Positions 1 to 64,000 of a DNA stretch of 64,000 bases are shown piece by piece; the stretch's first letter is position 1, and each line of letters starts with the position of its first letter. Origin of the DNA: Oscillospiraceae bacterium. GTDB taxonomy: Bacteria > Bacillota > Clostridia > Oscillospirales > Oscillospiraceae. The stretch is from positions 62,001 to 126,000 of the forward strand of contig SVMM01000007.1 of assembly GCA_015067435.1 (NCBI GenBank), written 5' to 3'. The notes under the pieces are model-generated. The model had not been told where the DNA came from, made no database searches, and was given only the letters and a program-made list of their open reading frames with translations. The position numbers and the translations under genes are program-made.

Positions 1-1002
1 GCCGACTGGATGCGCGCCGCCGTCGGCGTCGCCGTGTCGAAGGAAATGAAGGTCATGCGCTTCGGCGACAACATGCGCGAGGTCGCCGTCACCGAGGGCG
101 ACAAGGTCGAGGCGCAGATCCAGCTCGGCTGGCAGGTCAACACCTGGGCGGTCGGCGATCTGGTGAAGGAGATGAACGCCGTCACCGACGCGGAGATCGA
201 CGCGCTCATGGCCGAGTACAAGGCGGCCTACGACGTCGCGACCGACAACGTCGCCGCCATCCGCTATCAGGCGCGCGAGGAGATCGCGATCAAAAAGATG
301 ATGGACCGCGAGGGCTGCCGTGCGTTTTCCAACACCTTCCAGGACCTCTACGGCATGGAGCAGCTCCCCGGCCTCGCCTCCCAGCACCTGATGGCGCTGG
401 GCTACGGCTACGGCGGCGAGGGCGACTGGAAGGTCAGCGCCCTGACCGCCATCTGCAAGGCGATGGGCGAGGGCGGCAACGGCTCGTCCGCGTTCATGGA
501 GGACTACACCTATCATCTGGTCGAGGGAAAGGAGTACTCCCTCGGCGCGCACATGCTGGAGGTTTGCCCCAGCCTCGCCGCGGACAAGCCCCGCATCGAG
601 ACGCACCACCTCGGCATCGGCATGAACGAGAAGGACCCCGCGCGCCTCGTTTTCGAGGGCAAGGCGGGCCCGGCGATCGTCGCCACCGTCATCGACATGG
701 GCGGGCGCTTCCGCCTGATCGTGCAGGATATCGAGGCGGTCAAGCCCATCCTTCCGATGCCGAACCTGCCCGTGGCGCGTGTGATGTGGCGGGCGATGCC
801 CGACCTCACCACCGGCGTCGAGTGCTGGATCACGGCGGGCGGCGCGCACCATACGGTGCTCTCCTACGACGTCTCCGCCGAGATGCTGCGCGACTGGGCG
901 CGCATGATGGACATTGAGTTCGTCCACATCACGAAGGACACGACGCCCGAAAAGCTGGAGGACGAGCTGCTGGTCAAGGACCTGATCTGGAAGCTGAAAT
1001 GA
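1..1002 (+). CDS. araA: L-arabinose isomerase, C-terminal part (cut by window edge)
   Basis: Converts L-arabinose to L-ribulose in the cytosol. The reading frame is open from base 1 and gives about 333 residues, so roughly 160 N-terminal residues lie outside the window (the family is near 490-500). The Mn-binding residues of the family are visible in order: Glu in FMEDYTY, Glu in MLEVCPS, His in IETHHLGIG and His in GGAHHTVL. The stop overlaps the start of the next gene in an ATGA, so translation is coupled. Together with the following kinase and epimerase this is a standard arabinose operon. Identity is firm; only the start is unknown. Confidence 0.95.
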
Positions 1003-2570
1003 TGGATCTGAAAAAGACTTCGCTCGGTATCGAGCTGGGCTCCACCCGCATCAAGGCGGTGCTGATCGACGAGAACCACATCCCCGTCGCCTCCGGCGGC
1101 TTCGAGTGGGAAAACCAGCTGGTGGACGGCGTGTGGACGTATGCCATGGACGCCGTGCACGAGGGCGTGCAGGCCTGCTTCGCCGCACTGCGTGCCGACG
1201 TGAAGGCAAAGCTCGGCGTTGAGCTCACCACGGTCGGCGCCATCGGCGTGAGCGCGATGATGCACGGCTACCTGCCCTTTGACAGGGACGGGAAGCAGCT
1301 TGCGGAATTCCGCACGTGGCGCAACACCATCACCGGCGAGGCGGCGGCAGAGCTGACGGAGCGGTTCGGTTTTAACATCCCGCAGCGCTGGAGCATCGCA
1401 CACCTTTATCAGGCGATTTTGAACGGCGAGACGCACGTGGGCGACATCGCGCAGCTCACGACGCTCGCGGGCTATATCCACTGGCGGCTCACGGGCGAGA
1501 AGGTCATGGGCGTGGGCGAGGCGAGCGGCATGTTCCCCATCGACAGCGCAAAGCTCGACTACGACGAGGCGATGGTGGAGAAGTTCGACGCGCTTGTCGC
1601 GCCCAAGGGCTATTCGTGGAAGCTGCGCGACATTCTGCCGAAGGTGCTCTCCGCCGGCGAGAGCGCCGGCACGTTGACCGCGGACGGCGCGCGCTTCCTC
1701 GATCCCACGGGCACGCTGCTTCCGGGCATCCCGCTCGCGCCCTGCGAGGGCGACGCGGGCACCGGCATGGCGGCGACAAACTCCGTGCGCGTCGGAACGG
1801 GCAACGTGTCCGCGGGCACGAGCGACTTCGCCATGCTCGTCACCGACAAAAAGCTGCGCGTCCACCGCGAAATCGACATGGTCACGACGCCGGACGGTTT
1901 CCCGGTCGCGATGGTGCACTGCAACAACTGCACGAGCGACATCAACGCGTGGGTAAACCTCTTCGCGGAGCTTGCCGCGCTCATCGGCGCGGACGCCGAC
2001 AGGGGCGCGCTGTTCACGAAGCTGTTTCGCGCGGCGCTGGACGGTGATCCGGACTGCGGCGGGCTGCTCTCCTACAACTACTTCTCCGGCGAGGGCGTCA
2101 CCGACCTCGACGAGGGGCGTCCCGTGTTCGCGCGGACGCCGGACGCGAAGTTCACGCTCGCGAACTTCATGCGCACGCATCTTCTGTCCGCGCTCGCGAC
2201 GCTCAAGATCGGTCTGGACATCCTCACCGGCGAGGAGCGGGTGAAGATCGACAAACTCTATGGCCACGGCGGCTTCTTCAAGACGCCGGAGGTGGGGCAG
2301 CGGATGCTCTCCGCGGCGGTCGGCGCGCCCGTTTCCGTGATGGAGACGGCGGGCGAGGGCGGCCCCTACGGCATGGCGCTGCTGGGCGCGTACATGCTCT
2401 GGCGCGATCCGGGCGAGAGCCTGCCGGACTACCTTGACCGCCGGGTGTTCGCGGACGCGAAGTCGACCACGCTGATGGCGGACGAGGCGGACGCCGCGGG
2501 CTTCAACGCATTCCTCGCGCGTTACAAAAAGGCGCTTGCGCTGGAACGCGCCGCGGTGGAGGTGCTGTGA
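999..2570 (+). CDS. araB: FGGY-family carbohydrate kinase, ribulokinase-like
   Basis: Probably phosphorylates L-ribulose to L-ribulose 5-phosphate with ATP. The 523 residues show the N-terminal actin-like phosphate loop ([13 protein letters not shown], about residues 9-21), the catalytic-Asp motif CEGDAGTG near residue 250 and a C-terminal GHGGFFKTP nucleotide loop. That is the normal FGGY two-domain order and length. Sequence alone does not separate ribulokinase from xylulokinase; the araA-araD sandwich favours ribulokinase. There are two in-frame ATGs at 999 and 1002; the first overlaps the araA stop. The gene ends one base into araD. Confidence 0.85.
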
Positions 2571-3259
2571 TGCTCGAAGAACTGAAAAAGACCGTCTGCG
2601 AGGCGAACCTCCTCCTGCCGAAGCACGGGCTCGTCACCTTCACGTGGGGCAACGTCTCCGGCATCGACCGGGAAAGCGGGCTGGTCGTCATCAAGCCCTC
2701 CGGCGTCGACTACGACGGCATGACGCCGGACGACATGGTCGTCGTCGACCTCGACGGCAAGACGGTCGAGGGAAAGTGGAAGCCGTCGAGCGACACGGCG
2801 ACGCACGTCGTGCTCTACCGCGCGTTTGCGAACATCGGCGGCGTCGTGCACACGCACTCGCGCTGGGCGACAAGCTTCGCGCAGGCGGGGATGGCGATCC
2901 CGGCGATGGGAACGACGCAGGGCGACTACTTCTACGGCGACATCCCCTGCACGCGCGAGATGACCGACGCGGAGATCCGCGGCGAGTACGAGAAGGAGAC
3001 CGGCAGCGTCATTGTCGAGACCTTCGCGGACAAAGACCCCGACGCCGTCCCCGGCGTGCTCGTCATGAGCCACGGGCCGTTCGTTTGGGGAACCGACCCG
3101 ATGAACGCCGTGCACAACGCCGTGGTGATGGAGGAGGTCGCGTTCATGGACTACCATGCGCTGATGCTCAATCCCGCGCACCGCGGCATGCAGCAGACGC
3201 TGCTGGACAAGCACTACCTCCGCAAGCACGGGAAAAACGCCTATTACGGGCAGGGATAA
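2570..3259 (+). CDS. araD: L-ribulose-5-phosphate 4-epimerase
   Basis: Class II aldolase-fold epimerase making D-xylulose 5-phosphate from L-ribulose 5-phosphate, the last step into the pentose phosphate pathway. The 229 residues match the family length. Zn ligands His94 and His96 lie in GVVHTHSRW, with the substrate-phosphate region WGNVSG (about 26-31) and KPSG (42-45) upstream, and a third His in the FMDYHALM segment. A GTG one codon upstream (2567) is possible, but ATG 2570 overlaps the kinase stop as TGATG. It is the last gene of the operon, followed by a strong terminator. Confidence 0.93.
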
Positions 3260-3284
3260 GTGCGCTCGGGTGCACAACCGAGAC

Positions 3285-3333
3285 AAAAAAACACAGGTGG
3301 AAAGCCTACGGGCTTTCGCACCTGTGTTTTTTC
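3285..3333. terminator. Bidirectional intrinsic terminator
   Basis: Long inverted repeat AACACAGGTG-GAAAGCC / GGCTTTC-G-CACCTGTGTT around a TACG loop, with A-run before and T-run after. It lies between araD and the convergent Sel1 gene and can serve both. Confidence 0.9.
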
Positions 3334-3349
3334 GTATGGAAACGGGGGA

Positions 3350-5989
3350 TCAGGAGAAGAGGTTGCGGAAAAAACCTGTCTTTTTTTTGTCCTTTCCCGC
3401 GCCGGCGCTCTTGCCGGACGACGCGCCGCCGTCCGCGTCCCGGTCGCTCGCGCCCAGGCGCTCCAGCGCCTCGTTGGCGTCGCGGTTGCCCTTGCGCGCG
3501 GCGCGGCGGTAGAAGTCCAGCGCCTTGTTCCGGTCGGGCGATATCCCGCCCAGCCCCTGCTCGGTGAACAGGCCCAGCCGGTACAGCGCGGGCGCATAGT
3601 CTCCGGCGGCCGCCTTGCGATACCACTCCGCCGCCTTGGCGACGTTTTTGCGCACGCCGTCGCCGTTCTCGTAGCCGAGGCCGACGTAGTAGACGCCGCG
3701 CGGCTCGCCCTGCTCGGCGGCGAGGGAGAAGAGCCGGAACGCCTTGTCCTTGTCGGTCTCGACGCCCATGCCGTTGAGATAGCACCAGCCCAGATTGCAC
3801 TGCGCCGTGCTGTCGCCGCTGTCGGCGGAGAGCGCGTAGTAGTGCGCCGCCTGCGCGACGTCCTTCTCCACGCCGCGTCCGGTCTCGTAGCAGTAGCCGA
3901 GGTTGCACTGCGCGCTGGCGTAGCCCAGCGCCGCCGCCTTGCGATACCACTCCGCCGCCTGCTCCATATTCTCCGCGACGCCCTCGCCGTGCTCGAAGCA
4001 CCAGCCCAGATTGAACTGCGCGCGGGGATAATCCTGCGTGGCGGCGAGGGTGTACAGGCGGATCGCCCGGGTCAGGTCCTTCTCCACGCCGCGGCCGTGC
4101 TGGTAGCACCAGCCGAGGTTGGTCTGCGCGCGGGCGTAACCCGCGTCCGCCGCCTCGCGGTACAGCCTGACGGCTTCCTCCCAGCTCTGCCGGACGCCCT
4201 TGCCCGCCTCATAGCACCACGCGAGGTTGCACACGGCGCGGACGTAGCCCATGTCCGCCGCCTTGCGGTAGCAGGCCACCGCCTGCTCCCAGCTCTGCGC
4301 GACCTGATCGCCCTGCTCGTAGTACAGCCCCATGCGCGTCAGACCGCGCGGGGAGTCGTGCTCCGCCGCGAGGCTGAACCAGCGGAAGGCGCCGGCGGGA
4401 TCTTTTTCCACGCCCTTGCCGAATTCCAGACACCACGCGTAGTTGCACATGGCGGGGACGTAGCCCGCCTCCGCCGCCTTGCGGTACAGTCCGGCGGCGA
4501 GGTCCCAGCTCTGCGCGACCTCCTCGCCGTTTTCGTAGCACAATCCGAGGCGGGACACCGCGGCGGGGAAGTCCTGCTCGGCGGCGGAACGGTAGAGGCT
4601 CACGGCTTTGGCGAGGTCGGTATCCTCGCCCTTGCCGTACTCATAGCACCAGCCCAGATTGTATTGCGCGCGCGCAAAACCGCGCGCGGCGGACGCCTCG
4701 TAGAGCTTCGCCGCCTTGCTCCAGTCCTGCTCCACACCCTTGCCGCGCTCGTAGCACACGCCCAGATTGCACAGGCCGCGGGGGTCCTCCTGCTCGGCGG
4801 ACATGGCGTACCAGTGCGCGGCGGTTTCCCAGCTCTGCTCCACGCCCTTGCCCGCCTCGTAGCACCAGCCGAGGTTGCACTGGGCGCGGGAATAGCCGAG
4901 GTCGGCGGACTTGCGATACCACTCCACGGCGGTTTCCCAGCTCTGCTCCACGCCGGTGCCGTTTTCGTAGCACAGGCCCAGCGCGCACAGCGCGGGCGGG
5001 AAGCCCTGACCGGCGGAAGCGCGGTAGTACGTGAGCGCCTTTTCCTCGTTTGCCTCCACGCCGTCGCCCTGCTCATAGCAGAGGCCGAGGTTGCACTGCG
5101 CGCGGGCGTCGCCGGCTGCGGCGGCCTTCTGATACCACTCCACCGCCTTGATGCGGTCGCGCGCAATGCCCTTGCCGTGCTCGTAGCACCATGCGAGGTT
5201 GCACTGTCCGGGGGGATAGCCGCGCTCGGCGGACGCCTGATACAGCTTGACGGCGCGCTCCCAGCTCTGCTCCACGCCGGTGCCGTTCTCGTAGAACAGC
5301 CCGAGGCAGCACAGCGCGCGCGGGTGCTCCTGCTCGGCGGACATGGCGTACCAGTGCGCCGCCTCCTTTATGCTTTGCTCCACGCCCTTGCCGTGCTCAT
5401 AGCACCACGCAAGGTTGCACTGGCCGCGCGCGTAACCTGCCTCGGCGGAGAGCCGGTAGAGGCGCACGGCCTCCTCCCAGCTCTGCTCCACGCCGTCGCC
5501 CGTCTCGTAGCACAGGCCGAGGGCGCAGATGCCGGGCGGATAGTCAAGCTCCGCCGCCTGACGGAAGAGCTCGGCGCCCCGCGCGGGGTCCTTTTCCACG
5601 CCCTTGCCCTTCTGATAGAGCTCGGCAAGCGCGCAGATGGCGGACGGATAGTCCATATCCGCCGCCTTGCGGAGATATTCGACGGCGCGCGTTTCATCAG
5701 CCGCCAGGCCGAGCAGGCCCGCCAGATAGAATACGCCCAGCCGATAGAAGGCGCCGGGGCAGTCAAGCTCCGCGGCACGGCGGAGAAACGCGAGCGTGCG
5801 CTCTGCGTCGCCGCTGCTTTCCGCATCCCGCGACAGCGCCACCAGATCGTTGCCGGTGAGGTCGTCCTCGTCCACGGGGATGAAGAATGAGCCGCCGCAC
5901 TTGGGGCAGACGTCGGGCTCCTCCCCCTCAAACAGGTGGCCGCACTCCGGATTGTCACAGCGATAGTACTCCAAAACGGGATCCTCCAT
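3350..5989 (-). CDS. Zinc-ribbon protein with about 21 Sel1-like (TPR-type) repeats
   Basis: 879 residues. Residues 1-40 carry a zinc ribbon (CDNPECGH then CPKCGG), and then about 21 consecutive 36-residue Sel1 repeats run to the C-terminus, which ends in a short basic tail (KKKTGFF). Sel1 arrays form alpha-solenoids that scaffold protein complexes; the partner is unknown. Most repeats read xxCNLGWCYExGxGV, so two cysteines recur per unit. Neighbouring units alternate between a WCYEHGKG type and a GLCYENGTG type, hinting at a doubled 72-residue unit. No signal peptide is seen, so it is probably cytosolic. It has its own promoter (6019-6047) and is a single-gene unit. Specific function is not known. 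Confidence 0.88.
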   Translation of the reverse strand: MEDPVLEYYRCDNPECGHLFEGEEPDVCPKCGGSFFIPVDEDDLTGNDLVALSRDAESSGDAERTLAFLRRAAELDCPGAFYRLGVFYLAGLLGLAADETRAVEYLRKAADMDYPSAICALAELYQKGKGVEKDPARGAELFRQAAELDYPPGICALGLCYETGDGVEQSWEEAVRLYRLSAEAGYARGQCNLAWCYEHGKGVEQSIKEAAHWYAMSAEQEHPRALCCLGLFYENGTGVEQSWERAVKLYQASAERGYPPGQCNLAWCYEHGKGIARDRIKAVEWYQKAAAAGDARAQCNLGLCYEQGDGVEANEEKALTYYRASAGQGFPPALCALGLCYENGTGVEQSWETAVEWYRKSADLGYSRAQCNLGWCYEAGKGVEQSWETAAHWYAMSAEQEDPRGLCNLGVCYERGKGVEQDWSKAAKLYEASAARGFARAQYNLGWCYEYGKGEDTDLAKAVSLYRSAAEQDFPAAVSRLGLCYENGEEVAQSWDLAAGLYRKAAEAGYVPAMCNYAWCLEFGKGVEKDPAGAFRWFSLAAEHDSPRGLTRMGLYYEQGDQVAQSWEQAVACYRKAADMGYVRAVCNLAWCYEAGKGVRQSWEEAVRLYREAADAGYARAQTNLGWCYQHGRGVEKDLTRAIRLYTLAATQDYPRAQFNLGWCFEHGEGVAENMEQAAEWYRKAAALGYASAQCNLGYCYETGRGVEKDVAQAAHYYALSADSGDSTAQCNLGWCYLNGMGVETDKDKAFRLFSLAAEQGEPRGVYYVGLGYENGDGVRKNVAKAAEWYRKAAAGDYAPALYRLGLFTEQGLGGISPDRNKALDFYRRAARKGNRDANEALERLGASDRDADGGASSGKSAGAGKDKKKTGFFRNLFS

Positions 5990-6018
5990 AAAAAGTCGGT
6001 TATGTTATGTGAGGTATT

Positions 6019-6047
6019 ATTATAGCAAAAGCAAGCCCTTAAAACAA
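6019..6047 (-). promoter_or_regulatory. Promoter of the Sel1-repeat gene
   Basis: On the minus strand TTGTTT (plus 6042-6047), a 17-base spacer, then TATAAT (plus 6019-6024), about 30 bases before the start codon. The -35 box lies in the loop and arm of the arcC terminator hairpin. Confidence 0.7.
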
Positions 6048-6058
6048 GGGCTTGCTTT
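6027..6058 (-). terminator. Intrinsic terminator of the arginine operon
   Basis: Perfect inverted repeat AAAGCAAGCCCTT / AAGGGCTTGCTTT with a five-base loop directly after arcC, with a TTTTGC tail on the minus strand. It overlaps the next promoter. Confidence 0.75.
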
Positions 6059-6082
6059 GACAAGTTTGGCGTTTTTTGCCGC

Positions 6083-7024
6083 TTACATTTCAATCAGAGT
6101 GCCCGCTTTGCCGGCGAGCGCGTCGACCGCCTTTTCGGGCGTCGTGATGATGCAGCGGCGGCCGGGGCGCGCCTCGACGAAGCGGATGGCGGCCTCCACC
6201 TTCGGCAGCATGGAGCCGGCGGCGAACTGGTTGTCGGCGATGTAGCCGCGCGCCTCGTCCGGCGTCATGCGGTCGATCGCCTTCTGGTCGGGCTTGTTGA
6301 AGTTGATGCAGCACTTCTCCACGGCAGTGAGCATCATGAACACGTCCGCGTCCAGATCCTGCGCCAGACGCTCGGAGGCGAGGTCCTTGTCGATGACCGC
6401 GGCGATGCCGTCATAGTCGCCGTCCTTGTCGACGAACACCGGCACGCCGCCGCCGCCCACGGCGATGACCGTGTGGCCGGCTTCCATCAGGTCCTTGATG
6501 GCGTCCAGCTCGACGATGCGCTTGGGCATCGGGGAGGCGACCACGCGGCGCCAGCCGCGGCCGGCATCCTCCTTCATGGTGTAGCCCTTTTCCTTTTCAA
6601 GCTTCTTCGCCTCCTCCTCGGTGAAGAAGGAGCCGATGGGCTTGGTGGGGTTCTTGAACTTCGGGTCGTCGGGATCGACGACCACCTGCGTCATCAGGGC
6701 GACGGGGGAGACCTTGCTGCCCTTGATGCGGCCCGCGCGCTGAAGCCCCTGCGCCATGTGATAGCCCAGCATGCCCTGGCTCATGGCGCCGATGACGTCG
6801 AACGGCATGGCGGGGACGACGTTCGCGCTCGCCTCGTTCTGCACGGCGATGCCGCCCACCTGCGGGCCGTTGCCGTGGGTCATGACGACCTTGTAGCCCT
6901 GCGAGATGATGTCGACGATCTCGTCCGCGGTGTTGTCGATGATGCGCAGCTGCGTGCGGGCGTCCGCCAGCTTGCCGTTGATGGTGAGCGCGTTGCCGCC
7001 CAATGCGATGACTACGGTTTCCAT
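6083..7024 (-). CDS. arcC: Carbamate kinase
   Basis: Makes ATP from carbamoyl phosphate and ADP, the energy-yielding last step of the arginine deiminase pathway. The 313 residues are full length for the family. The N-terminal ALGGNAL nucleotide/carbamate loop (about 6-12), HGNGPQVG (about 50-57), VAVGGGGVPV (about 215) and the lysine in FMMLTAVEK (about 265) are all present. Start ATG at 7024 has an AAAGGAGG ribosome site seven bases ahead; an open frame upstream is discarded. It is the last gene of the minus-strand arginine cluster, after argJ, with a hairpin behind it. Confidence 0.96.
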   Translation of the reverse strand: METVVIALGGNALTINGKLADARTQLRIIDNTADEIVDIISQGYKVVMTHGNGPQVGGIAVQNEASANVVPAMPFDVIGAMSQGMLGYHMAQGLQRAGRIKGSKVSPVALMTQVVVDPDDPKFKNPTKPIGSFFTEEEAKKLEKEKGYTMKEDAGRGWRRVVASPMPKRIVELDAIKDLMEAGHTVIAVGGGGVPVFVDKDGDYDGIAAVIDKDLASERLAQDLDADVFMMLTAVEKCCINFNKPDQKAIDRMTPDEARGYIADNQFAAGSMLPKVEAAIRFVEARPGRRCIITTPEKAVDALAGKAGTLIEM

Positions 7025-7074
7025 AGCCGAATCCTCCTTTGAAGAAATACAAATGGTTGTGTTCTGAATGATAT

Positions 7075-8307
7075 TTACGTCCGGTAATCGCCGTTCATAT
7101 GGACGTATTCGCCGGTGAGGTCGCAGCCCCATGCCGTCGCCTCGCCGCCGCCCTGATGGAAGCTGACGGAGACGGCGACGTCGTGCTCGCTGAGCACCCG
7201 TGTCGCCAGCGCCTCGTCGAAGTCCGTGCCGAAGCCGTCGCGCATGACCTGCACCTCGCCCGCGGCGGAGCGGATGACGCAGTCCGCGTGCGTGGGATCG
7301 ACGTCCGCGCCGGAGTAGCCCGCCGCCGCCATGATGCGCCCCCAGTTGGCGTCGCGGCCGTAGACCGCCGCCTTGAAGAGCGTCGAGCCGGCGATGGAGC
7401 GCGCGACGAGACGCGCATCGCGCTCGGTGGGCAGGCCGCGCGCCTCCACCTCGATCAGATGGGTCGAGCCCTCGCCGTCGGAGGCGATGCGCCGCGCCAT
7501 GTCGACGCAGATCGCCTCGATGAGCGCGGCGAACGCGGCGCGGTCCTCCGCCGATTCCACGGCGACGCCGGACGCGCCGTTGGCGAGCAGGAAGATGGAG
7601 TCGTTCGTGGATGTGTCGCCGTCGACGGTGAGAAGGTGGAAGCTCCTGTCCACCGCGGCGCGCAGCGTCGCGCGCAGAAAGTCCGCGTCGGCGCGCGCGT
7701 CGGTGGTGAGAAAGACCAGCATGGTCGCCATGTTCGGGTGGATCATGCCGCTGCCCTTCGCCATCACGCCCACGCGCACCGTGCCGCCGGAGAGGGGAAG
7801 CTCGTATGCCGCCTCCTTGCGCGTGCGGTCGGTCGTGCAGATCGCCCACGCGGCGTCGGAGCCGTGCTCGGGGGAGAGCGCGGGGACGATGCGGCGCATG
7901 GCGTCCGTCACCTTGTCCACCGGCAGATTCTCGCCGATGACGCCCGTGGAGCAGACGAAGACCTCGTCCTCGCCCAGCTCCAGCAGGCGCTCCGCCTCGG
8001 TTTCCACCGCCTTTGCGTCGCGCAGGCCCCGCTCGCCGGTGCCGGCGTTGGCGTTGCCGCTGTTTATCACGATGGCGCGGACGCCCTTTCCTCTGGAAAG
8101 GATCGCGCGGTCCAGCGTGACGGGCGCGGCGCAGAAGCGGTTGGTTGTGAACATCGCCGCGACGGCGCAGGGGCGCTCGGACACGAGCATCGCGACGTCG
8201 GGCTTATGCTTTTTGCGGCTCTTGACGCCGACGTAGACCGCACCGGCCAGATAACCGCGCGGCGCGGTCACGCCGCCGTCGATGGTCGTATCGATCGGTT
8301 TCTCCAT
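7075..8307 (-). CDS. argJ: Bifunctional ornithine acetyltransferase / N-acetylglutamate synthase
   Basis: Moves the acetyl group from N-acetylornithine to glutamate, releasing ornithine for arginine synthesis. It self-cleaves into two chains at the Ala-Thr bond of the KGSGMIHPNMATML motif, and here the predicted nucleophile is Thr195. The 410 residues are full length. No other acetyl-cycle gene (argB, argC, argD) is near. It lies between argF and arcC, so a biosynthetic enzyme is embedded in a run that otherwise looks catabolic. Whether it is mono- or bifunctional cannot be told from sequence. The ribosome site (AGAGG) is weak. Confidence 0.94.
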   Translation of the reverse strand: MEKPIDTTIDGGVTAPRGYLAGAVYVGVKSRKKHKPDVAMLVSERPCAVAAMFTTNRFCAAPVTLDRAILSRGKGVRAIVINSGNANAGTGERGLRDAKAVETEAERLLELGEDEVFVCSTGVIGENLPVDKVTDAMRRIVPALSPEHGSDAAWAICTTDRTRKEAAYELPLSGGTVRVGVMAKGSGMIHPNMATMLVFLTTDARADADFLRATLRAAVDRSFHLLTVDGDTSTNDSIFLLANGASGVAVESAEDRAAFAALIEAICVDMARRIASDGEGSTHLIEVEARGLPTERDARLVARSIAGSTLFKAAVYGRDANWGRIMAAAGYSGADVDPTHADCVIRSAAGEVQVMRDGFGTDFDEALATRVLSEHDVAVSVSFHQGGGEATAWGCDLTGEYVHMNGDYRT

Positions 8308-8334
8308 CAGCGTCGATGCCTCTTGCCGGTTTTC

Positions 8335-9330
8335 TTACAGATTGCCGATGGTGGCGACCATAACCGCCTTGATCGTGTGCATGCGGTTCTCCGCCTCGTC
8401 GAACACCTTGCTGTTCGGGGAGAGGAACACGTCGTCCGTGACCTCGCGGATGTCGTAGCCGAGCTTCTTCTGTTCGGACGCCATCGTGGTGTCGAAGTCG
8501 TGGAAGGAGGGCAGGCAGTGCAGGAAGATGCAGTCGTCGTTCTCGGTGGCTTCGAGGACTTCCTTCGTGACCTTGAACGGGGTGAGCAGCTTCACGCGCT
8601 CGGGGATCTTGTCCTCCTCGCCCATGGATGCCCAGATGTCGGTGTAGAGCGCGTCGGCGCCCTTGAGCAGCTTCTTGTCCTTGCCGTACTCGATGACCGC
8701 GCCGGTCTCCTTCGCGACCTCCTTGCAGTAGTCGACGACGTCCTTCGCGGGCGCGAGCTCCTTCGGGCCCCAGCCGACATAGTGCATGCCGAGCTTGGCG
8801 CAGATGTACATCAGGCAGTAGGCGACGTTGTTGCGCGTGTCGCCGCAGAAGACCAGCTTGCACTTGTTCAGCGGCTTCTTGGTGTTCTCCATCAGCGTGA
8901 GGATGTCGGCGAGCGCCTGCGTCGGGTGGTCGACGTCGGTCAGGCCGTTCCACACGGGCACGCCCGCGTTCTTCGCGAGGCCCTCGACGACCGCCTGGTC
9001 GTAGCCGCGGTACTCGATGCCGTCGAAGAAGCGGCCGAGGACCTTCGCGGTGTCCGCCATGGTCTCCTTCTTGCCCATCTGGGAGGACTTGGAGTCGAGG
9101 AAGGTGACGTGCGCGCCCTCGTCGTAAGCGGCGACCTCAAACGCGCAGCGGGTGCGGGTGGAGGTCTTTTCGAACAACAGCACGATGTTTTTGCCCGCGA
9201 GCAGGTTGCCGCGGATGCCGGCGCGCTTCTTCGCCTTGAGATCGGCGGCGAGGTTGAGCATATAGCGGATCTCGTCCGGGGTAAAGTCCTTGAGCGTCAG
9301 GAAGTTGCGGCCTCTCAGATTAACAGCCAT
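8335..9330 (-). CDS. argF: Ornithine carbamoyltransferase (anabolic argF or catabolic arcB)
   Basis: Interconverts ornithine plus carbamoyl phosphate and citrulline plus phosphate. The 331 residues contain the carbamoyl-phosphate loop STRTRCAFE (57-65) and the ornithine/catalytic HCLPSFHD motif near residue 275, both intact. In the ADI direction it would break citrulline to feed ArcC; in the biosynthetic direction it would follow ArgJ. With arcA, argJ and arcC all in the same run, both uses are possible. An AAAGGAGG site precedes the ATG. Confidence 0.95.
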   Translation of the reverse strand: MAVNLRGRNFLTLKDFTPDEIRYMLNLAADLKAKKRAGIRGNLLAGKNIVLLFEKTSTRTRCAFEVAAYDEGAHVTFLDSKSSQMGKKETMADTAKVLGRFFDGIEYRGYDQAVVEGLAKNAGVPVWNGLTDVDHPTQALADILTLMENTKKPLNKCKLVFCGDTRNNVAYCLMYICAKLGMHYVGWGPKELAPAKDVVDYCKEVAKETGAVIEYGKDKKLLKGADALYTDIWASMGEEDKIPERVKLLTPFKVTKEVLEATENDDCIFLHCLPSFHDFDTTMASEQKKLGYDIREVTDDVFLSPNSKVFDEAENRMHTIKAVMVATIGNL

Positions 9331-9383
9331 GGTAGTGTTCCTCCTTTAAATTTCTGTTCATTTATAATTCGGGAAAGGGACGT

Positions 9384-9833
9384 TTATTTGCAGATCTGCT
9401 GGATCTCCAGATACAGGTCCTGCGCGGCGCTTTCGGTCCGCATGATGATGACCACCGTGTCGTCGCCGCAGACGCAGCCGAGCATCAGCGGGTCGATCTT
9501 GGCGTCCAGCGCGGCGCCCGCGGCGCTGGCAAGCCCCGGCATGGTCTTGAGCACAACGAGGTTCTGCGCGTAGTCGCAGCCGGTGCAGCACTCGTGCAGG
9601 ATGCGCTGCAAGCGGTCCGAGGAGTCCAGCTCCGCCTTCGTCTTGCTGACGGCATAGCGGTAGGCGCCGTCGGAGAGCTCCTTGACCAGATGCAGCTGCT
9701 TGATGTCGCGGGAGATGGTGGACTGGGTGCAGCTGAAGCCGTTTTCGCGCAGCTTGGCGATCAGCTCCTCCTGCGTTTCCACCGGGTAGCGTGCGATGAT
9801 GTCCAGAATCATTTCCTGCCGCTTGTTTTTCAT
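9384..9833 (-). CDS. argR: Arginine repressor/activator ArgR (AhrC-type)
   Basis: Hexameric, arginine-responsive DNA-binding protein of 149 residues. The N-terminal winged helix includes the recognition segment STISRDIKQL (about 38-47). The C-terminal oligomerisation/arginine-binding part carries the GCVCGDDT motif, with the paired Asp that contact arginine. It sits between arcA and argF, so it probably senses arginine for its own operon. I could not identify a clean palindromic ARG box by eye in the short gaps around it. Confidence 0.95.
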   Translation of the reverse strand: MKNKRQEMILDIIARYPVETQEELIAKLRENGFSCTQSTISRDIKQLHLVKELSDGAYRYAVSKTKAELDSSDRLQRILHECCTGCDYAQNLVVLKTMPGLASAAGAALDAKIDPLMLGCVCGDDTVVIIMRTESAAQDLYLEIQQICK

Positions 9834-9891
9834 AATGTCACTCCTTCTGCGATCCGGAACGAGCGAATGCTGTTTGCGGAAAAGCGCGCGG

Positions 9892-11118
9892 TCAGATGTC
9901 GTCGCGGTTGACGGGGCAGGACATGCAGCGCGGGCCGCCGCGGCCGCGGGACAACTCGGCGCTCGGCACGGTGATGACGGTGATGCCGCGCTGGGCGAGC
10001 AGCTCGTTCGTCACATAGTTGCGGTCGTAGGTGATGACCTTGCCCGGAGCGATGGCGAGCGTGTTCGAGCCGTCGTTCCACTGTTCGCGCTGCGCCGCCA
10101 GCAGGTCGCCGCCGCCGCAGCGGATCAGGTCGACCGCGGGGAGCTTGAGCTCCGTGGCGAGGATCTTGTCCAGATCCTCCTTGAGCGCGTTGAACTTCAG
10201 GTCGCCGCCCTTGTCCATCGTCATCTCGTAGACGTTCAGCGGGCCCTCGATCTCCGGATGAATGGTGAACTTGTCGTAGTCGACCATCGTGAACACCGTG
10301 TCGAGGTGCATGAACGCGCGGATCTCGGGAATGTCGAAGGCGAGCACCTTCTTGAAGCCGGAGCCGCCGCCGAGCAGGCTGCGGGCAAACGCCTCCGCGC
10401 CGGAGGTCGTCGTGCGCTGGGAAAGGCCCACCGCCACGATGTCCTTCGAGAGCACCAGCACGTCGCCGCCCTCGATGGAGTAGGCGTCGGTGAGGTCGTA
10501 CCACTGCTTGTCGTCCGGCCCGGCGAAGTCCTTGTCGTGCAGGTACATGTAGCGCAGCAGCAGCGATTCGCGGCGGCGCGCCGGATAGTGCATGTGGTGG
10601 ATGCTCAGGCCGTTGCCGACGCAGGCGCCCGGGTCGCGCGTGAAATAGAGGTTGGGCATCGGGTCGGAGACGAAGGGATAGTCGTCGTTGTCGAGGTCCA
10701 TCAGGGACGTCGGCGCGGTCATGGCGACCTCGCTGCGGCGGATGCCGGCGATCAGCTTCGTGACCATGTCGCGCGGCGACATGCCCAGCAGGTACGAGGT
10801 CATGGACGCGCGCAGCCCGCGGGAGTTGATCTTGCTGAGGTTGAGGAACTCGTTGGCGAGCTGGATCTGCACCTCGGGATTGGAGATGGACTTCGCCACC
10901 TCGTCTACATAGTACAACACTTCGACGCCGTTGTCACGCAGAACCTGCGCGAAGGTGTCATGTTCCTCCTGTGCGATCTTGAGATACGGGATGTCGTCGA
11001 AGAGCAGCCTCTCGATGGTCGAGGGCGTCAGGGCCTCCAGCTCCTCGCCGGGGCGGTGCAGCAGCACCTTGTTCAGTTTGCCGATTTCCGAGTAGTTGTG
11101 GATTCCGGGATGCATCAT
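9892..11118 (-). CDS. arcA: Arginine deiminase
   Basis: Hydrolyses arginine to citrulline and ammonia. The 408 residues end in RCMSCPVNRDDI; Cys398 at the start of that motif is the expected nucleophile. FTRDPGACVGNG and HLDTVFTMVD supply the guanidine-binding Asp and catalytic His of the guanidino-modifying fold. There are two in-frame ATGs (11118 and 11115); AAGGAG lies nine bases before the first. It follows the MocR-like regulator by about 130 G+C-rich bases without a clear sigma-70 promoter, so read-through from that gene is likely. Confidence 0.96.
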   Translation of the reverse strand: MMHPGIHNYSEIGKLNKVLLHRPGEELEALTPSTIERLLFDDIPYLKIAQEEHDTFAQVLRDNGVEVLYYVDEVAKSISNPEVQIQLANEFLNLSKINSRGLRASMTSYLLGMSPRDMVTKLIAGIRRSEVAMTAPTSLMDLDNDDYPFVSDPMPNLYFTRDPGACVGNGLSIHHMHYPARRRESLLLRYMYLHDKDFAGPDDKQWYDLTDAYSIEGGDVLVLSKDIVAVGLSQRTTTSGAEAFARSLLGGGSGFKKVLAFDIPEIRAFMHLDTVFTMVDYDKFTIHPEIEGPLNVYEMTMDKGGDLKFNALKEDLDKILATELKLPAVDLIRCGGGDLLAAQREQWNDGSNTLAIAPGKVITYDRNYVTNELLAQRGITVITVPSAELSRGRGGPRCMSCPVNRDDI

Positions 11119-11137
11119 ATCTTTGCGCTCCTTTCCG

Positions 11138-11149
11138 GACCGCGCGGTC
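11138..11149. repeat. Palindrome in the MocR-arcA gap
   Basis: Perfect 12-base palindrome GACCGCGCGGTC just upstream of the arcA ribosome site. Related CCGCGCGG words occur about 100 bases further up. A regulator site or leader hairpin is possible; nothing more can be said. Confidence 0.4.
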
Positions 11150-11248
11150 TTGCCGCCTGCGGCCCCTACGTGTTTTTACGGTTGTCTCGCTCCGCCTCGG
11201 CGGCGGGCGGCCGGGCGAAAACCGGCGGCGCGGTCCGCGCGGATCGCG

Positions 11249-12733
11249 TCAGCGGTCCCCAAGAAATTCCTCCAGCGTGCTTTTGAAGATATCCAGTCCC
11301 CTGACGAGCCGGTCCTCCGGCTCGCGGGAGTAGTTGATGCGGACATGGGCGCGGCCCTCTTTCTTGCTGGCGTAGAACACGTGCCCGGGGATCAGCGTCA
11401 GCCCGCGGCTGTAGGAGCGGCTGGCAAAGAGCTTGCTGTCCACGCCGTCCGGCAGGCGGCACCAGACGTACACGCCGCCGCGCGGCTTTTCATAGCGCAC
11501 GCCCAGCGGCGCCATGGCGTCCAGCGCCTCGCACACGAGGTCGCGCTTGCGGCGGTAGACGCTGCGGAACTCCGAGAGCTTCGCGTAATAGCTGCCGTTT
11601 TCGAGATACGCGGCGGCGAGCTTCTGGGTGATCCAGTCCGGCGCCGCCATGTTCAGCGAGGCGAGGTAGCTCAGGCTTTCGATGATGGGCTTGCCCGCCG
11701 ACACGAACGCCAGCGACAGCCCCGGCACGAACGTGAGCGAAAACGAGTAGATGTAGATCACGTTGTCCAGCGTGTCCAGCGCCTTGATCGGCGTGACGCC
11801 CGCGCCCTCGTACACCAGCTCCGAGGCGGCGTCCTCCTCGACCACCGGCACGCGAAAGGCGTTGGAGATCTCGATGACGCGCCTGCGCCGCTCGGCGGAG
11901 AGCATGATGCCCGTGGGGTCGTGGAAGCTGGAGTTGAGGAAGATGAAGCGCGGCTTTTTGCGCCGCACCATATCCTCCAGCACGTCGCAGTCGACGCCCT
12001 CGCCGTCCATCGGCACGCGGCACACGCTGCCGCCGGAGAGCGCAACGATGCGCTGCACGTCCGGCGAGACCGGCTCCTCGGTGAGCACCACGTCTCCCGG
12101 CTTAATCAGCAGCAGCACCAGATAGCTCAGCGCCTGATTCGTCTCCTGCAGTACCTGGATCTCGCCCACGGAGGAGCGGATGCCCTTGGTGCTGAGGAAG
12201 GAGACCAGCTTTTGCCGCAGCTCGCGGTCGCCCTTATAGGGGGTGTAGAAGTCGCGGTCGTTCGCCCGGCCGCGCAGCAGCGCGGAGACGTCGCGCGCCA
12301 GCTCGTCGGTGCGGTATACGCCCGGCTGGGAGATGCCGCCGCCCATGGAGCAGCGCACGCCGGCGTCCGAATGCTCAAACAGGTCGTCGAACGACGTGTC
12401 CATGTCCAGATGCCACGACTTGATCTGGTTCGTCCAGTTGACGCGCTTGGCGCCTCCCTCGGCGGACTTCTCGTCCTGCGGCGCCTCGGCGGCGGCCGCG
12501 GCGGCGACCGTGTAGCCCGAGCCCTGCCGCGAGCGGAGCAGGCCGTCCGCTTTCAGCTCGCCGTACGCCTTCGCCACCGTGTTGCGATGCAGGCCCAGCA
12601 TCTGCGCCATGACGCGCTCCGAGGGCAGGACGCTGCCGTCCGGCAATTCGCCGGAGCGGATACGCGAGCGCAGGGAGAGTGCCAGTTGCAGATACACCGG
12701 AATTTTTTTGCCTTTGTCAATCTGGATGTTCAT
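11249..12733 (-). CDS. MocR/GntR-type regulator with degenerate aminotransferase domain
   Basis: 494 residues: an N-terminal GntR winged helix (about 8-75, with LPSERVMAQMLGLHRNTVAKAY), an alanine-rich linker (77-82), then a fold-type I aminotransferase-like domain (about 120-490). In MocR proteins PLP is held by the lysine of an FSK motif; here the aligned segment reads SFSLTFVPG, with Leu333. The usual EDDYDSEF stretch reads EEDAASEL (299-306), losing the Tyr. HDPTG (271-275) and the carboxylate-binding Arg region (HVRINY) remain. It therefore probably binds an amino-acid-like ligand without forming a PLP aldimine, or has lost cofactor use. Start ATG 12733 has a GGAG site. It heads the arginine cluster and faces the YjiH-family gene. 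Confidence 0.88.
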   Translation of the reverse strand: MNIQIDKGKKIPVYLQLALSLRSRIRSGELPDGSVLPSERVMAQMLGLHRNTVAKAYGELKADGLLRSRQGSGYTVAAAAAAEAPQDEKSAEGGAKRVNWTNQIKSWHLDMDTSFDDLFEHSDAGVRCSMGGGISQPGVYRTDELARDVSALLRGRANDRDFYTPYKGDRELRQKLVSFLSTKGIRSSVGEIQVLQETNQALSYLVLLLIKPGDVVLTEEPVSPDVQRIVALSGGSVCRVPMDGEGVDCDVLEDMVRRKKPRFIFLNSSFHDPTGIMLSAERRRRVIEISNAFRVPVVEEDAASELVYEGAGVTPIKALDTLDNVIYIYSFSLTFVPGLSLAFVSAGKPIIESLSYLASLNMAAPDWITQKLAAAYLENGSYYAKLSEFRSVYRRKRDLVCEALDAMAPLGVRYEKPRGGVYVWCRLPDGVDSKLFASRSYSRGLTLIPGHVFYASKKEGRAHVRINYSREPEDRLVRGLDIFKSTLEEFLGDR

Positions 12734-12898
12734 AGATGAAATCTCCGCGGGAGCGCCGAGCCCGCATGCCAAAACCGGCGCGCCCGCCCGGATGTCCGCC
12801 AGGACGCACAAAGAAACCGTCTGACCCTTGTGCAAAATAGCATAAACGGATGTAAGCGGCCGGAGGGAATTTGGCTATAATTGATGATTCCCAATTCT

Positions 12899-12927
12899 TA
12901 TATAATATGCCAATCGCCACTTTGCAA
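12899..12927 (-). promoter_or_regulatory. Promoter of the MocR-like gene
   Basis: Minus strand TTGCAA (plus 12922-12927), 17-base spacer, TATATA (plus 12899-12904). A TTGGCA word lies in the spacer and the inverted repeat CACTT-TGC-AAGTG (12918-12930) covers the -35 box, as expected for autoregulation. The transcript would have a leader of about 155 bases. Confidence 0.6.
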
Positions 12928-12961
12928 GTGCCAGTTTAATCACTCTTTCGTGTGCCAATTT
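12909..12961. repeat. Repeated TGCCA words, candidate MocR-like operators
   Basis: TGCCAAT at 12909, TGCCAGTTT at 12929 and TGCCAATTT at 12953, 20 and 24 bases apart, in direct orientation. An inverse copy ATTGGCA is at 13188-13194. MocR-type regulators usually bind direct repeats, so these are the natural candidates. Confidence 0.5.
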
Positions 12962-13131
12962 AGATGGAAATGCAAGACGTATGCATAAAACTTGCGAAAT
13001 ATGCACGAAAGGGGGCTGAACAGCGGGGCAGAGCGCAAAAAAATTAACTATATGCATAGCAAATTTGCCTGAGGAATCACGAAAACCGCCCGTTTTTACA
13101 AATTTCCGGTACTTTTTTAGTGCTTTCCGAC

Positions 13132-13144
13132 AAAGTGCCACTTT
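13132..13144. repeat. Inverted repeat AAAGTG-C-CACTTT
   Basis: Perfect 13-base inverted repeat upstream of the YjiH-family promoter. It shares AAGTGCCA with the copy at 12926-12933 that covers the opposite promoter, suggesting one regulator acting on both. Confidence 0.45.
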
Positions 13145-13223
13145 CGGCGCTTTTTTCCCTTGACAAAAGCAAACGCCATAATGTACGATTGGCAAGGCTG
13201 AATTGGCTGTTTATCTGGTCAAT

Positions 13224-13253
13224 TTGCACAATCGGGTCTTTGTTTAGTATAAG
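13224..13253 (+). promoter_or_regulatory. Promoter of the YjiH-family gene
   Basis: TTGCAC (13224-13229), 18-base spacer, TATAAG (13248-13253), 30 bases before the ATG. A better -35 word, TTGACA at 13160-13165 with TACGAT at 13184-13189, could be a second start point. Confidence 0.5.
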
Positions 13254-13282
13254 AAGGACGGAGAAAAAAGGAGTTGGTACTT

Positions 13283-14656
13283 ATGGAAAACAAGGGCAAA
13301 CTGAAAGCAATGTTCCTCATTCCTTCGCTCATCGGCGTGCTGATCTTCATGATCCCGATGAAGATCGGCGGAAGCTGGACGGTCATCGTCAAGGTTATTG
13401 CCGACTGGCTCAAGAATGATCTGATCGGCTACAACAACGTGGCGATCGTCTGCCTCGTGATTCTGACGGTCTCGGCGCTGCTGGCGCTGGTTGCGCAGGC
13501 AAAGCCCAAGTTCATCATGGACAACAAGATCCTCAAGGACTGCTTCGCCTGCTCCCCGGTGTGGGCGATCGTGCGCGTCATCGGCTGCCTGTGCGTGTGG
13601 ATCACCTATCTCTACGGCGAGGATTTCATGGGCATGGCGTCCAACGCGACGCTCATCCACATGATCGCCGGCGCGGATGAGGGCGAGCTTGCTTATGATC
13701 TGATCATCGGCCTCGTGTTCGTGTTTCTGGTTGCGAGCTTCCTGCTGCCGCTGCTGCTCGACTTCGGTCTTCTGGAGTACGTCGGCGCGCTGCTGACGAA
13801 GTTCATGCGCCCCGTGTTCAAAGTCCCCGGCCGCGCGGCGGTGGACTGCATCACCTCCTGGATCGGCGACGGCACGCTCGGCGTCATGCTGACCTGCAAC
13901 CAGTACGAGGGCGGTTACTATAACGCAAAAGAAGCATCCATCATCGCGACGCTGTTCTCCGCGGTTTCGATCACCTTCTCCCTCGTCGTGCTCGACGAGG
14001 TGGGTCTGACCCATATGTTCGGCGTTTACTATCTGCTGATCTGCTTTGTCGGTATCATCTGCGCCATCCTGTGCTCCCGCATCTGGCCGCTGAGCAAGAA
14101 GCCCGAGACCTATCTCGTCGAGGGCAACGCCATGCCCGATACCCTGCCCGAGGGCTACAAGACCTCCGGCGAGTACGGCATGGATCTCGCTCTCAAGCGC
14201 GTCGCGCAGCACAAGGGCGTCGGCGAGTTCTTCGGCAACGGCCTCAAGAACTGCATGAGCATGTGGTTCGGCGTTCTGCCCACCGTTATGGCGGTCGGTA
14301 CGATCGCGCTGGTCATCGCGGACTACACGCCGGTCTTTGAATGGCTCGGCCTCCCGTTCTACCCGCTGCTCCAGCTCCTCGGCGTGCCCGAGGCGAAGGC
14401 TGCCGCCGGCACGATGGTCGTCGGCTTCACCGATATGTTCACGCCCGCGATCCTGATCGCCGGCTGCGAGGACGCCATGACCCGCTTCATCGTCGCGGTC
14501 ATCTCCATCACGCAGGTGCTGTTCCTCGACGAGGTCGGCGGCCTGATCATCAGCTCCAAGCTGCCGGTCAATCTCGGCGAGCTGTTCGTGATCTTCCTGG
14601 AGCGCACGATCATCTCCATCCTGATCGTCGTCCCCATCGCGCATCTGCTGTTCTGA
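13283..14656 (+). CDS. YjiH-family multispanning membrane protein (nucleoside-recognition Gate domain)
   Basis: 457 residues with about 10-11 hydrophobic segments, ending at the membrane (IISILIVVPIAHLLF). It resembles the YjiH/nucleoside-recognition Gate-domain family, whose substrates are poorly known. Gate-like stretches are seen twice: SWIGDGTLGVMLTCNQYEGG (about 192-211) and GFTDMFTPAILIAGCEDAMT in the second half. The ATG at 13283 follows AAAAAAGGAG by nine bases; a TTG at 13274 is less likely. It faces the arginine cluster across a shared control region, and no arcD is present, so an arginine/ornithine or related amino-acid transport role is a reasonable guess, not shown. Confidence 0.78.
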   Translation: MENKGKLKAMFLIPSLIGVLIFMIPMKIGGSWTVIVKVIADWLKNDLIGYNNVAIVCLVILTVSALLALVAQAKPKFIMDNKILKDCFACSPVWAIVRVIGCLCVWITYLYGEDFMGMASNATLIHMIAGADEGELAYDLIIGLVFVFLVASFLLPLLLDFGLLEYVGALLTKFMRPVFKVPGRAAVDCITSWIGDGTLGVMLTCNQYEGGYYNAKEASIIATLFSAVSITFSLVVLDEVGLTHMFGVYYLLICFVGIICAILCSRIWPLSKKPETYLVEGNAMPDTLPEGYKTSGEYGMDLALKRVAQHKGVGEFFGNGLKNCMSMWFGVLPTVMAVGTIALVIADYTPVFEWLGLPFYPLLQLLGVPEAKAAAGTMVVGFTDMFTPAILIAGCEDAMTRFIVAVISITQVLFLDEVGGLIISSKLPVNLGELFVIFLERTIISILIVVPIAHLLF

Positions 14657-14669
14657 GAAAAAAGCATAA

Positions 14670-14708
14670 AGAGACCCGCGGCGCCGGTCGGCGCCGCGGG
14701 CCTTTGTT
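14670..14708 (+). terminator. Intrinsic terminator after the YjiH-family gene
   Basis: Perfect 11-bp stem CCCGCGGCGCC / GGCGCCGCGGG with loop GGTC (14675-14700), followed by CCTTTGTTAT. Confidence 0.8.
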
Positions 14709-14728
14709 ATATGCGGAAAACCTTGCAG

Positions 14729-14754
14729 CCTTTGCCGTTCGCGGACGGCAAAGG
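14729..14754 (-). terminator. Hairpin after glgP
   Basis: Stem CCTTTGCCGT / ACGGCAAAGG with a six-base loop just past the glgP stop. The U-tract on the minus strand is weak (GGTTTTCC), so termination may be partial. Confidence 0.55.
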
Positions 14755-14758
14755 AGCC

Positions 14759-17191
14759 TTACTCGCGGTGGGGGACGTTCCAGATCGTGCGCGCGTAGTC
14801 GCAGATCGAGCGGTCGGCGGCGAACACGCCGGAGTGCGCGATGTTGATAAGCGACATGCGGTTCCACTGCTTCGGATCGCGGTAGACCTCGCTGACGCGC
14901 TGGTGCGCGAGCTTGTAGCTCTCGAAGTCGGCGAGCAGCATGTACTCGTCCGCGGGACAGTTGTCGCCGGAGATCAGGCGGCGCGCCAGGTCGTTGTAGT
15001 TCTTCCCGTCGGCAAGCCCGTCGTTGAGGAGCTTCATGATCCACTTGAGGTCGGGGTCGTTCATGTAGTAGTCGGAGGCGTAGTAGCCCTTTTCATGCAG
15101 CTTCGCGACGCCGCGGGCGGTGAGGCCGAAGATAAAGATGTTGTCGTCGCCGACCTGCTCGTGCATCTCGACGTTCGCGCCGTCCAGCGTGCCGATGGTC
15201 AGCGCGCCGTTCATCATGAACTTCATGTTGCCCGTGCCGCTGGCCTCCTTGCCCGCGAGCGAGATCTGCTCGGAAAGCTCGGAGGCGGGCATCAGCTTTT
15301 CGGCGAGGGAGACGCGGTAGTTTTCAAGGAACACGACCTGCAAGCGGTCTTTGCACGCGGGGTCGCCGTTGACCGTCGCGGCGACCGAGTTGATCAGCTG
15401 GATGATGCGCTTGGCGACATGGTAGCCGGGCGCCGCCTTCGCGCCGAAGAGATAGGTGCGCGGCTGGAAGTCGAAGTTCGGGTTCTCCTTCATGTGCTGA
15501 TAGAGATAGATGATGTGCAGCACGTTGAGGAGCTGGCGCTTGTACTCGTGCAGGCGCTTGACCTGCACGTCGAACAGCGCGTCGGTGTTCAGAACGATGC
15601 CGGTCTCCGCCTCGACGTATTTGGCGAAGTTCGCCTTGTTTTCCGCCTTGATCCTGCCGAGACGCTCCAGCACGGACGCGTCGTCGGCGAAGCCCTCCAG
15701 CTCGCGCAGCTTTTCGGCGTGGAGCAGATAGTCGTTCCCGCCGGTGCACTCACACACGAGCGCGTGCAGCTTCGGATTGATCTCGGCGAGCCAGCGGCGG
15801 TGGTCGATGCCGTTGGTGACGTTCTTGAACTTGCCCTGATCGAGCTGGTAGGCGTCGGCAAAGACGTCGTGCTTGAGGATCTCGGAGTGCAGCGCGCTGA
15901 CGCCGTTGACGGCGAAGCAGGCGCAGATGCACAGGTTCGCCATGCGGATCTCGTTGTCCCAGATGATCGCCATGCGCGCGACGCGCCCGTCGCCCTGGCC
16001 GAAGTGCTGCTCCAGCTCCGCCTGATAGCGGCGCGCGATCTCGCGCACGATGCCCCAGATGCGCGGCAGCAGCGTTTCAAACAGCTCCTGCGGCCAGCGC
16101 TCCAGCGCCTCGGCGAGCACGGTGTGGTTGGTGTAGGCGACGGTCTGGCGGACGATATCCCACGCCTCGTCCCACTCGTAGCCCTCCTCGTCGAGGAGAA
16201 TGCGCATCAGCTCCGGAATGACCAGCGTGGGGTGCGTGTCGTTGATCTGGATGACGTGCTTCTGGTGGAAGTTGCGCAGCGTGCCGTACTGGGCGCGGTG
16301 CTTGCGCGTGATGGACTGGATCGTCGCGGAGACGAAGAAATACTGCTGGCGCAGGCGCAGGGACTTGCCCTCGTAGTGGTTGTCGTCAGGGTAGAGTACC
16401 TTGGCAATGACCTCCGCCATCGCCTGCTGCTCCACCGCCTTGAGGTATTCGCCCGAGGAGTAGAGCGACATATCCACCGGCGTGGGGGACTTGGCGTCCC
16501 ACAGGCGCAGGAGGTTGGAGTGGTCTGTGTTGTAGCCCGCGATGATCATGTCGCGCGGCACGGCGAGCACGCTGGTGAAGCCGACCTGCTCGGGGTGGTT
16601 GACGCCGTTCTCCCAGTGGTCGACGACGTGGCCGCCGAACTTGACCTCCTCGGTCTCGTCGGTCTTGGTGATGAGCCACGAGTCGCCCGCGTCGAGCCAG
16701 TTGTCCGCGAGCTCGACCTGCTGGCCGTCGACGATCTTCTGCTTGAAGATGCCCAGCTCATAGCAGATGGAGTAGCCGGTGGCGGGGATCTCCAGCGTGG
16801 TCATCGCCTCCAGATAGCACGCGGCGAGGCGCCCGAGACCGCCGTTGCCGAGACCGGCGTCCGGCTCTGCCTCGAAGATATCCGCCGGATCGAAGCCGAG
16901 AAAGCGGATGGCCTCCTTCAGAGGCTCCAGCACGCCGAGGTTAAAGGCGTTTTTCTCCAGCGAGCGGCCCATGAGAAATTCCATGGAGAGGTAGTGCACC
17001 TGCCGCTGCTGGCCCAGATGGACAAGCTTGTCGGTCGCGATGTTGTTGGCGTTCATGATGTCGCGCAGGACCATGGCGCAGGCCTTGAACATGTTCTCGG
17101 TGGTGGCCTGGTCGGCGGTGCGCCCGAAGTTGCGCTGGAGCTTGCCCAGGATCATCTGGGCAAGACGCTCTTTTTTATAGGTGTCTGTCAT
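14759..17191 (-). CDS. glgP: Glycogen/starch phosphorylase
   Basis: Releases glucose 1-phosphate from the ends of alpha-1,4-glucans using PLP. The 810 residues match the family. The PLP lysine is in SGTGNMKFMMNG (Lys657), preceded by the GLGGLGRLAACYLEA glycogen-phosphorylase signature near residue 110. The start MTDTYKKE at 17191 has GGAGG upstream; a longer open frame to 17275 is rejected because it runs over the promoter. It stands alone here, 43 kb from glgB/glgC/glgD, and has its own promoter with an inverted repeat at the -35 box. Confidence 0.96.
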   Translation of the reverse strand: MTDTYKKERLAQMILGKLQRNFGRTADQATTENMFKACAMVLRDIMNANNIATDKLVHLGQQRQVHYLSMEFLMGRSLEKNAFNLGVLEPLKEAIRFLGFDPADIFEAEPDAGLGNGGLGRLAACYLEAMTTLEIPATGYSICYELGIFKQKIVDGQQVELADNWLDAGDSWLITKTDETEEVKFGGHVVDHWENGVNHPEQVGFTSVLAVPRDMIIAGYNTDHSNLLRLWDAKSPTPVDMSLYSSGEYLKAVEQQAMAEVIAKVLYPDDNHYEGKSLRLRQQYFFVSATIQSITRKHRAQYGTLRNFHQKHVIQINDTHPTLVIPELMRILLDEEGYEWDEAWDIVRQTVAYTNHTVLAEALERWPQELFETLLPRIWGIVREIARRYQAELEQHFGQGDGRVARMAIIWDNEIRMANLCICACFAVNGVSALHSEILKHDVFADAYQLDQGKFKNVTNGIDHRRWLAEINPKLHALVCECTGGNDYLLHAEKLRELEGFADDASVLERLGRIKAENKANFAKYVEAETGIVLNTDALFDVQVKRLHEYKRQLLNVLHIIYLYQHMKENPNFDFQPRTYLFGAKAAPGYHVAKRIIQLINSVAATVNGDPACKDRLQVVFLENYRVSLAEKLMPASELSEQISLAGKEASGTGNMKFMMNGALTIGTLDGANVEMHEQVGDDNIFIFGLTARGVAKLHEKGYYASDYYMNDPDLKWIMKLLNDGLADGKNYNDLARRLISGDNCPADEYMLLADFESYKLAHQRVSEVYRDPKQWNRMSLINIAHSGVFAADRSICDYARTIWNVPHRE

Positions 17192-17246
17192 GCTGTAGCC
17201 TCCAATCCGGTATTTCGACGCTCGATAGGGTGCCGTTGTTGAGGAC

Positions 17247-17275
17247 AGAATAGCATTATTTTTGACACACGTCAA
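17247..17275 (-). promoter_or_regulatory. glgP promoter with operator-like repeat
   Basis: Minus strand TTGACG (plus 17270-17275), 17-base spacer, TATTCT (plus 17247-17252). The -35 box is part of the inverted repeat TTGAC-ACAC-GTCAA at 17262-17275, a likely regulator site. Confidence 0.65.
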
Positions 17276-17307
17276 TGAAAATGCCGCTTTTTGCCACGGA
17301 AAAAGCG

Positions 17308-17336
17308 TTGAAAAAACGCGGGTTTCGTAGTATCAT
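17308..17336 (+). promoter_or_regulatory. Promoter of the AEC transporter
   Basis: TTGAAA (17308-17313), 17-base spacer, TATCAT (17331-17336), about 55 bases ahead of the start. Confidence 0.6.
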
Positions 17337-17392
17337 GTCGCGTATCAGGCGGCGCGCGGAAAAAAGACGCGCCGGACGGAGGAAATGGACGT

Positions 17393-18325
17393 ATGGAATC
17401 GTTTCTGCATGGGATCGCGTCGGTGACGATCATCCTGATGCTGACCGCGACGGGCTGGTTCTGCGGGGCAAAGGGCTGGATGAACGCGCAGAGCAAGGCT
17501 TTTATCAGCAAATTCCTGCTCTCCATGGCGGTGCCGTGCATGTGCATCTACGGCCTGCGGAGCAACCTGACGCGCGAGATGCTGGCGTCCTCGCCGGCCA
17601 TGGTCGCGGCGCCGTTTCTGTGCAACGCGCTGAACTTCACGTGCGCGTTCGGACTTTCGAAGCTGCTGTGCCTGCCACGCAGGCAGTCCGGCGTGTTCGT
17701 CGTGATGTGCGGGCTTTCCAACGCGATGTTCATCGGCTACGCCATGTGCACGGAGCTGTTCGGCAGCGAGTGCGCCCCCTATGTGATCCTGTACTACCTC
17801 GCCAGCACCTGCTTTACCCAGACGATCGCGATGTGGCTGATCCGCCGCTCGGCGGACAATGAGGGCGGCGGCGCGGCGCAGGCGCTCAAATTTCTCCGCT
17901 CGCCAACAGTGATCGGCCTCGTTGTCGGCTTCACGCTGGTACTGCTGGACGTGACGCCGCCGTCGTTCGTCATGTCGTACCTGCGCTATATGAACAACGT
18001 TGTTTCCCCGCTCGCGCTTTTGCTGACGGGGTACATTATCTATGAAATGGGCTGGGACAAGCTGCGGCTCAACCGCACGCTCGCGGTTATGATGGCGTTC
18101 CGCTTCCTGTTCGCGCCCGGGGTCTACACGCTGCTCTGCGCGGTGTTCGGCATCGGCGGGCTTGCGCGCAGCACGTTCATCGTGGAGGCGTCGATGCCCG
18201 TGGTGACGCAGACGGTGGTCGCCGCCGCGCAATACGGCGCGGACGAGCAGCTTGCCGCGGAGGGCGCCGCGCTGACGACGCTGGCGAGCTTCCTCGTGAT
18301 CCCGGTGCTCATGCTGCTGCTGTGA
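17393..18325 (+). CDS. AEC-family (auxin efflux carrier-like) transporter
   Basis: 310 residues with about ten hydrophobic segments arranged as two five-helix halves: N-terminal MESFLHGIASVTIILMLTATG and a second half beginning near KFLRSPTVIGLVVG. The NAMFIGY segment (about residue 108) and the closing VVTQTVVAAAQYGAD segment are typical of the family, which exports or imports organic acids and amino acids. The substrate cannot be read from the sequence. GGAGGAAA precedes the ATG. It appears monocistronic, as the next gene has its own promoter. Confidence 0.88.
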   Translation: MESFLHGIASVTIILMLTATGWFCGAKGWMNAQSKAFISKFLLSMAVPCMCIYGLRSNLTREMLASSPAMVAAPFLCNALNFTCAFGLSKLLCLPRRQSGVFVVMCGLSNAMFIGYAMCTELFGSECAPYVILYYLASTCFTQTIAMWLIRRSADNEGGGAAQALKFLRSPTVIGLVVGFTLVLLDVTPPSFVMSYLRYMNNVVSPLALLLTGYIIYEMGWDKLRLNRTLAVMMAFRFLFAPGVYTLLCAVFGIGGLARSTFIVEASMPVVTQTVVAAAQYGADEQLAAEGAALTTLASFLVIPVLMLLL

Positions 18326-18349
18326 GCGGCGCGCCGCCGAAGACGGACA

Positions 18350-18379
18350 TTGACAGCCCGAGATCTATCGCGATATAAT
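18350..18379 (+). promoter_or_regulatory. Promoter of the GGDEF gene
   Basis: Consensus TTGACA (18350-18355) and TATAAT (18374-18379) with an 18-base spacer; about 60 bases of leader. Confidence 0.75.
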
Positions 18380-18446
18380 GAAACGGTTCTAAGTTGATTT
18401 TTCGGGCGCGTCCGCCGGAGGCGACCGATACGGGGGATCTGTGCCG

Positions 18447-20615
18447 ATGGGCAAGAAGCATTCTGCTGACATCAGAATACTGTACCGCGCCGTCTATGTG
18501 CTGGTGATGGCGCTGCTGATCGCGCACCTGCTCGGCCAGACGGACATCAGGCCGTTTTTGCAGTGGGAGGAGGGCGCGGTCAACTCCGCGTCAGACGGCT
18601 GGATCACGGGGGACGGCGTGACCGTTGACACGAGGGACGTCTCCGCAAACAAGTTCGGCGGCGCGGTCATTTTGCGCAAGCAGCTGCCGCAGACGCTCAG
18701 TCACAACGATTCGCTCTGCTTTGCCAGCAGCAACGCCCGCATCACGGTCTGGATCGACGAGGAGATCGTCTATCAGTTCAACACCGTGGAGAACCTGACC
18801 GGCTTCGGCTACGGGCTTGCGCACCACATCGTCAACCTCTCGCCGGAGGACGCGGGGAAAAGCGTTCGCATCGGCATGGTCTCCGTGTTTTCCAACCACG
18901 GCGGCGGGCGGCTGCGCAGCATCCAGATCTGCCCCGCCTCGACCTACACGCATCTCTTCGTCCGCGAGGAGCTGGTGCCGTTCCTGCTCTCGTTCCTGAT
19001 TATGTTTTTCGGCGCGGTCATTCTCGCGTTCCACTTCGGCCTGCGGCGGAAGAACATCCTGCCCTACAACATGCTGGCACTGGGCGTCGGAACGTTTCTC
19101 ATCGGCCTCTGGTGCATGGTGGACACAGGCATTCCGCAGCTCCTGACCGGCAGCATCATCGCGTGCCGCGTCATGGATTACACGCTGATCCATATGAGCA
19201 CCTATCCGATGGTCTGCTTCATCAGCTCGCTGACCAGGCAGAAGCGTCCGATCTATGTCCACGCCGCCTTTATCCTCTCCTCGTGCTGCGTCCTCCTGCT
19301 GCTGGGGCTGCGCTTTTTCGCGGGATATGATATGCACATCCTGATCCCGCTGGTGTATTTCTCCTATTTTTCACCCATTGCCATCGTCAGCGTCATGCTG
19401 GCGGACAACCGCCGTTATTGCCGCAAGAACAACATCACCTCGAACCTGCGGCACTTCTACGTCGGCGCGGCGGCGCTGCTGCTCGGCGCGACGACGGACA
19501 TCGCCGTCTATCTGTTTGACATCGACGGCCTGAACGGGCACGGCTGGTTTTTGCGCCTCGGCCTGTGCGTCTTTGTGGCGGAGCTGATGCTCCAGCTGCT
19601 GCACTGGTGGTCGAACGAACGCACGTCCATCGAGCGCGACCGCTTTGTCAACCGCGTGTTGCAGTACGCCATGTCCGGCGACGACGCCGAGACGCGCCTC
19701 AACGCGACGCTGCAATATCTCGGCACGCACCTGCACGCGCGGCGCGCCTATATCTTCGAGGATATGCACGACGGCGCGTTCGACAACACCTACGAGTGGT
19801 GCTGCGAGGGGATGGAGCCGAAGATCGATCAGCTCAAGGACGTGCCGTTCAAGGACACGGTCGAGGTGTGGTACGAGGAGTACAAGCGCAGCGGTTACGT
19901 GCTGATCTACGATGTGAACGCCTACCACGCCGTCAGCGAGAACGTGTTCCGCGTGCTTGAGCCGCAGGGGATCGAGACGCTGGCGACGGCGCCCCTTGAG
20001 GTCAACGGCAAGTACATCGGCTTTTTCGGCGTGGACGATCCTCCGGCGGAGAGCATGAAGGAGATCTCGGAGATCATCCGGCTGCTGTCCTACTTCCTCT
20101 CGCAGATGCTGCTGCAGCGGGACGAGCAGCGCCAGCTGATCCAGTACAGCCATTACGATTCGCTGACCGGCGCGCGGAACCGCCGCGCCATGGGCGAGTT
20201 TGAGCAAAAGGAACTGGACGTCGCCGTGCCCTTCGGCTTCATCATGTGCGATATCAACGGCCTCAAGCGCGCCAACGACACCTGTGGTCACGAGGCGGGC
20301 GACGCGCTTATCATCGACATTGCGAACAGCCTGATGGAGGTGTTCGGCGCGCGGAACGTCTACCGCGTCGGCGGCGACGAGTTTGCCGCCTACGCCTTCC
20401 CGAAGGACGCGGCGGAATTCGACGCGGCGGTGGAGCGGCTGCGGGCGCTGATCGTCGAAAAAGGCAGAAGCGCCTCGATCGGCTGCGTTTTCAGCGCCGG
20501 CGGAGCGGCGGATCTGGAGGCGGTGAAGGCGGAGGCGGACGTGCGGATGTACGTGGAGAAGGAACAGTATTACGTCGGACGCAACGACCGCCGCAGCGAC
20601 AGGCGTCTCCTGTAA
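18447..20615 (+). CDS. Membrane-bound GAF-GGDEF diguanylate cyclase
   Basis: 722 residues. One N-terminal helix (about 12-30) leads to an extracytoplasmic beta-rich sensor (about 35-170) like the 7TMR-DISM extracellular type. About seven membrane helices follow (about 175-385), then a GAF-like domain (about 400-545) and a GGDEF domain. GGDEF is intact at 642-646 (RVGGDEFAAY), with the DSLTGARNRR start and CDINGLKRAND metal loop, so it should make cyclic di-GMP. The inhibitory RxxD site nine residues upstream is absent (FGAR). GTG at 18441 is an alternative start, but GGGGGA is better spaced for ATG 18447. Confidence 0.88.
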   Translation: MGKKHSADIRILYRAVYVLVMALLIAHLLGQTDIRPFLQWEEGAVNSASDGWITGDGVTVDTRDVSANKFGGAVILRKQLPQTLSHNDSLCFASSNARITVWIDEEIVYQFNTVENLTGFGYGLAHHIVNLSPEDAGKSVRIGMVSVFSNHGGGRLRSIQICPASTYTHLFVREELVPFLLSFLIMFFGAVILAFHFGLRRKNILPYNMLALGVGTFLIGLWCMVDTGIPQLLTGSIIACRVMDYTLIHMSTYPMVCFISSLTRQKRPIYVHAAFILSSCCVLLLLGLRFFAGYDMHILIPLVYFSYFSPIAIVSVMLADNRRYCRKNNITSNLRHFYVGAAALLLGATTDIAVYLFDIDGLNGHGWFLRLGLCVFVAELMLQLLHWWSNERTSIERDRFVNRVLQYAMSGDDAETRLNATLQYLGTHLHARRAYIFEDMHDGAFDNTYEWCCEGMEPKIDQLKDVPFKDTVEVWYEEYKRSGYVLIYDVNAYHAVSENVFRVLEPQGIETLATAPLEVNGKYIGFFGVDDPPAESMKEISEIIRLLSYFLSQMLLQRDEQRQLIQYSHYDSLTGARNRRAMGEFEQKELDVAVPFGFIMCDINGLKRANDTCGHEAGDALIIDIANSLMEVFGARNVYRVGGDEFAAYAFPKDAAEFDAAVERLRALIVEKGRSASIGCVFSAGGAADLEAVKAEADVRMYVEKEQYYVGRNDRRSDRRLL

Positions 20616-20626
20616 CGGAAAAGAGC

Positions 20627-20668
20627 AAAAAAACGCGAAACGGGGATTTTCCCGTTTCGCGTTTTTTG
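20627..20668. terminator. Bidirectional intrinsic terminator
   Basis: Inverted repeat AAAAAACGCGAAACGGG / CCCGTTTCGCGTTTTTT between two convergent genes; both strands give a U-run. Confidence 0.92.
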
Positions 20669-20679
20669 ACGTGACGACG

Positions 20680-22836
20680 TTATGCGTTGCGCTGCATCAG
20701 GCGGTAGAGCATCACCGCCGCCATGGCGCGGCTCGCACCGGCGGAGCCGTCAAAGCTCGCGTTCGTCACAAGGCCGAAGCCCTGCGCGAGCGCGGCGTAG
20801 CCCAGCTCGGCGGCGGGGATGGACGCGCGGTCTGCGTACGAGCAGGTGAAGATGCCCGGCAGCTTCGCGACGGCGCCGTAGCCCGCGCAGTCGAGCAGAA
20901 TTTTGACCAGCGCGGCGCGCGTCATCGCGCGGTCGTCCTGCCGCTCCGCGCGCGTCAGCGCGCCCATGCGGTAGACGGTCTCGTAGGCGTTGTCGCGCTC
21001 GTCGGCGGAGGCGGCGCCGGGGTCGAGGCGCAGGCCCTGCGTCGATGCGAGCAGCGCGACCAGCTCCCACTGCGTCAGCGCCTTGTCGGGACCGAAGCTG
21101 CCGCCGGCGTAGCCGACGCCGCAGTCCGCAAGCGTTGTGAGCTCCTTTTCCGCCCAGTGGCCGGCGACGTCGCCGTAGGCGATCTCTGTGTCGTAGACCT
21201 TGCTCTCGACGACCTTGCCCGTCTTGGCGTCGACGCCGGGGAACCAGCCCTCGCGCTCCAGCCCGTAGCTCAAAAGCAGCGTGCGGAAGCGCGTGTAGCC
21301 CATGTCGATCAGCTTCGCCTCGGTCTCGACCTTCGGGTCAAGCTCCTTGGGCTGGGAGCGGTAGGCGAGCGTCACGTCGTAGGACGCCATCCACGCGTCC
21401 AGCGCGGCGTCGGCGGAAATGATGCCACCCGTGCCGTCAAAGGCGATCTTTTCATCGTAGGTATAGCTGATGCCCGCGACTGCGCCGGTCATGCGGTCGA
21501 TCTGGAGCGTGCAGGAATTCTCCGGGAAGAAGCAGCCGTTGACCTTGCGCGTGAAGGTGAAGGAGTAGAACGGCGCGCCGTCGGCGGTGCTGTCGACCGT
21601 GTCGTAAAGCGCGAACGCGTCGGCATGCGCGCTGAACCGCTTGAGGAAGCTCTCCGCGGTGCTCTGCGCGGCGGAGGGGGAGACGGCGCTCTTCGCGTCC
21701 TTGTTCCACGGCGCGGAGGAGTAGAGACTTTCCACCTTGCCCGTGCGGGCGTCGGCGCTGAAGGTGCGGGAGCGGGCGTAGCCGTCGTCGTCCTCCGGCG
21801 CGGCGTAGCGCAGCGTGCACAGCACGCGCTCGGTCTCGCCGTCCTTGACGAGGCGGTAGTTCACCGAGGCGAGGGTGTAGCCGCCGAGCTTGTAAGCGCT
21901 CTCCGCGCGCACCGCCTTGTCGAGCGCCGCGCTGTCGAGCACACCTTCGAGCTTTTCGACGCCCGCGAGCTCCGCCTCTGTCAGCCCGCGCTTCGAATCC
22001 TCGGCGGCGGCCTCCGGCGCGGCGGCGTCGTTCGTGCCGCCGCCGGCGTAGATGCCGAGCCCCCCGTCGGGCGTCACCAGCTCGCCGGTCTGCGCGTCCA
22101 CGACGACGGTCTCGCCGTATCTGGGGACGTAGCGCAGCACGGCGCGGCTCTCGTCGTCTTCGCTCGTGACGTAAATAAGCTCCAGATCGAGCGTGCCGCG
22201 CAGCGTCTCCGCCGCGGCGGAGAGCGACACGGCGGGCTTCGCCGACGGAATGTTCCCGAGGAACGAGGTCGCGAGCGCGTCGCGGCGGAACGAGGTCACG
22301 ACGTTGTCGCCGCCGCGCACCACGATGGAGTAGGAGAGCGGCGAGGGCAGGCCGTTGAGAAGAATCGTGCCGTAGAAGCGGCAGGCATTGCTGTTCAGCC
22401 GGCCCGCGGAGGCGGGCTCGTCCAGCTTGACGCTCTCGGTCTTGGGGTCGAGCACCCGCGCGAGGAACGTCTCGGCGGCGCGCTTCGCCGCGGGGACGTC
22501 CTGCCTGGGCAGAGCGGGCAGACTGCCGCTGTTGGTGTAGATCTCCGTGTCGCTGTCGCTGCGCCAGTAGCTCAGGACGGTGCCGTCCTCCAGCGCCTCG
22601 ACGTTCATCGACGTGCCGCCGCCGCTCCAGCGCAGCGACCACACCGTGCCGAGCTCCTGCTCGTACACGTCGCCGTGGAAGTCGTCAAAGGCTTCCGTGT
22701 CCAGCGCCAGCGTATCCTTGACCGCCTGCGTCACGCGGGCGAGGCGCTCGTCGGCGCTCTCCGCCGCCGCCATGGCGGGCACATACAGCCCCGCGAGCAG
22801 CAGCGCGCACAAAAGAAAAGCGATGATCCGTTGCAT
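20680..22836 (-). CDS. Secreted SLH-domain protein with YcdB/YcdC-type repeats
   Basis: 718 residues with a clear signal peptide (MQRIIAFLLCALLLAGLYVPAMA). The middle (about 30-530) looks like PepSY-related YcdB/YcdC domains: repeated beta-helix units with YxSIVVRGG and phrases such as VDAQTGELV, ADARTGKVESL, IDRMTGAVAG and VDAKTGKVVES, four copies of a D-xxTG strand turn. The C-terminus (about 550-716) has two to three S-layer homology motifs (DVAGHWAEKELTTLADCG; ADRASIPAAELGYAALAQG), which would anchor it to cell-wall polymer. A GGGAGG site is eight bases before the ATG. Substrate or role is unknown; protease-inhibitor-like or wall-associated functions are guesses. Confidence 0.85.
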   Translation of the reverse strand: MQRIIAFLLCALLLAGLYVPAMAAAESADERLARVTQAVKDTLALDTEAFDDFHGDVYEQELGTVWSLRWSGGGTSMNVEALEDGTVLSYWRSDSDTEIYTNSGSLPALPRQDVPAAKRAAETFLARVLDPKTESVKLDEPASAGRLNSNACRFYGTILLNGLPSPLSYSIVVRGGDNVVTSFRRDALATSFLGNIPSAKPAVSLSAAAETLRGTLDLELIYVTSEDDESRAVLRYVPRYGETVVVDAQTGELVTPDGGLGIYAGGGTNDAAAPEAAAEDSKRGLTEAELAGVEKLEGVLDSAALDKAVRAESAYKLGGYTLASVNYRLVKDGETERVLCTLRYAAPEDDDGYARSRTFSADARTGKVESLYSSAPWNKDAKSAVSPSAAQSTAESFLKRFSAHADAFALYDTVDSTADGAPFYSFTFTRKVNGCFFPENSCTLQIDRMTGAVAGISYTYDEKIAFDGTGGIISADAALDAWMASYDVTLAYRSQPKELDPKVETEAKLIDMGYTRFRTLLLSYGLEREGWFPGVDAKTGKVVESKVYDTEIAYGDVAGHWAEKELTTLADCGVGYAGGSFGPDKALTQWELVALLASTQGLRLDPGAASADERDNAYETVYRMGALTRAERQDDRAMTRAALVKILLDCAGYGAVAKLPGIFTCSYADRASIPAAELGYAALAQGFGLVTNASFDGSAGASRAMAAVMLYRLMQRNA

Positions 22837-22870
22837 AAAGATACCTCCCGATCGTTGTTACAAAAGCATA

Positions 22871-22906
22871 AGACGGAACAAGCCCGCGCTTTGTTCCGCC
22901 TTTTTG
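22871..22906. terminator. Hairpin between the pyrophosphatase and SLH genes
   Basis: Stem GACGGAACAA / TTGTTCCGCC with a G+C loop. The U-run is strong on the plus strand (CCTTTTTGC) but weak on the minus strand, where transcription comes from the pyrophosphatase gene. Confidence 0.6.
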
Positions 22907-22912
22907 CATTTT

Positions 22913-24595
22913 TTATTGTTCGACGTGCTTGAGCGCGTCGATGAGCGCGGGGACGAACTGTTTTTTCCGGCTCAGCACGCCGGGCAGCAGCGCCGCGCCG
23001 TCCTTCACCTCCGTGTCGAAGGCGCGCTTGACAAGCGCCTCGGCGCCCTTGCCGACCATCAGCAGGTCGCTGGCGGCGTTGCGCACGTCGGTGAAGAGGT
23101 AGAACACGTAATCGAGCCCCTGCTTTGTGCGCGCGGTTTCCAGATAGGGCCCCACCAGCGCCTCCGCCGCCTTGCGGTTCCGCTCGCTCATGTAGCTGCC
23201 CTGGCCGACGCCGAAGTGGAAGGCGCCGCTGGTGAAGACCTTGTAGTCCGTGCCGAAGATCTGCTCCGCGGTCTCGCCGCTGATGTCGCCGCCGTGCTCG
23301 AACATCTCGTCGGCGTAGGCTTCGAGATCCATGTCCGCGATCTCGGCGAGCCGGCGCGCGGCGCGCTCGTCAAAGGACGTGCAGGTGGGGGAACGGAACA
23401 TCAGCGTGTCGGAGAGGATGGCGGAGAGCATCAACCCCGCCGTCTGCTTGTCGATGGGCACGTTGTTCTCCTGATACATCTGATAAATAATCGTGCAGGT
23501 GCAGCCCACGGGCATGTTGCGGAAGTAGACGGGGTTGTCCGTCTCCAGCGAGCCGATGCGGTGGTGGTCGATGATCTCCAGCACCTCGGCGTCCTCCAGC
23601 CCCTCGGCGGCCTGCGACTTCTCGTTGTGGTCGACGAGAATGAGCTGCTTTTTCTGCAAATTCAGCAGGTTGCGGCGGGAGACGACGCCGAGGTACTTCC
23701 CGTCGTCGCCGAGGACGGGGAAGTAGCGGTGGCGCACGCTTCCCATGATCTTCGTCGCCGCCTCCACGGGCGTGTTGAGGTTGAAAGTCATGATGCCTTC
23801 CTTGAGCATATAGTAGCGGATCGGCGCCGCCTGCGAGATGATCTGCCCGGTGGCGTAGGTGTTCAGCGGCGTGCTGATGATGAGGCAGTCGTTCTCCTCC
23901 GCCAGCATCCGGATCGTCTTGGACACCTTGGAATCGAGGCCGACCACGATGCAGCCCGCCTCCATCTCGATGGCGGTGAGCTGGCTTTCGCTGCGGTTGC
24001 TGACGATGACCACGTCGCCCTTCTTGATGGCGCGCTCCATCATCTCCGCGCTGCCCGCGCCGATGATGATGCGCCCCTGTACCGTCCTGCCCGCGGGATC
24101 GCCCACGAGCACCGTGCCGTCGATGGTCTCGATGACGTTCTGATAGCTCGTCTCGGACTGGGCGAGGATGAAGGGGTCCAGCCCGTCCATGTTGGCGGTG
24201 GCGACGTCCTTGACCGTGATAAGCCCCTTGAGGTTTTTCTCGTCGTCAACGACGCAGAGCGTGTCGAGGTTCTGGTCGCGCATCCGCGTCCACGCCTTGC
24301 GCATGCTCATCTCTCCGTCCACGCCCTCGGCGAGGCGGATGTCCACGTCGCGCATCTGGGGGCTGACGTCGACATAGAGCTGCGGCGTCTCCGCGCCGAA
24401 GTGGTCGAGCACGAAGCTCGTCTCGCGGTTGAGCTGACCGGCGCGGCAGGGCTTGTAAACGCGGCTTTCGTCGATGGCGTTTTTCAGGCGGCTGTAGGCG
24501 ATGGCGGAGCAGATGGAATCGGTGTCCGGGTTCCGGTGTCCGATGACCTTGATCGCGTGGGTATTCTGTTCAAGCTCGGTGCTGGCAGGATTCAA
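22913..24595 (-). CDS. ppaC: Manganese-dependent inorganic pyrophosphatase with CBS-DRTGG regulatory insert
   Basis: Family II DHH/DHHA2 enzyme cleaving pyrophosphate, with a large nucleotide-sensing insert. Metal motifs GHRNPDTDS (near 20), LVDHNE and EIIDHHRIG (in the second half) are intact. CBS1 (about 75-130), a DRTGG-like domain (about 140-245) and CBS2 (about 250-310) sit inside the catalytic part, as in the adenine-nucleotide-regulated clostridial enzymes. The first possible start is GTG 24604, but AAGGGG abuts it; TTG 24595 lies eight bases beyond that site and is preferred (560 residues). It has its own promoter and a leader hairpin. Confidence 0.93.
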   Translation of the reverse strand: MNPASTELEQNTHAIKVIGHRNPDTDSICSAIAYSRLKNAIDESRVYKPCRAGQLNRETSFVLDHFGAETPQLYVDVSPQMRDVDIRLAEGVDGEMSMRKAWTRMRDQNLDTLCVVDDEKNLKGLITVKDVATANMDGLDPFILAQSETSYQNVIETIDGTVLVGDPAGRTVQGRIIIGAGSAEMMERAIKKGDVVIVSNRSESQLTAIEMEAGCIVVGLDSKVSKTIRMLAEENDCLIISTPLNTYATGQIISQAAPIRYYMLKEGIMTFNLNTPVEAATKIMGSVRHRYFPVLGDDGKYLGVVSRRNLLNLQKKQLILVDHNEKSQAAEGLEDAEVLEIIDHHRIGSLETDNPVYFRNMPVGCTCTIIYQMYQENNVPIDKQTAGLMLSAILSDTLMFRSPTCTSFDERAARRLAEIADMDLEAYADEMFEHGGDISGETAEQIFGTDYKVFTSGAFHFGVGQGSYMSERNRKAAEALVGPYLETARTKQGLDYVFYLFTDVRNAASDLLMVGKGAEALVKRAFDTEVKDGAALLPGVLSRKKQFVPALIDALKHVEQ

Positions 24596-24611
24596 GTGAA
24601 CCACCCCTTCG

Positions 24612-24627
24612 CGGGAGCGTGCTCCCG
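24612..24627 (-). repeat. Leader hairpin in front of the pyrophosphatase ribosome site
   Basis: Perfect stem CGGGAGC / GCTCCCG with only GT between, three bases before the AAGGGG site and about ten bases into the transcript. The same core GGGAGCGTGCTCCC is part of the hairpin at 39185-39214. Confidence 0.5.
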
Positions 24628-24643
24628 ATTTGTCATTTTCCCG

Positions 24644-24672
24644 ATTGTATCATACGCGCGCGAAAATGTCTA
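24644..24672 (-). promoter_or_regulatory. Promoter of the pyrophosphatase gene
   Basis: Minus strand TAGACA (plus 24667-24672), 17-base spacer, TACAAT (plus 24644-24649). Confidence 0.65.
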
Positions 24673-24694
24673 TTGAAATTGCGGCAGGAATCTC

Positions 24695-24722
24695 TTGCAT
24701 TTGGAAAACAGTTTGCTATAAT
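24695..24722 (+). promoter_or_regulatory. Promoter of the purine permease gene
   Basis: TTGCAT (24695-24700), 16-base spacer, TATAAT (24717-24722). The leader contains a perfect hairpin CCTGAAA-ATA-TTTCAGG at 24747-24763. No purine-riboswitch core is seen. Confidence 0.65.
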
Positions 24723-24796
24723 GAGAGCAGAAAAAGTTTTTTGCCGCCTGAAAATATTTCAGGGAATCCGGGCAAAGGACAGGGGAGGAGATCACT

Positions 24797-26218
24797 ATGG
24801 AAGGGCTTTTCAAGCTCAGTCAAAACGGCACCACCGTGCGCACGGAGATCCTCGCGGGTCTGACCACGTTCATGACCATGGCGTACATCATCGCGCTCAA
24901 CCCCAACCTGCTGACGAACTTCGCCGTCGGCACGCCGCTGTGGAACGGCGTGTTCCTCGCCACCTGCCTCGCCTCCGCGCTCGGCACGGCGTGCATGGCG
25001 TTTCTCGCCAACAAGCCTTTCGTCATGGCACCCGGCATGGGGCTCAACAGCTTCTTCGCGGTCATCGCGGGCAACATCGCCGCCATGACGGGAACGGACT
25101 ACACCAACGCCTTCCAGGCGGCGCTGTGCATCATCCTCGTCGAGGGCATCGTGTTCATCGCGCTGAGCCTGCTCAACGTGCGCGAGAAGATCGTCCACGC
25201 CATCCCCATCGGCGTGCGGCTCGGCATCGGCCCCGCCATCGGACTGATGCTGATGAACATCGGCTTTGGCTCCAACGCGGGCGTCCATTTCTCCACCTTC
25301 TTCGCCATGCGCGACTTCTTCGGCGCGATGACGCCGGGCGTGTTCAAGAAGACCATCGAGGAGGCGGGCGGCAATTACTACGAGATGGTGCTGACCGTCA
25401 TCACGATGTTCGCGGGCCTGTTCGTCATCATCCTGCTCGCCAAGAAGGGGATCAAGGCGGCGGTGCTGCTGGGTATGCTGGTCGCCTCCGTGGTCTACTG
25501 GACCGGCGAGGCGGTCGCGCTGCACACCAACCCCTTCGCCTCGCTCGAAACGGCGTCGTTCCTGCCGCCGTTTGCCGACATGGCGGAGACCACGCTCTTC
25601 AAGTTTGACTTTGCCCATTTCTTCAGCATCGGGTGGTTCACCGCCGTCACGCTGATCATCACCTTCTGCATGATCGACATGTTCGACACCATCGGCACCC
25701 TCGTCGGCACCGCGTCCCGCGCGGGCATGACCGACAAGGAGGGCAACATGCCCAACATGAAGGAGGCGCTGCTCTCCGACGCCATCGGCACGGTGACGGG
25801 CGCCTGCTCCGGCACGAGCACCGTCACCACCTTCGTCGAGTCCGCCTCCGGCGTCGAGGCGGGCGGCCGCACGGGGCTGACCGCGCTCACCGCCGCGGTG
25901 ATGTTCCTCGCCTGCATCTTCATCGCGCCCATCGCGGCGATCATTCCGCCGCCCGCGACCTCTGCGGCGCTCATTTACGTCGGCATCCTGATGATGCAGG
26001 GCCTGCAAAACATCGACTTCAACGACATCGACCAGATCGTGCCCGTGTGCATCATGCTGCTCGCCATGCCGATCTCCGGCTCCATCGGCCACGGCATCGG
26101 CCTTGCGATGATCTCCTACACGGTCATCAAGGCGTTCTCCGGCAAGGCGAAGGAGGTCAGCGTCCTGACCTACGTCATCTCGCTGCTGTTCATCATCAAG
26201 TTTTTCGCCGTCGTGTGA
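24797..26218 (+). CDS. NCS2-family purine permease (guanine/hypoxanthine type, AzgA/PbuG-like)
   Basis: 473-residue proton-coupled nucleobase permease with 12-14 membrane helices. AzgA-branch signatures are clear: EILAGLTTFMTMAYII (about 15-30), FVMAPGMGLNSFFAV (about 75-89), MIDMFDTIGTLVGTA (about 295) and a GTSTVTTFVESASGVEAGGRTG loop in TM10. The range of purine bases cannot be set from sequence; adenine versus guanine/hypoxanthine remains open. GGGGAGGAG precedes the ATG. It is a single-gene unit between its own promoter and a GNRA-loop terminator. Confidence 0.93.
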   Translation: MEGLFKLSQNGTTVRTEILAGLTTFMTMAYIIALNPNLLTNFAVGTPLWNGVFLATCLASALGTACMAFLANKPFVMAPGMGLNSFFAVIAGNIAAMTGTDYTNAFQAALCIILVEGIVFIALSLLNVREKIVHAIPIGVRLGIGPAIGLMLMNIGFGSNAGVHFSTFFAMRDFFGAMTPGVFKKTIEEAGGNYYEMVLTVITMFAGLFVIILLAKKGIKAAVLLGMLVASVVYWTGEAVALHTNPFASLETASFLPPFADMAETTLFKFDFAHFFSIGWFTAVTLIITFCMIDMFDTIGTLVGTASRAGMTDKEGNMPNMKEALLSDAIGTVTGACSGTSTVTTFVESASGVEAGGRTGLTALTAAVMFLACIFIAPIAAIIPPPATSAALIYVGILMMQGLQNIDFNDIDQIVPVCIMLLAMPISGSIGHGIGLAMISYTVIKAFSGKAKEVSVLTYVISLLFIIKFFAVV

Positions 26219-26242
26219 GTACGGCGCATCAAAACGGAAAAC

Positions 26243-26266
26243 CGCCGCCGAAAGGCGGCGATTTTT
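26243..26266 (+). terminator. Intrinsic terminator with GAAA tetraloop
   Basis: Stem CGCCGCC-GAAA-GGCGGCG followed by ATTTTT. Confidence 0.92.
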
Positions 26267-26270
26267 CTGC

Positions 26271-26299
26271 TTGCCCTATCGCCGCGCGTGGACTATAAT
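26271..26299 (+). promoter_or_regulatory. Promoter of the HAD to MFS operon
   Basis: TTGCCC (26271-26276), 17-base spacer, TATAAT (26294-26299), 31 bases before the HAD gene. Confidence 0.65.
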
Positions 26300-26330
26300 C
26301 TCCACAGAACAAAGAATGGGGAGAGAAGGT

Positions 26331-26969
26331 ATGCGCGGTGCGATTTTCGACATGGACGGACTGTTGATCGACTCGGAGAGGATCTGGCAGAGCCAGTGGC
26401 GCGCCCTCGCCGGCGAGCGGGGGATCACGCTGGGCGAGACGTTCGCCGCCGAGATCTGCGGCACGTCGGGCGAACTGACGCGCACTGTTTTGCGGCGGTA
26501 TTTCCAAAACGACGATCCGGCGGAGGTGCTGCGGGAGTGCTCCGCGCGCGTCCACCGGCTGGAGGAGGACGGCGTGCCGCTCAAGCCGGGCGTGCGCACG
26601 ATTCTGGGCGGCCTGCGCGCGGCGGGCTATCGCATCGCGGTGGCGAGCAGCAGCCCGATGGACATGATCCGCCACAACCTGCGCGCGGACGGTCTGGAGG
26701 ACTGCTTCGACGTGCTGACCTCCGGACGCGAGGTGACGAACGGAAAGCCCGCGCCGGACGTCTTTCTGTTGGCGGCGGAGCGGCTGGGCATCCCGCCGGA
26801 GGAGTGCTGGGTCTTCGAGGACAGCTTCAGCGGCGTCGAGGCGGGCTGGCGCGCGGGCTGCCGCGCGGTCATGATCCCCGACCTCGTGCAGCCGACGGAC
26901 GCGGTGCGCGGCATGTGCTTCGGCGTTTTTGCCGACCTTGCCGCGGCATGGGAGGCGATCCGGCCGTGA
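26331..26969 (+). CDS. HAD-superfamily phosphatase (beta-phosphoglucomutase-like)
   Basis: 212 residues. HAD motif I FDMDGLLIDSE (about 6-16), motif II SSS (about 104-106), the lysine in TNGKPAPD (motif III, about 141) and motif IV FEDSFSGVEAG (about 162-172) are all present, with the small helical C1 cap between motifs I and II. It probably dephosphorylates or isomerises a sugar phosphate; the substrate is not recognisable. The ATG at 26331 follows a GGGGAGAGAAGG site. It is first in a five-gene run and its stop is inside the start of the acylphosphatase gene (GTGA). Confidence 0.88.
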   Translation: MRGAIFDMDGLLIDSERIWQSQWRALAGERGITLGETFAAEICGTSGELTRTVLRRYFQNDDPAEVLRECSARVHRLEEDGVPLKPGVRTILGGLRAAGYRIAVASSSPMDMIRHNLRADGLEDCFDVLTSGREVTNGKPAPDVFLLAAERLGIPPEECWVFEDSFSGVEAGWRAGCRAVMIPDLVQPTDAVRGMCFGVFADLAAAWEAIRP

Positions 26970-27235
26970 TCCGAAAGCATATCTACTTTTCCGGCGAGGT
27001 GCAGGGCGTGGGCTTCCGCTACAGCGCGATGTACCTCGCCCGCCCGCTGGGGCTGACGGGCTGGGTGCGCAACCTGACGGACGGCCGCGTGGAGATGGAG
27101 GTGCAGGGCGAGGAGAGGGCCGTGGAGCAGCTCCTTGTCCAGCTCCATCACCAGCGCTATATCGTCATCGAGGACATGGACGCGCGCGAGATCCCCGTGA
27201 TCGAGGAAAGACGCTTTACCGCGAGATCATATTGA
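26966..27235 (+). CDS. acyP: Acylphosphatase
   Basis: 89-residue enzyme hydrolysing carboxyl-phosphate anhydrides such as acetyl phosphate and 1,3-bisphosphoglycerate. The family signature GEVQGVGFRYS (about 10-20, with the catalytic Arg) and WVRNLTDGRVE (about 33-43, with the catalytic Asn) are both intact. It starts with GTG at 26966 overlapping the HAD stop by four bases, a clear sign of coupling. It ends just before a GGAGAAGG ribosome site for the lipoprotein. Confidence 0.94.
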   Translation: MIRKHIYFSGEVQGVGFRYSAMYLARPLGLTGWVRNLTDGRVEMEVQGEERAVEQLLVQLHHQRYIVIEDMDAREIPVIEERRFTARSY

Positions 27236-27251
27236 AAAAGGAGAAGGAAAG

Positions 27252-28910
27252 ATGAAGAAGAGAAGCCTTTTTGCGCTGCTGCTGATTGCCGCGCTGGCGC
27301 TGACCGCATGCGCGCAGCAGGTGCAGCAGGAGCCCGTGCAGTTTGAACCGCCGAAGGCGCCGTCACAGACGGAGCCGGCGCAGCCCGCGGCGCTAACGGC
27401 TCCCGCCGCGGCGGAGCGCCCCGAGGTCGAGAGCAACGGCGGCGAGTTCGTCCGCGTGGACGATCAGGTCTGGTTCCGCCGCTACGACGACGGCGCCATT
27501 GACGAAACACAGCTCTGGGGCGACTTCCTGAAGGTGTGGCCGTCCCACCCCGTCACCTCCACGCTCTGCTATTACGACGAGCTGCGCGGCGCCGTTGTGG
27601 ACGCCATGACCGACGACGGCTTCGGCGCGCTGTGGTTCGGCGTGGACGGGTTCTATCTCTCCCGCCCGCTGGGCGAGGCGGACGCCGAGGCGTACTTCAA
27701 GGCGCTCGACGGCACGGAAACCGTGCTGGGCGAGGGAAGGGTCGCCGGCGTTTCGGACAACGGGCGCTTCGCCGCGGTGCAGAACGGCGATATCATCAGG
27801 GTTTTCGAGGGCACGGAGGGTGTTCTTACGCTCGCCGCGGAGGCCGACTTTGTCGATTTCTGCGCCGTGTCGGATGACGGCACGCTGGTTTACTACACCT
27901 ATGATTACGACGCGAACGAGGGCAAGCTTGACTGCCTGGACGCGGACGGACATGAGAAGCTCCTTGGCTTCCTGCCCGACCTGCCCGAAGACATCGCCGC
28001 GTATAGCTGGGAGTTTGAGCAGTGCCTGCTCGACGGCGACGACGTCTGGTGCACCTTCGGCGTTTACGAGGGCACGGGGCACTTCCTCGCGGAGCCGCTG
28101 GTCGTGCACGCGAAGCTGAATACGCAGGACAGCCTGGACGTCGTCGAGGACGAGCAGGACGCGGAGTACCCCTACGTTCCGAAGCTTGCCAGGCTGGACA
28201 ACGGCGAGCTGGTGTGCGCGGAGCACGCGCCGGGCGAGCTGGAGATCACCTACGAGGACAAGGACCTGTGGTGGTACGAGACAGCGGAAAACGGGATACT
28301 GCTGGTCCCGTCCTTCCTGCCGGTCGACGAGTATTCGGACTTTACCTACATCGCGCAGAGCGCGGAGACGATGGGCGGCGCGGCATACATCATCGTCGCG
28401 GAGGCATACCGCGATGAGGACGCCGACATCGGCTGGCGCACGGCGTATGCGCCGGGCGCGCTGCGCTATCTGCGCGTGCCGCTGGACGAGTACAGCGAGA
28501 CGGAGGCGCTGGACGGCGGCGTATGGGAGACTCTGCCGAGCCTGCGTTCGGTCTATGAGCCGCTGATCGGCACATGGGTGCTCACCGGCGTCGAGGTCGA
28601 GGGCGACCGCAGCGACGATCTGCCCGACGGCATGTTCGAGGTCCTTACGTTCCTCGACGACGGCACCGTCATTCTGGACAGCGCCGGTCCGGACCCGTAC
28701 CACAACGAGTTCACCTATGCCGAGCTGCTGCCCGCCGGCGACGCGAACAACGGCTACGGTATCCTGATGTCCGGCGGCGAGAACGAGGATATGTTCTGGG
28801 CGTATTGCGAGGGCAAAACGATGGTCGGCACGCTGATGCTCAACCTTGAAACGGAAAACGGCGTGGAATCCGTGTCCCGCACGGGCTTCTACGAGCACTC
28901 GGTGGGATGA
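27252..28910 (+). CDS. Putative lipoprotein of unknown function
   Basis: 552 residues. A lipobox LTAC with Cys20 follows a basic, hydrophobic signal peptide. Residues 21-60 are a Gln/Pro/Ala-rich linker. The rest is acidic and strand-rich, with repeated phrases such as VAGVSDNGRFAAVQNGD and VSDDGTLVYYTYD that suggest a WD40/propeller-like surface domain. The final 110 residues (LIGTWVLTGVEVEG onward) look like a separate lipocalin-type beta-barrel. I do not recognise the family. Its stop overlaps the D-aminoacylase start (ATGATG), so the two are coupled and may act on the same extracellular substrate. Confidence 0.75.
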   Translation: MKKRSLFALLLIAALALTACAQQVQQEPVQFEPPKAPSQTEPAQPAALTAPAAAERPEVESNGGEFVRVDDQVWFRRYDDGAIDETQLWGDFLKVWPSHPVTSTLCYYDELRGAVVDAMTDDGFGALWFGVDGFYLSRPLGEADAEAYFKALDGTETVLGEGRVAGVSDNGRFAAVQNGDIIRVFEGTEGVLTLAAEADFVDFCAVSDDGTLVYYTYDYDANEGKLDCLDADGHEKLLGFLPDLPEDIAAYSWEFEQCLLDGDDVWCTFGVYEGTGHFLAEPLVVHAKLNTQDSLDVVEDEQDAEYPYVPKLARLDNGELVCAEHAPGELEITYEDKDLWWYETAENGILLVPSFLPVDEYSDFTYIAQSAETMGGAAYIIVAEAYRDEDADIGWRTAYAPGALRYLRVPLDEYSETEALDGGVWETLPSLRSVYEPLIGTWVLTGVEVEGDRSDDLPDGMFEVLTFLDDGTVILDSAGPDPYHNEFTYAELLPAGDANNGYGILMSGGENEDMFWAYCEGKTMVGTLMLNLETENGVESVSRTGFYEHSVG

Positions 28911-30508
28911 TGACATTCGATACGATCATTCGCGGCGCGCTGGTGCTGGACGGCACCGGCGCGGACGCGTTTCCGGCGGACGTCGCGCTCATCGGCGGGC
29001 GGATCGCCGCCGTCGGCGCGCTGGGTGACGCGCGCGCCGACACGGTCGTGGACGCGGCGGGGCGGTATCTTTCGCCCGGCTTCATCGACGTCCACCGCCA
29101 CGCCGACGCGGCGGCGCTCGAACCCGGCTTCGGCGAGGCGGAGCTGGCGCAGGGGCTGACCACTGTCGTCAACGGCAACTGCGGGCTCTCGCTCGCGCCG
29201 GTGTTCGGCGCGTATGCCGACGAATCGGCGCTTTACCTCTCGCCCATCGTCGGCGACCTGCCGCCTGCGCTGCGCTTTGAAACGCTGGGGGCGTATCTGG
29301 ACGCGGCGGAGCGCGCCGCGCCCCGGCTCAACCACGGGATGCTGATCGGCATGGGCACGCTGCGCACCTGCGTGACCGGCTTTGAAAACGGCGATCTGGA
29401 CGGCGGCGCGCTGCGGGAGCTGCACCGTCTGCTGGAGCGAGCGCTCGCCGACGGCGCGCTGGGCGTGTCGCTGGGGCTCGGCTACGCGCCGGAGTGCTTC
29501 TACTCGGCCGAGGGGCTTGTCCGCGCGCTGGAGCCGCTGCGCGGCGGGGACATCCCGGTCGCCGTCCACATGCGGCAGGAGGGCGAGGGCGTCGTGGACG
29601 CGCTGCGCGAGATGCTTTCCGTCGCGCGCACGCTGCGCATCCCCTTGGAGATCAGCCACCTCAAGGCAATCGGCAAAAAACAGTGGCGCAGGAGCGTGCC
29701 GGAGATGCTGCGCCTCATTGACGAGGCGCGCGGCGACGGCATGGACGTCACCTGCGACGCGCACATCTACACCGCCGGCTCGACGCAGCTCATCCACGTG
29801 CTGCCGCCGGAGTACCAGCGCGGCGGACTGACGGCGCTGACCGCGGCGCTGCACGATGCGGCGGTTCGGCGGGCGATGCGCGAACGCATGGAGACCGGCG
29901 CGGACTTTGAGAATATCACGCATCTCGTCGGCTTTGAAAACGTGCGCGTCACGTCGCTGCGCCAGCCGGAGGATCAGCCGTTCGAGCGCCTGACGCTCAC
30001 GGAGATCGCCGCGCGGCAGGGGAAGGACGTGTACGACGCGCTGTTCGACCTGCTGGCGGCGGAGCACTGCACCCCCGCGATGATCGACAGCATCTCCGAC
30101 GAGGCGGACATCGAGGACATCCTGCGCGCGCCGTACGCCACCGTCATCTCGGACGGCACCTATCCCGCGGCGGGGCTGCCGCACCCGCGCGTCTACGGCA
30201 CGTACGCGCGCCTGTTGGAGCGTTTCGTGCGCGAGCGGGGCGTCCTGACCCTGCCGGAGGCGGTGCACAGGGTGACGCTGCACGCGGCGGAGCGCTTCGG
30301 ACTGAAGAACAAGGGGCGCGTCGCCGTCGGGGCGGACGCGGACCTGTGCCTGTTCGACCTCGGGCGCGTGCACGAGCCGGGAACGTTTGCCGAGCCGCGG
30401 CAGCTCGCGCAGGGCATGGACATGGTCTGGGTGAACGGCGCTCTCGCCTTCGCGGACGGAGCGGCGACAGGCGCGGCGGCGGGGAAGACGCTGCGCGGAG
30501 GGAGATAA
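28907..30508 (+). CDS. N-acyl-D-amino-acid deacylase (amidohydrolase family 3)
   Basis: 533 residues of the D-aminoacylase type, which frees D-amino acids from N-acyl derivatives. The TIM-barrel metal motif PGFIDVHRHAD (about 61-71) is present; the second His of the usual HTH is kept with Arg between. Also seen are GNCGLS (about 90), EISHLKAIGK (about 245) and the C-terminal PHPRVYGTYARLL (about 425) loop typical of the family. No signal peptide, so it is cytosolic. Start 28907 overlaps the lipoprotein stop. With the MFS gene 12 bases downstream, uptake and deacylation of an acylated amino acid is a sensible reading. Confidence 0.88.
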   Translation: MMTFDTIIRGALVLDGTGADAFPADVALIGGRIAAVGALGDARADTVVDAAGRYLSPGFIDVHRHADAAALEPGFGEAELAQGLTTVVNGNCGLSLAPVFGAYADESALYLSPIVGDLPPALRFETLGAYLDAAERAAPRLNHGMLIGMGTLRTCVTGFENGDLDGGALRELHRLLERALADGALGVSLGLGYAPECFYSAEGLVRALEPLRGGDIPVAVHMRQEGEGVVDALREMLSVARTLRIPLEISHLKAIGKKQWRRSVPEMLRLIDEARGDGMDVTCDAHIYTAGSTQLIHVLPPEYQRGGLTALTAALHDAAVRRAMRERMETGADFENITHLVGFENVRVTSLRQPEDQPFERLTLTEIAARQGKDVYDALFDLLAAEHCTPAMIDSISDEADIEDILRAPYATVISDGTYPAAGLPHPRVYGTYARLLERFVRERGVLTLPEAVHRVTLHAAERFGLKNKGRVAVGADADLCLFDLGRVHEPGTFAEPRQLAQGMDMVWVNGALAFADGAATGAAAGKTLRGGR

Positions 30509-30520
30509 GAGAATCGCAAT

Positions 30521-31738
30521 ATGAAGCACATACATTACGCATGGTGGGTATGCGTGGGCTGCGCGCTGCTGCTGTTCTGCACCAGCGGGCTCGCCGTCAA
30601 CGCCTTCACCGTCTATCAGCCCTACATCCTCAAGGTGAACGGCTTCACGAACGCGCAGTCGTCCACGCTCATCACGATCCGGAGCCTGTTCACGTTCCTG
30701 TCCATGCTCTCGGCGGGGCTCTACTACCGGCATTTTTCCCTGCGCGCGGGCATGACGATCGCGGGGATGACGGTCGCGCTGGGCTTTCTGACCTTCGCCC
30801 TCGCCGGGAATTACGCCGTCTACTGCGCCGCCGCGGCGCTGGTGGGGCTGGGCTACGGCGTGGGGACGATGATCCCCATCGCCATCCTGCTCGACCGCTG
30901 GTTTCTGACCGACCGCACGCTGGCGCTGGGCGCCTGCTCGGCGGTGACGGGGCTCTCGACGCTGGGCATCCCGTCGATGCTCACGGCGCTCATCGAGGAG
31001 TACAGCCTGCGCGCGGGCTTTCTGGTGGGCAGCGCCGCGATCGCGCTGCTCACGCTTGTGAGCTGGGCGCTGCTGCGCAACAAGCCCGCCGAGCTGGGCC
31101 TTGCGCCCTACGCCCACGGCGAGGCCGCGGCTGTGCGGCGGCGTCGGGGCGGCGCGGATCTGACGAAGGGCGACTGGGCGGTGCTCGCGCCGACGCTTCT
31201 GCTGATCGGCGCGGTGACGAGCGTCGGCTACAGCCACCTGACGGTGCACATGTCCGCCATGGGCTACTCGCCCCACGTCGCCGCCTTCGGCATCACGGTC
31301 TCCGGCATTGCGCTGATGCTGGGGAAGATCGCCTTCGGCTGGGTCTCAGAGCGCGCGGGCATGTACGCGGGCAACTGGATCTTCGGATTGATCCTCGTCG
31401 CGGGTCTGGTGCTTCTGTGCCTGCCGGTGAAAAACAGCGCGCTGCTGTACCTCGCCATGGCGGCTTACGGCGTCGGGCTCTCGCTCACCACGGTGGGCCT
31501 GACGGCGTGGGCGGGCGACTGGAGCACCGAGGAGCGGTACGATTCCACCGTCGGACGCTTCCAAATCGGCTATTCGGGCGGCGGGCTGCTGTTTTCCTCG
31601 CTGCCGGGCATCCTCGCCGACCGCTCCGGCGGCTCGTACCGTCCCGCCTACCTCTTTTTCCTCGCCTGCGCGGTGTGCATGCTCCTGACCGTGCAGTTCA
31701 TCTATCTGCGTAAAAGAAAAGGGATCGTGAAGCCTTGA
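30521..31738 (+). CDS. MFS transporter, OFA/monocarboxylate-like
   Basis: 405 residues with 12 hydrophobic segments and a cytoplasmic loop near the middle (RNKPAELGL...RRRRGGADLTK). The N-terminal WWVCVGCALLLFCTSGLAVNAF and GLGYGVGTMIPIAILLDRWF stretches resemble the oxalate:formate antiporter branch, but the substrate is not determined. It is last in the HAD-to-MFS run; GGAGGGAG for this gene lies within the end of the deacylase. Its stop codon falls in the loop of the following terminator. Confidence 0.85.
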   Translation: MKHIHYAWWVCVGCALLLFCTSGLAVNAFTVYQPYILKVNGFTNAQSSTLITIRSLFTFLSMLSAGLYYRHFSLRAGMTIAGMTVALGFLTFALAGNYAVYCAAAALVGLGYGVGTMIPIAILLDRWFLTDRTLALGACSAVTGLSTLGIPSMLTALIEEYSLRAGFLVGSAAIALLTLVSWALLRNKPAELGLAPYAHGEAAAVRRRRGGADLTKGDWAVLAPTLLLIGAVTSVGYSHLTVHMSAMGYSPHVAAFGITVSGIALMLGKIAFGWVSERAGMYAGNWIFGLILVAGLVLLCLPVKNSALLYLAMAAYGVGLSLTTVGLTAWAGDWSTEERYDSTVGRFQIGYSGGGLLFSSLPGILADRSGGSYRPAYLFFLACAVCMLLTVQFIYLRKRKGIVKP

Positions 31739-31760
31739 TGTGCTTCACGATCCTTTGCTT
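31722..31760. terminator. Terminator overlapping the end of the MFS gene
   Basis: Perfect 12-bp stem GGATCGTGAAGC / GCTTCACGATCC (31722-31733 and 31742-31753), with the MFS stop TGA in the loop and TTTGCTT after. It also faces the convergent LOTUS-type gene. Confidence 0.82.
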
Positions 31761-31768
31761 ATGATGCT

Positions 31769-33142
31769 TCAGTCGTCGTCCAGATCGTCGGCGGCGCCCG
31801 CCTGTACGCTGTCCGTTTTGAGCCAGTCGCTGTCCGGGCGCGTGACGAGGCGGCTGTCGGAGTAGGCGAGATCGAGCGTCAGGACAGTCTGCCCCTGATA
31901 GGCGCCGGAGGGCGTCCGCTCCACCACCAGCGCGAGATCGACGCAGTCCTCGTCCACCAGACACAGCGGCAGCAGCAGGGAGCCGCAGTTCCGCGTCGGA
32001 TAGTACATGGGGATCGCGGTCTTGTAGTTCCACTCCACGCGCTTGATCGCCAGCTCGATCGCGTCCTCGACGCGGTTTTTCAGGCGCTTTAATATCCTCG
32101 GATTGCTGCTGATTTTCTCCCCCAGCTCGCGGAAGAACTGCCTTCTGGCGGGGTCGTTGGGGCGCTTTTCATAAATGCTGTCCAGCGTGACGCCGTTGAC
32201 GGTCAGAAAGTCGTCCGGACAGTTGTCCTCCAGAAACTCGCGCGGGAAGCGCTCGGTGCGCTCGGCGATGATGTGCTCGTAGTCGCAGGAGAGGTCGCCC
32301 GTGGACGTGTCGAAGAGCATGTTCTGGATCTTGCCCTCGAAGTAATCCGCCCGCTCCGGCAGGGGGTTGATGTACGCGACCAGCGTCTTGCCGATGTTCT
32401 CGCCCGCGACCACGAAGTCGAGCAGATACCAGTATTGGGAATACTGGGCGGTGACGCGCGTGTTTTTCTTGAACAGCGCGTAGATGTACTCGTACTTCTT
32501 GTCCACCAGCCCTGTGTTGAACGCCGCGTACTCGTCGCCGCGCGCCTCGTCCGTCCCGAAGCGGATCTTGTTCTCGATCGCCAGACGGTGGAACGTGTAT
32601 TTGAGATAGTTCCGCAGGATGGGGAGGTCGTCCGGGCCGAGCCCCGCGCCGTCGCCGTAGTACCACTTTTCCTCCAGCGCCATGTCCGCCAGCGCGCGGT
32701 ACTTGTCGTGGTGGATGATCGCCCAGGCGTTCAGCTCGGTGTTCTTCGAGGGTTCCCGCTTTCCCGGAGCGGCGGCGCTCCGTTGCCGCTCGCCGCGCAC
32801 CTCCTCCGGACCTGCCGCGCTTGCCGCCGCATTCACCGGCGCGGCCGCGGGCGCGGAAGCGGGCGCCGGTGCGGCGGGCACCGTGGGCTTTTTCAGGACG
32901 CGCGCGTAGATGACGGGCGGCTTGCCCTCGCCGGCCTGATCCTCCCGGAGCTCCAGTATATCCGAAAACTCGCAGAGGAACGCGCGCAGCTTGGCGAACC
33001 CGTGCTCTTTATAGTTCACGCCCGCCGCGGCGAGCGGGGCGCCCATCCGCGCCAGCTCGACCCAGCCGTCGCTGTCGGGCTCCATCGTGCCGATCACACG
33101 CAAAATGGCATCCGTAAGATTCTTCTTTTCCGCCTCCAGCAT
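31769..33142 (-). CDS. LOTUS/OST-HTH plus DUF3825-like protein
   Basis: 457 residues. The N-terminus (about 1-75: LTDAILRVIGTMEPDSDGWVELARMG ... HGFAKLRAFLCEFSDILELRE) looks like a LOTUS/OST-HTH winged helix, a fold linked to RNA binding. An Ala/Pro-rich linker (about 80-130) follows, then a domain I believe is of the DUF3825 type (about 140-440), with LEEKWYYG and FNTGLVDKKYEYIYALFK. The tail is acidic. No catalytic motif is recognised. ATG 33142 has a GGGAGGA site seven bases upstream; an earlier GTG is less likely. It is the last gene of the ftcD operon, 20 bases after hutD, an unusual partner for histidine breakdown. Confidence 0.75.
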   Translation of the reverse strand: MLEAEKKNLTDAILRVIGTMEPDSDGWVELARMGAPLAAAGVNYKEHGFAKLRAFLCEFSDILELREDQAGEGKPPVIYARVLKKPTVPAAPAPASAPAAAPVNAAASAAGPEEVRGERQRSAAAPGKREPSKNTELNAWAIIHHDKYRALADMALEEKWYYGDGAGLGPDDLPILRNYLKYTFHRLAIENKIRFGTDEARGDEYAAFNTGLVDKKYEYIYALFKKNTRVTAQYSQYWYLLDFVVAGENIGKTLVAYINPLPERADYFEGKIQNMLFDTSTGDLSCDYEHIIAERTERFPREFLEDNCPDDFLTVNGVTLDSIYEKRPNDPARRQFFRELGEKISSNPRILKRLKNRVEDAIELAIKRVEWNYKTAIPMYYPTRNCGSLLLPLCLVDEDCVDLALVVERTPSGAYQGQTVLTLDLAYSDSRLVTRPDSDWLKTDSVQAGAADDLDDD

Positions 33143-33162
33143 CTGAAGGTCCTCCCTTGTGT

Positions 33163-33753
33163 TTATTGCGCCCAAATCTGCGCCGCCATGAACGCGGTGT
33201 CCTCCGCGGCGTCGAAGGTGAGCGCCGTCTCCCGCGCGTTCTCGACGCGCAGCGTTTCACCCGCCGACACGCCGCACACCGCCTCGCCGCAGCGCACCGT
33301 GCAGCGTCCGGAGACGCAGTGGAGCAGCGCCGTGTCCGCGCGCGCGCCGGTGACAAACACGCCGTGGCCCACGCCGAAGCGCAGCGCACGCATATCGCCC
33401 TCCGCCGCGCCCTTGCGGAGCATCAGGTTGAAGTCGGTGCAGCGTCCGCGGGAGCGGGTCTCGTCCCCGCCGTCGAATGCGTGCACGTCGCCGGGGTGCA
33501 GCGTCACCTCCGCGCCGTCGTTGTGTGAGAGCGTCATGTCGCCGCGCACGGTGGAGATCAGGCGGCGGTAGCCGGGCAGCGCCGTGAAGGCGGATTCCTC
33601 CAGCTCCACCGTCGCGCTGCTCACGCGCCAGAGGAAGCTGCGCTCGGCGTAGACCGCGCCCGCGGGGGCGATGGCGAGCTGCGTCGTCGTGCCGCCCGCC
33701 CACTGCGTCGTGACGTAGTCGGCGGGGGTGAGCAGCGTCAGTACAGGCTCCAT
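33163..33753 (-). CDS. hutD: HutD-family protein
   Basis: 196-residue bicupin of the HutD/Ves family, found in histidine-utilisation operons and thought to limit or monitor flux, possibly by binding formiminoglutamate; its biochemistry is not settled. The N-terminal WAGGTTTQLAIAP and FLWRVSSATVE stretches, ALPGYRRLISTVRGD, and DFNLMLRKG are typical of the family. Start ATG 33753 lies one base from the preceding cyclodeaminase stop, so the two are tightly coupled. Its presence supports histidine as the substrate of this minus-strand arm. Confidence 0.9.
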   Translation of the reverse strand: MEPVLTLLTPADYVTTQWAGGTTTQLAIAPAGAVYAERSFLWRVSSATVELEESAFTALPGYRRLISTVRGDMTLSHNDGAEVTLHPGDVHAFDGGDETRSRGRCTDFNLMLRKGAAEGDMRALRFGVGHGVFVTGARADTALLHCVSGRCTVRCGEAVCGVSAGETLRVENARETALTFDAAEDTAFMAAQIWAQ

Positions 33754-33754
33754 G

Positions 33755-34393
33755 TCATTCGTCCTCGATCATCGAAACGATTTTGGCAAAGCCCGCGTCG
33801 GCGAGCGGCAGCGCGCGGTCGAGCAGAATTTCGCCCTTCTTGCGGCAGTCCTCGGCAAAGGCGCGGTCTTTGAGCGAACCGATGTTGATGAGCACGTTGA
33901 GCCACGCGCCCTGAAGGCCCGACTTGAGGCTCAGAAACGCGACGCCGAGGTCGCTCGCGGACGTGTCGTTGAAGCCGCGTTCCTGCAAGGATGCGCACAG
34001 CGCGATGGCGTCGGCACACAGCTCCATCATCTCCATCGGGGTGCGGGTGCAGCCCTTGAGGCCCTCCTGAATGGCGGCGGAGCGCGCCGCCTTCTGCTCG
34101 TCGGTGTCCTTGGGCATCGAGAACGCGTCGGAGACGACGTTGAACGCCTCGGTGTCGCGGTCCATGACGTCGAGCAGGCGCGCCTTCAAATCGTTGCCCT
34201 TCTTCTCGACCTCGGCGGCGTACTCGGCGTATTCGGCGTACTTTTTGCGACCCTGCGTAAGGTTCGCGACCATGGCGGTCAGCGCCGCGCCGATGGAGCC
34301 GGCGAGCGCCGCGACGGAGCCGCCGCCCGGCGCGGGCGCGTCGGACGCGACGGTGTCGACGAACCGGGTGACGGTCATATCGGCAAGCTTCAT
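33755..34393 (-). CDS. Formimidoyl-THF cyclodeaminase (FTCD C-terminal family)
   Basis: 212-residue stand-alone cyclodeaminase/cyclohydrolase domain. It would turn 5-formimino-THF into methenyl-THF and ammonia after FtcD. The family start APAPGGGSVAALAGSIGAALTAMVANLT (about 18-45) and the later FNDTSASDLGVAFLSLKSGLQGAWLNV are clear. ATG 34393 has AAGGGG eight bases ahead; GTG 34402 is also possible. A second family member lies at 46736 beside fhs. By context, this copy is the deaminase and the other the cyclohydrolase; sequence alone does not decide. Confidence 0.9.
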   Translation of the reverse strand: MKLADMTVTRFVDTVASDAPAPGGGSVAALAGSIGAALTAMVANLTQGRKKYAEYAEYAAEVEKKGNDLKARLLDVMDRDTEAFNVVSDAFSMPKDTDEQKAARSAAIQEGLKGCTRTPMEMMELCADAIALCASLQERGFNDTSASDLGVAFLSLKSGLQGAWLNVLINIGSLKDRAFAEDCRKKGEILLDRALPLADAGFAKIVSMIEDE

Positions 34394-34406
34394 GGCGATC
34401 ACCCCT

Positions 34407-35321
34407 TTAATGGTTCATGTCGATCAGGTGGTATTCCATGACCTGATTCTTGCAGTCGAAGTCCTTTGCCTTGAGGTAGAACTCGGCGCAGTCGATCATC
34501 GCCTTGGCGGGGGTGAGGCCGACGATCTCGCTTTCGATGACGGTGGTGCCGTAACGCTCGGCGAGGGACTTAATCATCTCATAGACCACGTAGAGCGGGG
34601 TGTCCTCGAAGTTGACCATGTTCATCGAGACCTGCGCGATGCCGCGGTCTTCGAGCATGAAGCCCATCGCCTTGCAGCTGCGGAAGCCGCCGGAGGAGGC
34701 GCGGATGACCTTGGCGATCTTCTTGGCAATCTCCACGTCGGAGGTCGCGAGGTTGCAGTTGAACGCGATGAGCGGCATGCGCGCGCCGATGGCGGTGATG
34801 CCGGCGGTCGGATGGATCCTGCGCTCGCCGTAGTCGGGCGCCCAGTCGGGCTCGAGCAGCTTTTCGGGCATGCCCTCGAACTCGCCCTTGCGGCAGGTGG
34901 CGAGGTTGCGGCGCTCCGGACGGGTGGCGCTGTCCTCATACAGGAAGGAGGGGATCTGCAGCTCGTCCCAGATACGCTGCGCGACGCGCTTGGACAGCTC
35001 CACGCACTCCTCCACGGTGACGTCCATCTGCGGGACGAAGGGAATGACGTCGGTCGCGCCCATGCGCTTGTGCTCGCCCTTGTGCTTGCGCATGTCGATG
35101 CGCTCGGCGGCGACCTTCGTCAGACGGAACGTGACCTCCTCGATCGCCTCCGGCGAGCCGACGAGCGTGAACACGCAGCGGTTGTGGTTGCCGTCGGTCT
35201 GAGCGTCGAACAGCGTGCAGCCGGGGACGCTGTTCGCGGTTTCGACGAGGGCGTTGTAGGTCGCCTCGTCCTTTTCCTTGCTGCAGCTGAAATTGGGGAT
35301 GCATTCAACGAGCTTTGCCAT
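34407..35321 (-). CDS. ftcD: Glutamate formimidoyltransferase
   Basis: Transfers the formimino group of N-formimino-L-glutamate to tetrahydrofolate, giving glutamate; the last step of histidine breakdown. The 304 residues match the separate bacterial transferase (the animal enzyme is fused to the cyclodeaminase). ECIPNFSCSKEKD opens the protein; the likely catalytic His is in GEHKRMGATDVIPFVP (about 77-92), and RHxAxG-like ERRIHPTAGITAIGAR follows. ATG 35321 has an AGGAGG site; upstream in-frame codons are rejected. It heads the minus-strand arm with its own promoter. Confidence 0.94.
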   Translation of the reverse strand: MAKLVECIPNFSCSKEKDEATYNALVETANSVPGCTLFDAQTDGNHNRCVFTLVGSPEAIEEVTFRLTKVAAERIDMRKHKGEHKRMGATDVIPFVPQMDVTVEECVELSKRVAQRIWDELQIPSFLYEDSATRPERRNLATCRKGEFEGMPEKLLEPDWAPDYGERRIHPTAGITAIGARMPLIAFNCNLATSDVEIAKKIAKVIRASSGGFRSCKAMGFMLEDRGIAQVSMNMVNFEDTPLYVVYEMIKSLAERYGTTVIESEIVGLTPAKAMIDCAEFYLKAKDFDCKNQVMEYHLIDMNH

Positions 35322-35381
35322 GACAGAAAAACCTCCTGAAAAATAAACGTCGATTGCTGTGGGAACAGACTCACGGCAGCT

Positions 35382-35411
35382 ATTATAACGCGCGGCGGTG
35401 CCGTTCGTAAA
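35382..35411 (-). promoter_or_regulatory. Promoter of the ftcD operon
   Basis: Minus strand TTTACG (plus 35406-35411), 18-base spacer, TATAAT (plus 35382-35387), leader about 55 bases. Confidence 0.65.
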
Positions 35412-35493
35412 CCCAAAACTTTTCTTTTTTTTCGCCGGACGGGAAAGAGCGGGAGAAAACGGCGCGGCGCGGCGGAATCCCACCAGAAAAAAC

Positions 35494-35522
35494 TTGAAAA
35501 ACGGGGCGGCAATGTGTATAAT
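35494..35522 (+). promoter_or_regulatory. Promoter of the YerC/YecD gene
   Basis: TTGAAA (35494-35499), 17-base spacer, TATAAT (35517-35522), 36 bases ahead of the ATG. Confidence 0.75.
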
Positions 35523-35557
35523 AATTTGTGGATAATTGCCAAAGAAGGGGGATCTTC

Positions 35558-35863
35558 ATGTACGAGAGCAAGATGAAGTCGGAGGAGACCGAGCATTTAT
35601 TTGAAGCGATATTGTCGCTGCAATCGGTGGAGGAGTGTTACCGCTTCTTCGACGATCTGTGCACGTTCGGGGAGATCCTTGCCATGTCGCAGCGCTATCA
35701 GGTCGCGGAGGAGCTGTACGCGGGCAATACCTTTTCGCAGATCTCCAAGAAGATCGGCGTTTCCTCCACGACGATCACGCGCGTCAACAAGTGCCTGTGC
35801 TACGGCGCGGACGGCTACAAGACCGTGCTCGACCGGTGCAGCCGGAAGCAGCCGGGCGAATAA
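35558..35863 (+). CDS. YerC/YecD-family TrpR-like regulator
   Basis: 101-residue all-helical protein of the TrpR/YerC/YecD type. The helix-turn-helix is FSQISKKIGVSSTTITRVNKCLCYG (about 58-82), preceded by EILAMSQRYQVAEEL. The ligand and targets of this branch are unknown, though it often lies beside histidine or amino-acid biosynthesis genes. Here it is divergent from ftcD and convergent to hisS, between the two histidine arms, so it is a candidate regulator of them. Start ATG 35558 has AAGGGGG nearby. Confidence 0.88.
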   Translation: MYESKMKSEETEHLFEAILSLQSVEECYRFFDDLCTFGEILAMSQRYQVAEELYAGNTFSQISKKIGVSSTTITRVNKCLCYGADGYKTVLDRCSRKQPGE

Positions 35864-35889
35864 GACCCCGCGCGTCCTAAACACAAAAA

Positions 35890-35924
35890 ACGTCCCGCTC
35901 TTTTCGGAGCGGGACGTCTGCTGT
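35890..35924. terminator. Bidirectional terminator between YerC and hisS
   Basis: Stem ACGTCCCGCTC / GAGCGGGACGT with a short loop; an A-run lies on one side and TGCTGTTTT on the other. Confidence 0.85.
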
Positions 35925-35926
35925 TT

Positions 35927-37285
35927 TCAGACCTCCAGGATCGGGGCAAGCTGCTTCTGCGATTCGACGAACGCGGCGATCTTCTCCGCGGCGTCGGCGC
36001 CGGAGAGCTTTTCCTGCTCGCCGGTCTTCATGTTCTTGCAGGTCACGACGCCGTTCGCGATCTCGTCCTCGCCGAGGAACAGGACGAAGGGCACGCCCAG
36101 CTTGTCGGCGTAGCTCATCTTTGCCTTGAACTTCTTCGCCTCGGTGTAAAGCTGCGTGCGCAGGCCGCGTCCGCGCAGCATGGTGGCGAGCGCCACGGCG
36201 TCGGAGAAGTCCTCCGTCATCGGCAGGATCAGCACGTCGGCGGGGGCGGTGGGCACGTCGCCGTTGAGCATCCCCTGCTCGCCGAGCACGTAGAAAAGAC
36301 GCGTCAGGCCGATGGAGATGCCGACGCCGGGGAGCTGGCGGTCGGTGTAGTACTCGGCGAGGTTGTCGTAGCGCCCGCCGGAGCAGACCGAGCCGATCTC
36401 CGGGTGGTCGAGCAGCGTCGTCTCGTACACGGTGCCCGTGTAGTAGTCAAGGCCGCGGGCGATGGTGAGATCGACCGCGAAGTTCGTCTCCGGCACGCCG
36501 AAACCGTCGAGGTAGCGCGCCACGGTCCTGAGCTCGTCGAGGCCCTGATCGAACGTTTCGTTCCTGCCGCGGTAGCCGTCCAGCGCGGCGAGCACCTTGC
36601 CGTTCGTGCCGCGGATGGCGGTGAAGCCGAGGATCTCGTCCGCCTGCGCCGCGGAGAGGGACAGGTCGTCGACGAGGATCGCGCGCACGCCGTCCTTGCC
36701 GATCTTCTCCAGCTTGTCCACCGTGCGCATGATGTCGCCGGACTTCTCGCTCAGGCCGAGCATGGCGTAAAAACCGTTGAGGATCTTGCGGTTGTTGATG
36801 CGGATCTGGAAGCGCTTGAGCCCAAGACGCGAGAAGACGGTGTAGATGATCGCGGGGATCTCGGCGTCGTTCGTGATGTCCAGCGCGCCGTCGCCGATGA
36901 CGTCCACGTCCGCCTGATAGAACTCGCGGAAGCGGCCGCGCTGCGCGCGCTCGCCGCGGTAGACCTTGCCGATCTGGCAGCGCTTGAACGGAAAGGCGAG
37001 CTCGGCGTAGTGCAGCGAGACGTACTTCGCCAGCGGCACGGTCAGGTCGAAGCGCAGGCTCAGGTCGGAGTCGCCCTTGGTAAAGCGGTAGATCTGCTTT
37101 TCGGTTTCGCCGCCGCCCTTCGCCAGCAGAATTTCGCTCGCCTCAATGAGCGGCGTGTCCAACGGCGTATAGCCGTACAGCTCGTAAGAGGTGCGGATGA
37201 TATCCATGATCCGGTCCATCTGCATCTGCGCGGGGGGCAGCAGCTCCATGAAGCCGGACAGGGTGCGCGGTTTGATTTTTTCCAT
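35927..37285 (-). CDS. hisS: Histidine-tRNA ligase
   Basis: Class II aminoacyl-tRNA synthetase charging tRNA-His. The 452 residues include motif 2 (YRGERAQRGRFREFYQADVD, about 110-130), the histidine-specific LTIARGLDYYTGTVYE (about 265-280), motif 3 (GVGISIGLTRL, about 325) and a C-terminal anticodon-binding domain. The start MEKIKPRT at 37285 follows GGGAGGAT. The leader is only about 35 bases, too short for a T-box. A synthetase rather than a HisZ-type paralog is indicated by the intact HisA motif. Confidence 0.96.
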   Translation of the reverse strand: MEKIKPRTLSGFMELLPPAQMQMDRIMDIIRTSYELYGYTPLDTPLIEASEILLAKGGGETEKQIYRFTKGDSDLSLRFDLTVPLAKYVSLHYAELAFPFKRCQIGKVYRGERAQRGRFREFYQADVDVIGDGALDITNDAEIPAIIYTVFSRLGLKRFQIRINNRKILNGFYAMLGLSEKSGDIMRTVDKLEKIGKDGVRAILVDDLSLSAAQADEILGFTAIRGTNGKVLAALDGYRGRNETFDQGLDELRTVARYLDGFGVPETNFAVDLTIARGLDYYTGTVYETTLLDHPEIGSVCSGGRYDNLAEYYTDRQLPGVGISIGLTRLFYVLGEQGMLNGDVPTAPADVLILPMTEDFSDAVALATMLRGRGLRTQLYTEAKKFKAKMSYADKLGVPFVLFLGEDEIANGVVTCKNMKTGEQEKLSGADAAEKIAAFVESQKQLAPILEV

Positions 37286-37328
37286 TGTTGAGATCCTCCC
37301 AGACGTCTGCTGAATTATCGATTTTTCT

Positions 37329-37357
37329 ATTGTATGCACCCCCTCCGGAATTGTCAA
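37329..37357 (-). promoter_or_regulatory. hisS promoter
   Basis: Minus strand TTGACA (plus 37352-37357), 17-base spacer, TACAAT (plus 37329-37334). Confidence 0.75.
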
Positions 37358-37387
37358 GCAAGAATCGCAAAATACCACGATAAAGCG

Positions 37388-37421
37388 GTAACATAGTATC
37401 GGATTACTGTGATATGGTTAC
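37388..37421. repeat. Inverted repeat GTAAC...GTTAC in the hisS/NhaC gap
   Basis: GTAAC at 37388-37392 and GTTAC at 37417-37421 flank an AT-rich core in the 340-bp gene-free stretch between hisS and the NhaC-family gene. This stretch otherwise holds the two promoters and a G+C-rich leader hairpin. It is a weak operator candidate. Confidence 0.35.
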
Positions 37422-37460
37422 AAAAAACAAAAAAAGACGGAATAAATGCAAAAATTTTTG

Positions 37461-37489
37461 TTGAAAACAACGAAACCTTGTGTTATGAT
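37461..37489 (+). promoter_or_regulatory. Promoter of the NhaC-family gene
   Basis: TTGAAA (37461-37466), 17-base spacer, TATGAT (37484-37489). The -10 context GTGTTATGATG is identical to that of hutH. The -35 lies in the inverted repeat TTGTT-GAA-AACAA. Confidence 0.7.
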
Positions 37490-37498
37490 GCTCTCGGT

Positions 37499-37524
37499 GC
37501 CGCGGCGGCATTCTCCGCCGCGGC
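37499..37524 (+). repeat. G+C-rich leader hairpin of the NhaC-family gene
   Basis: Perfect 10-bp stem GCCGCGGCGG / CCGCCGCGGC with loop CATTCT, about ten bases into the transcript, with no U-run. A second weaker hairpin follows in the roughly 130-base leader. Confidence 0.6.
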
Positions 37525-37625
37525 GAAACCCCGCGCAGCCGGGACGTGTGTGAGAGCCGCTTGCCCGGGCGGTTTCCGGCGAGGCGGGACAAAGCAAGTG
37601 AAAAAAGGAGAGAGGTAAAAATCTG

Positions 37626-39167
37626 ATGGCAAACGAAAAGAAGACAAGAGAAGTCAGGCTCCCGAAGATATGGGAGGCGCTGCTGCCCATCGTGGCGATG
37701 ATGGCGCTGATGATCTACGTGTTCGGCATCGACAAGGGCGAGAACTACGACGGCGCGCATATGCCGCTGATCTGCTCGATCGTGGTCGCCTGCATCGTCG
37801 GCTACTTCTGCGGCCACAGCTTTTCGGACATGATGGCCGGCATGCTGGAGCGCCTGAGCGCGTCTCTGGAGGCGGTGCTGATCCTCTGCACGGTCGGATT
37901 GCTGGTTTCGTCCTTCATGATGTCCGGCACGATCCCCGCGCTGATCTACTACGGTCTCGACCTGCTGACGCCGAAGACGTTCCTGCCGGTCGGCTGCATC
38001 CTCTGCGCCATCGTCGGCCTTGCCTGCGGCTCGTCGTGGACGACGACCGCGACCATCGGTATCGCGTTCCTGACCATCGGCACGGGTCTTGGCATCAACC
38101 CCGCGCTGACCGCCGGCATGATTATCTCCGGCGCGTACGTCGGCGATAAGTTTTCCCCGCTGTCCGACACCACCAACCTCGCCGCCGCCGTTTCCAACAC
38201 GGGCCTGTTCGACCACGTGACGGCGATGGTTTCCACCACCGGCCCGACCTTCGTGATCGCGCTGGTGCTCTACACGATCCTCGGTCTGAACGTCAACGCC
38301 GGCGGCTACGATTCCTCCATCGCCGCGGGCATTCAGGAGGCGATCGCGGAGAACTTCAATCTCAATCCGCTGGTGCTGCTCCCGATCATCGTCGTTATCG
38401 TCGCCTGCGTGCTGCGCCTGCCGGGTCTGGTCGGCGTCATCCTCTCCGTCGCGACCGGCGTGATCTTCGGCCTCATCTTCCAGGGCAGCCTCTCGCTCGC
38501 CGAGATCTTTGACATCCTGCACTACGGCCCGTGGACCGAGACCGGCAACGAGTTCGTTGACGCCGCGCTCGCCAAGGGCGGCATGGACAACCAGATGTGG
38601 ACGATCAACCTTGTGCTGCTGGCGCTTGCCTACGGCGGCGCGCTGGAGCGCTGCGGCTGCGTCGAGACGCTGTTCGGCGGCCTGAAGCACAAGCTCAACT
38701 CCGTCGGCTCCCTCGTGCTCGCCACGCTGCTCACCTCCGTGTTCTGCGACGCCGCCATGTGCGACCAGTTCCTCGGCATTGGCGTGCCCGCCCCGCTCTA
38801 CGTCGACAAGTATGACGAAATGGGCCTCTCCCGCAACATGCTCTCCCGCACCCTGGAGGACGCCGGCACCCTGTGGAGCCCGATGTTCCCGTGGACAGCG
38901 TGCGGCGCGTACCAGATGGGCGTTCTGGGCATGAGCCCGTTCGTCTACTTCCCGTTCGCGTTCGTGAACCTGCTCAACCCGATCTACGCGGCGGTCACCG
39001 CGTTCCTCGGCCGCAACATCTTCTGGGCGGACGGCGCCTACACCAACCTGCTGGGCAAGACCGTCATGAAGAAGCCCGCCGCCGCGCCCGAGGAGGCGCA
39101 CGCCTACGCCGTGAAGCAGCTCGAAGAGCGCCGCGTCGCGGGCAAGGCGCCGAAGGCGCAGGCCTGA
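37626..39167 (+). CDS. Na+/H+ antiporter, NhaC family
   Basis: 513 residues with 11-13 membrane helices. Family features include the conserved GxxxxGDKFSPLSDTTNLAAA region (about 170-190), CGSSWTTTATIGIAF (about 137-151), and DAAMCDQFLGIGVPAPLY with SRTLEDAGTLWSPMFPW in the C-terminal half. NhaC relatives exchange Na+ for H+, but several members move amino acids or organic acids. Its location next to the hut arm, with a look-alike promoter, makes a histidine- or product-linked exchange plausible. GGAGAGAGG lies ten bases before the ATG. Confidence 0.9.
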   Translation: MANEKKTREVRLPKIWEALLPIVAMMALMIYVFGIDKGENYDGAHMPLICSIVVACIVGYFCGHSFSDMMAGMLERLSASLEAVLILCTVGLLVSSFMMSGTIPALIYYGLDLLTPKTFLPVGCILCAIVGLACGSSWTTTATIGIAFLTIGTGLGINPALTAGMIISGAYVGDKFSPLSDTTNLAAAVSNTGLFDHVTAMVSTTGPTFVIALVLYTILGLNVNAGGYDSSIAAGIQEAIAENFNLNPLVLLPIIVVIVACVLRLPGLVGVILSVATGVIFGLIFQGSLSLAEIFDILHYGPWTETGNEFVDAALAKGGMDNQMWTINLVLLALAYGGALERCGCVETLFGGLKHKLNSVGSLVLATLLTSVFCDAAMCDQFLGIGVPAPLYVDKYDEMGLSRNMLSRTLEDAGTLWSPMFPWTACGAYQMGVLGMSPFVYFPFAFVNLLNPIYAAVTAFLGRNIFWADGAYTNLLGKTVMKKPAAAPEEAHAYAVKQLEERRVAGKAPKAQA

Positions 39168-39184
39168 GCAAAAACCGAAAACGC

Positions 39185-39214
39185 AAAGCGAGGGGAGCGT
39201 GCTCCCCTCGCTTT
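39185..39214 (+). terminator. Hairpin after the NhaC-family gene
   Basis: Perfect 14-bp stem AAAGCGAGGGGAGC / GCTCCCCTCGCTTT with two bases between. The U-run is short (CTTTCC), so some read-through to the next gene is likely. Confidence 0.7.
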
Positions 39215-39240
39215 CCTGAAAGAAAAGGAGGGCGTCCGCC

Positions 39241-39738
39241 GTGCGCAATACGCCGTTTCCGTGGGAGTCCGTGCCCGATCCGAAATACTATGCCGTCGAC
39301 ACCCTGCCGCGCAAGGGCTGGGTCAAGGTCGGCGGCTGGGTGCTGGTCGTCATCCTGCTCGGCGCGGGGGTGATGACGCGCTGGAGGATCGCGCTGGTGT
39401 TCGGCGTGCTCTACGCGCTGGCGCTGGTGATGGAGAAGACCGTCGCCGTGACGCGGCGCGGGCTGGAGATCTTCCACCAGATGCAGATCACCACGAACTA
39501 CGAGATCTGGCGCTGGGATGAGATCGAGGCGGTGACGCACGAGCCAGACCCCAAAAACACGACGCAGACGCTGCTGTACTTCACGAAGGGCGACCGAACG
39601 AAGCGCCAGAGCTTCAAGCGGGACGAAGCGGAGGCGGTGCTCCGCATGGCGAAGGAGCAAAACCCCGGCGTCCGCGTCTACGACGGACAGGAGGCGCGCG
39701 GAAGGGCTGCCGCCGCCGCGCAGAAGCGCCGGAAATAA
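39241..39738 (+). CDS. Conserved two-helix membrane protein, PH-like
   Basis: 165 residues. Two adjacent membrane helices (about 29-62, VGGWVLVVILLGAGVM and IALVFGVLYALALVM) are followed by a strand-rich cytosolic segment (TVAVTRRGLEIFHQMQITTNYEIWRWDEIEAVTHE) that resembles bacterial PH-like membrane proteins of the YdbT/YcxB type. The tail is Ala/Lys/Arg-rich. The start is GTG at 39241, nine bases after AAAAGGAGG. I cannot assign a function. It lies between the NhaC-family gene and hutH. Confidence 0.72.
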   Translation: MRNTPFPWESVPDPKYYAVDTLPRKGWVKVGGWVLVVILLGAGVMTRWRIALVFGVLYALALVMEKTVAVTRRGLEIFHQMQITTNYEIWRWDEIEAVTHEPDPKNTTQTLLYFTKGDRTKRQSFKRDEAEAVLRMAKEQNPGVRVYDGQEARGRAAAAAQKRRK

Positions 39739-39828
39739 TCACAGGGAACATCGGCTGCGGGCGACCGCGGCCTTTTTCCTGCCGCAAACGCTTTAGCATG
39801 GTGGTATGTTATCTGACTATTGTTATAA

Positions 39829-39881
39829 TGTACAAAAATCAATGGAATTATTTCGGATAATCTGTTGACATTGTACAAAAA
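39829..39881. repeat. Direct repeat TGTACAAAAA at the hutH promoter
   Basis: Copies at 39829-39838 and 39872-39881, 43 bp apart, on the same face of the helix. The second is part of the palindrome TTGTACAA inside the -35/-10 spacer; the first is in TTGT-N8-ACAA. Probable repressor site. Confidence 0.55.
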
Positions 39882-39892
39882 CGTGTTATGAT
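39865..39892 (+). promoter_or_regulatory. hutH promoter
   Basis: TTGACA (39865-39870), 16-base spacer, TATGAT (39887-39892), sharing GTGTTATGATG with the NhaC-family promoter. Confidence 0.8.
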
Positions 39893-40045
39893 GGGGAGGA
39901 TACAGGGGGCAAGTCTGCTCCTGCGAGGCGCGGCGATCCGCTTTGGGCAGGCGGGAAAACGCCGCCGCGCTCCGTGCTTCTCACACACGGCGTCTGCCGG
40001 TGCGTCCGGCAAGGCAACAAGAGCAGAAAGGGAAGGTAATTCACC

Positions 40046-41614
40046 ATGATATTGAATCCATCCGCGATCGAGAAGGTCGTTGTCGACGGCAAAAGCCTGA
40101 CGCTGGAGAGCTTTGTCGCCGTCGCGCGCTTCAACGCGAAGGTCGAGCTGGCGCCGAGCGCGCTGGAGGCGATGGAGAAGTCCCGCGCGCTGGCGGACAA
40201 GATCGCGGCGGAGGGCCGCGTCGCCTACGGCATCACCACGGGCTTCGGCGAGTTCCAGAAGGTCGCCGTGCCCAAGGAGATGTCCAACCAGCTCTCCACG
40301 AACCTGATCCTCAGCCACTGCACCGCCGCCGGCGACCCCTACGATCCGGAGATCTCCCGCGGCATGATGCTGCTGCGCGCGAACGCGCTGTGCGGCGGCG
40401 TGTCCGGCGTGCGCCCGCTGCTGGTCGAGATGCTGCTCGACATGCTCAACAAGGGCGTTACTCCCATCATTCCGGAAAAGGGCTCGCTGGGCTCCTCCGG
40501 CGACCTCGCGCCGCTGGCGCATATGACGCTGCCGATGCTCGGCAAGGGCGAGGCGTGGTATCAGGGCGAACGCCTGAGCGGCGCCGAGGCGATGAAAAGG
40601 GCCGGCATTCAGACGCTCGACACCCTCGTGAGCAAGGAGGGCCTCGGCATGACCAACGGCACCTGCGCCATGACCTCCGTCGGCGCGCTGGCGCTGTATG
40701 ACACGATCTGCGCGTCCCAGCTCGCGGACGTGATCGCGTCGCTCTCGTTCGAGGGGCTGACCGCCCAGCGCGACGCATTCGACCCCCGCGTCCACGCCGT
40801 GCGCGGACAGAAGGGGCAGATGCTCGTCGCCGCGAACATGCGCAAGCTGCTCGACGGCTCGGAAATTCTCGACAACTGCCAGCACGACCGCGTGCAGGAC
40901 GCCTACGCCCTGCGCTGCGTGCCGCAGATCCACGGCGCCTGCCGCGACGCGCTCGCATTCGTGCGCGAGAAGGTGGAGATCGAGCTCAACGCCGTGACGG
41001 ACAACCCGCTGATGTTCCTCGACGACGAGGCGGTCATCTCCGGCGGCAACTTCCACGGCGAGCCGATGGCGCTGCCGTTCGACTTCCTCGGCATCGCCGC
41101 GGCGGAGCTGGCGGACGCGTCCGAGCGCCGCACAGAGCGCATGGTCAACGCTCAGCTTTCGAACGGCCTCACGCCGTTTCTCACCACAAAGGCGGGCGTC
41201 AACTCCGGCTTCATGATCGTGCAGTACGCCGCCGCCTCGATGGTCAGCGAGAACAAGGTCTACGCCCATCCCGCCTCCGTCGACTCCATCCCCTCGTCCA
41301 TGAATCAGGAGGACATCGTCTCCATGGGCACGACCGCCGCGCGCAAGGCGCGCATGATCCTCAAGAACACGCAGGACGTGCTCGCCGACGAGCTGATGAC
41401 CGCCTGTCAGGCGATCGACATCCGCCGCCACGTCGCGACGCACGGACAGGGCGTCACGCCGCTGCATCAGGCGCTCTACGAGCATGTGCGCGAGAAGGTC
41501 GCGTTCTACGAGGTCGACCGCGAGATCGCGCCGGACATCCGCGCCTGCGAGAGCATGATCCGCTCCGGCGAGCTGCTGGAGATCGTGCGCGGGTTCTTCC
41601 CGGACTTTGACTGA
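40046..41614 (+). CDS. hutH: Histidine ammonia-lyase
   Basis: Removes ammonia from L-histidine to give urocanate, using the self-made MIO prosthetic group. The 522 residues are full length. The MIO region reads GSLGSSGDLAPLAHM, so the cyclising triad is Ser150-Ser151-Gly152 instead of the usual Ala-Ser-Gly; other non-Ala variants occur in the family. Tyr61 in AYGITTGFG and the later QDAYALRCVPQIHG and GNFHGEP motifs are intact. ATG 40046 follows AAAGGGAAGG. First gene of the hut operon; its stop is 22 bases before hutU. Confidence 0.95.
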   Translation: MILNPSAIEKVVVDGKSLTLESFVAVARFNAKVELAPSALEAMEKSRALADKIAAEGRVAYGITTGFGEFQKVAVPKEMSNQLSTNLILSHCTAAGDPYDPEISRGMMLLRANALCGGVSGVRPLLVEMLLDMLNKGVTPIIPEKGSLGSSGDLAPLAHMTLPMLGKGEAWYQGERLSGAEAMKRAGIQTLDTLVSKEGLGMTNGTCAMTSVGALALYDTICASQLADVIASLSFEGLTAQRDAFDPRVHAVRGQKGQMLVAANMRKLLDGSEILDNCQHDRVQDAYALRCVPQIHGACRDALAFVREKVEIELNAVTDNPLMFLDDEAVISGGNFHGEPMALPFDFLGIAAAELADASERRTERMVNAQLSNGLTPFLTTKAGVNSGFMIVQYAAASMVSENKVYAHPASVDSIPSSMNQEDIVSMGTTAARKARMILKNTQDVLADELMTACQAIDIRRHVATHGQGVTPLHQALYEHVREKVAFYEVDREIAPDIRACESMIRSGELLEIVRGFFPDFD

Positions 41615-41636
41615 TCTTGAAAGAGAGGCGTTTTTC

Positions 41637-43658
<2,022 letters not shown>

Positions 43659-43670
43659 AACCGAAAAAGG

Positions 43671-43696
43671 GGAGAGGGCGCAAGCCCTCTCCTTTG
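43671..43696 (+). terminator. Attenuator-like hairpin between hutU and hutI
   Basis: Stem GGAGAGGGC-GCAA-GCCCTCTCC with a GNRA loop, then TTTG. It probably acts as a processing or partial-termination site inside the operon. Confidence 0.55.
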
Positions 43697-43709
43697 AAAG
43701 GATAGAACC

Positions 43710-44930
43710 ATGAGTAAAATGCTGGTCAAGAACATCGGGATGCTCGCCACGCCCAAGGGGACGGGCGTGAAGCGCGGCGCGGCGCAGGGCGAGATCGAGG
43801 TCCTGCGCGGCGCGTGGGTGCTGATCGAGGACGGCGTGATCGCCGCCGTCGGCACGCAAACCCCGCCCGCAGCGCCGGAGATCGTCGACGCGGGGGGCAA
43901 GCTGGTGACGCCGGGCTTGGTCGACGCGCACACGCACCTCATTTTCGGCGGCTGGCGGCAGAACGAGCTGGGGCTCAAGCTCCACGGCGCGAGCTATCTG
44001 GACATCCAGAACGCGGGCGGCGGCATCCAGTCCACCACCAACGCCACCCGTGCCGCCACTGAGGGCGAGCTGGCGGCGAAGGCGGCGAAGGCGCTCGACG
44101 AGATGCTGCGCTTCGGCACCACCACATGCGAGGCGAAGAGCGGCTACGGCCTTGCCACCGAGCACGAGCTCAAGGCGCTGCGCGTCATCCGCGAGCTGGA
44201 CGAGTGCCACCCCATCGACCTTGTCGCGACCTTTATGGGCGCGCATCTCGTACCCGCCGAGTACAAGCACGATCGCGCGGAATACGTCCGCCTCGTGTGC
44301 GAGGAGATGATCCCGCTCGTGCACGAGCAGGGCATCGCGCAGTTCTGCGACGTGTTCTGCGAGGCGGACACCTTCACGGTCGAGGAGTCGCGTGCCATCC
44401 TCGAAGCGGGGCTCAAATACGGCCTGCGCCCCAAGATCCACGCCGACGAGATCGAGGCGATCGGCGGCAGCGTGCTCGCGGGCGAGCTTCACGCCATCTC
44501 GGCGGAGCACCTGATCGTCTGCCCGCCGGAGGGTATCGAGAGCATGGCGAAGGGCGGCGTGATCGCGTGCCTTCTGCCCGCGACGAGCTTCAACCTCGGC
44601 GCGGTGTTCGCCCCGGCGCGCGACATGGTGAACGCCGGCGTGCCCGTCGCCATGGCGACGGACTTCAACCCCGGCTCCTGTCCGTGCCTCAACATGCAGT
44701 TCGTCATCAACCTCGGCTGCCTCAAGTATAAGCTGACGCCCGAGGAGGTGCTGACCGCCGTGACGCTCAACGCCGCCGCGGCGATCGATCTTGCGGACAA
44801 GGTCGGTTCTGTCGAGCCGGGGAAGCTCGGCGATCTCGTCGTCTGGGACGCGCCGGACCTCGACTACATCTGCTACCGCGTGGGCAGCAATCTGGCGGAG
44901 ACGGTCATCAAGCGGGGCCGCGTCGTCTGA
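43710..44930 (+). CDS. hutI: Imidazolonepropionase
   Basis: Amidohydrolase opening the imidazolone ring to give N-formimino-L-glutamate. The 406 residues show the metal motif VDAHTHLIFGG (about 71-81), TTTCEAKSGYGL (about 130-141), a later HADE-type KIHADEIEAIGG and the final Asp in ATDFNPGSCP. All are typical. AAAGGATAG precedes the ATG by six bases. With hutH and hutU it completes histidine to formiminoglutamate; ftcD, which takes the next step, is in the opposite arm 5 kb upstream of hutH. Confidence 0.95.
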   Translation: MSKMLVKNIGMLATPKGTGVKRGAAQGEIEVLRGAWVLIEDGVIAAVGTQTPPAAPEIVDAGGKLVTPGLVDAHTHLIFGGWRQNELGLKLHGASYLDIQNAGGGIQSTTNATRAATEGELAAKAAKALDEMLRFGTTTCEAKSGYGLATEHELKALRVIRELDECHPIDLVATFMGAHLVPAEYKHDRAEYVRLVCEEMIPLVHEQGIAQFCDVFCEADTFTVEESRAILEAGLKYGLRPKIHADEIEAIGGSVLAGELHAISAEHLIVCPPEGIESMAKGGVIACLLPATSFNLGAVFAPARDMVNAGVPVAMATDFNPGSCPCLNMQFVINLGCLKYKLTPEEVLTAVTLNAAAAIDLADKVGSVEPGKLGDLVVWDAPDLDYICYRVGSNLAETVIKRGRVV

Positions 44931-44943
44931 CGAAAGAAAGTCA

Positions 44944-44973
44944 TTTACAAACAGCGCGCCGGCATAGTACAAT
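44944..44973 (+). promoter_or_regulatory. Possible internal promoter before fhs
   Basis: TTTACA (44944-44949), 18-base spacer, TACAAT (44968-44973). A G+C-rich hairpin with arms CCGCGGG / CCCGCGG follows at about 44996-45017 before the ribosome site. Confidence 0.55.
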
Positions 44974-45041
44974 GGCAGCGCAATGAAAAAGAAACCGCGG
45001 GCGCAGCGCCCCGCGGATCGAAAGAGCAGGAGGAGATCAAC

Positions 45042-46718
45042 ATGGGCTTCAAGTCCGACATCGAGATCGCGCAGGCGTGCGAAAAGCAGAAGATCACCGC
45101 CATTGCCGCCAAGGCGGGCATTGACGAGGCGTATATCGAGCAGTACGGAAACTACAAGGCGAAGGTCGACTACAAGCTCCTCAAGGATCTGGCGGACAAG
45201 CCGGACGGCAAGCTGGTCCTCGTCACAGCCATCACGCCGACCCCCGCGGGCGAGGGCAAGACCACCACAAGCGTGGGCTTGACCGACGGGCTGCGCAAAC
45301 TCGGCAAGAACGCGATCGTCGCGCTGCGCGAGCCGAGCCTCGGCCCCGTGTTCGGCATCAAGGGCGGCGCCGCCGGCGGCGGATACGCGCAGGTCGTGCC
45401 GATGGAGGACATCAACCTCCACTTCACCGGCGATTTCCACGCCATCGGCGCGGCGAACAACCTGCTCGCCGCCATGCTCGACAACCACATCCAGCAGGGC
45501 AACGCGCTGGGCATCGACCCGAAGGCGATCACGTGGAAGCGCGCCGTCGACATGAACGACCGCCAGCTCCGCCACATCGTCGACGGCCTCGGCGGACGCG
45601 TGCAGGGCGTGCCGCGCGAGGACGGCTTCGAGATCACGGTCGCGAGCGAGGTCATGGCGGTGCTGTGCCTTTCCAGCAGCATCACCGACCTCAAGGAGCG
45701 CCTCGGCCGCATCATCGTCGGCTACACCTACGCCGGCAAGCCCGTCACCGCCCATGACCTCAAAGCGGAGGGCGCGATGGCGGCGCTTTTGAAGGACGCA
45801 ATCAAGCCCAACCTCGTCCAGACGCTTGAGGGCACGCCCGCGTTCATCCACGGCGGCCCGTTCGCCAACATCGCCCACGGCTGCAACAGCGTGATGGCGA
45901 CGCGCATGGCGCTCAAGCTCGGCGACTACGCCGTCACGGAGGCGGGCTTCGCCGCCGACCTCGGCGCGGAGAAATTCATCGACATCAAGTGCCGCATGGC
46001 GGGGCTCAAGCCGTCGGCGATCGTCATCGTTGCGACGGTGCGCGCGTTAAAATACCACGGCGGCGTGCCCAAGGCGGAGCTGAACGCAGAAAACCTCGAC
46101 GCGCTCGAAAAGGGCCTGCCGAACCTCCTCCAGCACGTCTCCAACGTCAAGGACGTCTTCGGCGTGCCCTGCGTGGTCGCGATCAACGCGTTCCCGACCG
46201 ACACGGAGGCGGAGCTTGCCCTCGTCGAGAAGAAGTGCCGCGAGCTTGGCGTCAACGTCGCGCTTTCCGAGGTCTGGGCGAAGGGCGGCGAGGGCGGCAA
46301 GGCGCTTGCCGAGGAGGTCGTGCGCCTGTGCGAGCAGCCGAACAGCTTCAACTTCGTCTACGACGTCAACGCCTCCATCCAGGAAAAGCTTGACACGATC
46401 TGCCGGAAGATTTATCATGCGGATGGCGTGAGCCTCGACGCGAACGCGAAGAAGCAGCTCGCGCAGCTCACGGAGCTGGGCTTCGACAAGCTGCCGATCT
46501 GCATGGCGAAGACGCAGTACTCGTTCTCTGACAACGCGTCCCTCCTCGGCGCGCCCAAGGGCTTCACCGTCACGGTGCGCAACCTCAAGGTCTGCGCCGG
46601 CGCGGGCTTCCTCGTCGCGCTGACCGGCGACATCATGACGATGCCGGGCCTGCCGAAGGTCCCCGCCGCCGAGAAGATCGACGTGGACGAGAACGGCGTC
46701 ATTTCCGGTCTCTTTTAA
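45042..46718 (+). CDS. fhs: Formate-tetrahydrofolate ligase
   Basis: Interconverts formate, ATP and THF with 10-formyl-THF, ADP and phosphate. The 558 residues match bacterial Fhs. The P-loop [16 protein letters not shown] (about 65-80), [24 protein letters not shown] (about 95-118) and the GAKxFxxIK-like [11 protein letters not shown] are intact. After histidine breakdown the enzyme could run backwards, releasing formate and making ATP. AGGAGGAG lies six bases before the ATG. fchA follows after 17 bases. Confidence 0.96.
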
Positions 46719-46735
46719 ACTCTGCGAGGCAATTT

Positions 46736-47353
46736 ATGGATTTACTGAACACGACCGTCACCGAATTTACCGAGCAGCTTGCCTCTCCCGCGCCCGTGCC
46801 GGGCGGCGGGGGAGCCAGCGCCCTTGTCGGCGCCATCGGCGTCGCGCTGGGCGACATGGTCGGTGAGCTGACCGTCGGCAAGAAGAAGTATGCCGACGTG
46901 GAGGACGAGATCAAGGATTTGATGGCGCGCGCGCAGACGCTGCGCGTGCGGCTACTCGCCTGCGTCGAGAAGGACGCGCGGCTGTTCGAGCCGCTGAGCC
47001 GCGCCTATAGTATTCCCAAGGACGACCCCGCGCGGAATGAGATCATGGAAAAGTGCCTGCGCGACGCGGCAAGCGTCCCGCTGGAGATCTTTGACCTCTG
47101 CTGCGAAGCAATCGAGTTACAGCGCGAGTTTGCCGCGAAGGGCAGCCGGCTCGTGATCTCCGACGCGGCGACGGGCGTGGTGCTCTGCTGGGGCGCGATG
47201 TACGGCGCGGCGGTGAACGTCAAGGTCAACACCAAGCTGATGCAGGACTGCGCGTACGCCGAGAAGATCAACGCCCACGTCGACGAGGGCATGGCGAAGT
47301 ACTGGCCCGTCGCGGAAAAGGTCTACGAGGACGTGTACCGGACGTTCTGCTGA
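46736..47353 (+). CDS. fchA: Methenyl-THF cyclohydrolase / cyclodeaminase family (FTCD_C), second copy
   Basis: 205 residues of the same family as the gene at 33755. The opening reads SPAPVPGGGGASALVGAIGVALGDMVGELT, with an extra Gly in the PGGG loop compared with the other copy. Its position right behind fhs suggests the cyclohydrolase role, joining methenyl-THF and 10-formyl-THF; that is context, not proof. The sequences of the two copies are clearly diverged. Its end is about 30 bases before the THF riboswitch. Confidence 0.88.
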   Translation: MDLLNTTVTEFTEQLASPAPVPGGGGASALVGAIGVALGDMVGELTVGKKKYADVEDEIKDLMARAQTLRVRLLACVEKDARLFEPLSRAYSIPKDDPARNEIMEKCLRDAASVPLEIFDLCCEAIELQREFAAKGSRLVISDAATGVVLCWGAMYGAAVNVKVNTKLMQDCAYAEKINAHVDEGMAKYWPVAEKVYEDVYRTFC

Positions 47354-47383
47354 CGCGGAGCGACAAAGAAATACCTGCAAACA

Positions 47384-47476
47384 CAGAGTAGGAACAGCGC
47401 GTTAAGTGCCGTCGGATGGGAAGTTGCCGGCGGACGAAGGGCAGGATGCCCGCGGTGCTGTATCCGCATCCGCTGC
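47384..47476 (+). ncRNA. Tetrahydrofolate (THF-I) riboswitch aptamer
   Basis: The conserved THF aptamer words appear in order and spacing: GAGTAG, GCGTTAAGTG, ATGGGA-GTTG, CGAAGGGC, GCCCGCGGTG and GCATCCGCTGC. Paired elements are visible: ACAGC/GCTGT, CCGTCGG/CCGGCGG and GGGC/GCCC. It sits directly before folT, the classic target, and would lower folate uptake when THF is plentiful. Confidence 0.93.
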
Positions 47477-47491
47477 TGCAAAAGGAAAATG

Positions 47492-47523
47492 CCTCCTTTC
47501 GCAGCAACCGCTGCGAAGGGAGG
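47492..47523 (+). promoter_or_regulatory. Riboswitch expression platform hiding the folT ribosome site
   Basis: 14-bp stem CCTCCTTTCGCAGC / GCTGCGAAGGGAGG (one G-U) with loop AACC. The folT ribosome site GGGAGG is inside the 3' arm, and CTTTTT follows, so it could block translation or end transcription. GCTGC in the aptamer's 3' end (47472-47476) can pair with GCAGC of the 5' arm as the alternative state. Confidence 0.8.
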
Positions 47524-47530
47524 ACTTTTT

Positions 47531-48073
47531 ATGTTCAAAAACACCAGACAGCTGGCGATCGACGCCATGCTTGCCGCCATGTGCGCGGTGCTCGGCTACC
47601 TCGCGCTCGACATCGTACGCCTCAAGATCACGTTCGAGAGCGTTCCCATTCTCGTCGGCGCGCTGCTGTTCGGGCCGGCGGACGGCGCGGCGATCGGCCT
47701 CGTCGGCACGCTGGTTTACCAGCTGCTGCGCTACGGCGTGTCCGCCACGACGGCGCTGTGGATCCTGCCATATGTGCTCTGCGGCGCGCTCGTCGGCTGG
47801 TACGCGCGCTCGCGCCGCTTTGCGCTCAGCCAGACGCAGACGCTTTCAATCGTCGTGCTCGCCGAGCTGATGGTCACGCTGCTCAACACCGGCGTGATCT
47901 ACGTCGACAGCAAGCTCTACGGCTACTACACCCCCGCGCTCATTACCGGCTCGCTCGCACTGCGCCTCGCGATCTGCGTGGGCAAGGCGGTGGCGTATTC
48001 CTTTGCCCTGCCGCCGCTGCTGCTCTCGCTGCGGCGCGCCGCGAGCGTCGGGAAAAGCGGAGGCGTGGCATGA
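47531..48073 (+). CDS. folT: Folate ECF transporter S component
   Basis: 180-residue membrane protein with about six helices that binds folate and works with a shared EcfA/EcfT energising module, not encoded here. The N-terminal TRQLAIDAMLAAMCAVLGYLAL and SVPILVGALLFGPADGAAIGLVGTL are typical for FolT. ATG 47531 lies seven bases past the GGGAGG hidden in the hairpin; longer frames are rejected. Its stop overlaps folC (ATGA). Control is through the THF riboswitch directly upstream. Confidence 0.93.
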   Translation: MFKNTRQLAIDAMLAAMCAVLGYLALDIVRLKITFESVPILVGALLFGPADGAAIGLVGTLVYQLLRYGVSATTALWILPYVLCGALVGWYARSRRFALSQTQTLSIVVLAELMVTLLNTGVIYVDSKLYGYYTPALITGSLALRLAICVGKAVAYSFALPPLLLSLRRAASVGKSGGVA

Positions 48074-49350
48074 CGGCGCGGGAGGCGATCGCCTACATCG
48101 AGCACTACGGCTGGAGCACGACGCGCCTCGGCCTCGACCGGACGCGGGAGCTGCTGCGCCGCATCGGCGAGCCGCAGAAGAAGCTCAAATTCGTCCACGT
48201 CGCGGGCAGCAACGGCAAGGGCAGCACCTGCGCCATGCTGGACGCGATCATGCGCGCGGCGGGGTATCGCACGGGGCTGTACACCTCGCCCTACATTCAG
48301 GATTTCTGCGAGCGCATCCAGGTCGACGGCGAGAACATCCCCGGCGACGCGCTCGCGGCGGTGACGGAGACCGTGCGCGACGCCGCGGAGGCGATGGAGG
48401 ACCACCCCAGCCAGTTTGAGCTTGTGACCGCCGCGGCAATGCTGTACTTTGCCGAGCGGCGCTGCGACATCGTGGTGCTGGAGGTCGGCATGGGCGGCGC
48501 GCTGGACTCCACCAACGCCATCGACTGCCCGGAGGCGGCTGTCATCACGAACATCGGCCTGGAGCACACGGAGTATCTGGGCGACACGGTCGAAAAGATC
48601 GCCGCGACGAAATCGGGCATCATCAAGCCCGGCTGCCGCGCGGTGTGCTACGACGGCGCGCCGGAGGTCACGGCGGTCGTGCGGGAGGTGTGCGCGGAGA
48701 GGAACGTGCCGCTGCGCGTGGCGGACTATGCCGCTGTGACGCCGCTTTCCGAGACGCTGGACGGCCAGCGCTTTTCGTGGCATGGCGAGACTTACGATCT
48801 CGCACTGCTCGGCGCGCACCAGCTCCGCAATGCCGCGACGGTGCTGGAAACCGTGGCGGCGCTGCGCGAGGGCGGCTGGGATATCCCGGAACGCGCCGTA
48901 CGCGCGGGGCTTGCCGGCGTCAAATGGCCCGCGCGCATGGAGGTCATGCGCCGCACGCCGCTGTTTCTGATCGACGGCGGGCACAATCCCCAGTGCGCGG
49001 AGGCGCTTGCCGGAAGCCTGCAAAGGCTTCTGCCGGAGAAAAAGGTCGTGTTCCTGCTCGGCGTGCTCGCGGACAAGGACTATCCGCGCATGATGGAGAC
49101 GCTTTCGCCGCTGGCGCAGGAGTTTGTGTGCCTCACGCCGCTGAGTCCGCGCGCGCTTCCGGCGGAGGAGCTGTCGGCGCATCTGCGGGAGCATGGCGCG
49201 GCGGCGCGCGCCTGTGGGACGATCGAAGACGGCCTGCGCGCCGCCTTTGCGGCGGCGGGGACGGACGGCGCGGTGGTCGCGTTCGGCTCGCTCTACCTCG
49301 TCGGCGCGATCCGCGGCGCGTATCAAAAGGCGCCCGACGCGTTTATCTGA
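48070..49350 (+). CDS. folC: Folylpolyglutamate / dihydrofolate synthase
   Basis: Adds glutamate residues to folates, trapping them in the cell. The 426 residues are a full Mur-ligase-like enzyme: P-loop VAGSNGKGSTCAML (about 44-57), the Mg/ATP motif EVGMGGALDSTN (about 138-149), NIGLEHTEYLGDT and the C-terminal FLIDGGHNPQ. It is translated with folT (overlap ATGA) and therefore also falls under the riboswitch. It joins the folate supply to the histidine C1 pathway. Confidence 0.95.
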   Translation: MTAREAIAYIEHYGWSTTRLGLDRTRELLRRIGEPQKKLKFVHVAGSNGKGSTCAMLDAIMRAAGYRTGLYTSPYIQDFCERIQVDGENIPGDALAAVTETVRDAAEAMEDHPSQFELVTAAAMLYFAERRCDIVVLEVGMGGALDSTNAIDCPEAAVITNIGLEHTEYLGDTVEKIAATKSGIIKPGCRAVCYDGAPEVTAVVREVCAERNVPLRVADYAAVTPLSETLDGQRFSWHGETYDLALLGAHQLRNAATVLETVAALREGGWDIPERAVRAGLAGVKWPARMEVMRRTPLFLIDGGHNPQCAEALAGSLQRLLPEKKVVFLLGVLADKDYPRMMETLSPLAQEFVCLTPLSPRALPAEELSAHLREHGAAARACGTIEDGLRAAFAAAGTDGAVVAFGSLYLVGAIRGAYQKAPDAFI

Positions 49351-49353
49351 ACA

Positions 49354-49401
49354 AAAAACGGGATCCCGCGGCATTGGGGGCAGCCGCGGGGTCCCGTTTT
49401 G
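49354..49401. terminator. Strong terminator after folC
   Basis: Stem AAAACGGGATCCCGCGGC / GCCGCGGGGTCCCGTTTT (one G-U) enclosing ATTGGGGGCA. It ends the hut-fol run and also faces the small minus-strand gene. Confidence 0.88.
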
Positions 49402-49430
49402 CGGTGGGCTGTGTAAAAATGGGGCGCGCG

Positions 49431-49673
49431 TTACGCGGAGAGGCGCACGATCTCGCCGAGCATCTGCTGCTCCGGGATCGGGCGGCAGTCGAAGCCCAGC
49501 ACCTCGCCGTCGGCGTCGTCGACGTAGCAGTCGTAGCGCATCCAGTCGGTGTCGAAGCGGATCTCGAAAAGCCCGTCGCTGTGGAGGACGCAGAGGTCGG
49601 AGAGCTCGGTGACGGCGAGGCGTGCATAGGCGGCGGCAGCCTGAACGGCGGTATTGGCAAGAATGTTCTGCAT
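49431..49673 (-). CDS. Small hypothetical protein (80 aa)
   Basis: 80 residues with a helical N-terminal half (ANTAVQAAAAYARLAVTELSDL) and a strand-rich C-terminal half (EIRFDTDWMRYDCYVDDADGEVLGFDCRPI). The latter vaguely recalls a PepSY strand pattern, with two cysteines. No signal peptide. AAAGGAG lies eight bases ahead of the ATG, which supports it as a real gene. It is downstream of the histidine kinase gene across a terminator. Function unknown. Confidence 0.65.
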   Translation of the reverse strand: MQNILANTAVQAAAAYARLAVTELSDLCVLHSDGLFEIRFDTDWMRYDCYVDDADGEVLGFDCRPIPEQQMLGEIVRLSA

Positions 49674-49755
49674 GGTGATAGGCTCCTTTCAAATTCATAT
49701 GTCGTTCCGCCGGAGCGGAGTGGTTTGTTCCTTTGATGGTTTCAGCATAGCGGAG

Positions 49756-49776
49756 AAAATTAAGAAAAAAATTAAG
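49756..49776. repeat. Tandem AAAATTAAG repeat
   Basis: Two exact copies (49756-49764 and 49768-49776) 12 bp apart, upstream of the 80-aa gene. It could be a response-regulator site, although it partly coincides with the terminator's U-run. Confidence 0.35.
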
Positions 49777-49807
49777 ACCCGAAGTTTTCCTCAAAAAACT
49801 CCGGGTC
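49764..49807 (-). terminator. Terminator after the histidine kinase gene
   Basis: Stem GACCCGGAGTTTT / AAAACTTCGGGTC on the minus strand followed by TTAATTTTTTTC. Confidence 0.75.
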
Positions 49808-49823
49808 TCAATTTTATGTAAAC

Positions 49824-51170
49824 TTACAGCGGCAGCGTGACGGTGAAGGTGCTGCCCTCGCCGAGGGTACTTTCCACGCTTGCCGCGCCGCCCTGAAACT
49901 CCGCCATCTCGCGCACCATCGAAAGCCCGAGACCGGAGCCGCCGTCCTCCCCGCGGGAGGCGTCCGCCTGCCAGAAGCGCTGCCAGATCTTGTCCTGATC
50001 CTCCTTCGCGATGCCGATGCCGTCGTCCGTGACGCGCAGCACGGCGGTTTTGCCCTCCTTTTTCAGCGAAAGCGCGACGCGGCCGTTGTCCCTGCCGTAC
50101 TTGTACGCGTTTTGCAGCAGGTTCTGCACGATGCGCGCCATGAGCGACGGGTTGAAGCGCGCGGTCACGCCCGGCTCGATCTCCGCGGTGCGCGTGATGC
50201 CGCGCTCCGCCGCGGGGACGAACTCGTCGTTCAGCGCCGTGAGGAATTCGCTTAAGTCCGCCGCGCGCAGGGGATAGCGGTCGACGCCCTGCTGCAGGCG
50301 CGTCAGGCTCAGCAGCTGGTCGATCAGCTCCGACATCCGGTGCCCCTGCGCCTCGATGACGTCCATCGATTTGAGATAGTCCTCCGGCGTTTTGTCCTTG
50401 CGCCGCGCGCGGTCGCATTGGGCAAGGATGACGGCGACGGGCGTGCGCAGCTCGTGTGCGGCGTCGGAGGCGAACTGCCGCTCGGCGTTAAACGACGCCT
50501 CCAGCCGCCCGAACATCCGGTCGAACGTTCGGCCCAGCAGGCGCATCTCGCTCGGCCCGCGGCGCAGATCGATGCGCGCGGAGAGATCCTGCCCGTCGGA
50601 GATACTGTTCGCGCGCTTCACGATCAGCTCCATGGGCCGGAACGCATTGCGCGCGATGAGCCAGCCGCCGACAGCGGTGAGCAGAAGGATGCAGGGCAGC
50701 AGCGTCCACGTCAGCACCATGATCGTGTGCATCAGCCCGCTGCGGTCGGCGGAATCGATCACGCCGCGTATCCACAGCGTCGTCACCGTCATGTCCACAA
50801 ACACGTCGTAGACGAAGTAATCGCTCCCGCCGGCGCGGACGGTGCGGACGACGCTGTCGTCAAAGGGAACGTCGATCTCCGCGCCCTCGATCTCCGCGCC
50901 GCGCAGCAGGACGCCGTCCGCATCAAAGACGCTGCAATAGACGCCGCGGCGGTAGAAGTCGATGTCCTCCCACTCGAAGCCGCCGTTGTCGAACTCCACG
51001 CGGCTCGCGTTGTGCTGCACGACCTTGACGAGACGCCCCGCCGGGTCGTCGGTGACGCTCGCGCCGTTGATGACGAATACGAACACCAGAACCATCGCCG
51101 AGAGCAGCAGGATCATCAGCGTGAACCACGCCGTGAGCCGCAGCTTGGCGGAGAGGTTGATCCTTGCCAT
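49824..51170 (-). CDS. Sensor histidine kinase
   Basis: 448 residues: TM1 (about 13-35), an extracytoplasmic sensor of about 110 residues, TM2 (about 150-173), a HAMP-like linker (about 175-225), the H-box FASDAAHELRTP with His239, and an ATPase domain with N-box NLLQNAYKYG, G1 DDGIGIA and G2 GLGLSMV. All catalytic boxes are intact. It follows the response regulator by four bases and is the last gene of the ABC-importer operon. The sensor part, acidic and with YDVFVDM, has no recognised ligand. Confidence 0.93.
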   Translation of the reverse strand: MARINLSAKLRLTAWFTLMILLLSAMVLVFVFVINGASVTDDPAGRLVKVVQHNASRVEFDNGGFEWEDIDFYRRGVYCSVFDADGVLLRGAEIEGAEIDVPFDDSVVRTVRAGGSDYFVYDVFVDMTVTTLWIRGVIDSADRSGLMHTIMVLTWTLLPCILLLTAVGGWLIARNAFRPMELIVKRANSISDGQDLSARIDLRRGPSEMRLLGRTFDRMFGRLEASFNAERQFASDAAHELRTPVAVILAQCDRARRKDKTPEDYLKSMDVIEAQGHRMSELIDQLLSLTRLQQGVDRYPLRAADLSEFLTALNDEFVPAAERGITRTAEIEPGVTARFNPSLMARIVQNLLQNAYKYGRDNGRVALSLKKEGKTAVLRVTDDGIGIAKEDQDKIWQRFWQADASRGEDGGSGLGLSMVREMAEFQGGAASVESTLGEGSTFTVTLPL

Positions 51171-51174
51171 CGCG

Positions 51175-51846
51175 TCAGTCCTCCCGCAGCACCCAGCCCG
51201 TGCCCCAGACCGTGTGGATGAGTTTCTTGTCGAAGCCCGTGTCCATCTTCTTGCGCAGATACCCCACGTAGACGTCCACGACGTTGGTGCCGCCCTCGTA
51301 GTCGTAGTTCCAGAGGTTGTTTTCGATCATCTCGCGCGAGAGCACGACGCCGCGGTTGCGCAGCATGTACTCCAGCAGCGAGAACTCCTTCGCCGTCAGA
51401 TCGATGGGCTTTCCCGCGCGCGTCACCGTTTTGGCGGAGGCGTCGAGCGAGAGGTCGGCAATCGTGTAGACGTTGGAGCGGTTGCCCGTGTACTTGCGCG
51501 TCATCGCGCGCACGACGGCGAGCAGCTCGTCGAAGTGGAAGGGCTTGACGAGGTAGTAGTCCCCGCCGCTCTCCAGCCCCTCCACCTTGTCCGCCACGCT
51601 GTCGCGCGAGGTGAGGAACAGCACGGGCGTCGCGTTCCCCTGCGCGCGCAGGGTGCGCACGAGCGTCAGCCCGTCCATTTTCGGCATCATGACGTCCAGA
51701 ACGACGACGTCGAAGTCCGCGCACGCCATGAAGTCCAGCGCCTCTTGCCCGTTGTAGCAGGAATCGACGCTGTAGCCGTCGTCCGTCAGCGCCTCGGCGA
51801 TCATCGCGTTGAGGTGCTTTTCATCCTCCACGACCAAAATCCGCAT
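51175..51846 (-). CDS. OmpR-family response regulator
   Basis: 223 residues: receiver domain with the acidic pair VVEDE (6-9), phospho-acceptor Asp51 in VVLDVMMPKMDG, Thr/Ser in LTSRDS and Lys in LVKPF; then an OmpR-type winged helix with ENNLWNYDYEGGTNVVDVYVGYLRKK. It pairs with the kinase downstream. Four bases separate it from the small membrane protein upstream, so it is transcribed with the ABC importer and may control that operon. Confidence 0.94.
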   Translation of the reverse strand: MRILVVEDEKHLNAMIAEALTDDGYSVDSCYNGQEALDFMACADFDVVVLDVMMPKMDGLTLVRTLRAQGNATPVLFLTSRDSVADKVEGLESGGDYYLVKPFHFDELLAVVRAMTRKYTGNRSNVYTIADLSLDASAKTVTRAGKPIDLTAKEFSLLEYMLRNRGVVLSREMIENNLWNYDYEGGTNVVDVYVGYLRKKMDTGFDKKLIHTVWGTGWVLRED

Positions 51847-51850
51847 GGCG

Positions 51851-52324
51851 TCAGAACTCGGCGTCGATGACCAGCTCGTCCTCCTCGCCGGTCAGCGTGT
51901 CGTCCTGCATCTCCTCCGCGGTCGGCTCCGCGATGAACTCGGAGAGGTACGCCTCCTCCGGCAGGCCCGCGAGGAAGCCGGGGATGTTGATGATGACGCC
52001 GTCCATGCTGTAGGGCAGCTTCTGCGAGACCTCGATGATCTGCTCGTCGCCGCCCTTTTCCTGCGTGATGCCCAGCGCCATGCCGAAGTTCTGACCGATG
52101 TGGGTCGTCATGCCGCGCTCCTTGTTGTAGAGCTTGGCGACCTGCTCGCCCTTGATGTAGACCACGACCTTGTAGGGCACGCCGCAGGTCTGGCCGTTGT
52201 ACTCCAGCGCCTTGTTGTCGAAGTACACCGTGTGGCCGCGCCCGATGACCATCATTACGGCTGCGACGGCGAGGAGCGCCGCCACAAAGGCGCAGCGGAT
52301 CAGCAGCTTTTTCCCGTTCTTCAC
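51851..52324 (-). CDS. Small membrane-anchored protein of the ABC-importer operon
   Basis: 157 residues. A basic start and one helix (about 8-28, LIRCAFVAALLAVAAVMMVIG) anchor a domain of about 125 residues outside the membrane or, less likely, a secreted form. The domain reads YFDNKALEYNGQTCGVPYKVVVYIKGEQVAKLYNKERG, then a hydrophobic segment PYSMDGVIINIPGFLAGL, and an acidic tail. I do not recognise a characterised family. It lies between the last permease (four-base overlap) and the response regulator, so it may be an accessory part of the transporter or link it to the kinase. Confidence 0.75.
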   Translation of the reverse strand: MKNGKKLLIRCAFVAALLAVAAVMMVIGRGHTVYFDNKALEYNGQTCGVPYKVVVYIKGEQVAKLYNKERGMTTHIGQNFGMALGITQEKGGDEQIIEVSQKLPYSMDGVIINIPGFLAGLPEEAYLSEFIAEPTAEEMQDDTLTGEEDELVIDAEF

Positions 52325-53454
52325 TTCGCCGCCTCCTTTGCCGCTTCCTCCGCCGCGGCGCGCGCCAGCTCCTGCGCGGTGCGGCTCTTGTTGCGGCGCT
52401 TCTTCGTCTCATACATCACCAGCGCGATCGTGATGACGCCGTAGGAGCAGAAGACGCGGAAGTATTCGCCGATCATCGAGTCGCCGGTGATCGCCGCGCC
52501 GGCCTTCGGCGCCACAATGAACATCGTGTGGAACAATATCACGCCGAGGAACACGTTGCCGATGCTCGCCTTGTCCACGCTCGCGCCGCCCACCAGCAGC
52601 GCGGCGATGCAGAACATGCCGATCTGGGAGTGGGAGGAGTAGGTGGAGATGTTGCCCATGTTTTGCAGGTAGATGATCATGCCGAAGCCCGCCATGACCG
52701 TCGAGATCACGATGGAGATGAGGCGCGTGCGCTCGACGTTGATGCCCGCGTCGCGCGCGACCTCCATGTCCTGCCCGACGGCGCGCATGTCCTGTCCCAG
52801 CTTCGTCTTGCGGAACCAGAGGATGAACAGGCACAGCACGCCGATGATGAGGAACGTCAGCACCGGCACCTTCACGCCGCCGATGTTCACCGCCAGCAGG
52901 TTGTCAAGGCACTGGCGCATGTTCAGCAGGCTCACGGTGTTGCGGATGCCGTAGCCGCGCGGCAGCTTGACCGAAAAGTGTTTGATCGGGATGATCGAGC
53001 CCATCATGTACAGCACGACCAGCTGATACACGCCGGTCATAAAGAAGCTGATGATGTAGCTCGTGATCATCTCGCGGCCCTTGGAATGGTTCAATATGCT
53101 GCCGCACAAAAGACCGAGCAAAATTGAGAACGGGATCTGCAAAATCATCGCCAGCACGACGCCCGGGATGCCCCAGATCTGCCAGTCGGAGACGAAGATC
53201 AGCGCAATCTCGCCCGCCATGGCGCCGAGCGTCATGGCGAAGTTGAGACCCATACCCGCCATGATGGGGATCAGCAGGCAGAGAATGAGGAAGATGTTGC
53301 GCCCCATGCGCGTGACGATCTCGTTGATGAGATATGCGGGCGAAAACCCGGAGAGCGGGATGCAGAACGCACAGATGAGGATAAACAGGATCGGGACGAT
53401 GTTGTTGCGGACAAATTCCAGCGCCTTCGCGCCGAAGCCCTTGTTCTCTTCCAT
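52321..53454 (-). CDS. ABC transporter permease (BPD_transp_2/RbsC-YufQ type), second
   Basis: 377 residues with about 8-10 helices. It contains GLNFAMTLGAMAGEIAL in the first half and ALLVGGASVDKASIGNVFLGVILFHTM in the second; the second has a near twin (ILIGGASVNKASIANVVIGTFLFQGM) in the other permease, so the two are duplicates. The C-terminal tail is Ala/Glu/Lys-rich. ATG 53454 shares a base with the stop of the other permease and has AAGGAGG upstream. It forms the channel with the next protein. Confidence 0.9.
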   Translation of the reverse strand: MEENKGFGAKALEFVRNNIVPILFILICAFCIPLSGFSPAYLINEIVTRMGRNIFLILCLLIPIMAGMGLNFAMTLGAMAGEIALIFVSDWQIWGIPGVVLAMILQIPFSILLGLLCGSILNHSKGREMITSYIISFFMTGVYQLVVLYMMGSIIPIKHFSVKLPRGYGIRNTVSLLNMRQCLDNLLAVNIGGVKVPVLTFLIIGVLCLFILWFRKTKLGQDMRAVGQDMEVARDAGINVERTRLISIVISTVMAGFGMIIYLQNMGNISTYSSHSQIGMFCIAALLVGGASVDKASIGNVFLGVILFHTMFIVAPKAGAAITGDSMIGEYFRVFCSYGVITIALVMYETKKRRNKSRTAQELARAAAEEAAKEAAK

Positions 53455-54608
53455 CAGCGTCCGCCTCCTTCCGTTTTGCGCGTGAGCGCGTAGAGGATCA
53501 TGCCCTGCGAGACGATGACGCGGATGACCTCGCTCATATCCATGTGGATCGCGGAGTTCATCACCGTTGGCGTCATCGTGACCATGCCCTGAAACAGGAA
53601 CGTGCCGATGACGACGTTGGCGATGCTCGCCTTGTTGACGCTCGCGCCGCCGATCAGGATGGCGGACACGGCGGGCAGCGCCATGTAGAACGGCGCGTTG
53701 TAGAGCTGGATGAAGCCGAAGCCCTGCTCGTAGACGAGAATGCCCATCGCGCCCAGCCACGTCGAGAGGATGACGGACAGCAGGCGCATCCGGTCGACGT
53801 TGACGCCCGCGGCGCGCGCGAACGTCGGGTTCGAGCCGACGGCGGTCATCGCCGTGCCGGTCTTCGTGTGCAGGAACGCCCACATCAGGAACGCCAGCAG
53901 CGCGAAGAACAGAAGCGTTCCGGTCGGCAGGATAAAGTCGTCGCTGAATTTGATCGCCAGGAAGTTCGCCAGCGCCTTGTCGTAGAAGCCCTCCAGCGAG
54001 ATCGTGGTGCGCAGGCCCTTGCCCGCGAAGCCCCAGACCATCGTCGGGCTGTGGTAGGGCAGCAGCAGCCACATCATGCACATGAACGACACCGACGAGA
54101 AGCCGACGTAGGTCGCGATCATCATTTCGCCGCCCTTGATGCGGTTGAGGAGCCAGCCGTAGCCGCTGCCGAGCACGATGGCGATGGGCGTCGCGATCAA
54201 AATCGCGGCAAAGAAGCTGCCGACGCCGGTGAAGCCCAGTTCAATGGACATCGTCGCGCCGAGAAGACCCGAGATGATGCCCAGCGGCAGCCCGAAGTTG
54301 AGGCCGCAGCCGGAGTGGATCATCGGCACCATGGCGAGCACGAGCACCGCGTTCCAGCTGAAGCGGTTGATGACGTTGGCCACCTGCTTCCAGAAGTCGT
54401 TGCCGACGAACGGCGCGACAATGAACATCAGCAGCAGGAAGCCCGTGATGATGAGGCGCGGCAGACCGAAGGACGCCGCCAGCGCCCGCAGGGGCCCCAT
54501 CTCGCGCATTTGCAGCGCTGACGGCGCCGCGGCGGGGGTGATCGCGGATCTCAGCTCGTCGTTAAGCTTGGACGGGCTGTTGAGATTGTTGTCTTTCTTT
54601 TCGCTCAT
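53454..54608 (-). CDS. ABC transporter permease (BPD_transp_2/RbsC-YufP type), first
   Basis: 384 residues. An extended polar N-terminus (about 1-45, SEKKDNNLNSPSKL) is followed by about nine helices. The SGCGLNFGLPLGIISGLLGA stretch and GVNVDRMRLLSVILSTWLGAMG are typical of the sugar/nucleoside-type permease family. Starts at 54608 after a GGGGGTGGGG purine run, 15 bases from the ATPase gene. Together with its paralog it forms a heterodimeric channel. Substrate unknown. Confidence 0.9.
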   Translation of the reverse strand: MSEKKDNNLNSPSKLNDELRSAITPAAAPSALQMREMGPLRALAASFGLPRLIITGFLLLMFIVAPFVGNDFWKQVANVINRFSWNAVLVLAMVPMIHSGCGLNFGLPLGIISGLLGATMSIELGFTGVGSFFAAILIATPIAIVLGSGYGWLLNRIKGGEMMIATYVGFSSVSFMCMMWLLLPYHSPTMVWGFAGKGLRTTISLEGFYDKALANFLAIKFSDDFILPTGTLLFFALLAFLMWAFLHTKTGTAMTAVGSNPTFARAAGVNVDRMRLLSVILSTWLGAMGILVYEQGFGFIQLYNAPFYMALPAVSAILIGGASVNKASIANVVIGTFLFQGMVTMTPTVMNSAIHMDMSEVIRVIVSQGMILYALTRKTEGGGR

Positions 54609-54623
54609 TTCGTCCCCACCCCC

Positions 54624-56210
54624 TTACACGACCTGACTGACCATCAGCATGCCCAGCTCCTCGCTGGACGCCGACGCCGGCAGGACGCCGGAGATGCGCC
54701 CGCCGGACACGATGGCGATGCGGTCGCACACCGAGCGCAGCTCCTCCAGCTCGGAGGAGATCATCACCACGGTGACGCCGCTCTCGCGGTTGAACTTGCG
54801 CAGCGCTTCGAGCACCAGCGCCTTCGCGCCGACGTCGATGCCGCGCGTCGGCTCGGAGACGAAGAGGAACTTCGGCTCCAGCGCGAACGCCTTGGCGAGG
54901 CAGATCTTCTGCTGGTTGCCGCCGGAGAGCTCCTTCGCCTTCTGGCGCGTGCCGGTGCACTTGATGGCGAGCTCCTCGACGTACTTCTCCGTCACGGCGC
55001 GGATCGCTTTCTCGTCGCGCCACTTGACGAGGCCGCCGAGCAGCGGCTTTAAGAACTTGTTCTGCACCTGCATCGCCGGAAACGCGACGTTCCACTCAAG
55101 GCTCTCGTCGAGCAGCAGGCCCACGCCGCGCCGGTCCTCCGAGACGAAGGCGAGCGAGGCGTCGAGGCATTTGCGCGGGCTGTTGAGCGGGATGTCCTTC
55201 CCGTCGAGCGTCACGCTGCCGCCCGCCTCGTACAGGCCCATGATGCCGTTGGGGATGCCGAGCTTCCCCTGCCCGGCGAGGCCGCCGATGCCGAGGATCT
55301 CGCCCTCGCGCACGTCGAGGTCGACGCAGCGCACGAGCTCGCCGGGCATGTCCACCCAGAGCTTCCGGATGGACATGATCGTCCGCGCGCCGTCGAGGCT
55401 GCGCGCCTCCTGCGCCGCGGCGCCGGTTTCGACGCTGCGCCCGACCATCTGGCGGGTGATCTCCTCCACGGTGGTGTCCGCGGCGGGTACGTCCGAAACC
55501 ACATGGCCGTCGCGCATGACGACGACCTTGCCGCACACGGACAGGATCTCGTGCAGGCGGTGGGTGATGAAAATGATGGCGATGCCGCGCTTCGACATGC
55601 CGCGGATGGATTCGAGCAGCGCCTCGGCTTCCTTCTCCGTCAGCACGGCGGTCGGCTCGTCGAGGATCAGCAGCCGCAGCTGCTCCTTGCTCAGCTCGCG
55701 GGCGATCTCGGTGAACTGCTTGTGGCCCACGGGCATGCTGTTGATGGTCATGTCCGCGTCGATGCGCACGCCCATCTTCTCAATGGCAGTGTCGCTGCGC
55801 GAGGCCATTTCCCTGTTGTTCAAAGTGTCCAGACGCGATCCGAAGACCTCGGACAGCACGCTGTGCTTCGTCGGCTCGCGGTTGAGCAGGATGTTTTCCG
55901 TGGCGGTGAAGCCGGGGATCAGGGAGAATTCCTGATGCACCATGCCGATGCCCGCGGCGAGCGCGTCAAACGGAGTCGCGAACTCGACCTTCTCTCCGTT
56001 AATCAGGATGTCGCCGCCGTAGCCGCCGGTCTCGCGGATGACGTCCATGCCGAAGAGGATCTTCATCAGGGTGCTTTTTCCGGCGCCGTTCTCGCCGCAC
56101 AATCCGAGCACCTCACCCTCGTGCAGCGTCAGGTTGATGTCCTCCAGCACCTGATTGCCGAAAAAGTCCTTCCTGATGTTCCGCATCTCCAAAAGAGGAG
56201 CGTTACTCAT
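54624..56210 (-). CDS. ABC transporter double ATP-binding protein (RbsA/YufO type)
   Basis: 528 residues with two ATPase halves. Half 1: Walker A GENGAGKSTLMKILFG (about 38-53), Walker B LLILDEPTAVLT and a degenerate signature MPVGHKQFTEIA. Half 2 (about 270-520): weak Walker A GGLAGQGKLGIPNG, a good signature LSGGNQQKICLAKA and FVSEPTRGIDVGAK. That mix is normal for sugar/nucleoside importers of this type. It is separated from the binding protein by a terminator-like hairpin. Confidence 0.93.
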   Translation of the reverse strand: MSNAPLLEMRNIRKDFFGNQVLEDINLTLHEGEVLGLCGENGAGKSTLMKILFGMDVIRETGGYGGDILINGEKVEFATPFDALAAGIGMVHQEFSLIPGFTATENILLNREPTKHSVLSEVFGSRLDTLNNREMASRSDTAIEKMGVRIDADMTINSMPVGHKQFTEIARELSKEQLRLLILDEPTAVLTEKEAEALLESIRGMSKRGIAIIFITHRLHEILSVCGKVVVMRDGHVVSDVPAADTTVEEITRQMVGRSVETGAAAQEARSLDGARTIMSIRKLWVDMPGELVRCVDLDVREGEILGIGGLAGQGKLGIPNGIMGLYEAGGSVTLDGKDIPLNSPRKCLDASLAFVSEDRRGVGLLLDESLEWNVAFPAMQVQNKFLKPLLGGLVKWRDEKAIRAVTEKYVEELAIKCTGTRQKAKELSGGNQQKICLAKAFALEPKFLFVSEPTRGIDVGAKALVLEALRKFNRESGVTVVMISSELEELRSVCDRIAIVSGGRISGVLPASASSEELGMLMVSQVV

Positions 56211-56248
56211 ACTTGTCCTCCATGTTCAAGGATTGGATATACGCTCAA

Positions 56249-56281
56249 AAACGGGAGGGAGCTTGCCTCCCTCCCGTTTCA
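56249..56281 (-). terminator. Attenuator between binding-protein and ATPase genes
   Basis: 13-bp stem AAACGGGAGGGAG / CTCCCTCCCGTTT, with a TTTTTG run on the minus strand. It probably lets the binding protein be made in excess of the membrane parts. Confidence 0.8.
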
Positions 56282-56292
56282 AAGCGGTCGGA

Positions 56293-57603
56293 TCACGCGA
56301 TGGTGAAGTACTTCTCGGGAACCTCGACGGAGGTGGAGCCCATGTACTTGCCCGGGTTGCCCATGATGTAGGTGTCCTGATAGACCAGGAAGGTGTTCTC
56401 CGCCTTCACGCCGGTCTGGGCGTTGGTGTAGTTGGAGCCGTTCCACGCCGCGCCGGGGGAGAAGACCTCGTACGCCTTGGCGATGTCGTCGATGTCGCAA
56501 AGCTCGCTCTCGCCGTTGATGACGTTGAGCGCGTGCTGCGCGAGACCCGCGGACACGGTGTAGCCGTAGGAGTACGCCCAGGTGCCGAACTTGCCGGCGC
56601 CGCCCTTTTCGACGACCGCCTGCTCGACCTTGGCGAGGATCTTGGCGTAGTCGCCCGCCTCGGCGGTCAGGTCGATGCCCAGCGCGCCGGGATAGCCCAT
56701 GGTCGGGGAGGGCAGGTCCGCCTCGATGAAATAGCCGCCGTATTCGAGCAGCTGCTTGAGCAGAGGCTCGGTGTGGGCGTCGTTCGTGCAGAAGTAAGCG
56801 GCGTTCGTGCCGTACTTGTCGACCCACTCGGGCACCTTTTCGAGGATGTACGCCTGCGCGCCGGCGACGCCGACGTCGGTGGTGGGATCGGGCGCGGTCT
56901 CAAGGACGAAGCTCATGCCGAACTCGTCGCAAGCCGCCTTCATGATGGCAACGCGGCGGCTCATGGTCTCATAGGACATGTGGCGCGGGAAGGAGATGTG
57001 CACGAACGTGTCGCAGCCCAGCTCGTGCGCGGTGCGGATGATGAGGTAGCCGCGGGCGACGAAGTCGTTGTTGCACACGAGGTCGGCGGCGGAGCCGATC
57101 TCCGGCAGATCCTCGTGGCTCTCGCCGGCGATGCACAGGATGTCGGGGCGGCGCTCCTTGATCTGACGGAACGCCTCGGTGGTGCCGGGCACCGCCTGGT
57201 TGACGATGATCGCCTTCATGTCCGGATCGTCGGACAGGTTGACGATGGTCTGGATGGTGGTTTCCAGCTCTTCGGTGAAGTTGTCGGGATAGATGGCGAG
57301 CGTGACGGCGTCCTCGCCGTACATCGCCTGGAACGCTTCGGCGCCGCGGCGGTCGTCCTCGGACTGGGAGACGGAGCCGGTCACGATGCCGATGTGGGGC
57401 TTGGAAGCCTCGGGAGTCGCGGGAGTCTCGGGTGTCGCGGGGGCTGCGGGGGCTGCCGGAGCCGCGGGAGCGGCTGCGGGCGCGTTGGATGCGGGCGCGT
57501 TGGATGCGGGTGCGTTGGTGGCCGGCGCGTTGGTCTGACCGCCGCAGGCGGCAAGGGCGAAGACCATCGCCAGCGCAAGAGCAAGACTGAGAATTCTTTT
57601 CAT
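56293..57603 (-). CDS. Substrate-binding lipoprotein (DUF3798-like) of the ABC importer
   Basis: 436 residues. A signal peptide ends in the lipobox LAAC (Cys20). A low-complexity linker of Asn-Ala-Pro repeats and Pro/Ala/Thr runs follows (about 25-67), then a periplasmic-binding-protein fold (HIGIVTGSVSQSEDDRRGAEAF, IVNQAVPGTTEAFRQI, YFCTNDAHTEPLLKQLLEYGG). I believe the folded part belongs to the DUF3798 group, whose ligand is unknown. It is the first gene of the operon, with its own promoter, and lies in front of a double ATPase and two permeases, which fits a sugar/nucleoside-type importer. Confidence 0.88.
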   Translation of the reverse strand: MKRILSLALALAMVFALAACGGQTNAPATNAPASNAPASNAPAAAPAAPAAPAAPATPETPATPEASKPHIGIVTGSVSQSEDDRRGAEAFQAMYGEDAVTLAIYPDNFTEELETTIQTIVNLSDDPDMKAIIVNQAVPGTTEAFRQIKERRPDILCIAGESHEDLPEIGSAADLVCNNDFVARGYLIIRTAHELGCDTFVHISFPRHMSYETMSRRVAIMKAACDEFGMSFVLETAPDPTTDVGVAGAQAYILEKVPEWVDKYGTNAAYFCTNDAHTEPLLKQLLEYGGYFIEADLPSPTMGYPGALGIDLTAEAGDYAKILAKVEQAVVEKGGAGKFGTWAYSYGYTVSAGLAQHALNVINGESELCDIDDIAKAYEVFSPGAAWNGSNYTNAQTGVKAENTFLVYQDTYIMGNPGKYMGSTSVEVPEKYFTIA

Positions 57604-57634
57604 GGTGACCTCCCATTCAATAAAGGATGAAAGA

Positions 57635-57662
57635 ATTTTATCATGTTTTTCAAAAAAGTCAA
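57635..57662 (-). promoter_or_regulatory. Promoter of the ABC-importer operon
   Basis: Minus strand TTGACT (plus 57657-57662), 16-base spacer, TAAAAT (plus 57635-57640), about 25 bases of leader. Confidence 0.7.
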
Positions 57663-57707
57663 TCGGACAACGAAGAATTCCGTGCCGGAGCGCTTCCTTT
57701 TTTTGCC

Positions 57708-57736
57708 TTGCATATGCAGAATGAGTGTGCTATTCT
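57708..57736 (+). promoter_or_regulatory. Promoter of the ylmH-like gene
   Basis: TTGCAT (57708-57713), 17-base spacer, TATTCT (57731-57736). Confidence 0.6.
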
Positions 57737-57768
57737 TATGAGTGGGAGACTATCTGACGGGGTGGGTC

Positions 57769-58560
57769 ATGGCGGACAGAAAGCAGATACTGGATCATGC
57801 CGCGCGCGACGCGCAGGAGCGCGTTTTGCTGGCGCATGTGCTGGACCGGTGCGAGCAGAGCCGGACGCGGAACTCCCCCTCGCACACGGATTTTCTCAGT
57901 CCCGCCGAGGCGCGGAGCGCGGAGGAGGCGCTGCACGCCGCGGCGTATCATGACGGATGGGCGTTCGCCGGCGGCTATGCGCGCGCGGAGCGGCGGATGC
58001 TGTGCTTCCTGCCCGACTGGCAGGACGAGCCGGACGAGGCGGAGTACATGGCGGCGCTGCGCGTGCGCTGGCACGAGACGGAGGAGCTGACGCACCGCGA
58101 CCTGCTCGGCAGCCTCATGGCGCTGGGCGTCACGCGCGGCAAGCTGGGCGACATTCTGGTCTCGCCGCGCAGCGCGGACGTCATCGTCGCCGCGGAGCTG
58201 GCGGAGCATCTGGCGGACGAGTGGACAAGCGCCGGACATGTGCGGCTGCACGCGGAGCGCATTGCGCTTTCCGCGCTGTGCGTGCCGGAGCAGAAGGTGA
58301 AGGAGATCCGCGACACCGTGGCGACGCTGCGGCTGGACGCGGTGGCGTCCGTCGGATTTTCGATGAGCCGCGCAAAGGCGGCGGAGCTGATCGCCTCCGG
58401 CCGCGTGCAGCTCAACCATCGCGAGACGCTCAAGCCCGACGCGCCGATGCGCGAGGGGGACGTGGTCTCGGCGCGCGGCGTCGGGAAATTTGAGCTTGCC
58501 GAGGTCGGCGGGCTGAGCAGGAAGGGCCGGAGGGGCATCGTTGTCCGCCGGTATTTATGA
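57769..58560 (+). CDS. YlmH-type S4 RNA-binding protein
   Basis: 263 residues. The C-terminal S4 domain (about 185-255; ASVGFSMSRAKAAELIASGRVQLNHRETLKPD) is preceded by an RNA-associated YlmH N-terminal region with FLSPAEARSAEEAL and LGVTRGKLGDILV. YlmH proteins act on stalled ribosome complexes in Bacillus; the same role is likely but not proven here. It is usually beside cell-division genes, but here it opens a small run with a DUF896 gene and an XpaC-like gene. ATG 57769 has a loose GGGGTGGG site. Confidence 0.88.
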   Translation: MADRKQILDHAARDAQERVLLAHVLDRCEQSRTRNSPSHTDFLSPAEARSAEEALHAAAYHDGWAFAGGYARAERRMLCFLPDWQDEPDEAEYMAALRVRWHETEELTHRDLLGSLMALGVTRGKLGDILVSPRSADVIVAAELAEHLADEWTSAGHVRLHAERIALSALCVPEQKVKEIRDTVATLRLDAVASVGFSMSRAKAAELIASGRVQLNHRETLKPDAPMREGDVVSARGVGKFELAEVGGLSRKGRRGIVVRRYL

Positions 58561-58570
58561 GAGGAAGCAT

Positions 58571-58792
58571 ATGGAGCAGGAAAAGATCGACCGCATCAAC
58601 GCCCTGGCGCGCAAGGCAAAATCGCCGGAGGGCCTGACCGACGAGGAGAAGGTCGAGCGCGCGGCGCTGCGGCAGGAATACATCAATGCCGTCACGGGGA
58701 GCCTGAAGGCACAGCTCGACAACACGTATTTCGTGGACGAGCACGGCAACAAGAAAAAACTGACCCGCTGGGGTGAGAAGGAGCCAACATGA
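58571..58792 (+). CDS. DUF896 (YnzC-like) small protein
   Basis: 73 residues, mainly two helices. The family core is plain: KIDRINALARKAKSPEGLTDEEKVERAALRQEYI (about 5-38), then FVDEHGNKKKLT. The family is widespread in Bacillota with no firm function. ATG 58571 follows GAGGAAG, ten bases after the YlmH stop; its own stop overlaps the next start (ATGA). Confidence 0.9.
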   Translation: MEQEKIDRINALARKAKSPEGLTDEEKVERAALRQEYINAVTGSLKAQLDNTYFVDEHGNKKKLTRWGEKEPT

Positions 58793-60063
58793 GCGAAGAG
58801 TGGAGATATGACGAACAGAGCGGCACGTTCCGGCCGACGGAGCCGAGCCGTGGAAATTATCAGGGTTATCAGAGCAAAAAGAGCGGAAACGACTGGATCA
58901 GCTGGGTCATCATCGGATTGCTGTTTACAAGCGGCTGGGGCTGGTGGATCGGCCTCATCCTGCTGATCAACAAGCTCAAGGATGACAAGCGCCGCCCCGC
59001 GCAGCGCACCTATACCACGACCACGACCACCACGACCACCACCACGACGGAGCGCACCTCCGGCGTGCGCAAGACGGAGCAGCGCACCGCGACGCGGGAG
59101 ACGACCTCGCGCGTCAGCGACGCGGCGAAGCGGGTGACGAAGTCGCCCAAGGAGACGAACAAGACCGGCAAGGTGCTCCAGATCGTCGGCATCGCGATCA
59201 TGGCGGTGTTCGGCATCGGGCTTCTCTCCGAGGTCGGCGACGTGTTCAACTACGGGTTGAGCTGGCTGGACTGGGAGGGCGTGCTCACGCTGATGGGCTT
59301 TGTCGTCGGCGGCGCGACCATGTTCGGCTTCGGGCGCAAGATGCAGCGCCGCCGCAACCGGATCGAGCGCTACAAGGCGGTCATGGGCAACCGCGACTTC
59401 ATCACGATCGAGGAGATGTCCGCCATCACCGGCCGCAAGCAGAGCGTGATCGAGAAGGACATCGACTACATGCTCCAGCAGAACATGTTCGAGACCGGCG
59501 CGTTCTTCGACGCGGGACACGGCATCCTCTTCCGCAGCGCGGACGCCTACCAGCGCTTTTTGCAGGAGCGCTCGAAGAAGGAGAACCGCACGCCCGAGGA
59601 GGTGCAGGAGGGTTACTCCGGCGCGCTGCGCGCCATCCGTCAGGCGAACGACATGATCCCCGACCCGGTGTTCTCCGAGAAGCTGGACCACATGGAGGAG
59701 ATCGCCGCGAAGATCTTCAAGGAGGTCGAGGCGCACCCGGAGAAGCAGAAGCAGGTCTCCACCTTCTTCGACTACTATCTGCCCACGACGCTCAAGCTGC
59801 TGGGCACCTACACGCAGTTTGAGGAGGCGGGCATCGAGGGCGAGAACCTGCGCCAGGCGAAGGAACGCATCGAGTCCATCATGGACACGCTGCTGGAGAA
59901 CTTCGAAAAGCAGCTCGACGAGCTGTACCGCAGCGAGGCGATGGACGTGGACGCGGATATCCGCGTGATGGAGAACATGCTCACGCGCGACCTCGGCAGC
60001 GTCGAGCGCGACTTCGGGCTCGGTTTCGGCGGCGGAGCGACTGCCGTACAGGAGGAGAAGTAA
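58789..60063 (+). CDS. XpaC-like protein with a poly-threonine stretch
   Basis: 424 residues. Membrane segments lie at about 36-60 and in 125-185. A run of 12 Thr (residues 76-87, coded by mixed ACC/ACG) follows the first. A helical soluble region (about 190-410) resembles XpaC, the 5-bromo-4-chloroindolyl phosphate hydrolysis family, whose members also appear in toxic-anion/tellurite neighbourhoods. RKQSVIEKDIDYMLQQNMF looks like a small winged-helix-type stretch. No hydrolase motif is recognised. Coupled to the DUF896 gene by ATGA. Confidence 0.8.
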   Translation: MSEEWRYDEQSGTFRPTEPSRGNYQGYQSKKSGNDWISWVIIGLLFTSGWGWWIGLILLINKLKDDKRRPAQRTYTTTTTTTTTTTTERTSGVRKTEQRTATRETTSRVSDAAKRVTKSPKETNKTGKVLQIVGIAIMAVFGIGLLSEVGDVFNYGLSWLDWEGVLTLMGFVVGGATMFGFGRKMQRRRNRIERYKAVMGNRDFITIEEMSAITGRKQSVIEKDIDYMLQQNMFETGAFFDAGHGILFRSADAYQRFLQERSKKENRTPEEVQEGYSGALRAIRQANDMIPDPVFSEKLDHMEEIAAKIFKEVEAHPEKQKQVSTFFDYYLPTTLKLLGTYTQFEEAGIEGENLRQAKERIESIMDTLLENFEKQLDELYRSEAMDVDADIRVMENMLTRDLGSVERDFGLGFGGGATAVQEEK

Positions 60064-60130
60064 CCGCCGCGCATCCGGACGGGCGCGGGAAGGCGGCAAT
60101 CGAATATTACGGACAGGGGGAGAGATTCAC

Positions 60131-62167
60131 ATGGGCGATTTGCAGCACCTCGACACCATGGCGTTCTACGGCGGCAATCTCTACGACGCCTATGACTACT
60201 TCGGCGCGCATCCGGCGAAGCGGGACGGCAGGGACGGCTGGGTCTTCCGCACGTGGGCGCCGAACGCGCAGTCGGTGGCGGTCGTGGGCGATTTCTGCGG
60301 CTGGGACCGGAACGCGTGGAAAATGTGGCGCAACGAGCACAATATGTGGGAGACGTTCATCCCCGGCCTCGCCGAGTACGACGCCTATAAGTTCGCCGTG
60401 ACAGGCCCCAAGGGGGATGTGACGCTCAAGGCGGACCCCTACGGCTATCACGCCGAGACGCGCCCCGGCACCGCGAGCAAGCTCTACGACATCCGCGGCT
60501 ACGAGTGGCACGACGGGGAGTGGATGAAGCACCGCCGCGATAGGCAGGTCTACGACCATCCGCTGAACATCTACGAGGTGCATCTCGGCTCATGGCGCCG
60601 GCGCGAAAACGGCGCGTTCTACGACTACCGCTCCCTCGCCGACGAGCTGTCGGCATACGTGGCGGACCTCGGCTACAACTGCGTGGAGCTGATGCCCGTC
60701 ACCGAGTATCCCTTCGACGCGTCCTGGGGCTATCAGGTCACGGGCTACTTTGCCGCGACGAGCCGCTACGGCACGCCCAAGGACTTCATGTACTTTGTGG
60801 ACAAGATGCACGAGAAGGGCGTGTCCATCATCCTCGACTGGGTGCCCTCCCACTTCTGCAAGGACACCCACGGTTTGCGCGACTTCGACGGCACGAGCTG
60901 CTATGAGTACGAGGACCCGCGCAAGCGCGAGCATTTGAGCTGGGGCACCCGCGTGTTCGACTACGGCCGCGGCGAGGTCAAGAGCTTCCTGCTGTCCTCC
61001 GCCGCCTTCTGGCTGCGCGAATTCCACATCGACGGCCTGCGCGTGGACGCCGTGGCGTCGATGCTCTACCTCGACTACGACCGCCGCGACGGCGAGTGGT
61101 CGCCCAACCAGTACGGCGGGCACGAGAACATCGAGGCGATCGAGTTTCTGCGCGAGCTCAACCGCATGGCATTCTCCATCGATCCCGGCGTCATGATGGT
61201 CGCCGAGGAGTCCACCGCGTGGCCGCTTGTCACGCGCCCGACGGACGTCGGCGGTCTCGGCTTCAACCTCAAGTGGAACATGGGCTGGATGAACGACATG
61301 TGCCACTATCTCAAGCTCGACCCGTGGTTCCGCCAGTTCCACCACAAGGACATCACGTTCTCGCTGATGTACGCGTTCTCCGAAAACTACGTGCTGCCCA
61401 TCTCACACGACGAGGTGGTGCACATGAAGGGCTCGCTGCGCGGAAAAATGCCCGGCGACGACTGGGGCCAGCTCGCAAGCGTGCGCGGCTTCACGGCGTA
61501 CCTCTACGGCCATCCCGGCAAGCAGCTGACGTTCATGGGCGCGGAGCTGGGCCAGTGGCACGAGTGGGACTTCGCGAACGAGATCGACTGGTATCTGCTG
61601 CGCGAGAACGAGGAAAACCGCCAGATGCAGGACTTCTTCCGCGCGATCAACCGCTTCTACCTCGACTCTCCCGAGCTCTGGGAGATCGATTTCAGCTGGG
61701 AGGGCTTCGAGTGGCTGGTGCCGGACGACGTGCAGAATAACGTCGTGGTCTTCCTGCGCCGCGACAAGAAGGGCGACGAGCTGGTCTGCGCGGTCAACTT
61801 CTCGCCGAACCCCTATGAGGGGTACCGCTTCGGCGTTCCGTCGAAGAAGGAGTACACCGAGGTGTTCAACACCGACCGGCCGGAGTTCGGCGGCAGCGGC
61901 TGGAACTTCAACGGCACGGTGAAGTGCGAGCGCGTCCCCTCCCACGGCAAGGAGGCGTCCATCGCGGTCAAGCTCCCGCCCTACGGTGCCGTATACTTCC
62001 GCGGCAGCGGCAAGCTGCCCGCGCCGAAGCCGCCGAAGGCAACAAAGGAGACAAAGAGCGCGAAAGCCGCGAAGGAAACGAAAAAGCCCGGAGCGGCCGC
62101 CGCGAAGAGCGCGAAAACGGAGCCGAAAAAACGCGCCTCCGGACGCACGCGCAAGACGAAGGAATGA
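60131..62167 (+). CDS. glgB: 1,4-alpha-glucan branching enzyme with lysine-rich C-terminal tail
   Basis: Creates alpha-1,6 branches in glycogen. The 678 residues contain a CBM48 region (about 10-115), then a GH13 catalytic barrel with ILDWVPSHF, DGLRVDAVASML (nucleophile Asp), VAEEST (acid Glu) and ISHDEVVHMKGS, then the C-terminal beta-sandwich. Beyond that, residues 628-678 form a Lys/Ala-rich tail with 15 Lys, 3 Arg and only 4 acidic residues, which the family normally lacks. GGGGGAGAG precedes the ATG. First gene of the glgB-glgC-glgD run. Confidence 0.95.
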   Translation: MGDLQHLDTMAFYGGNLYDAYDYFGAHPAKRDGRDGWVFRTWAPNAQSVAVVGDFCGWDRNAWKMWRNEHNMWETFIPGLAEYDAYKFAVTGPKGDVTLKADPYGYHAETRPGTASKLYDIRGYEWHDGEWMKHRRDRQVYDHPLNIYEVHLGSWRRRENGAFYDYRSLADELSAYVADLGYNCVELMPVTEYPFDASWGYQVTGYFAATSRYGTPKDFMYFVDKMHEKGVSIILDWVPSHFCKDTHGLRDFDGTSCYEYEDPRKREHLSWGTRVFDYGRGEVKSFLLSSAAFWLREFHIDGLRVDAVASMLYLDYDRRDGEWSPNQYGGHENIEAIEFLRELNRMAFSIDPGVMMVAEESTAWPLVTRPTDVGGLGFNLKWNMGWMNDMCHYLKLDPWFRQFHHKDITFSLMYAFSENYVLPISHDEVVHMKGSLRGKMPGDDWGQLASVRGFTAYLYGHPGKQLTFMGAELGQWHEWDFANEIDWYLLRENEENRQMQDFFRAINRFYLDSPELWEIDFSWEGFEWLVPDDVQNNVVVFLRRDKKGDELVCAVNFSPNPYEGYRFGVPSKKEYTEVFNTDRPEFGGSGWNFNGTVKCERVPSHGKEASIAVKLPPYGAVYFRGSGKLPAPKPPKATKETKSAKAAKETKKPGAAAAKSAKTEPKKRASGRTRKTKE

Positions 62168-62206
62168 CCGGGAACCAGACGAAGTGAATAAGGAGGAGAT
62201 TTCAGC

Positions 62207-63409
62207 GTGAAAAAAGAATGCATCGCCATGCTGCTCGCCGGCGGACAGGGAAGCCGGCTCTACGTGCTGACGGAGAACATGGCAAAGCCCGCCGTACCCT
62301 TTGGCGGAAAGTTCCGCATCATCGATTTTCCCCTCTCCAACTGCACCAACGCCGGGATCGACACCGTCGGCGTCCTGACGCAGTACCGCCCGCTGGAGCT
62401 CAACAGCTACATCGGTTCCGGACAGCCCTGGGATCTGGACCGTGACGACGGCGGCGTCCACATCCTCCCGCCGTACCAGAGCGCCACGGGCGCGAGCTGG
62501 TACAAGGGCACGGCGAACGCCATCTACCAGAACATCGGCTTCGTCGATATGTATGACCCCGACTACGTCGTGGTGCTCTCCGGCGACCACATCTATAAGA
62601 TGGACTACGCGGAAATGGTCGCGCAGCACAAGAAAGCCGGCGCCGCGTGCACCATCTCCGTCATGGAGGTGCCGTGGAGCGAGGCGTCGCGCTTCGGCAT
62701 CATGAGCGTGGACGCGGAGGACAACATCACCGAGTTCGCCGAGAAGCCCAAGGAGCCCAAGAGCAACCTCGCCTCCATGGGCATCTACGTGTTCACGTGG
62801 AGCAAGATGCGCGAGTATCTGATCGCGGACGAGAACGACCCCAACAGCGACAACGACTTCGGCAAGAACATCATCCCCGCCATGCTCGCCGCGAAGGAGA
62901 AGATGGTCGCTTTCCGTTTCGCCGGCTACTGGAAGGACGTCGGAACGCTGGATTCCCTCTGGGACGCGAACATGGACATGCTCGCCCCGGGCAGCGGCCT
63001 GAACCTTTTGGAGCGCGACTGGCCCATCTACGGGCGCAGCACCTCCGCGCCGCCCGCGTTCCTCGGCAGGGACTCCCACGTGGAGCACAGCGTCGTCACC
63101 CGCGGCTGCATCGTTGAGGGCAGCGCCGAGAACTCGGTGCTCTCCGAGGGCAGCGTGATCGAGACGGACGCCTCCGTCGAGTATTCGATCCTGATGCCCG
63201 GCGCGGTGGTGAAGAAAGGCGCGAAGGTCTCCTACGCCATCATCGGCGAGGACAGCGTCGTCGGCGCGGGCGCGTCAATCGGCGCGTCGCCGGACGGCGC
63301 CGAGGGCTGGGGCGTCACGGTCGTCGGACCGGAGACGGAGGTCCCCGACGGCTACAAGCTCGCGGCAAACCGCATGCTCAGCAAATCCATGAAGGAGGTG
63401 GCGAGATGA
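62207..63409 (+). CDS. glgC: Glucose-1-phosphate adenylyltransferase
   Basis: Makes ADP-glucose for glycogen synthesis. The 400 residues show the nucleotide loop [14 protein letters not shown] (about 9-22; Leu/Tyr-Val at positions more often xPLT), [11 protein letters not shown], the Asp motif [10 protein letters not shown] and the lysine in [13 protein letters not shown] left-handed beta-helix ends the protein. Start GTG 62207 has AAGGAGGAG seven bases upstream. Stop overlaps glgD (ATGA). With GlgD it forms the heteromeric Bacillota enzyme. Confidence 0.95.
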
Positions 63410-64000
63410 ACGGCCTGCACGGCATCATTTTCTCCTACGAGAAGGAACCCGGCCTTCGCGAGCTGGTCGAGCACCGCATGCCCGCCTCGATCCCCTTCGG
63501 CGGCCGCTACCGCATCATCGATTTCATGCTCTCGAACATGCACGACGCGGGCATCACCGACGTGGGCATCGTGCTGCACGGCAACTATCAGAGCCTGCTC
63601 GACCACGTGGGCAACGGCAAGACGTGGGACATGTCCCGCAAGTACGGCGGACTCAAGATGCTGCCGCCGTTCGCCAGCGCGGGCAGCCGCTACCAGAGCG
63701 AGGAGTTCCACGGCAAGATGGAGGCGCTCGCGGGCGTGCGCTCGTATCTGGAGGAAATTCGCCAGGACTACGTCGTGCTCACGGACAGCGACATCATCAT
63801 CAACATCAGGCTCGCGGATGTGTACGAGGCGCACATCGCCTCCGGCGCGGACATCACCTGCGTCTGCACGGAGAAATACGACCAGACCGAGGATGCCACG
63901 TTCTTCTGCCTCGGCGAGGGCGGCCGCGTCGTCAAGACGCTGTGCAACCCCAAGAAGCCGGAGGGCTATCACTGCCTGGAGATCTACGTGCTGAGCAAGG
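63406..64000 (+). CDS. glgD: GlgD, glucose-1-phosphate adenylyltransferase regulatory-type subunit (cut by window edge)
   Basis: The first 198 residues are in the window with no stop. The nucleotidyltransferase fold is clear ([54 protein letters not shown]), but the opening reads [19 protein letters not shown] instead of the GGxGxRL loop, which is typical of GlgD, the non-catalytic partner of GlgC. ATG 63406 overlaps the glgC stop and has GGAGGTGG upstream. Confidence 0.93.

Follow-up and report, generated by a model that had tools for sequence, protein, structure and literature searches.

The window, a 64,000-nucleotide stretch of the Oscillospiraceae bacterium contig SVMM01000007.1 (positions 62,001 to 126,000 of the forward strand), contains a set of arginine genes with a MocR-type regulator gene beside arcA (Table 1). 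The divergent neighbor on the other side of the regulator encodes a membrane protein that we take to be YjiH-like. Its NCBIfam matches are weak only, and it is a candidate arginine/ornithine carrier, referred to below as the transporter.

Table 1. Features of the regulator locus, in window coordinates
Feature	Position	Strand	Basis
argJ, bifunctional ornithine acetyltransferase	7075..8307	-	TIGR00120, over cut-off
argF, ornithine carbamoyltransferase	8335..9330	-	TIGR00658, over cut-off
argR/ahrC-type arginine repressor	9384..9833	-	TIGR01529, 125.3 of 130.45 bits; NF001680, 131.4 of 184; both below cut-off
arcA, arginine deiminase, next gene downstream of the regulator	9892..11118	-	TIGR01078, 499.1 bits (cut-off 489.1)
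Lysine-less MocR-type regulator (wHTH and aminotransferase-like domain), 494 aa	11249..12733	-	translation, domain search, clade alignment
Codon of Leu333, at the Schiff-base lysine position	11735..11737	-	codon read; alignments
-10-like hexamer TATAAG, 25 bp downstream of the candidate operator	12897..12902	-	best match in the 12-31 bp range, without a chance control
Candidate operator, direct repeat TTGGCAC...CTGGCAC with 24-bp period, upstream of the regulator	12928..12958	-	upstream reading, pattern searches
Membrane protein with Gate domain, divergent, candidate cluster transporter	13283..14656	+	PF07670; neighbor in 6/6 genus members with the regulator

The regulator frame translates without internal stops and combines a GntR helix-turn-helix (HTH; residues 14-76, PF00392, E 8.1e-15) with a class I/II-like aminotransferase domain (Aminotran_1_2, residues 139-469, PF00155, E 3.8e-28). 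The closest solved relatives of the effector domain are aminotransferases of the LysN/kynurenine type (1x0m, 3aov, 1wst, 2egy), headed by 1x0m at 9.3e-52, ahead of GabR and of 7pq9, presumably a MocR protein. We rejected an identity as PdxR, the regulator of B6 biosynthesis, on a score of 256.8 bits against the model NF052282, under its cut-off of 320, and on the neighbors, which are arginine genes and not pdx genes. An in-frame TTG at 12835 could lengthen the frame; Met stands at the position of the chosen ATG in 10 of the 11 full-length members of the clade described below. A 547-residue open frame lies antisense to the regulator (window 11096-12739, plus strand) and probably reflects GC-rich codon use, not a gene. 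Elsewhere in the same genome (contig C4, L006/L007), a second MocR-like frame has the ordinary FSK lysine; its open frame is only 361 residues, and a TGA is reported inside the match.

A rebuilt cofactor site

The first-pass annotation had claimed that the regulator reads Leu where other MocR proteins have the PLP-binding lysine, and the codon itself and three alignments bear this out: Leu333 pairs with the FSK lysine of 1x0m, 3aov, and 1wst, all of which have a complete PLP site. From 1x0m to the window protein, the phosphate loop changes from SGSQQAL to QETNQAL, EAPTYL becomes EEPVSP, FQNPAG becomes FHDPTG, EDDPYGEL becomes EEDAASEL (residues 299-306), RLNF becomes RINY, and the stretch of the Schiff-base position changes from GTFSKILAPGFRIGW to YSFSLTFVPGLSLAF. 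Read against the canonical residue roles of fold type I, these changes replace the Schiff-base Lys by Leu333, the phosphate Arg by Ser340, the phosphate-loop Gly by Glu197, the stacking Tyr by Ser223, an Asn by Asp272, and the pyridine Asp by Glu300. Ser330, Asp301, and the carboxylate Arg465 are kept, the last within RINYS, in agreement with the earlier claim that the carboxylate Arg region remains. The losses at Arg340, Gly197, and aromatic 223 are stronger than the Tyr change first pointed out.

A conserved lysine-less clade

Aligning the family to see whether the Leu is conserved, as had been suggested, gave a clear answer. Among the loci read, position 333 is Leu in 12/12 clade members, which come from 10 genomes, and Lys in all 102 other homologues, near-copies included in the count (74/74 from the earlier searches and 28/28 from the phylum search); 31 of the 74 have at least 60 residues before the end of the HTH region, and the rest are stand-alone aminotransferases. 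Three further positions separate the same groups: Glu197 in 10/10 clade members compared versus Gly in 102/102 others, Arg340 absent in 10/10 and present in 102/102, and Phe/Tyr at 223 absent in 10/10 and present in 101/102. Glu197-Thr-Asn-Gln-Ala201, His271, Glu299, Asp301, Ser330, Leu333, and Arg465 are invariant across all 12 members (alignment A2). In a maximum-likelihood tree of 77 effector domains, the clade is monophyletic with support of 100/100 and requires one Lys-to-Leu change; its nearest branch consists of lysine-bearing, LysN-like MocR proteins, with 90/80 at the joining fork. The homologue alignment was made without own-genome loci L002-L005, L007, and L008 and eight repeat loci, and the tree without nine of its rows (L006 and eight apparent near-copies). 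One locus, L009 (Oscillospiraceae bacterium SIG464), is apparently on the same contig as L010.

Six members belong to the genus of the window (6/18 genomes), two to genus g23 (L015, L016), and four, within the same class, to family f27 (L072/L124, L126, and L127 in G854; L073/L125 in G1000). Eight lie beside arginine deiminase (ADI) genes and are called ADI-type here; the other four form the M20 subgroup. The clade was sought in whole genomes by 1951 genome scans, repeats included, and the loci read comprise 28 of 40 places outside the genus, 29 new ones from a longer list with two more of G854, and 28 new ones from the phylum list. It is rare: 8/400 genomes match the window protein (P0001) at 1e-60 in the family search, and one of these matches (L017) has Lys. 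These figures describe the sampled genomes at the thresholds used, beyond which lysine-less relatives would escape.

The accessible text of PMC6677901, whose GabR numbering we follow, describes Lys312 and Asp279 as conserved in all MocR clusters and an aromatic residue at 205 as seemingly required. In the clade, the Schiff-base lysine (GabR Lys312) is absent, with Leu in 12/12; the pyridine-nitrogen Asp (Asp279) is Glu300 in the window protein and Glu in 9/12 members, Asp in 3/12; and the PLP-stacking aromatic (Tyr205) is Ser in the window protein and Ser, His, or Val at 223 in 12/12. The phosphate Arg position, 340, holds Ser or Thr in 8/8 ADI-type members and Lys or Gly in the other four. 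Within the cleft, the subgroups differ at 272, which is Asp in the ADI subgroup and retained as Asn in the four M20-subgroup members, and at 329 (Tyr versus Asp, His, or Asn). The first-pass annotation had also counted the EEDAASEL stretch as the loss of a PLP-contacting Tyr. The stretch is as described, and the Tyr-to-Ala change is not diagnostic: the accessible text of PMC6677901 has Tyr281 as seemingly typical of the GabR cluster and often Ala, Val, or Ile in other clusters. Ala302 is unremarkable at this position because the closest relatives of the window protein are not GabR-like and are of the EDDPYGEL type here. Judged from these alignments, what is diagnostic is the loss of the lysine, of the aromatic residue at 205, and of the phosphate Arg.

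Three M20-subgroup members (L015, L016, L127) miss the segment around window-protein position 163. In aminotransferases, this segment presumably bears a Tyr that extends to the PLP phosphate bound by the partner subunit, so that its absence would be a further sign of cofactor loss. The alignment shows no lysine invariant across the 12 effector domains; K317, K371, and K457 are invariant within the eight ADI-type members only, and a relocated Schiff-base lysine is rejected on this sequence evidence. An AlphaFold model (P0001 with L009) reached a mean pLDDT of 51.5 and a pTM of 0.35, too poor to superpose, so the pocket geometry discussed below is taken from the alignment. The proposal that the regulator no longer uses PLP is thus supported by the clade-wide loss of the lysine and several other PLP contacts, and we regard the loss of PLP use as strongly supported at the level of sequence.

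The gene is under purifying selection, with dN/dS of 0.10-0.30 in four clade pairs, one of them near-saturated at synonymous sites, and therefore is not decaying. The 22 cleft positions have a conservation of 0.77 versus 0.60 over 362 effector positions, and random draws reach this value at a frequency of 0.00025; the positions were hand-chosen, some after viewing the alignment, which makes the contrast no more than supportive. One lysine-less paralogue (L126:5565-7007) has a TAG codon between its HTH part and its effector domain. This interruption is what would speak for a decaying gene or a sequencing error, a reading of negligible probability that the orthologues rule out, with frames open in 11/12 members, the same Leu in 12/12, and dN/dS in the range above.

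Genomic context and a candidate operator

In all eight ADI-type members (8 of the 12), the ADI genes are adjacent or one gene away, and this context spans two families, f1 and f27, within the class. The six genus genomes with the gene all have the regulator between the Gate-domain membrane protein and arcA; in one (L052), argF separates the regulator from arcA, and an additional frame stands between transporter and regulator. G854 and G1000 carry the regulator followed by argF, arcA, and a third gene; in G854, this third gene falls in the amino-acid-kinase family (PF00696) and resembles a carbamate kinase gene. The synteny, together with the co-occurring candidate operator described below, supports the initial assignment of the protein as a regulator of the arginine cluster. 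For the clade as a whole, position does not indicate arginine, because the remaining four members occupy other clusters: L015, L016, and L126 have an M20 amidohydrolase and an MFS transporter as neighbors, and the surroundings of L127 include a DcuC-type carrier, an amidohydrolase, and a gene of the arginase family.

arcA itself is present in 11/18 genus genomes. Of these, G003 and G017 encode the transporter along with an arcA of 92 and 89% identity, respectively, and lack the regulator at that locus; a search at 1e-60 found no match elsewhere in these genomes, which are 93 and 85% complete. The regulator is thus an optional layer, dispensable for the pathway. In G017 (L068), the transporter is immediately upstream of arcA in the same direction, and neither this cluster nor that of G003 (L067) has a match to the refined operator pattern described next.

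Reading of the upstream regions yielded a consensus half-site, CTGGYAC, as a direct repeat with a 24-bp period. In the window and L048, the candidate repeat precedes the regulator gene; in L049-L052, L124, and L125, it separates the regulator from the first gene for an ADI enzyme. The transporter may have a second copy upstream of it in L049-L052; at the divergent transporter gene of the window and L048, none was found. With a loose pattern, the proposed sites differ at 0 to 3 positions, and the sites that differ at three (L125, plus the copies at the transporters of L049 and L050) do not exceed chance level. Seven other three-mismatch matches occur in the window and one two-mismatch match inside a frame in the G003 region; the loose pattern yields many chance matches in GC-rich DNA. 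A refined pattern, at up to two mismatches, has a single match in the window and none in 100 shuffles. At up to one mismatch, it matches eight places across the 18 genus genomes, and every one belongs to this cluster: six main sites and two of the four proposed transporter copies. The six genomes concerned are exactly the 6/18 that have the regulator gene, and a reversed-pattern control gave 0. Because the pattern was built from the counted sites, the independent part of this evidence is its absence elsewhere and in G003 and G017.

At 12/12 sites, -10-like hexamers matching 4 to 6 of 6 bases, scored without a chance control, lie 20-25 bp beyond the proximal repeat, which would place the repeat next to or overlapping the -35 region, a usual place for an activator. 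By eye, we noted TGGTAC-N23-TATAAT before the lysine-less genes of both L053 and L054. Another TGGTAY stands 42 bp upstream of it, and an inverted half-site lies between the two; the half-site and its distance to the -10 element equal those in the arginine clusters. A direct-repeat scan of L126 and L127 found no clear repeat.

Discussion

We consider it likely that the gene encodes a PLP-free, ligand-responsive MocR-type regulator, probably an activator, of arginine catabolism. The protein would be a transcription factor from a branch that abandoned PLP, with an aminotransferase-like domain that presumably still dimerizes and retains its binding cleft. The cofactor site in that cleft would have been rebuilt by the exchange of Lys for Leu, the phosphate Arg for Ser/Thr, the phosphate-loop Gly for Glu, and the stacking Phe/Tyr for Ser, His, or Val, with Asn to Asp in addition in the ADI subgroup. 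Most likely, the cleft binds a small amino-acid ligand directly, with the carboxylate on Arg465 and the cationic or polar side chain facing the newly gained acidic residues. An amino acid whose side chain is cationic would fit, because Glu197 (in all members) and Asp272 (in the ADI subgroup) are added and the carboxylate Arg is kept; the position of the gene makes arginine, citrulline, and ornithine natural candidates. Arginine, or one of its products citrulline and ornithine, is the most likely ligand in the ADI subgroup; direct binding of arginine or ornithine, as first surmised, would be in keeping with the acidic residues gained and with the retention of Arg465. Bound to its ligand, the regulator would occupy the CTGGYAC direct repeat next to the -35 region and activate arcA/argF and the flanking transporter gene. 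Against arginine as the signal stands the ArgR encoded in the same cluster, which could be the arginine sensor itself. The broader proposition, that the branch converted the fold of a PLP enzyme into an amino-acid receptor that works without a cofactor and in which the free ligand fills the emptied PLP site and drives activation from the repeat with the 24-bp period, we hold at about even chances; the ligand of such a receptor would be arginine or an ADI product, and in the sister subgroup perhaps something acyl-amino-acid-related.

The main rival to a ligand-responsive regulator is an effector-independent one, whose domain serves as a dimerization scaffold only and which acts as a constitutive activator or repressor. 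E197, T198, N199, H271, E299, D301, S330, L333, and R465 are invariant in the clade, and a bare scaffold is disfavored because it would not need such cleft residues; the divergence of the ADI and M20 subgroups at cleft positions 272 and 329 also speaks against it. We therefore consider it unlikely, even with the precedent of EnuR, whose Lys302His variant, unable to take up PLP, is a constitutive repressor according to the accessible text of PMC8739950.

Continued binding of PLP or PMP without a Schiff base seems very doubtful to us. Lysine-less PLP enzymes of this fold exist that bind the cofactor in this way, Asn272 is kept in the four M20-subgroup members, and a weak, noncovalent interaction would be possible because Asp301, Ser330, and Arg465 are kept and position 300 is Asp in 3/12. 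The cofactor contacts argue otherwise: the phosphate Arg is replaced in both subgroups, the phosphate-loop Gly is Glu in 12/12, and Phe/Tyr occupies the stacking position in 0/12. Another metabolite, such as agmatine, a peptide, or a B6 vitamer, could be sensed instead, with the ADI adjacency reflecting co-regulation with another input. The occurrence of clade members in more than one cluster type and the ArgR encoded in the ADI cluster would agree with this, but the ADI context is kept across families f1 and f27 in 8/8 ADI-type members, and we think it quite improbable. The ligand-responsive, PLP-free regulator remains our preferred reading.

MocR regulators are described as PLP-dependent by definition. 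If our reading is correct, that definition would be broadened by a lysine-less branch that is conserved and has a conserved pathway and a predicted operator, and the clade would be a ready test of whether the fold senses amino acids without cofactor chemistry. Arginine deiminase control would gain a new kind of regulator, and a sensor relying on covalent chemistry would have become, in a natural case, a plain binding sensor. In the accessible text of PMC2018728, all MocR-like regulators are said to have the lysine, and the accessible parts of the open literature (including PMC5320631, PMC4944035, PMC6522883, and PMC5026710) mention neither a lysine-less MocR protein nor a MocR protein controlling arginine deiminase.

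Comparison with known systems

A direct-repeat operator is typical of GabR and PdxR, and a candidate direct repeat lies near the window regulator. With the MocR/GabR subfamily (GabR, PdxR, EnuR), the window protein shares the wHTH, the fold-type-I aminotransferase-like domain with its carboxylate Arg, and a gene adjoining those of an amino-acid pathway. Unlike these regulators, it lacks the Schiff-base Lys, the phosphate Arg, and the stacking Phe/Tyr and has Glu in the phosphate loop; from its sequence, it is predicted not to bind PLP in the usual mode. By the accessible text of PMC8739950, the inducer of an ordinary MocR regulator forms an external aldimine by reaction with the bound PLP. The LysN-like MocR proteins of the class (L074-L085, L017), the nearest branch in the tree at about 30% identity to the window protein, retain the Lys, Arg, Gly, and Asn, and mostly the Asp and Tyr, of the PLP site. 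The LysN/kynurenine-type aminotransferases (1x0m, 3aov, 1wst, 2egy) are enzymes without an HTH, unlike the window protein. ArgR/AhrC, ArcR, and FlpS belong to other protein families, without an aminotransferase domain. Like the window regulator, they are tied to the control of arginine genes in the accessible parts of the literature.
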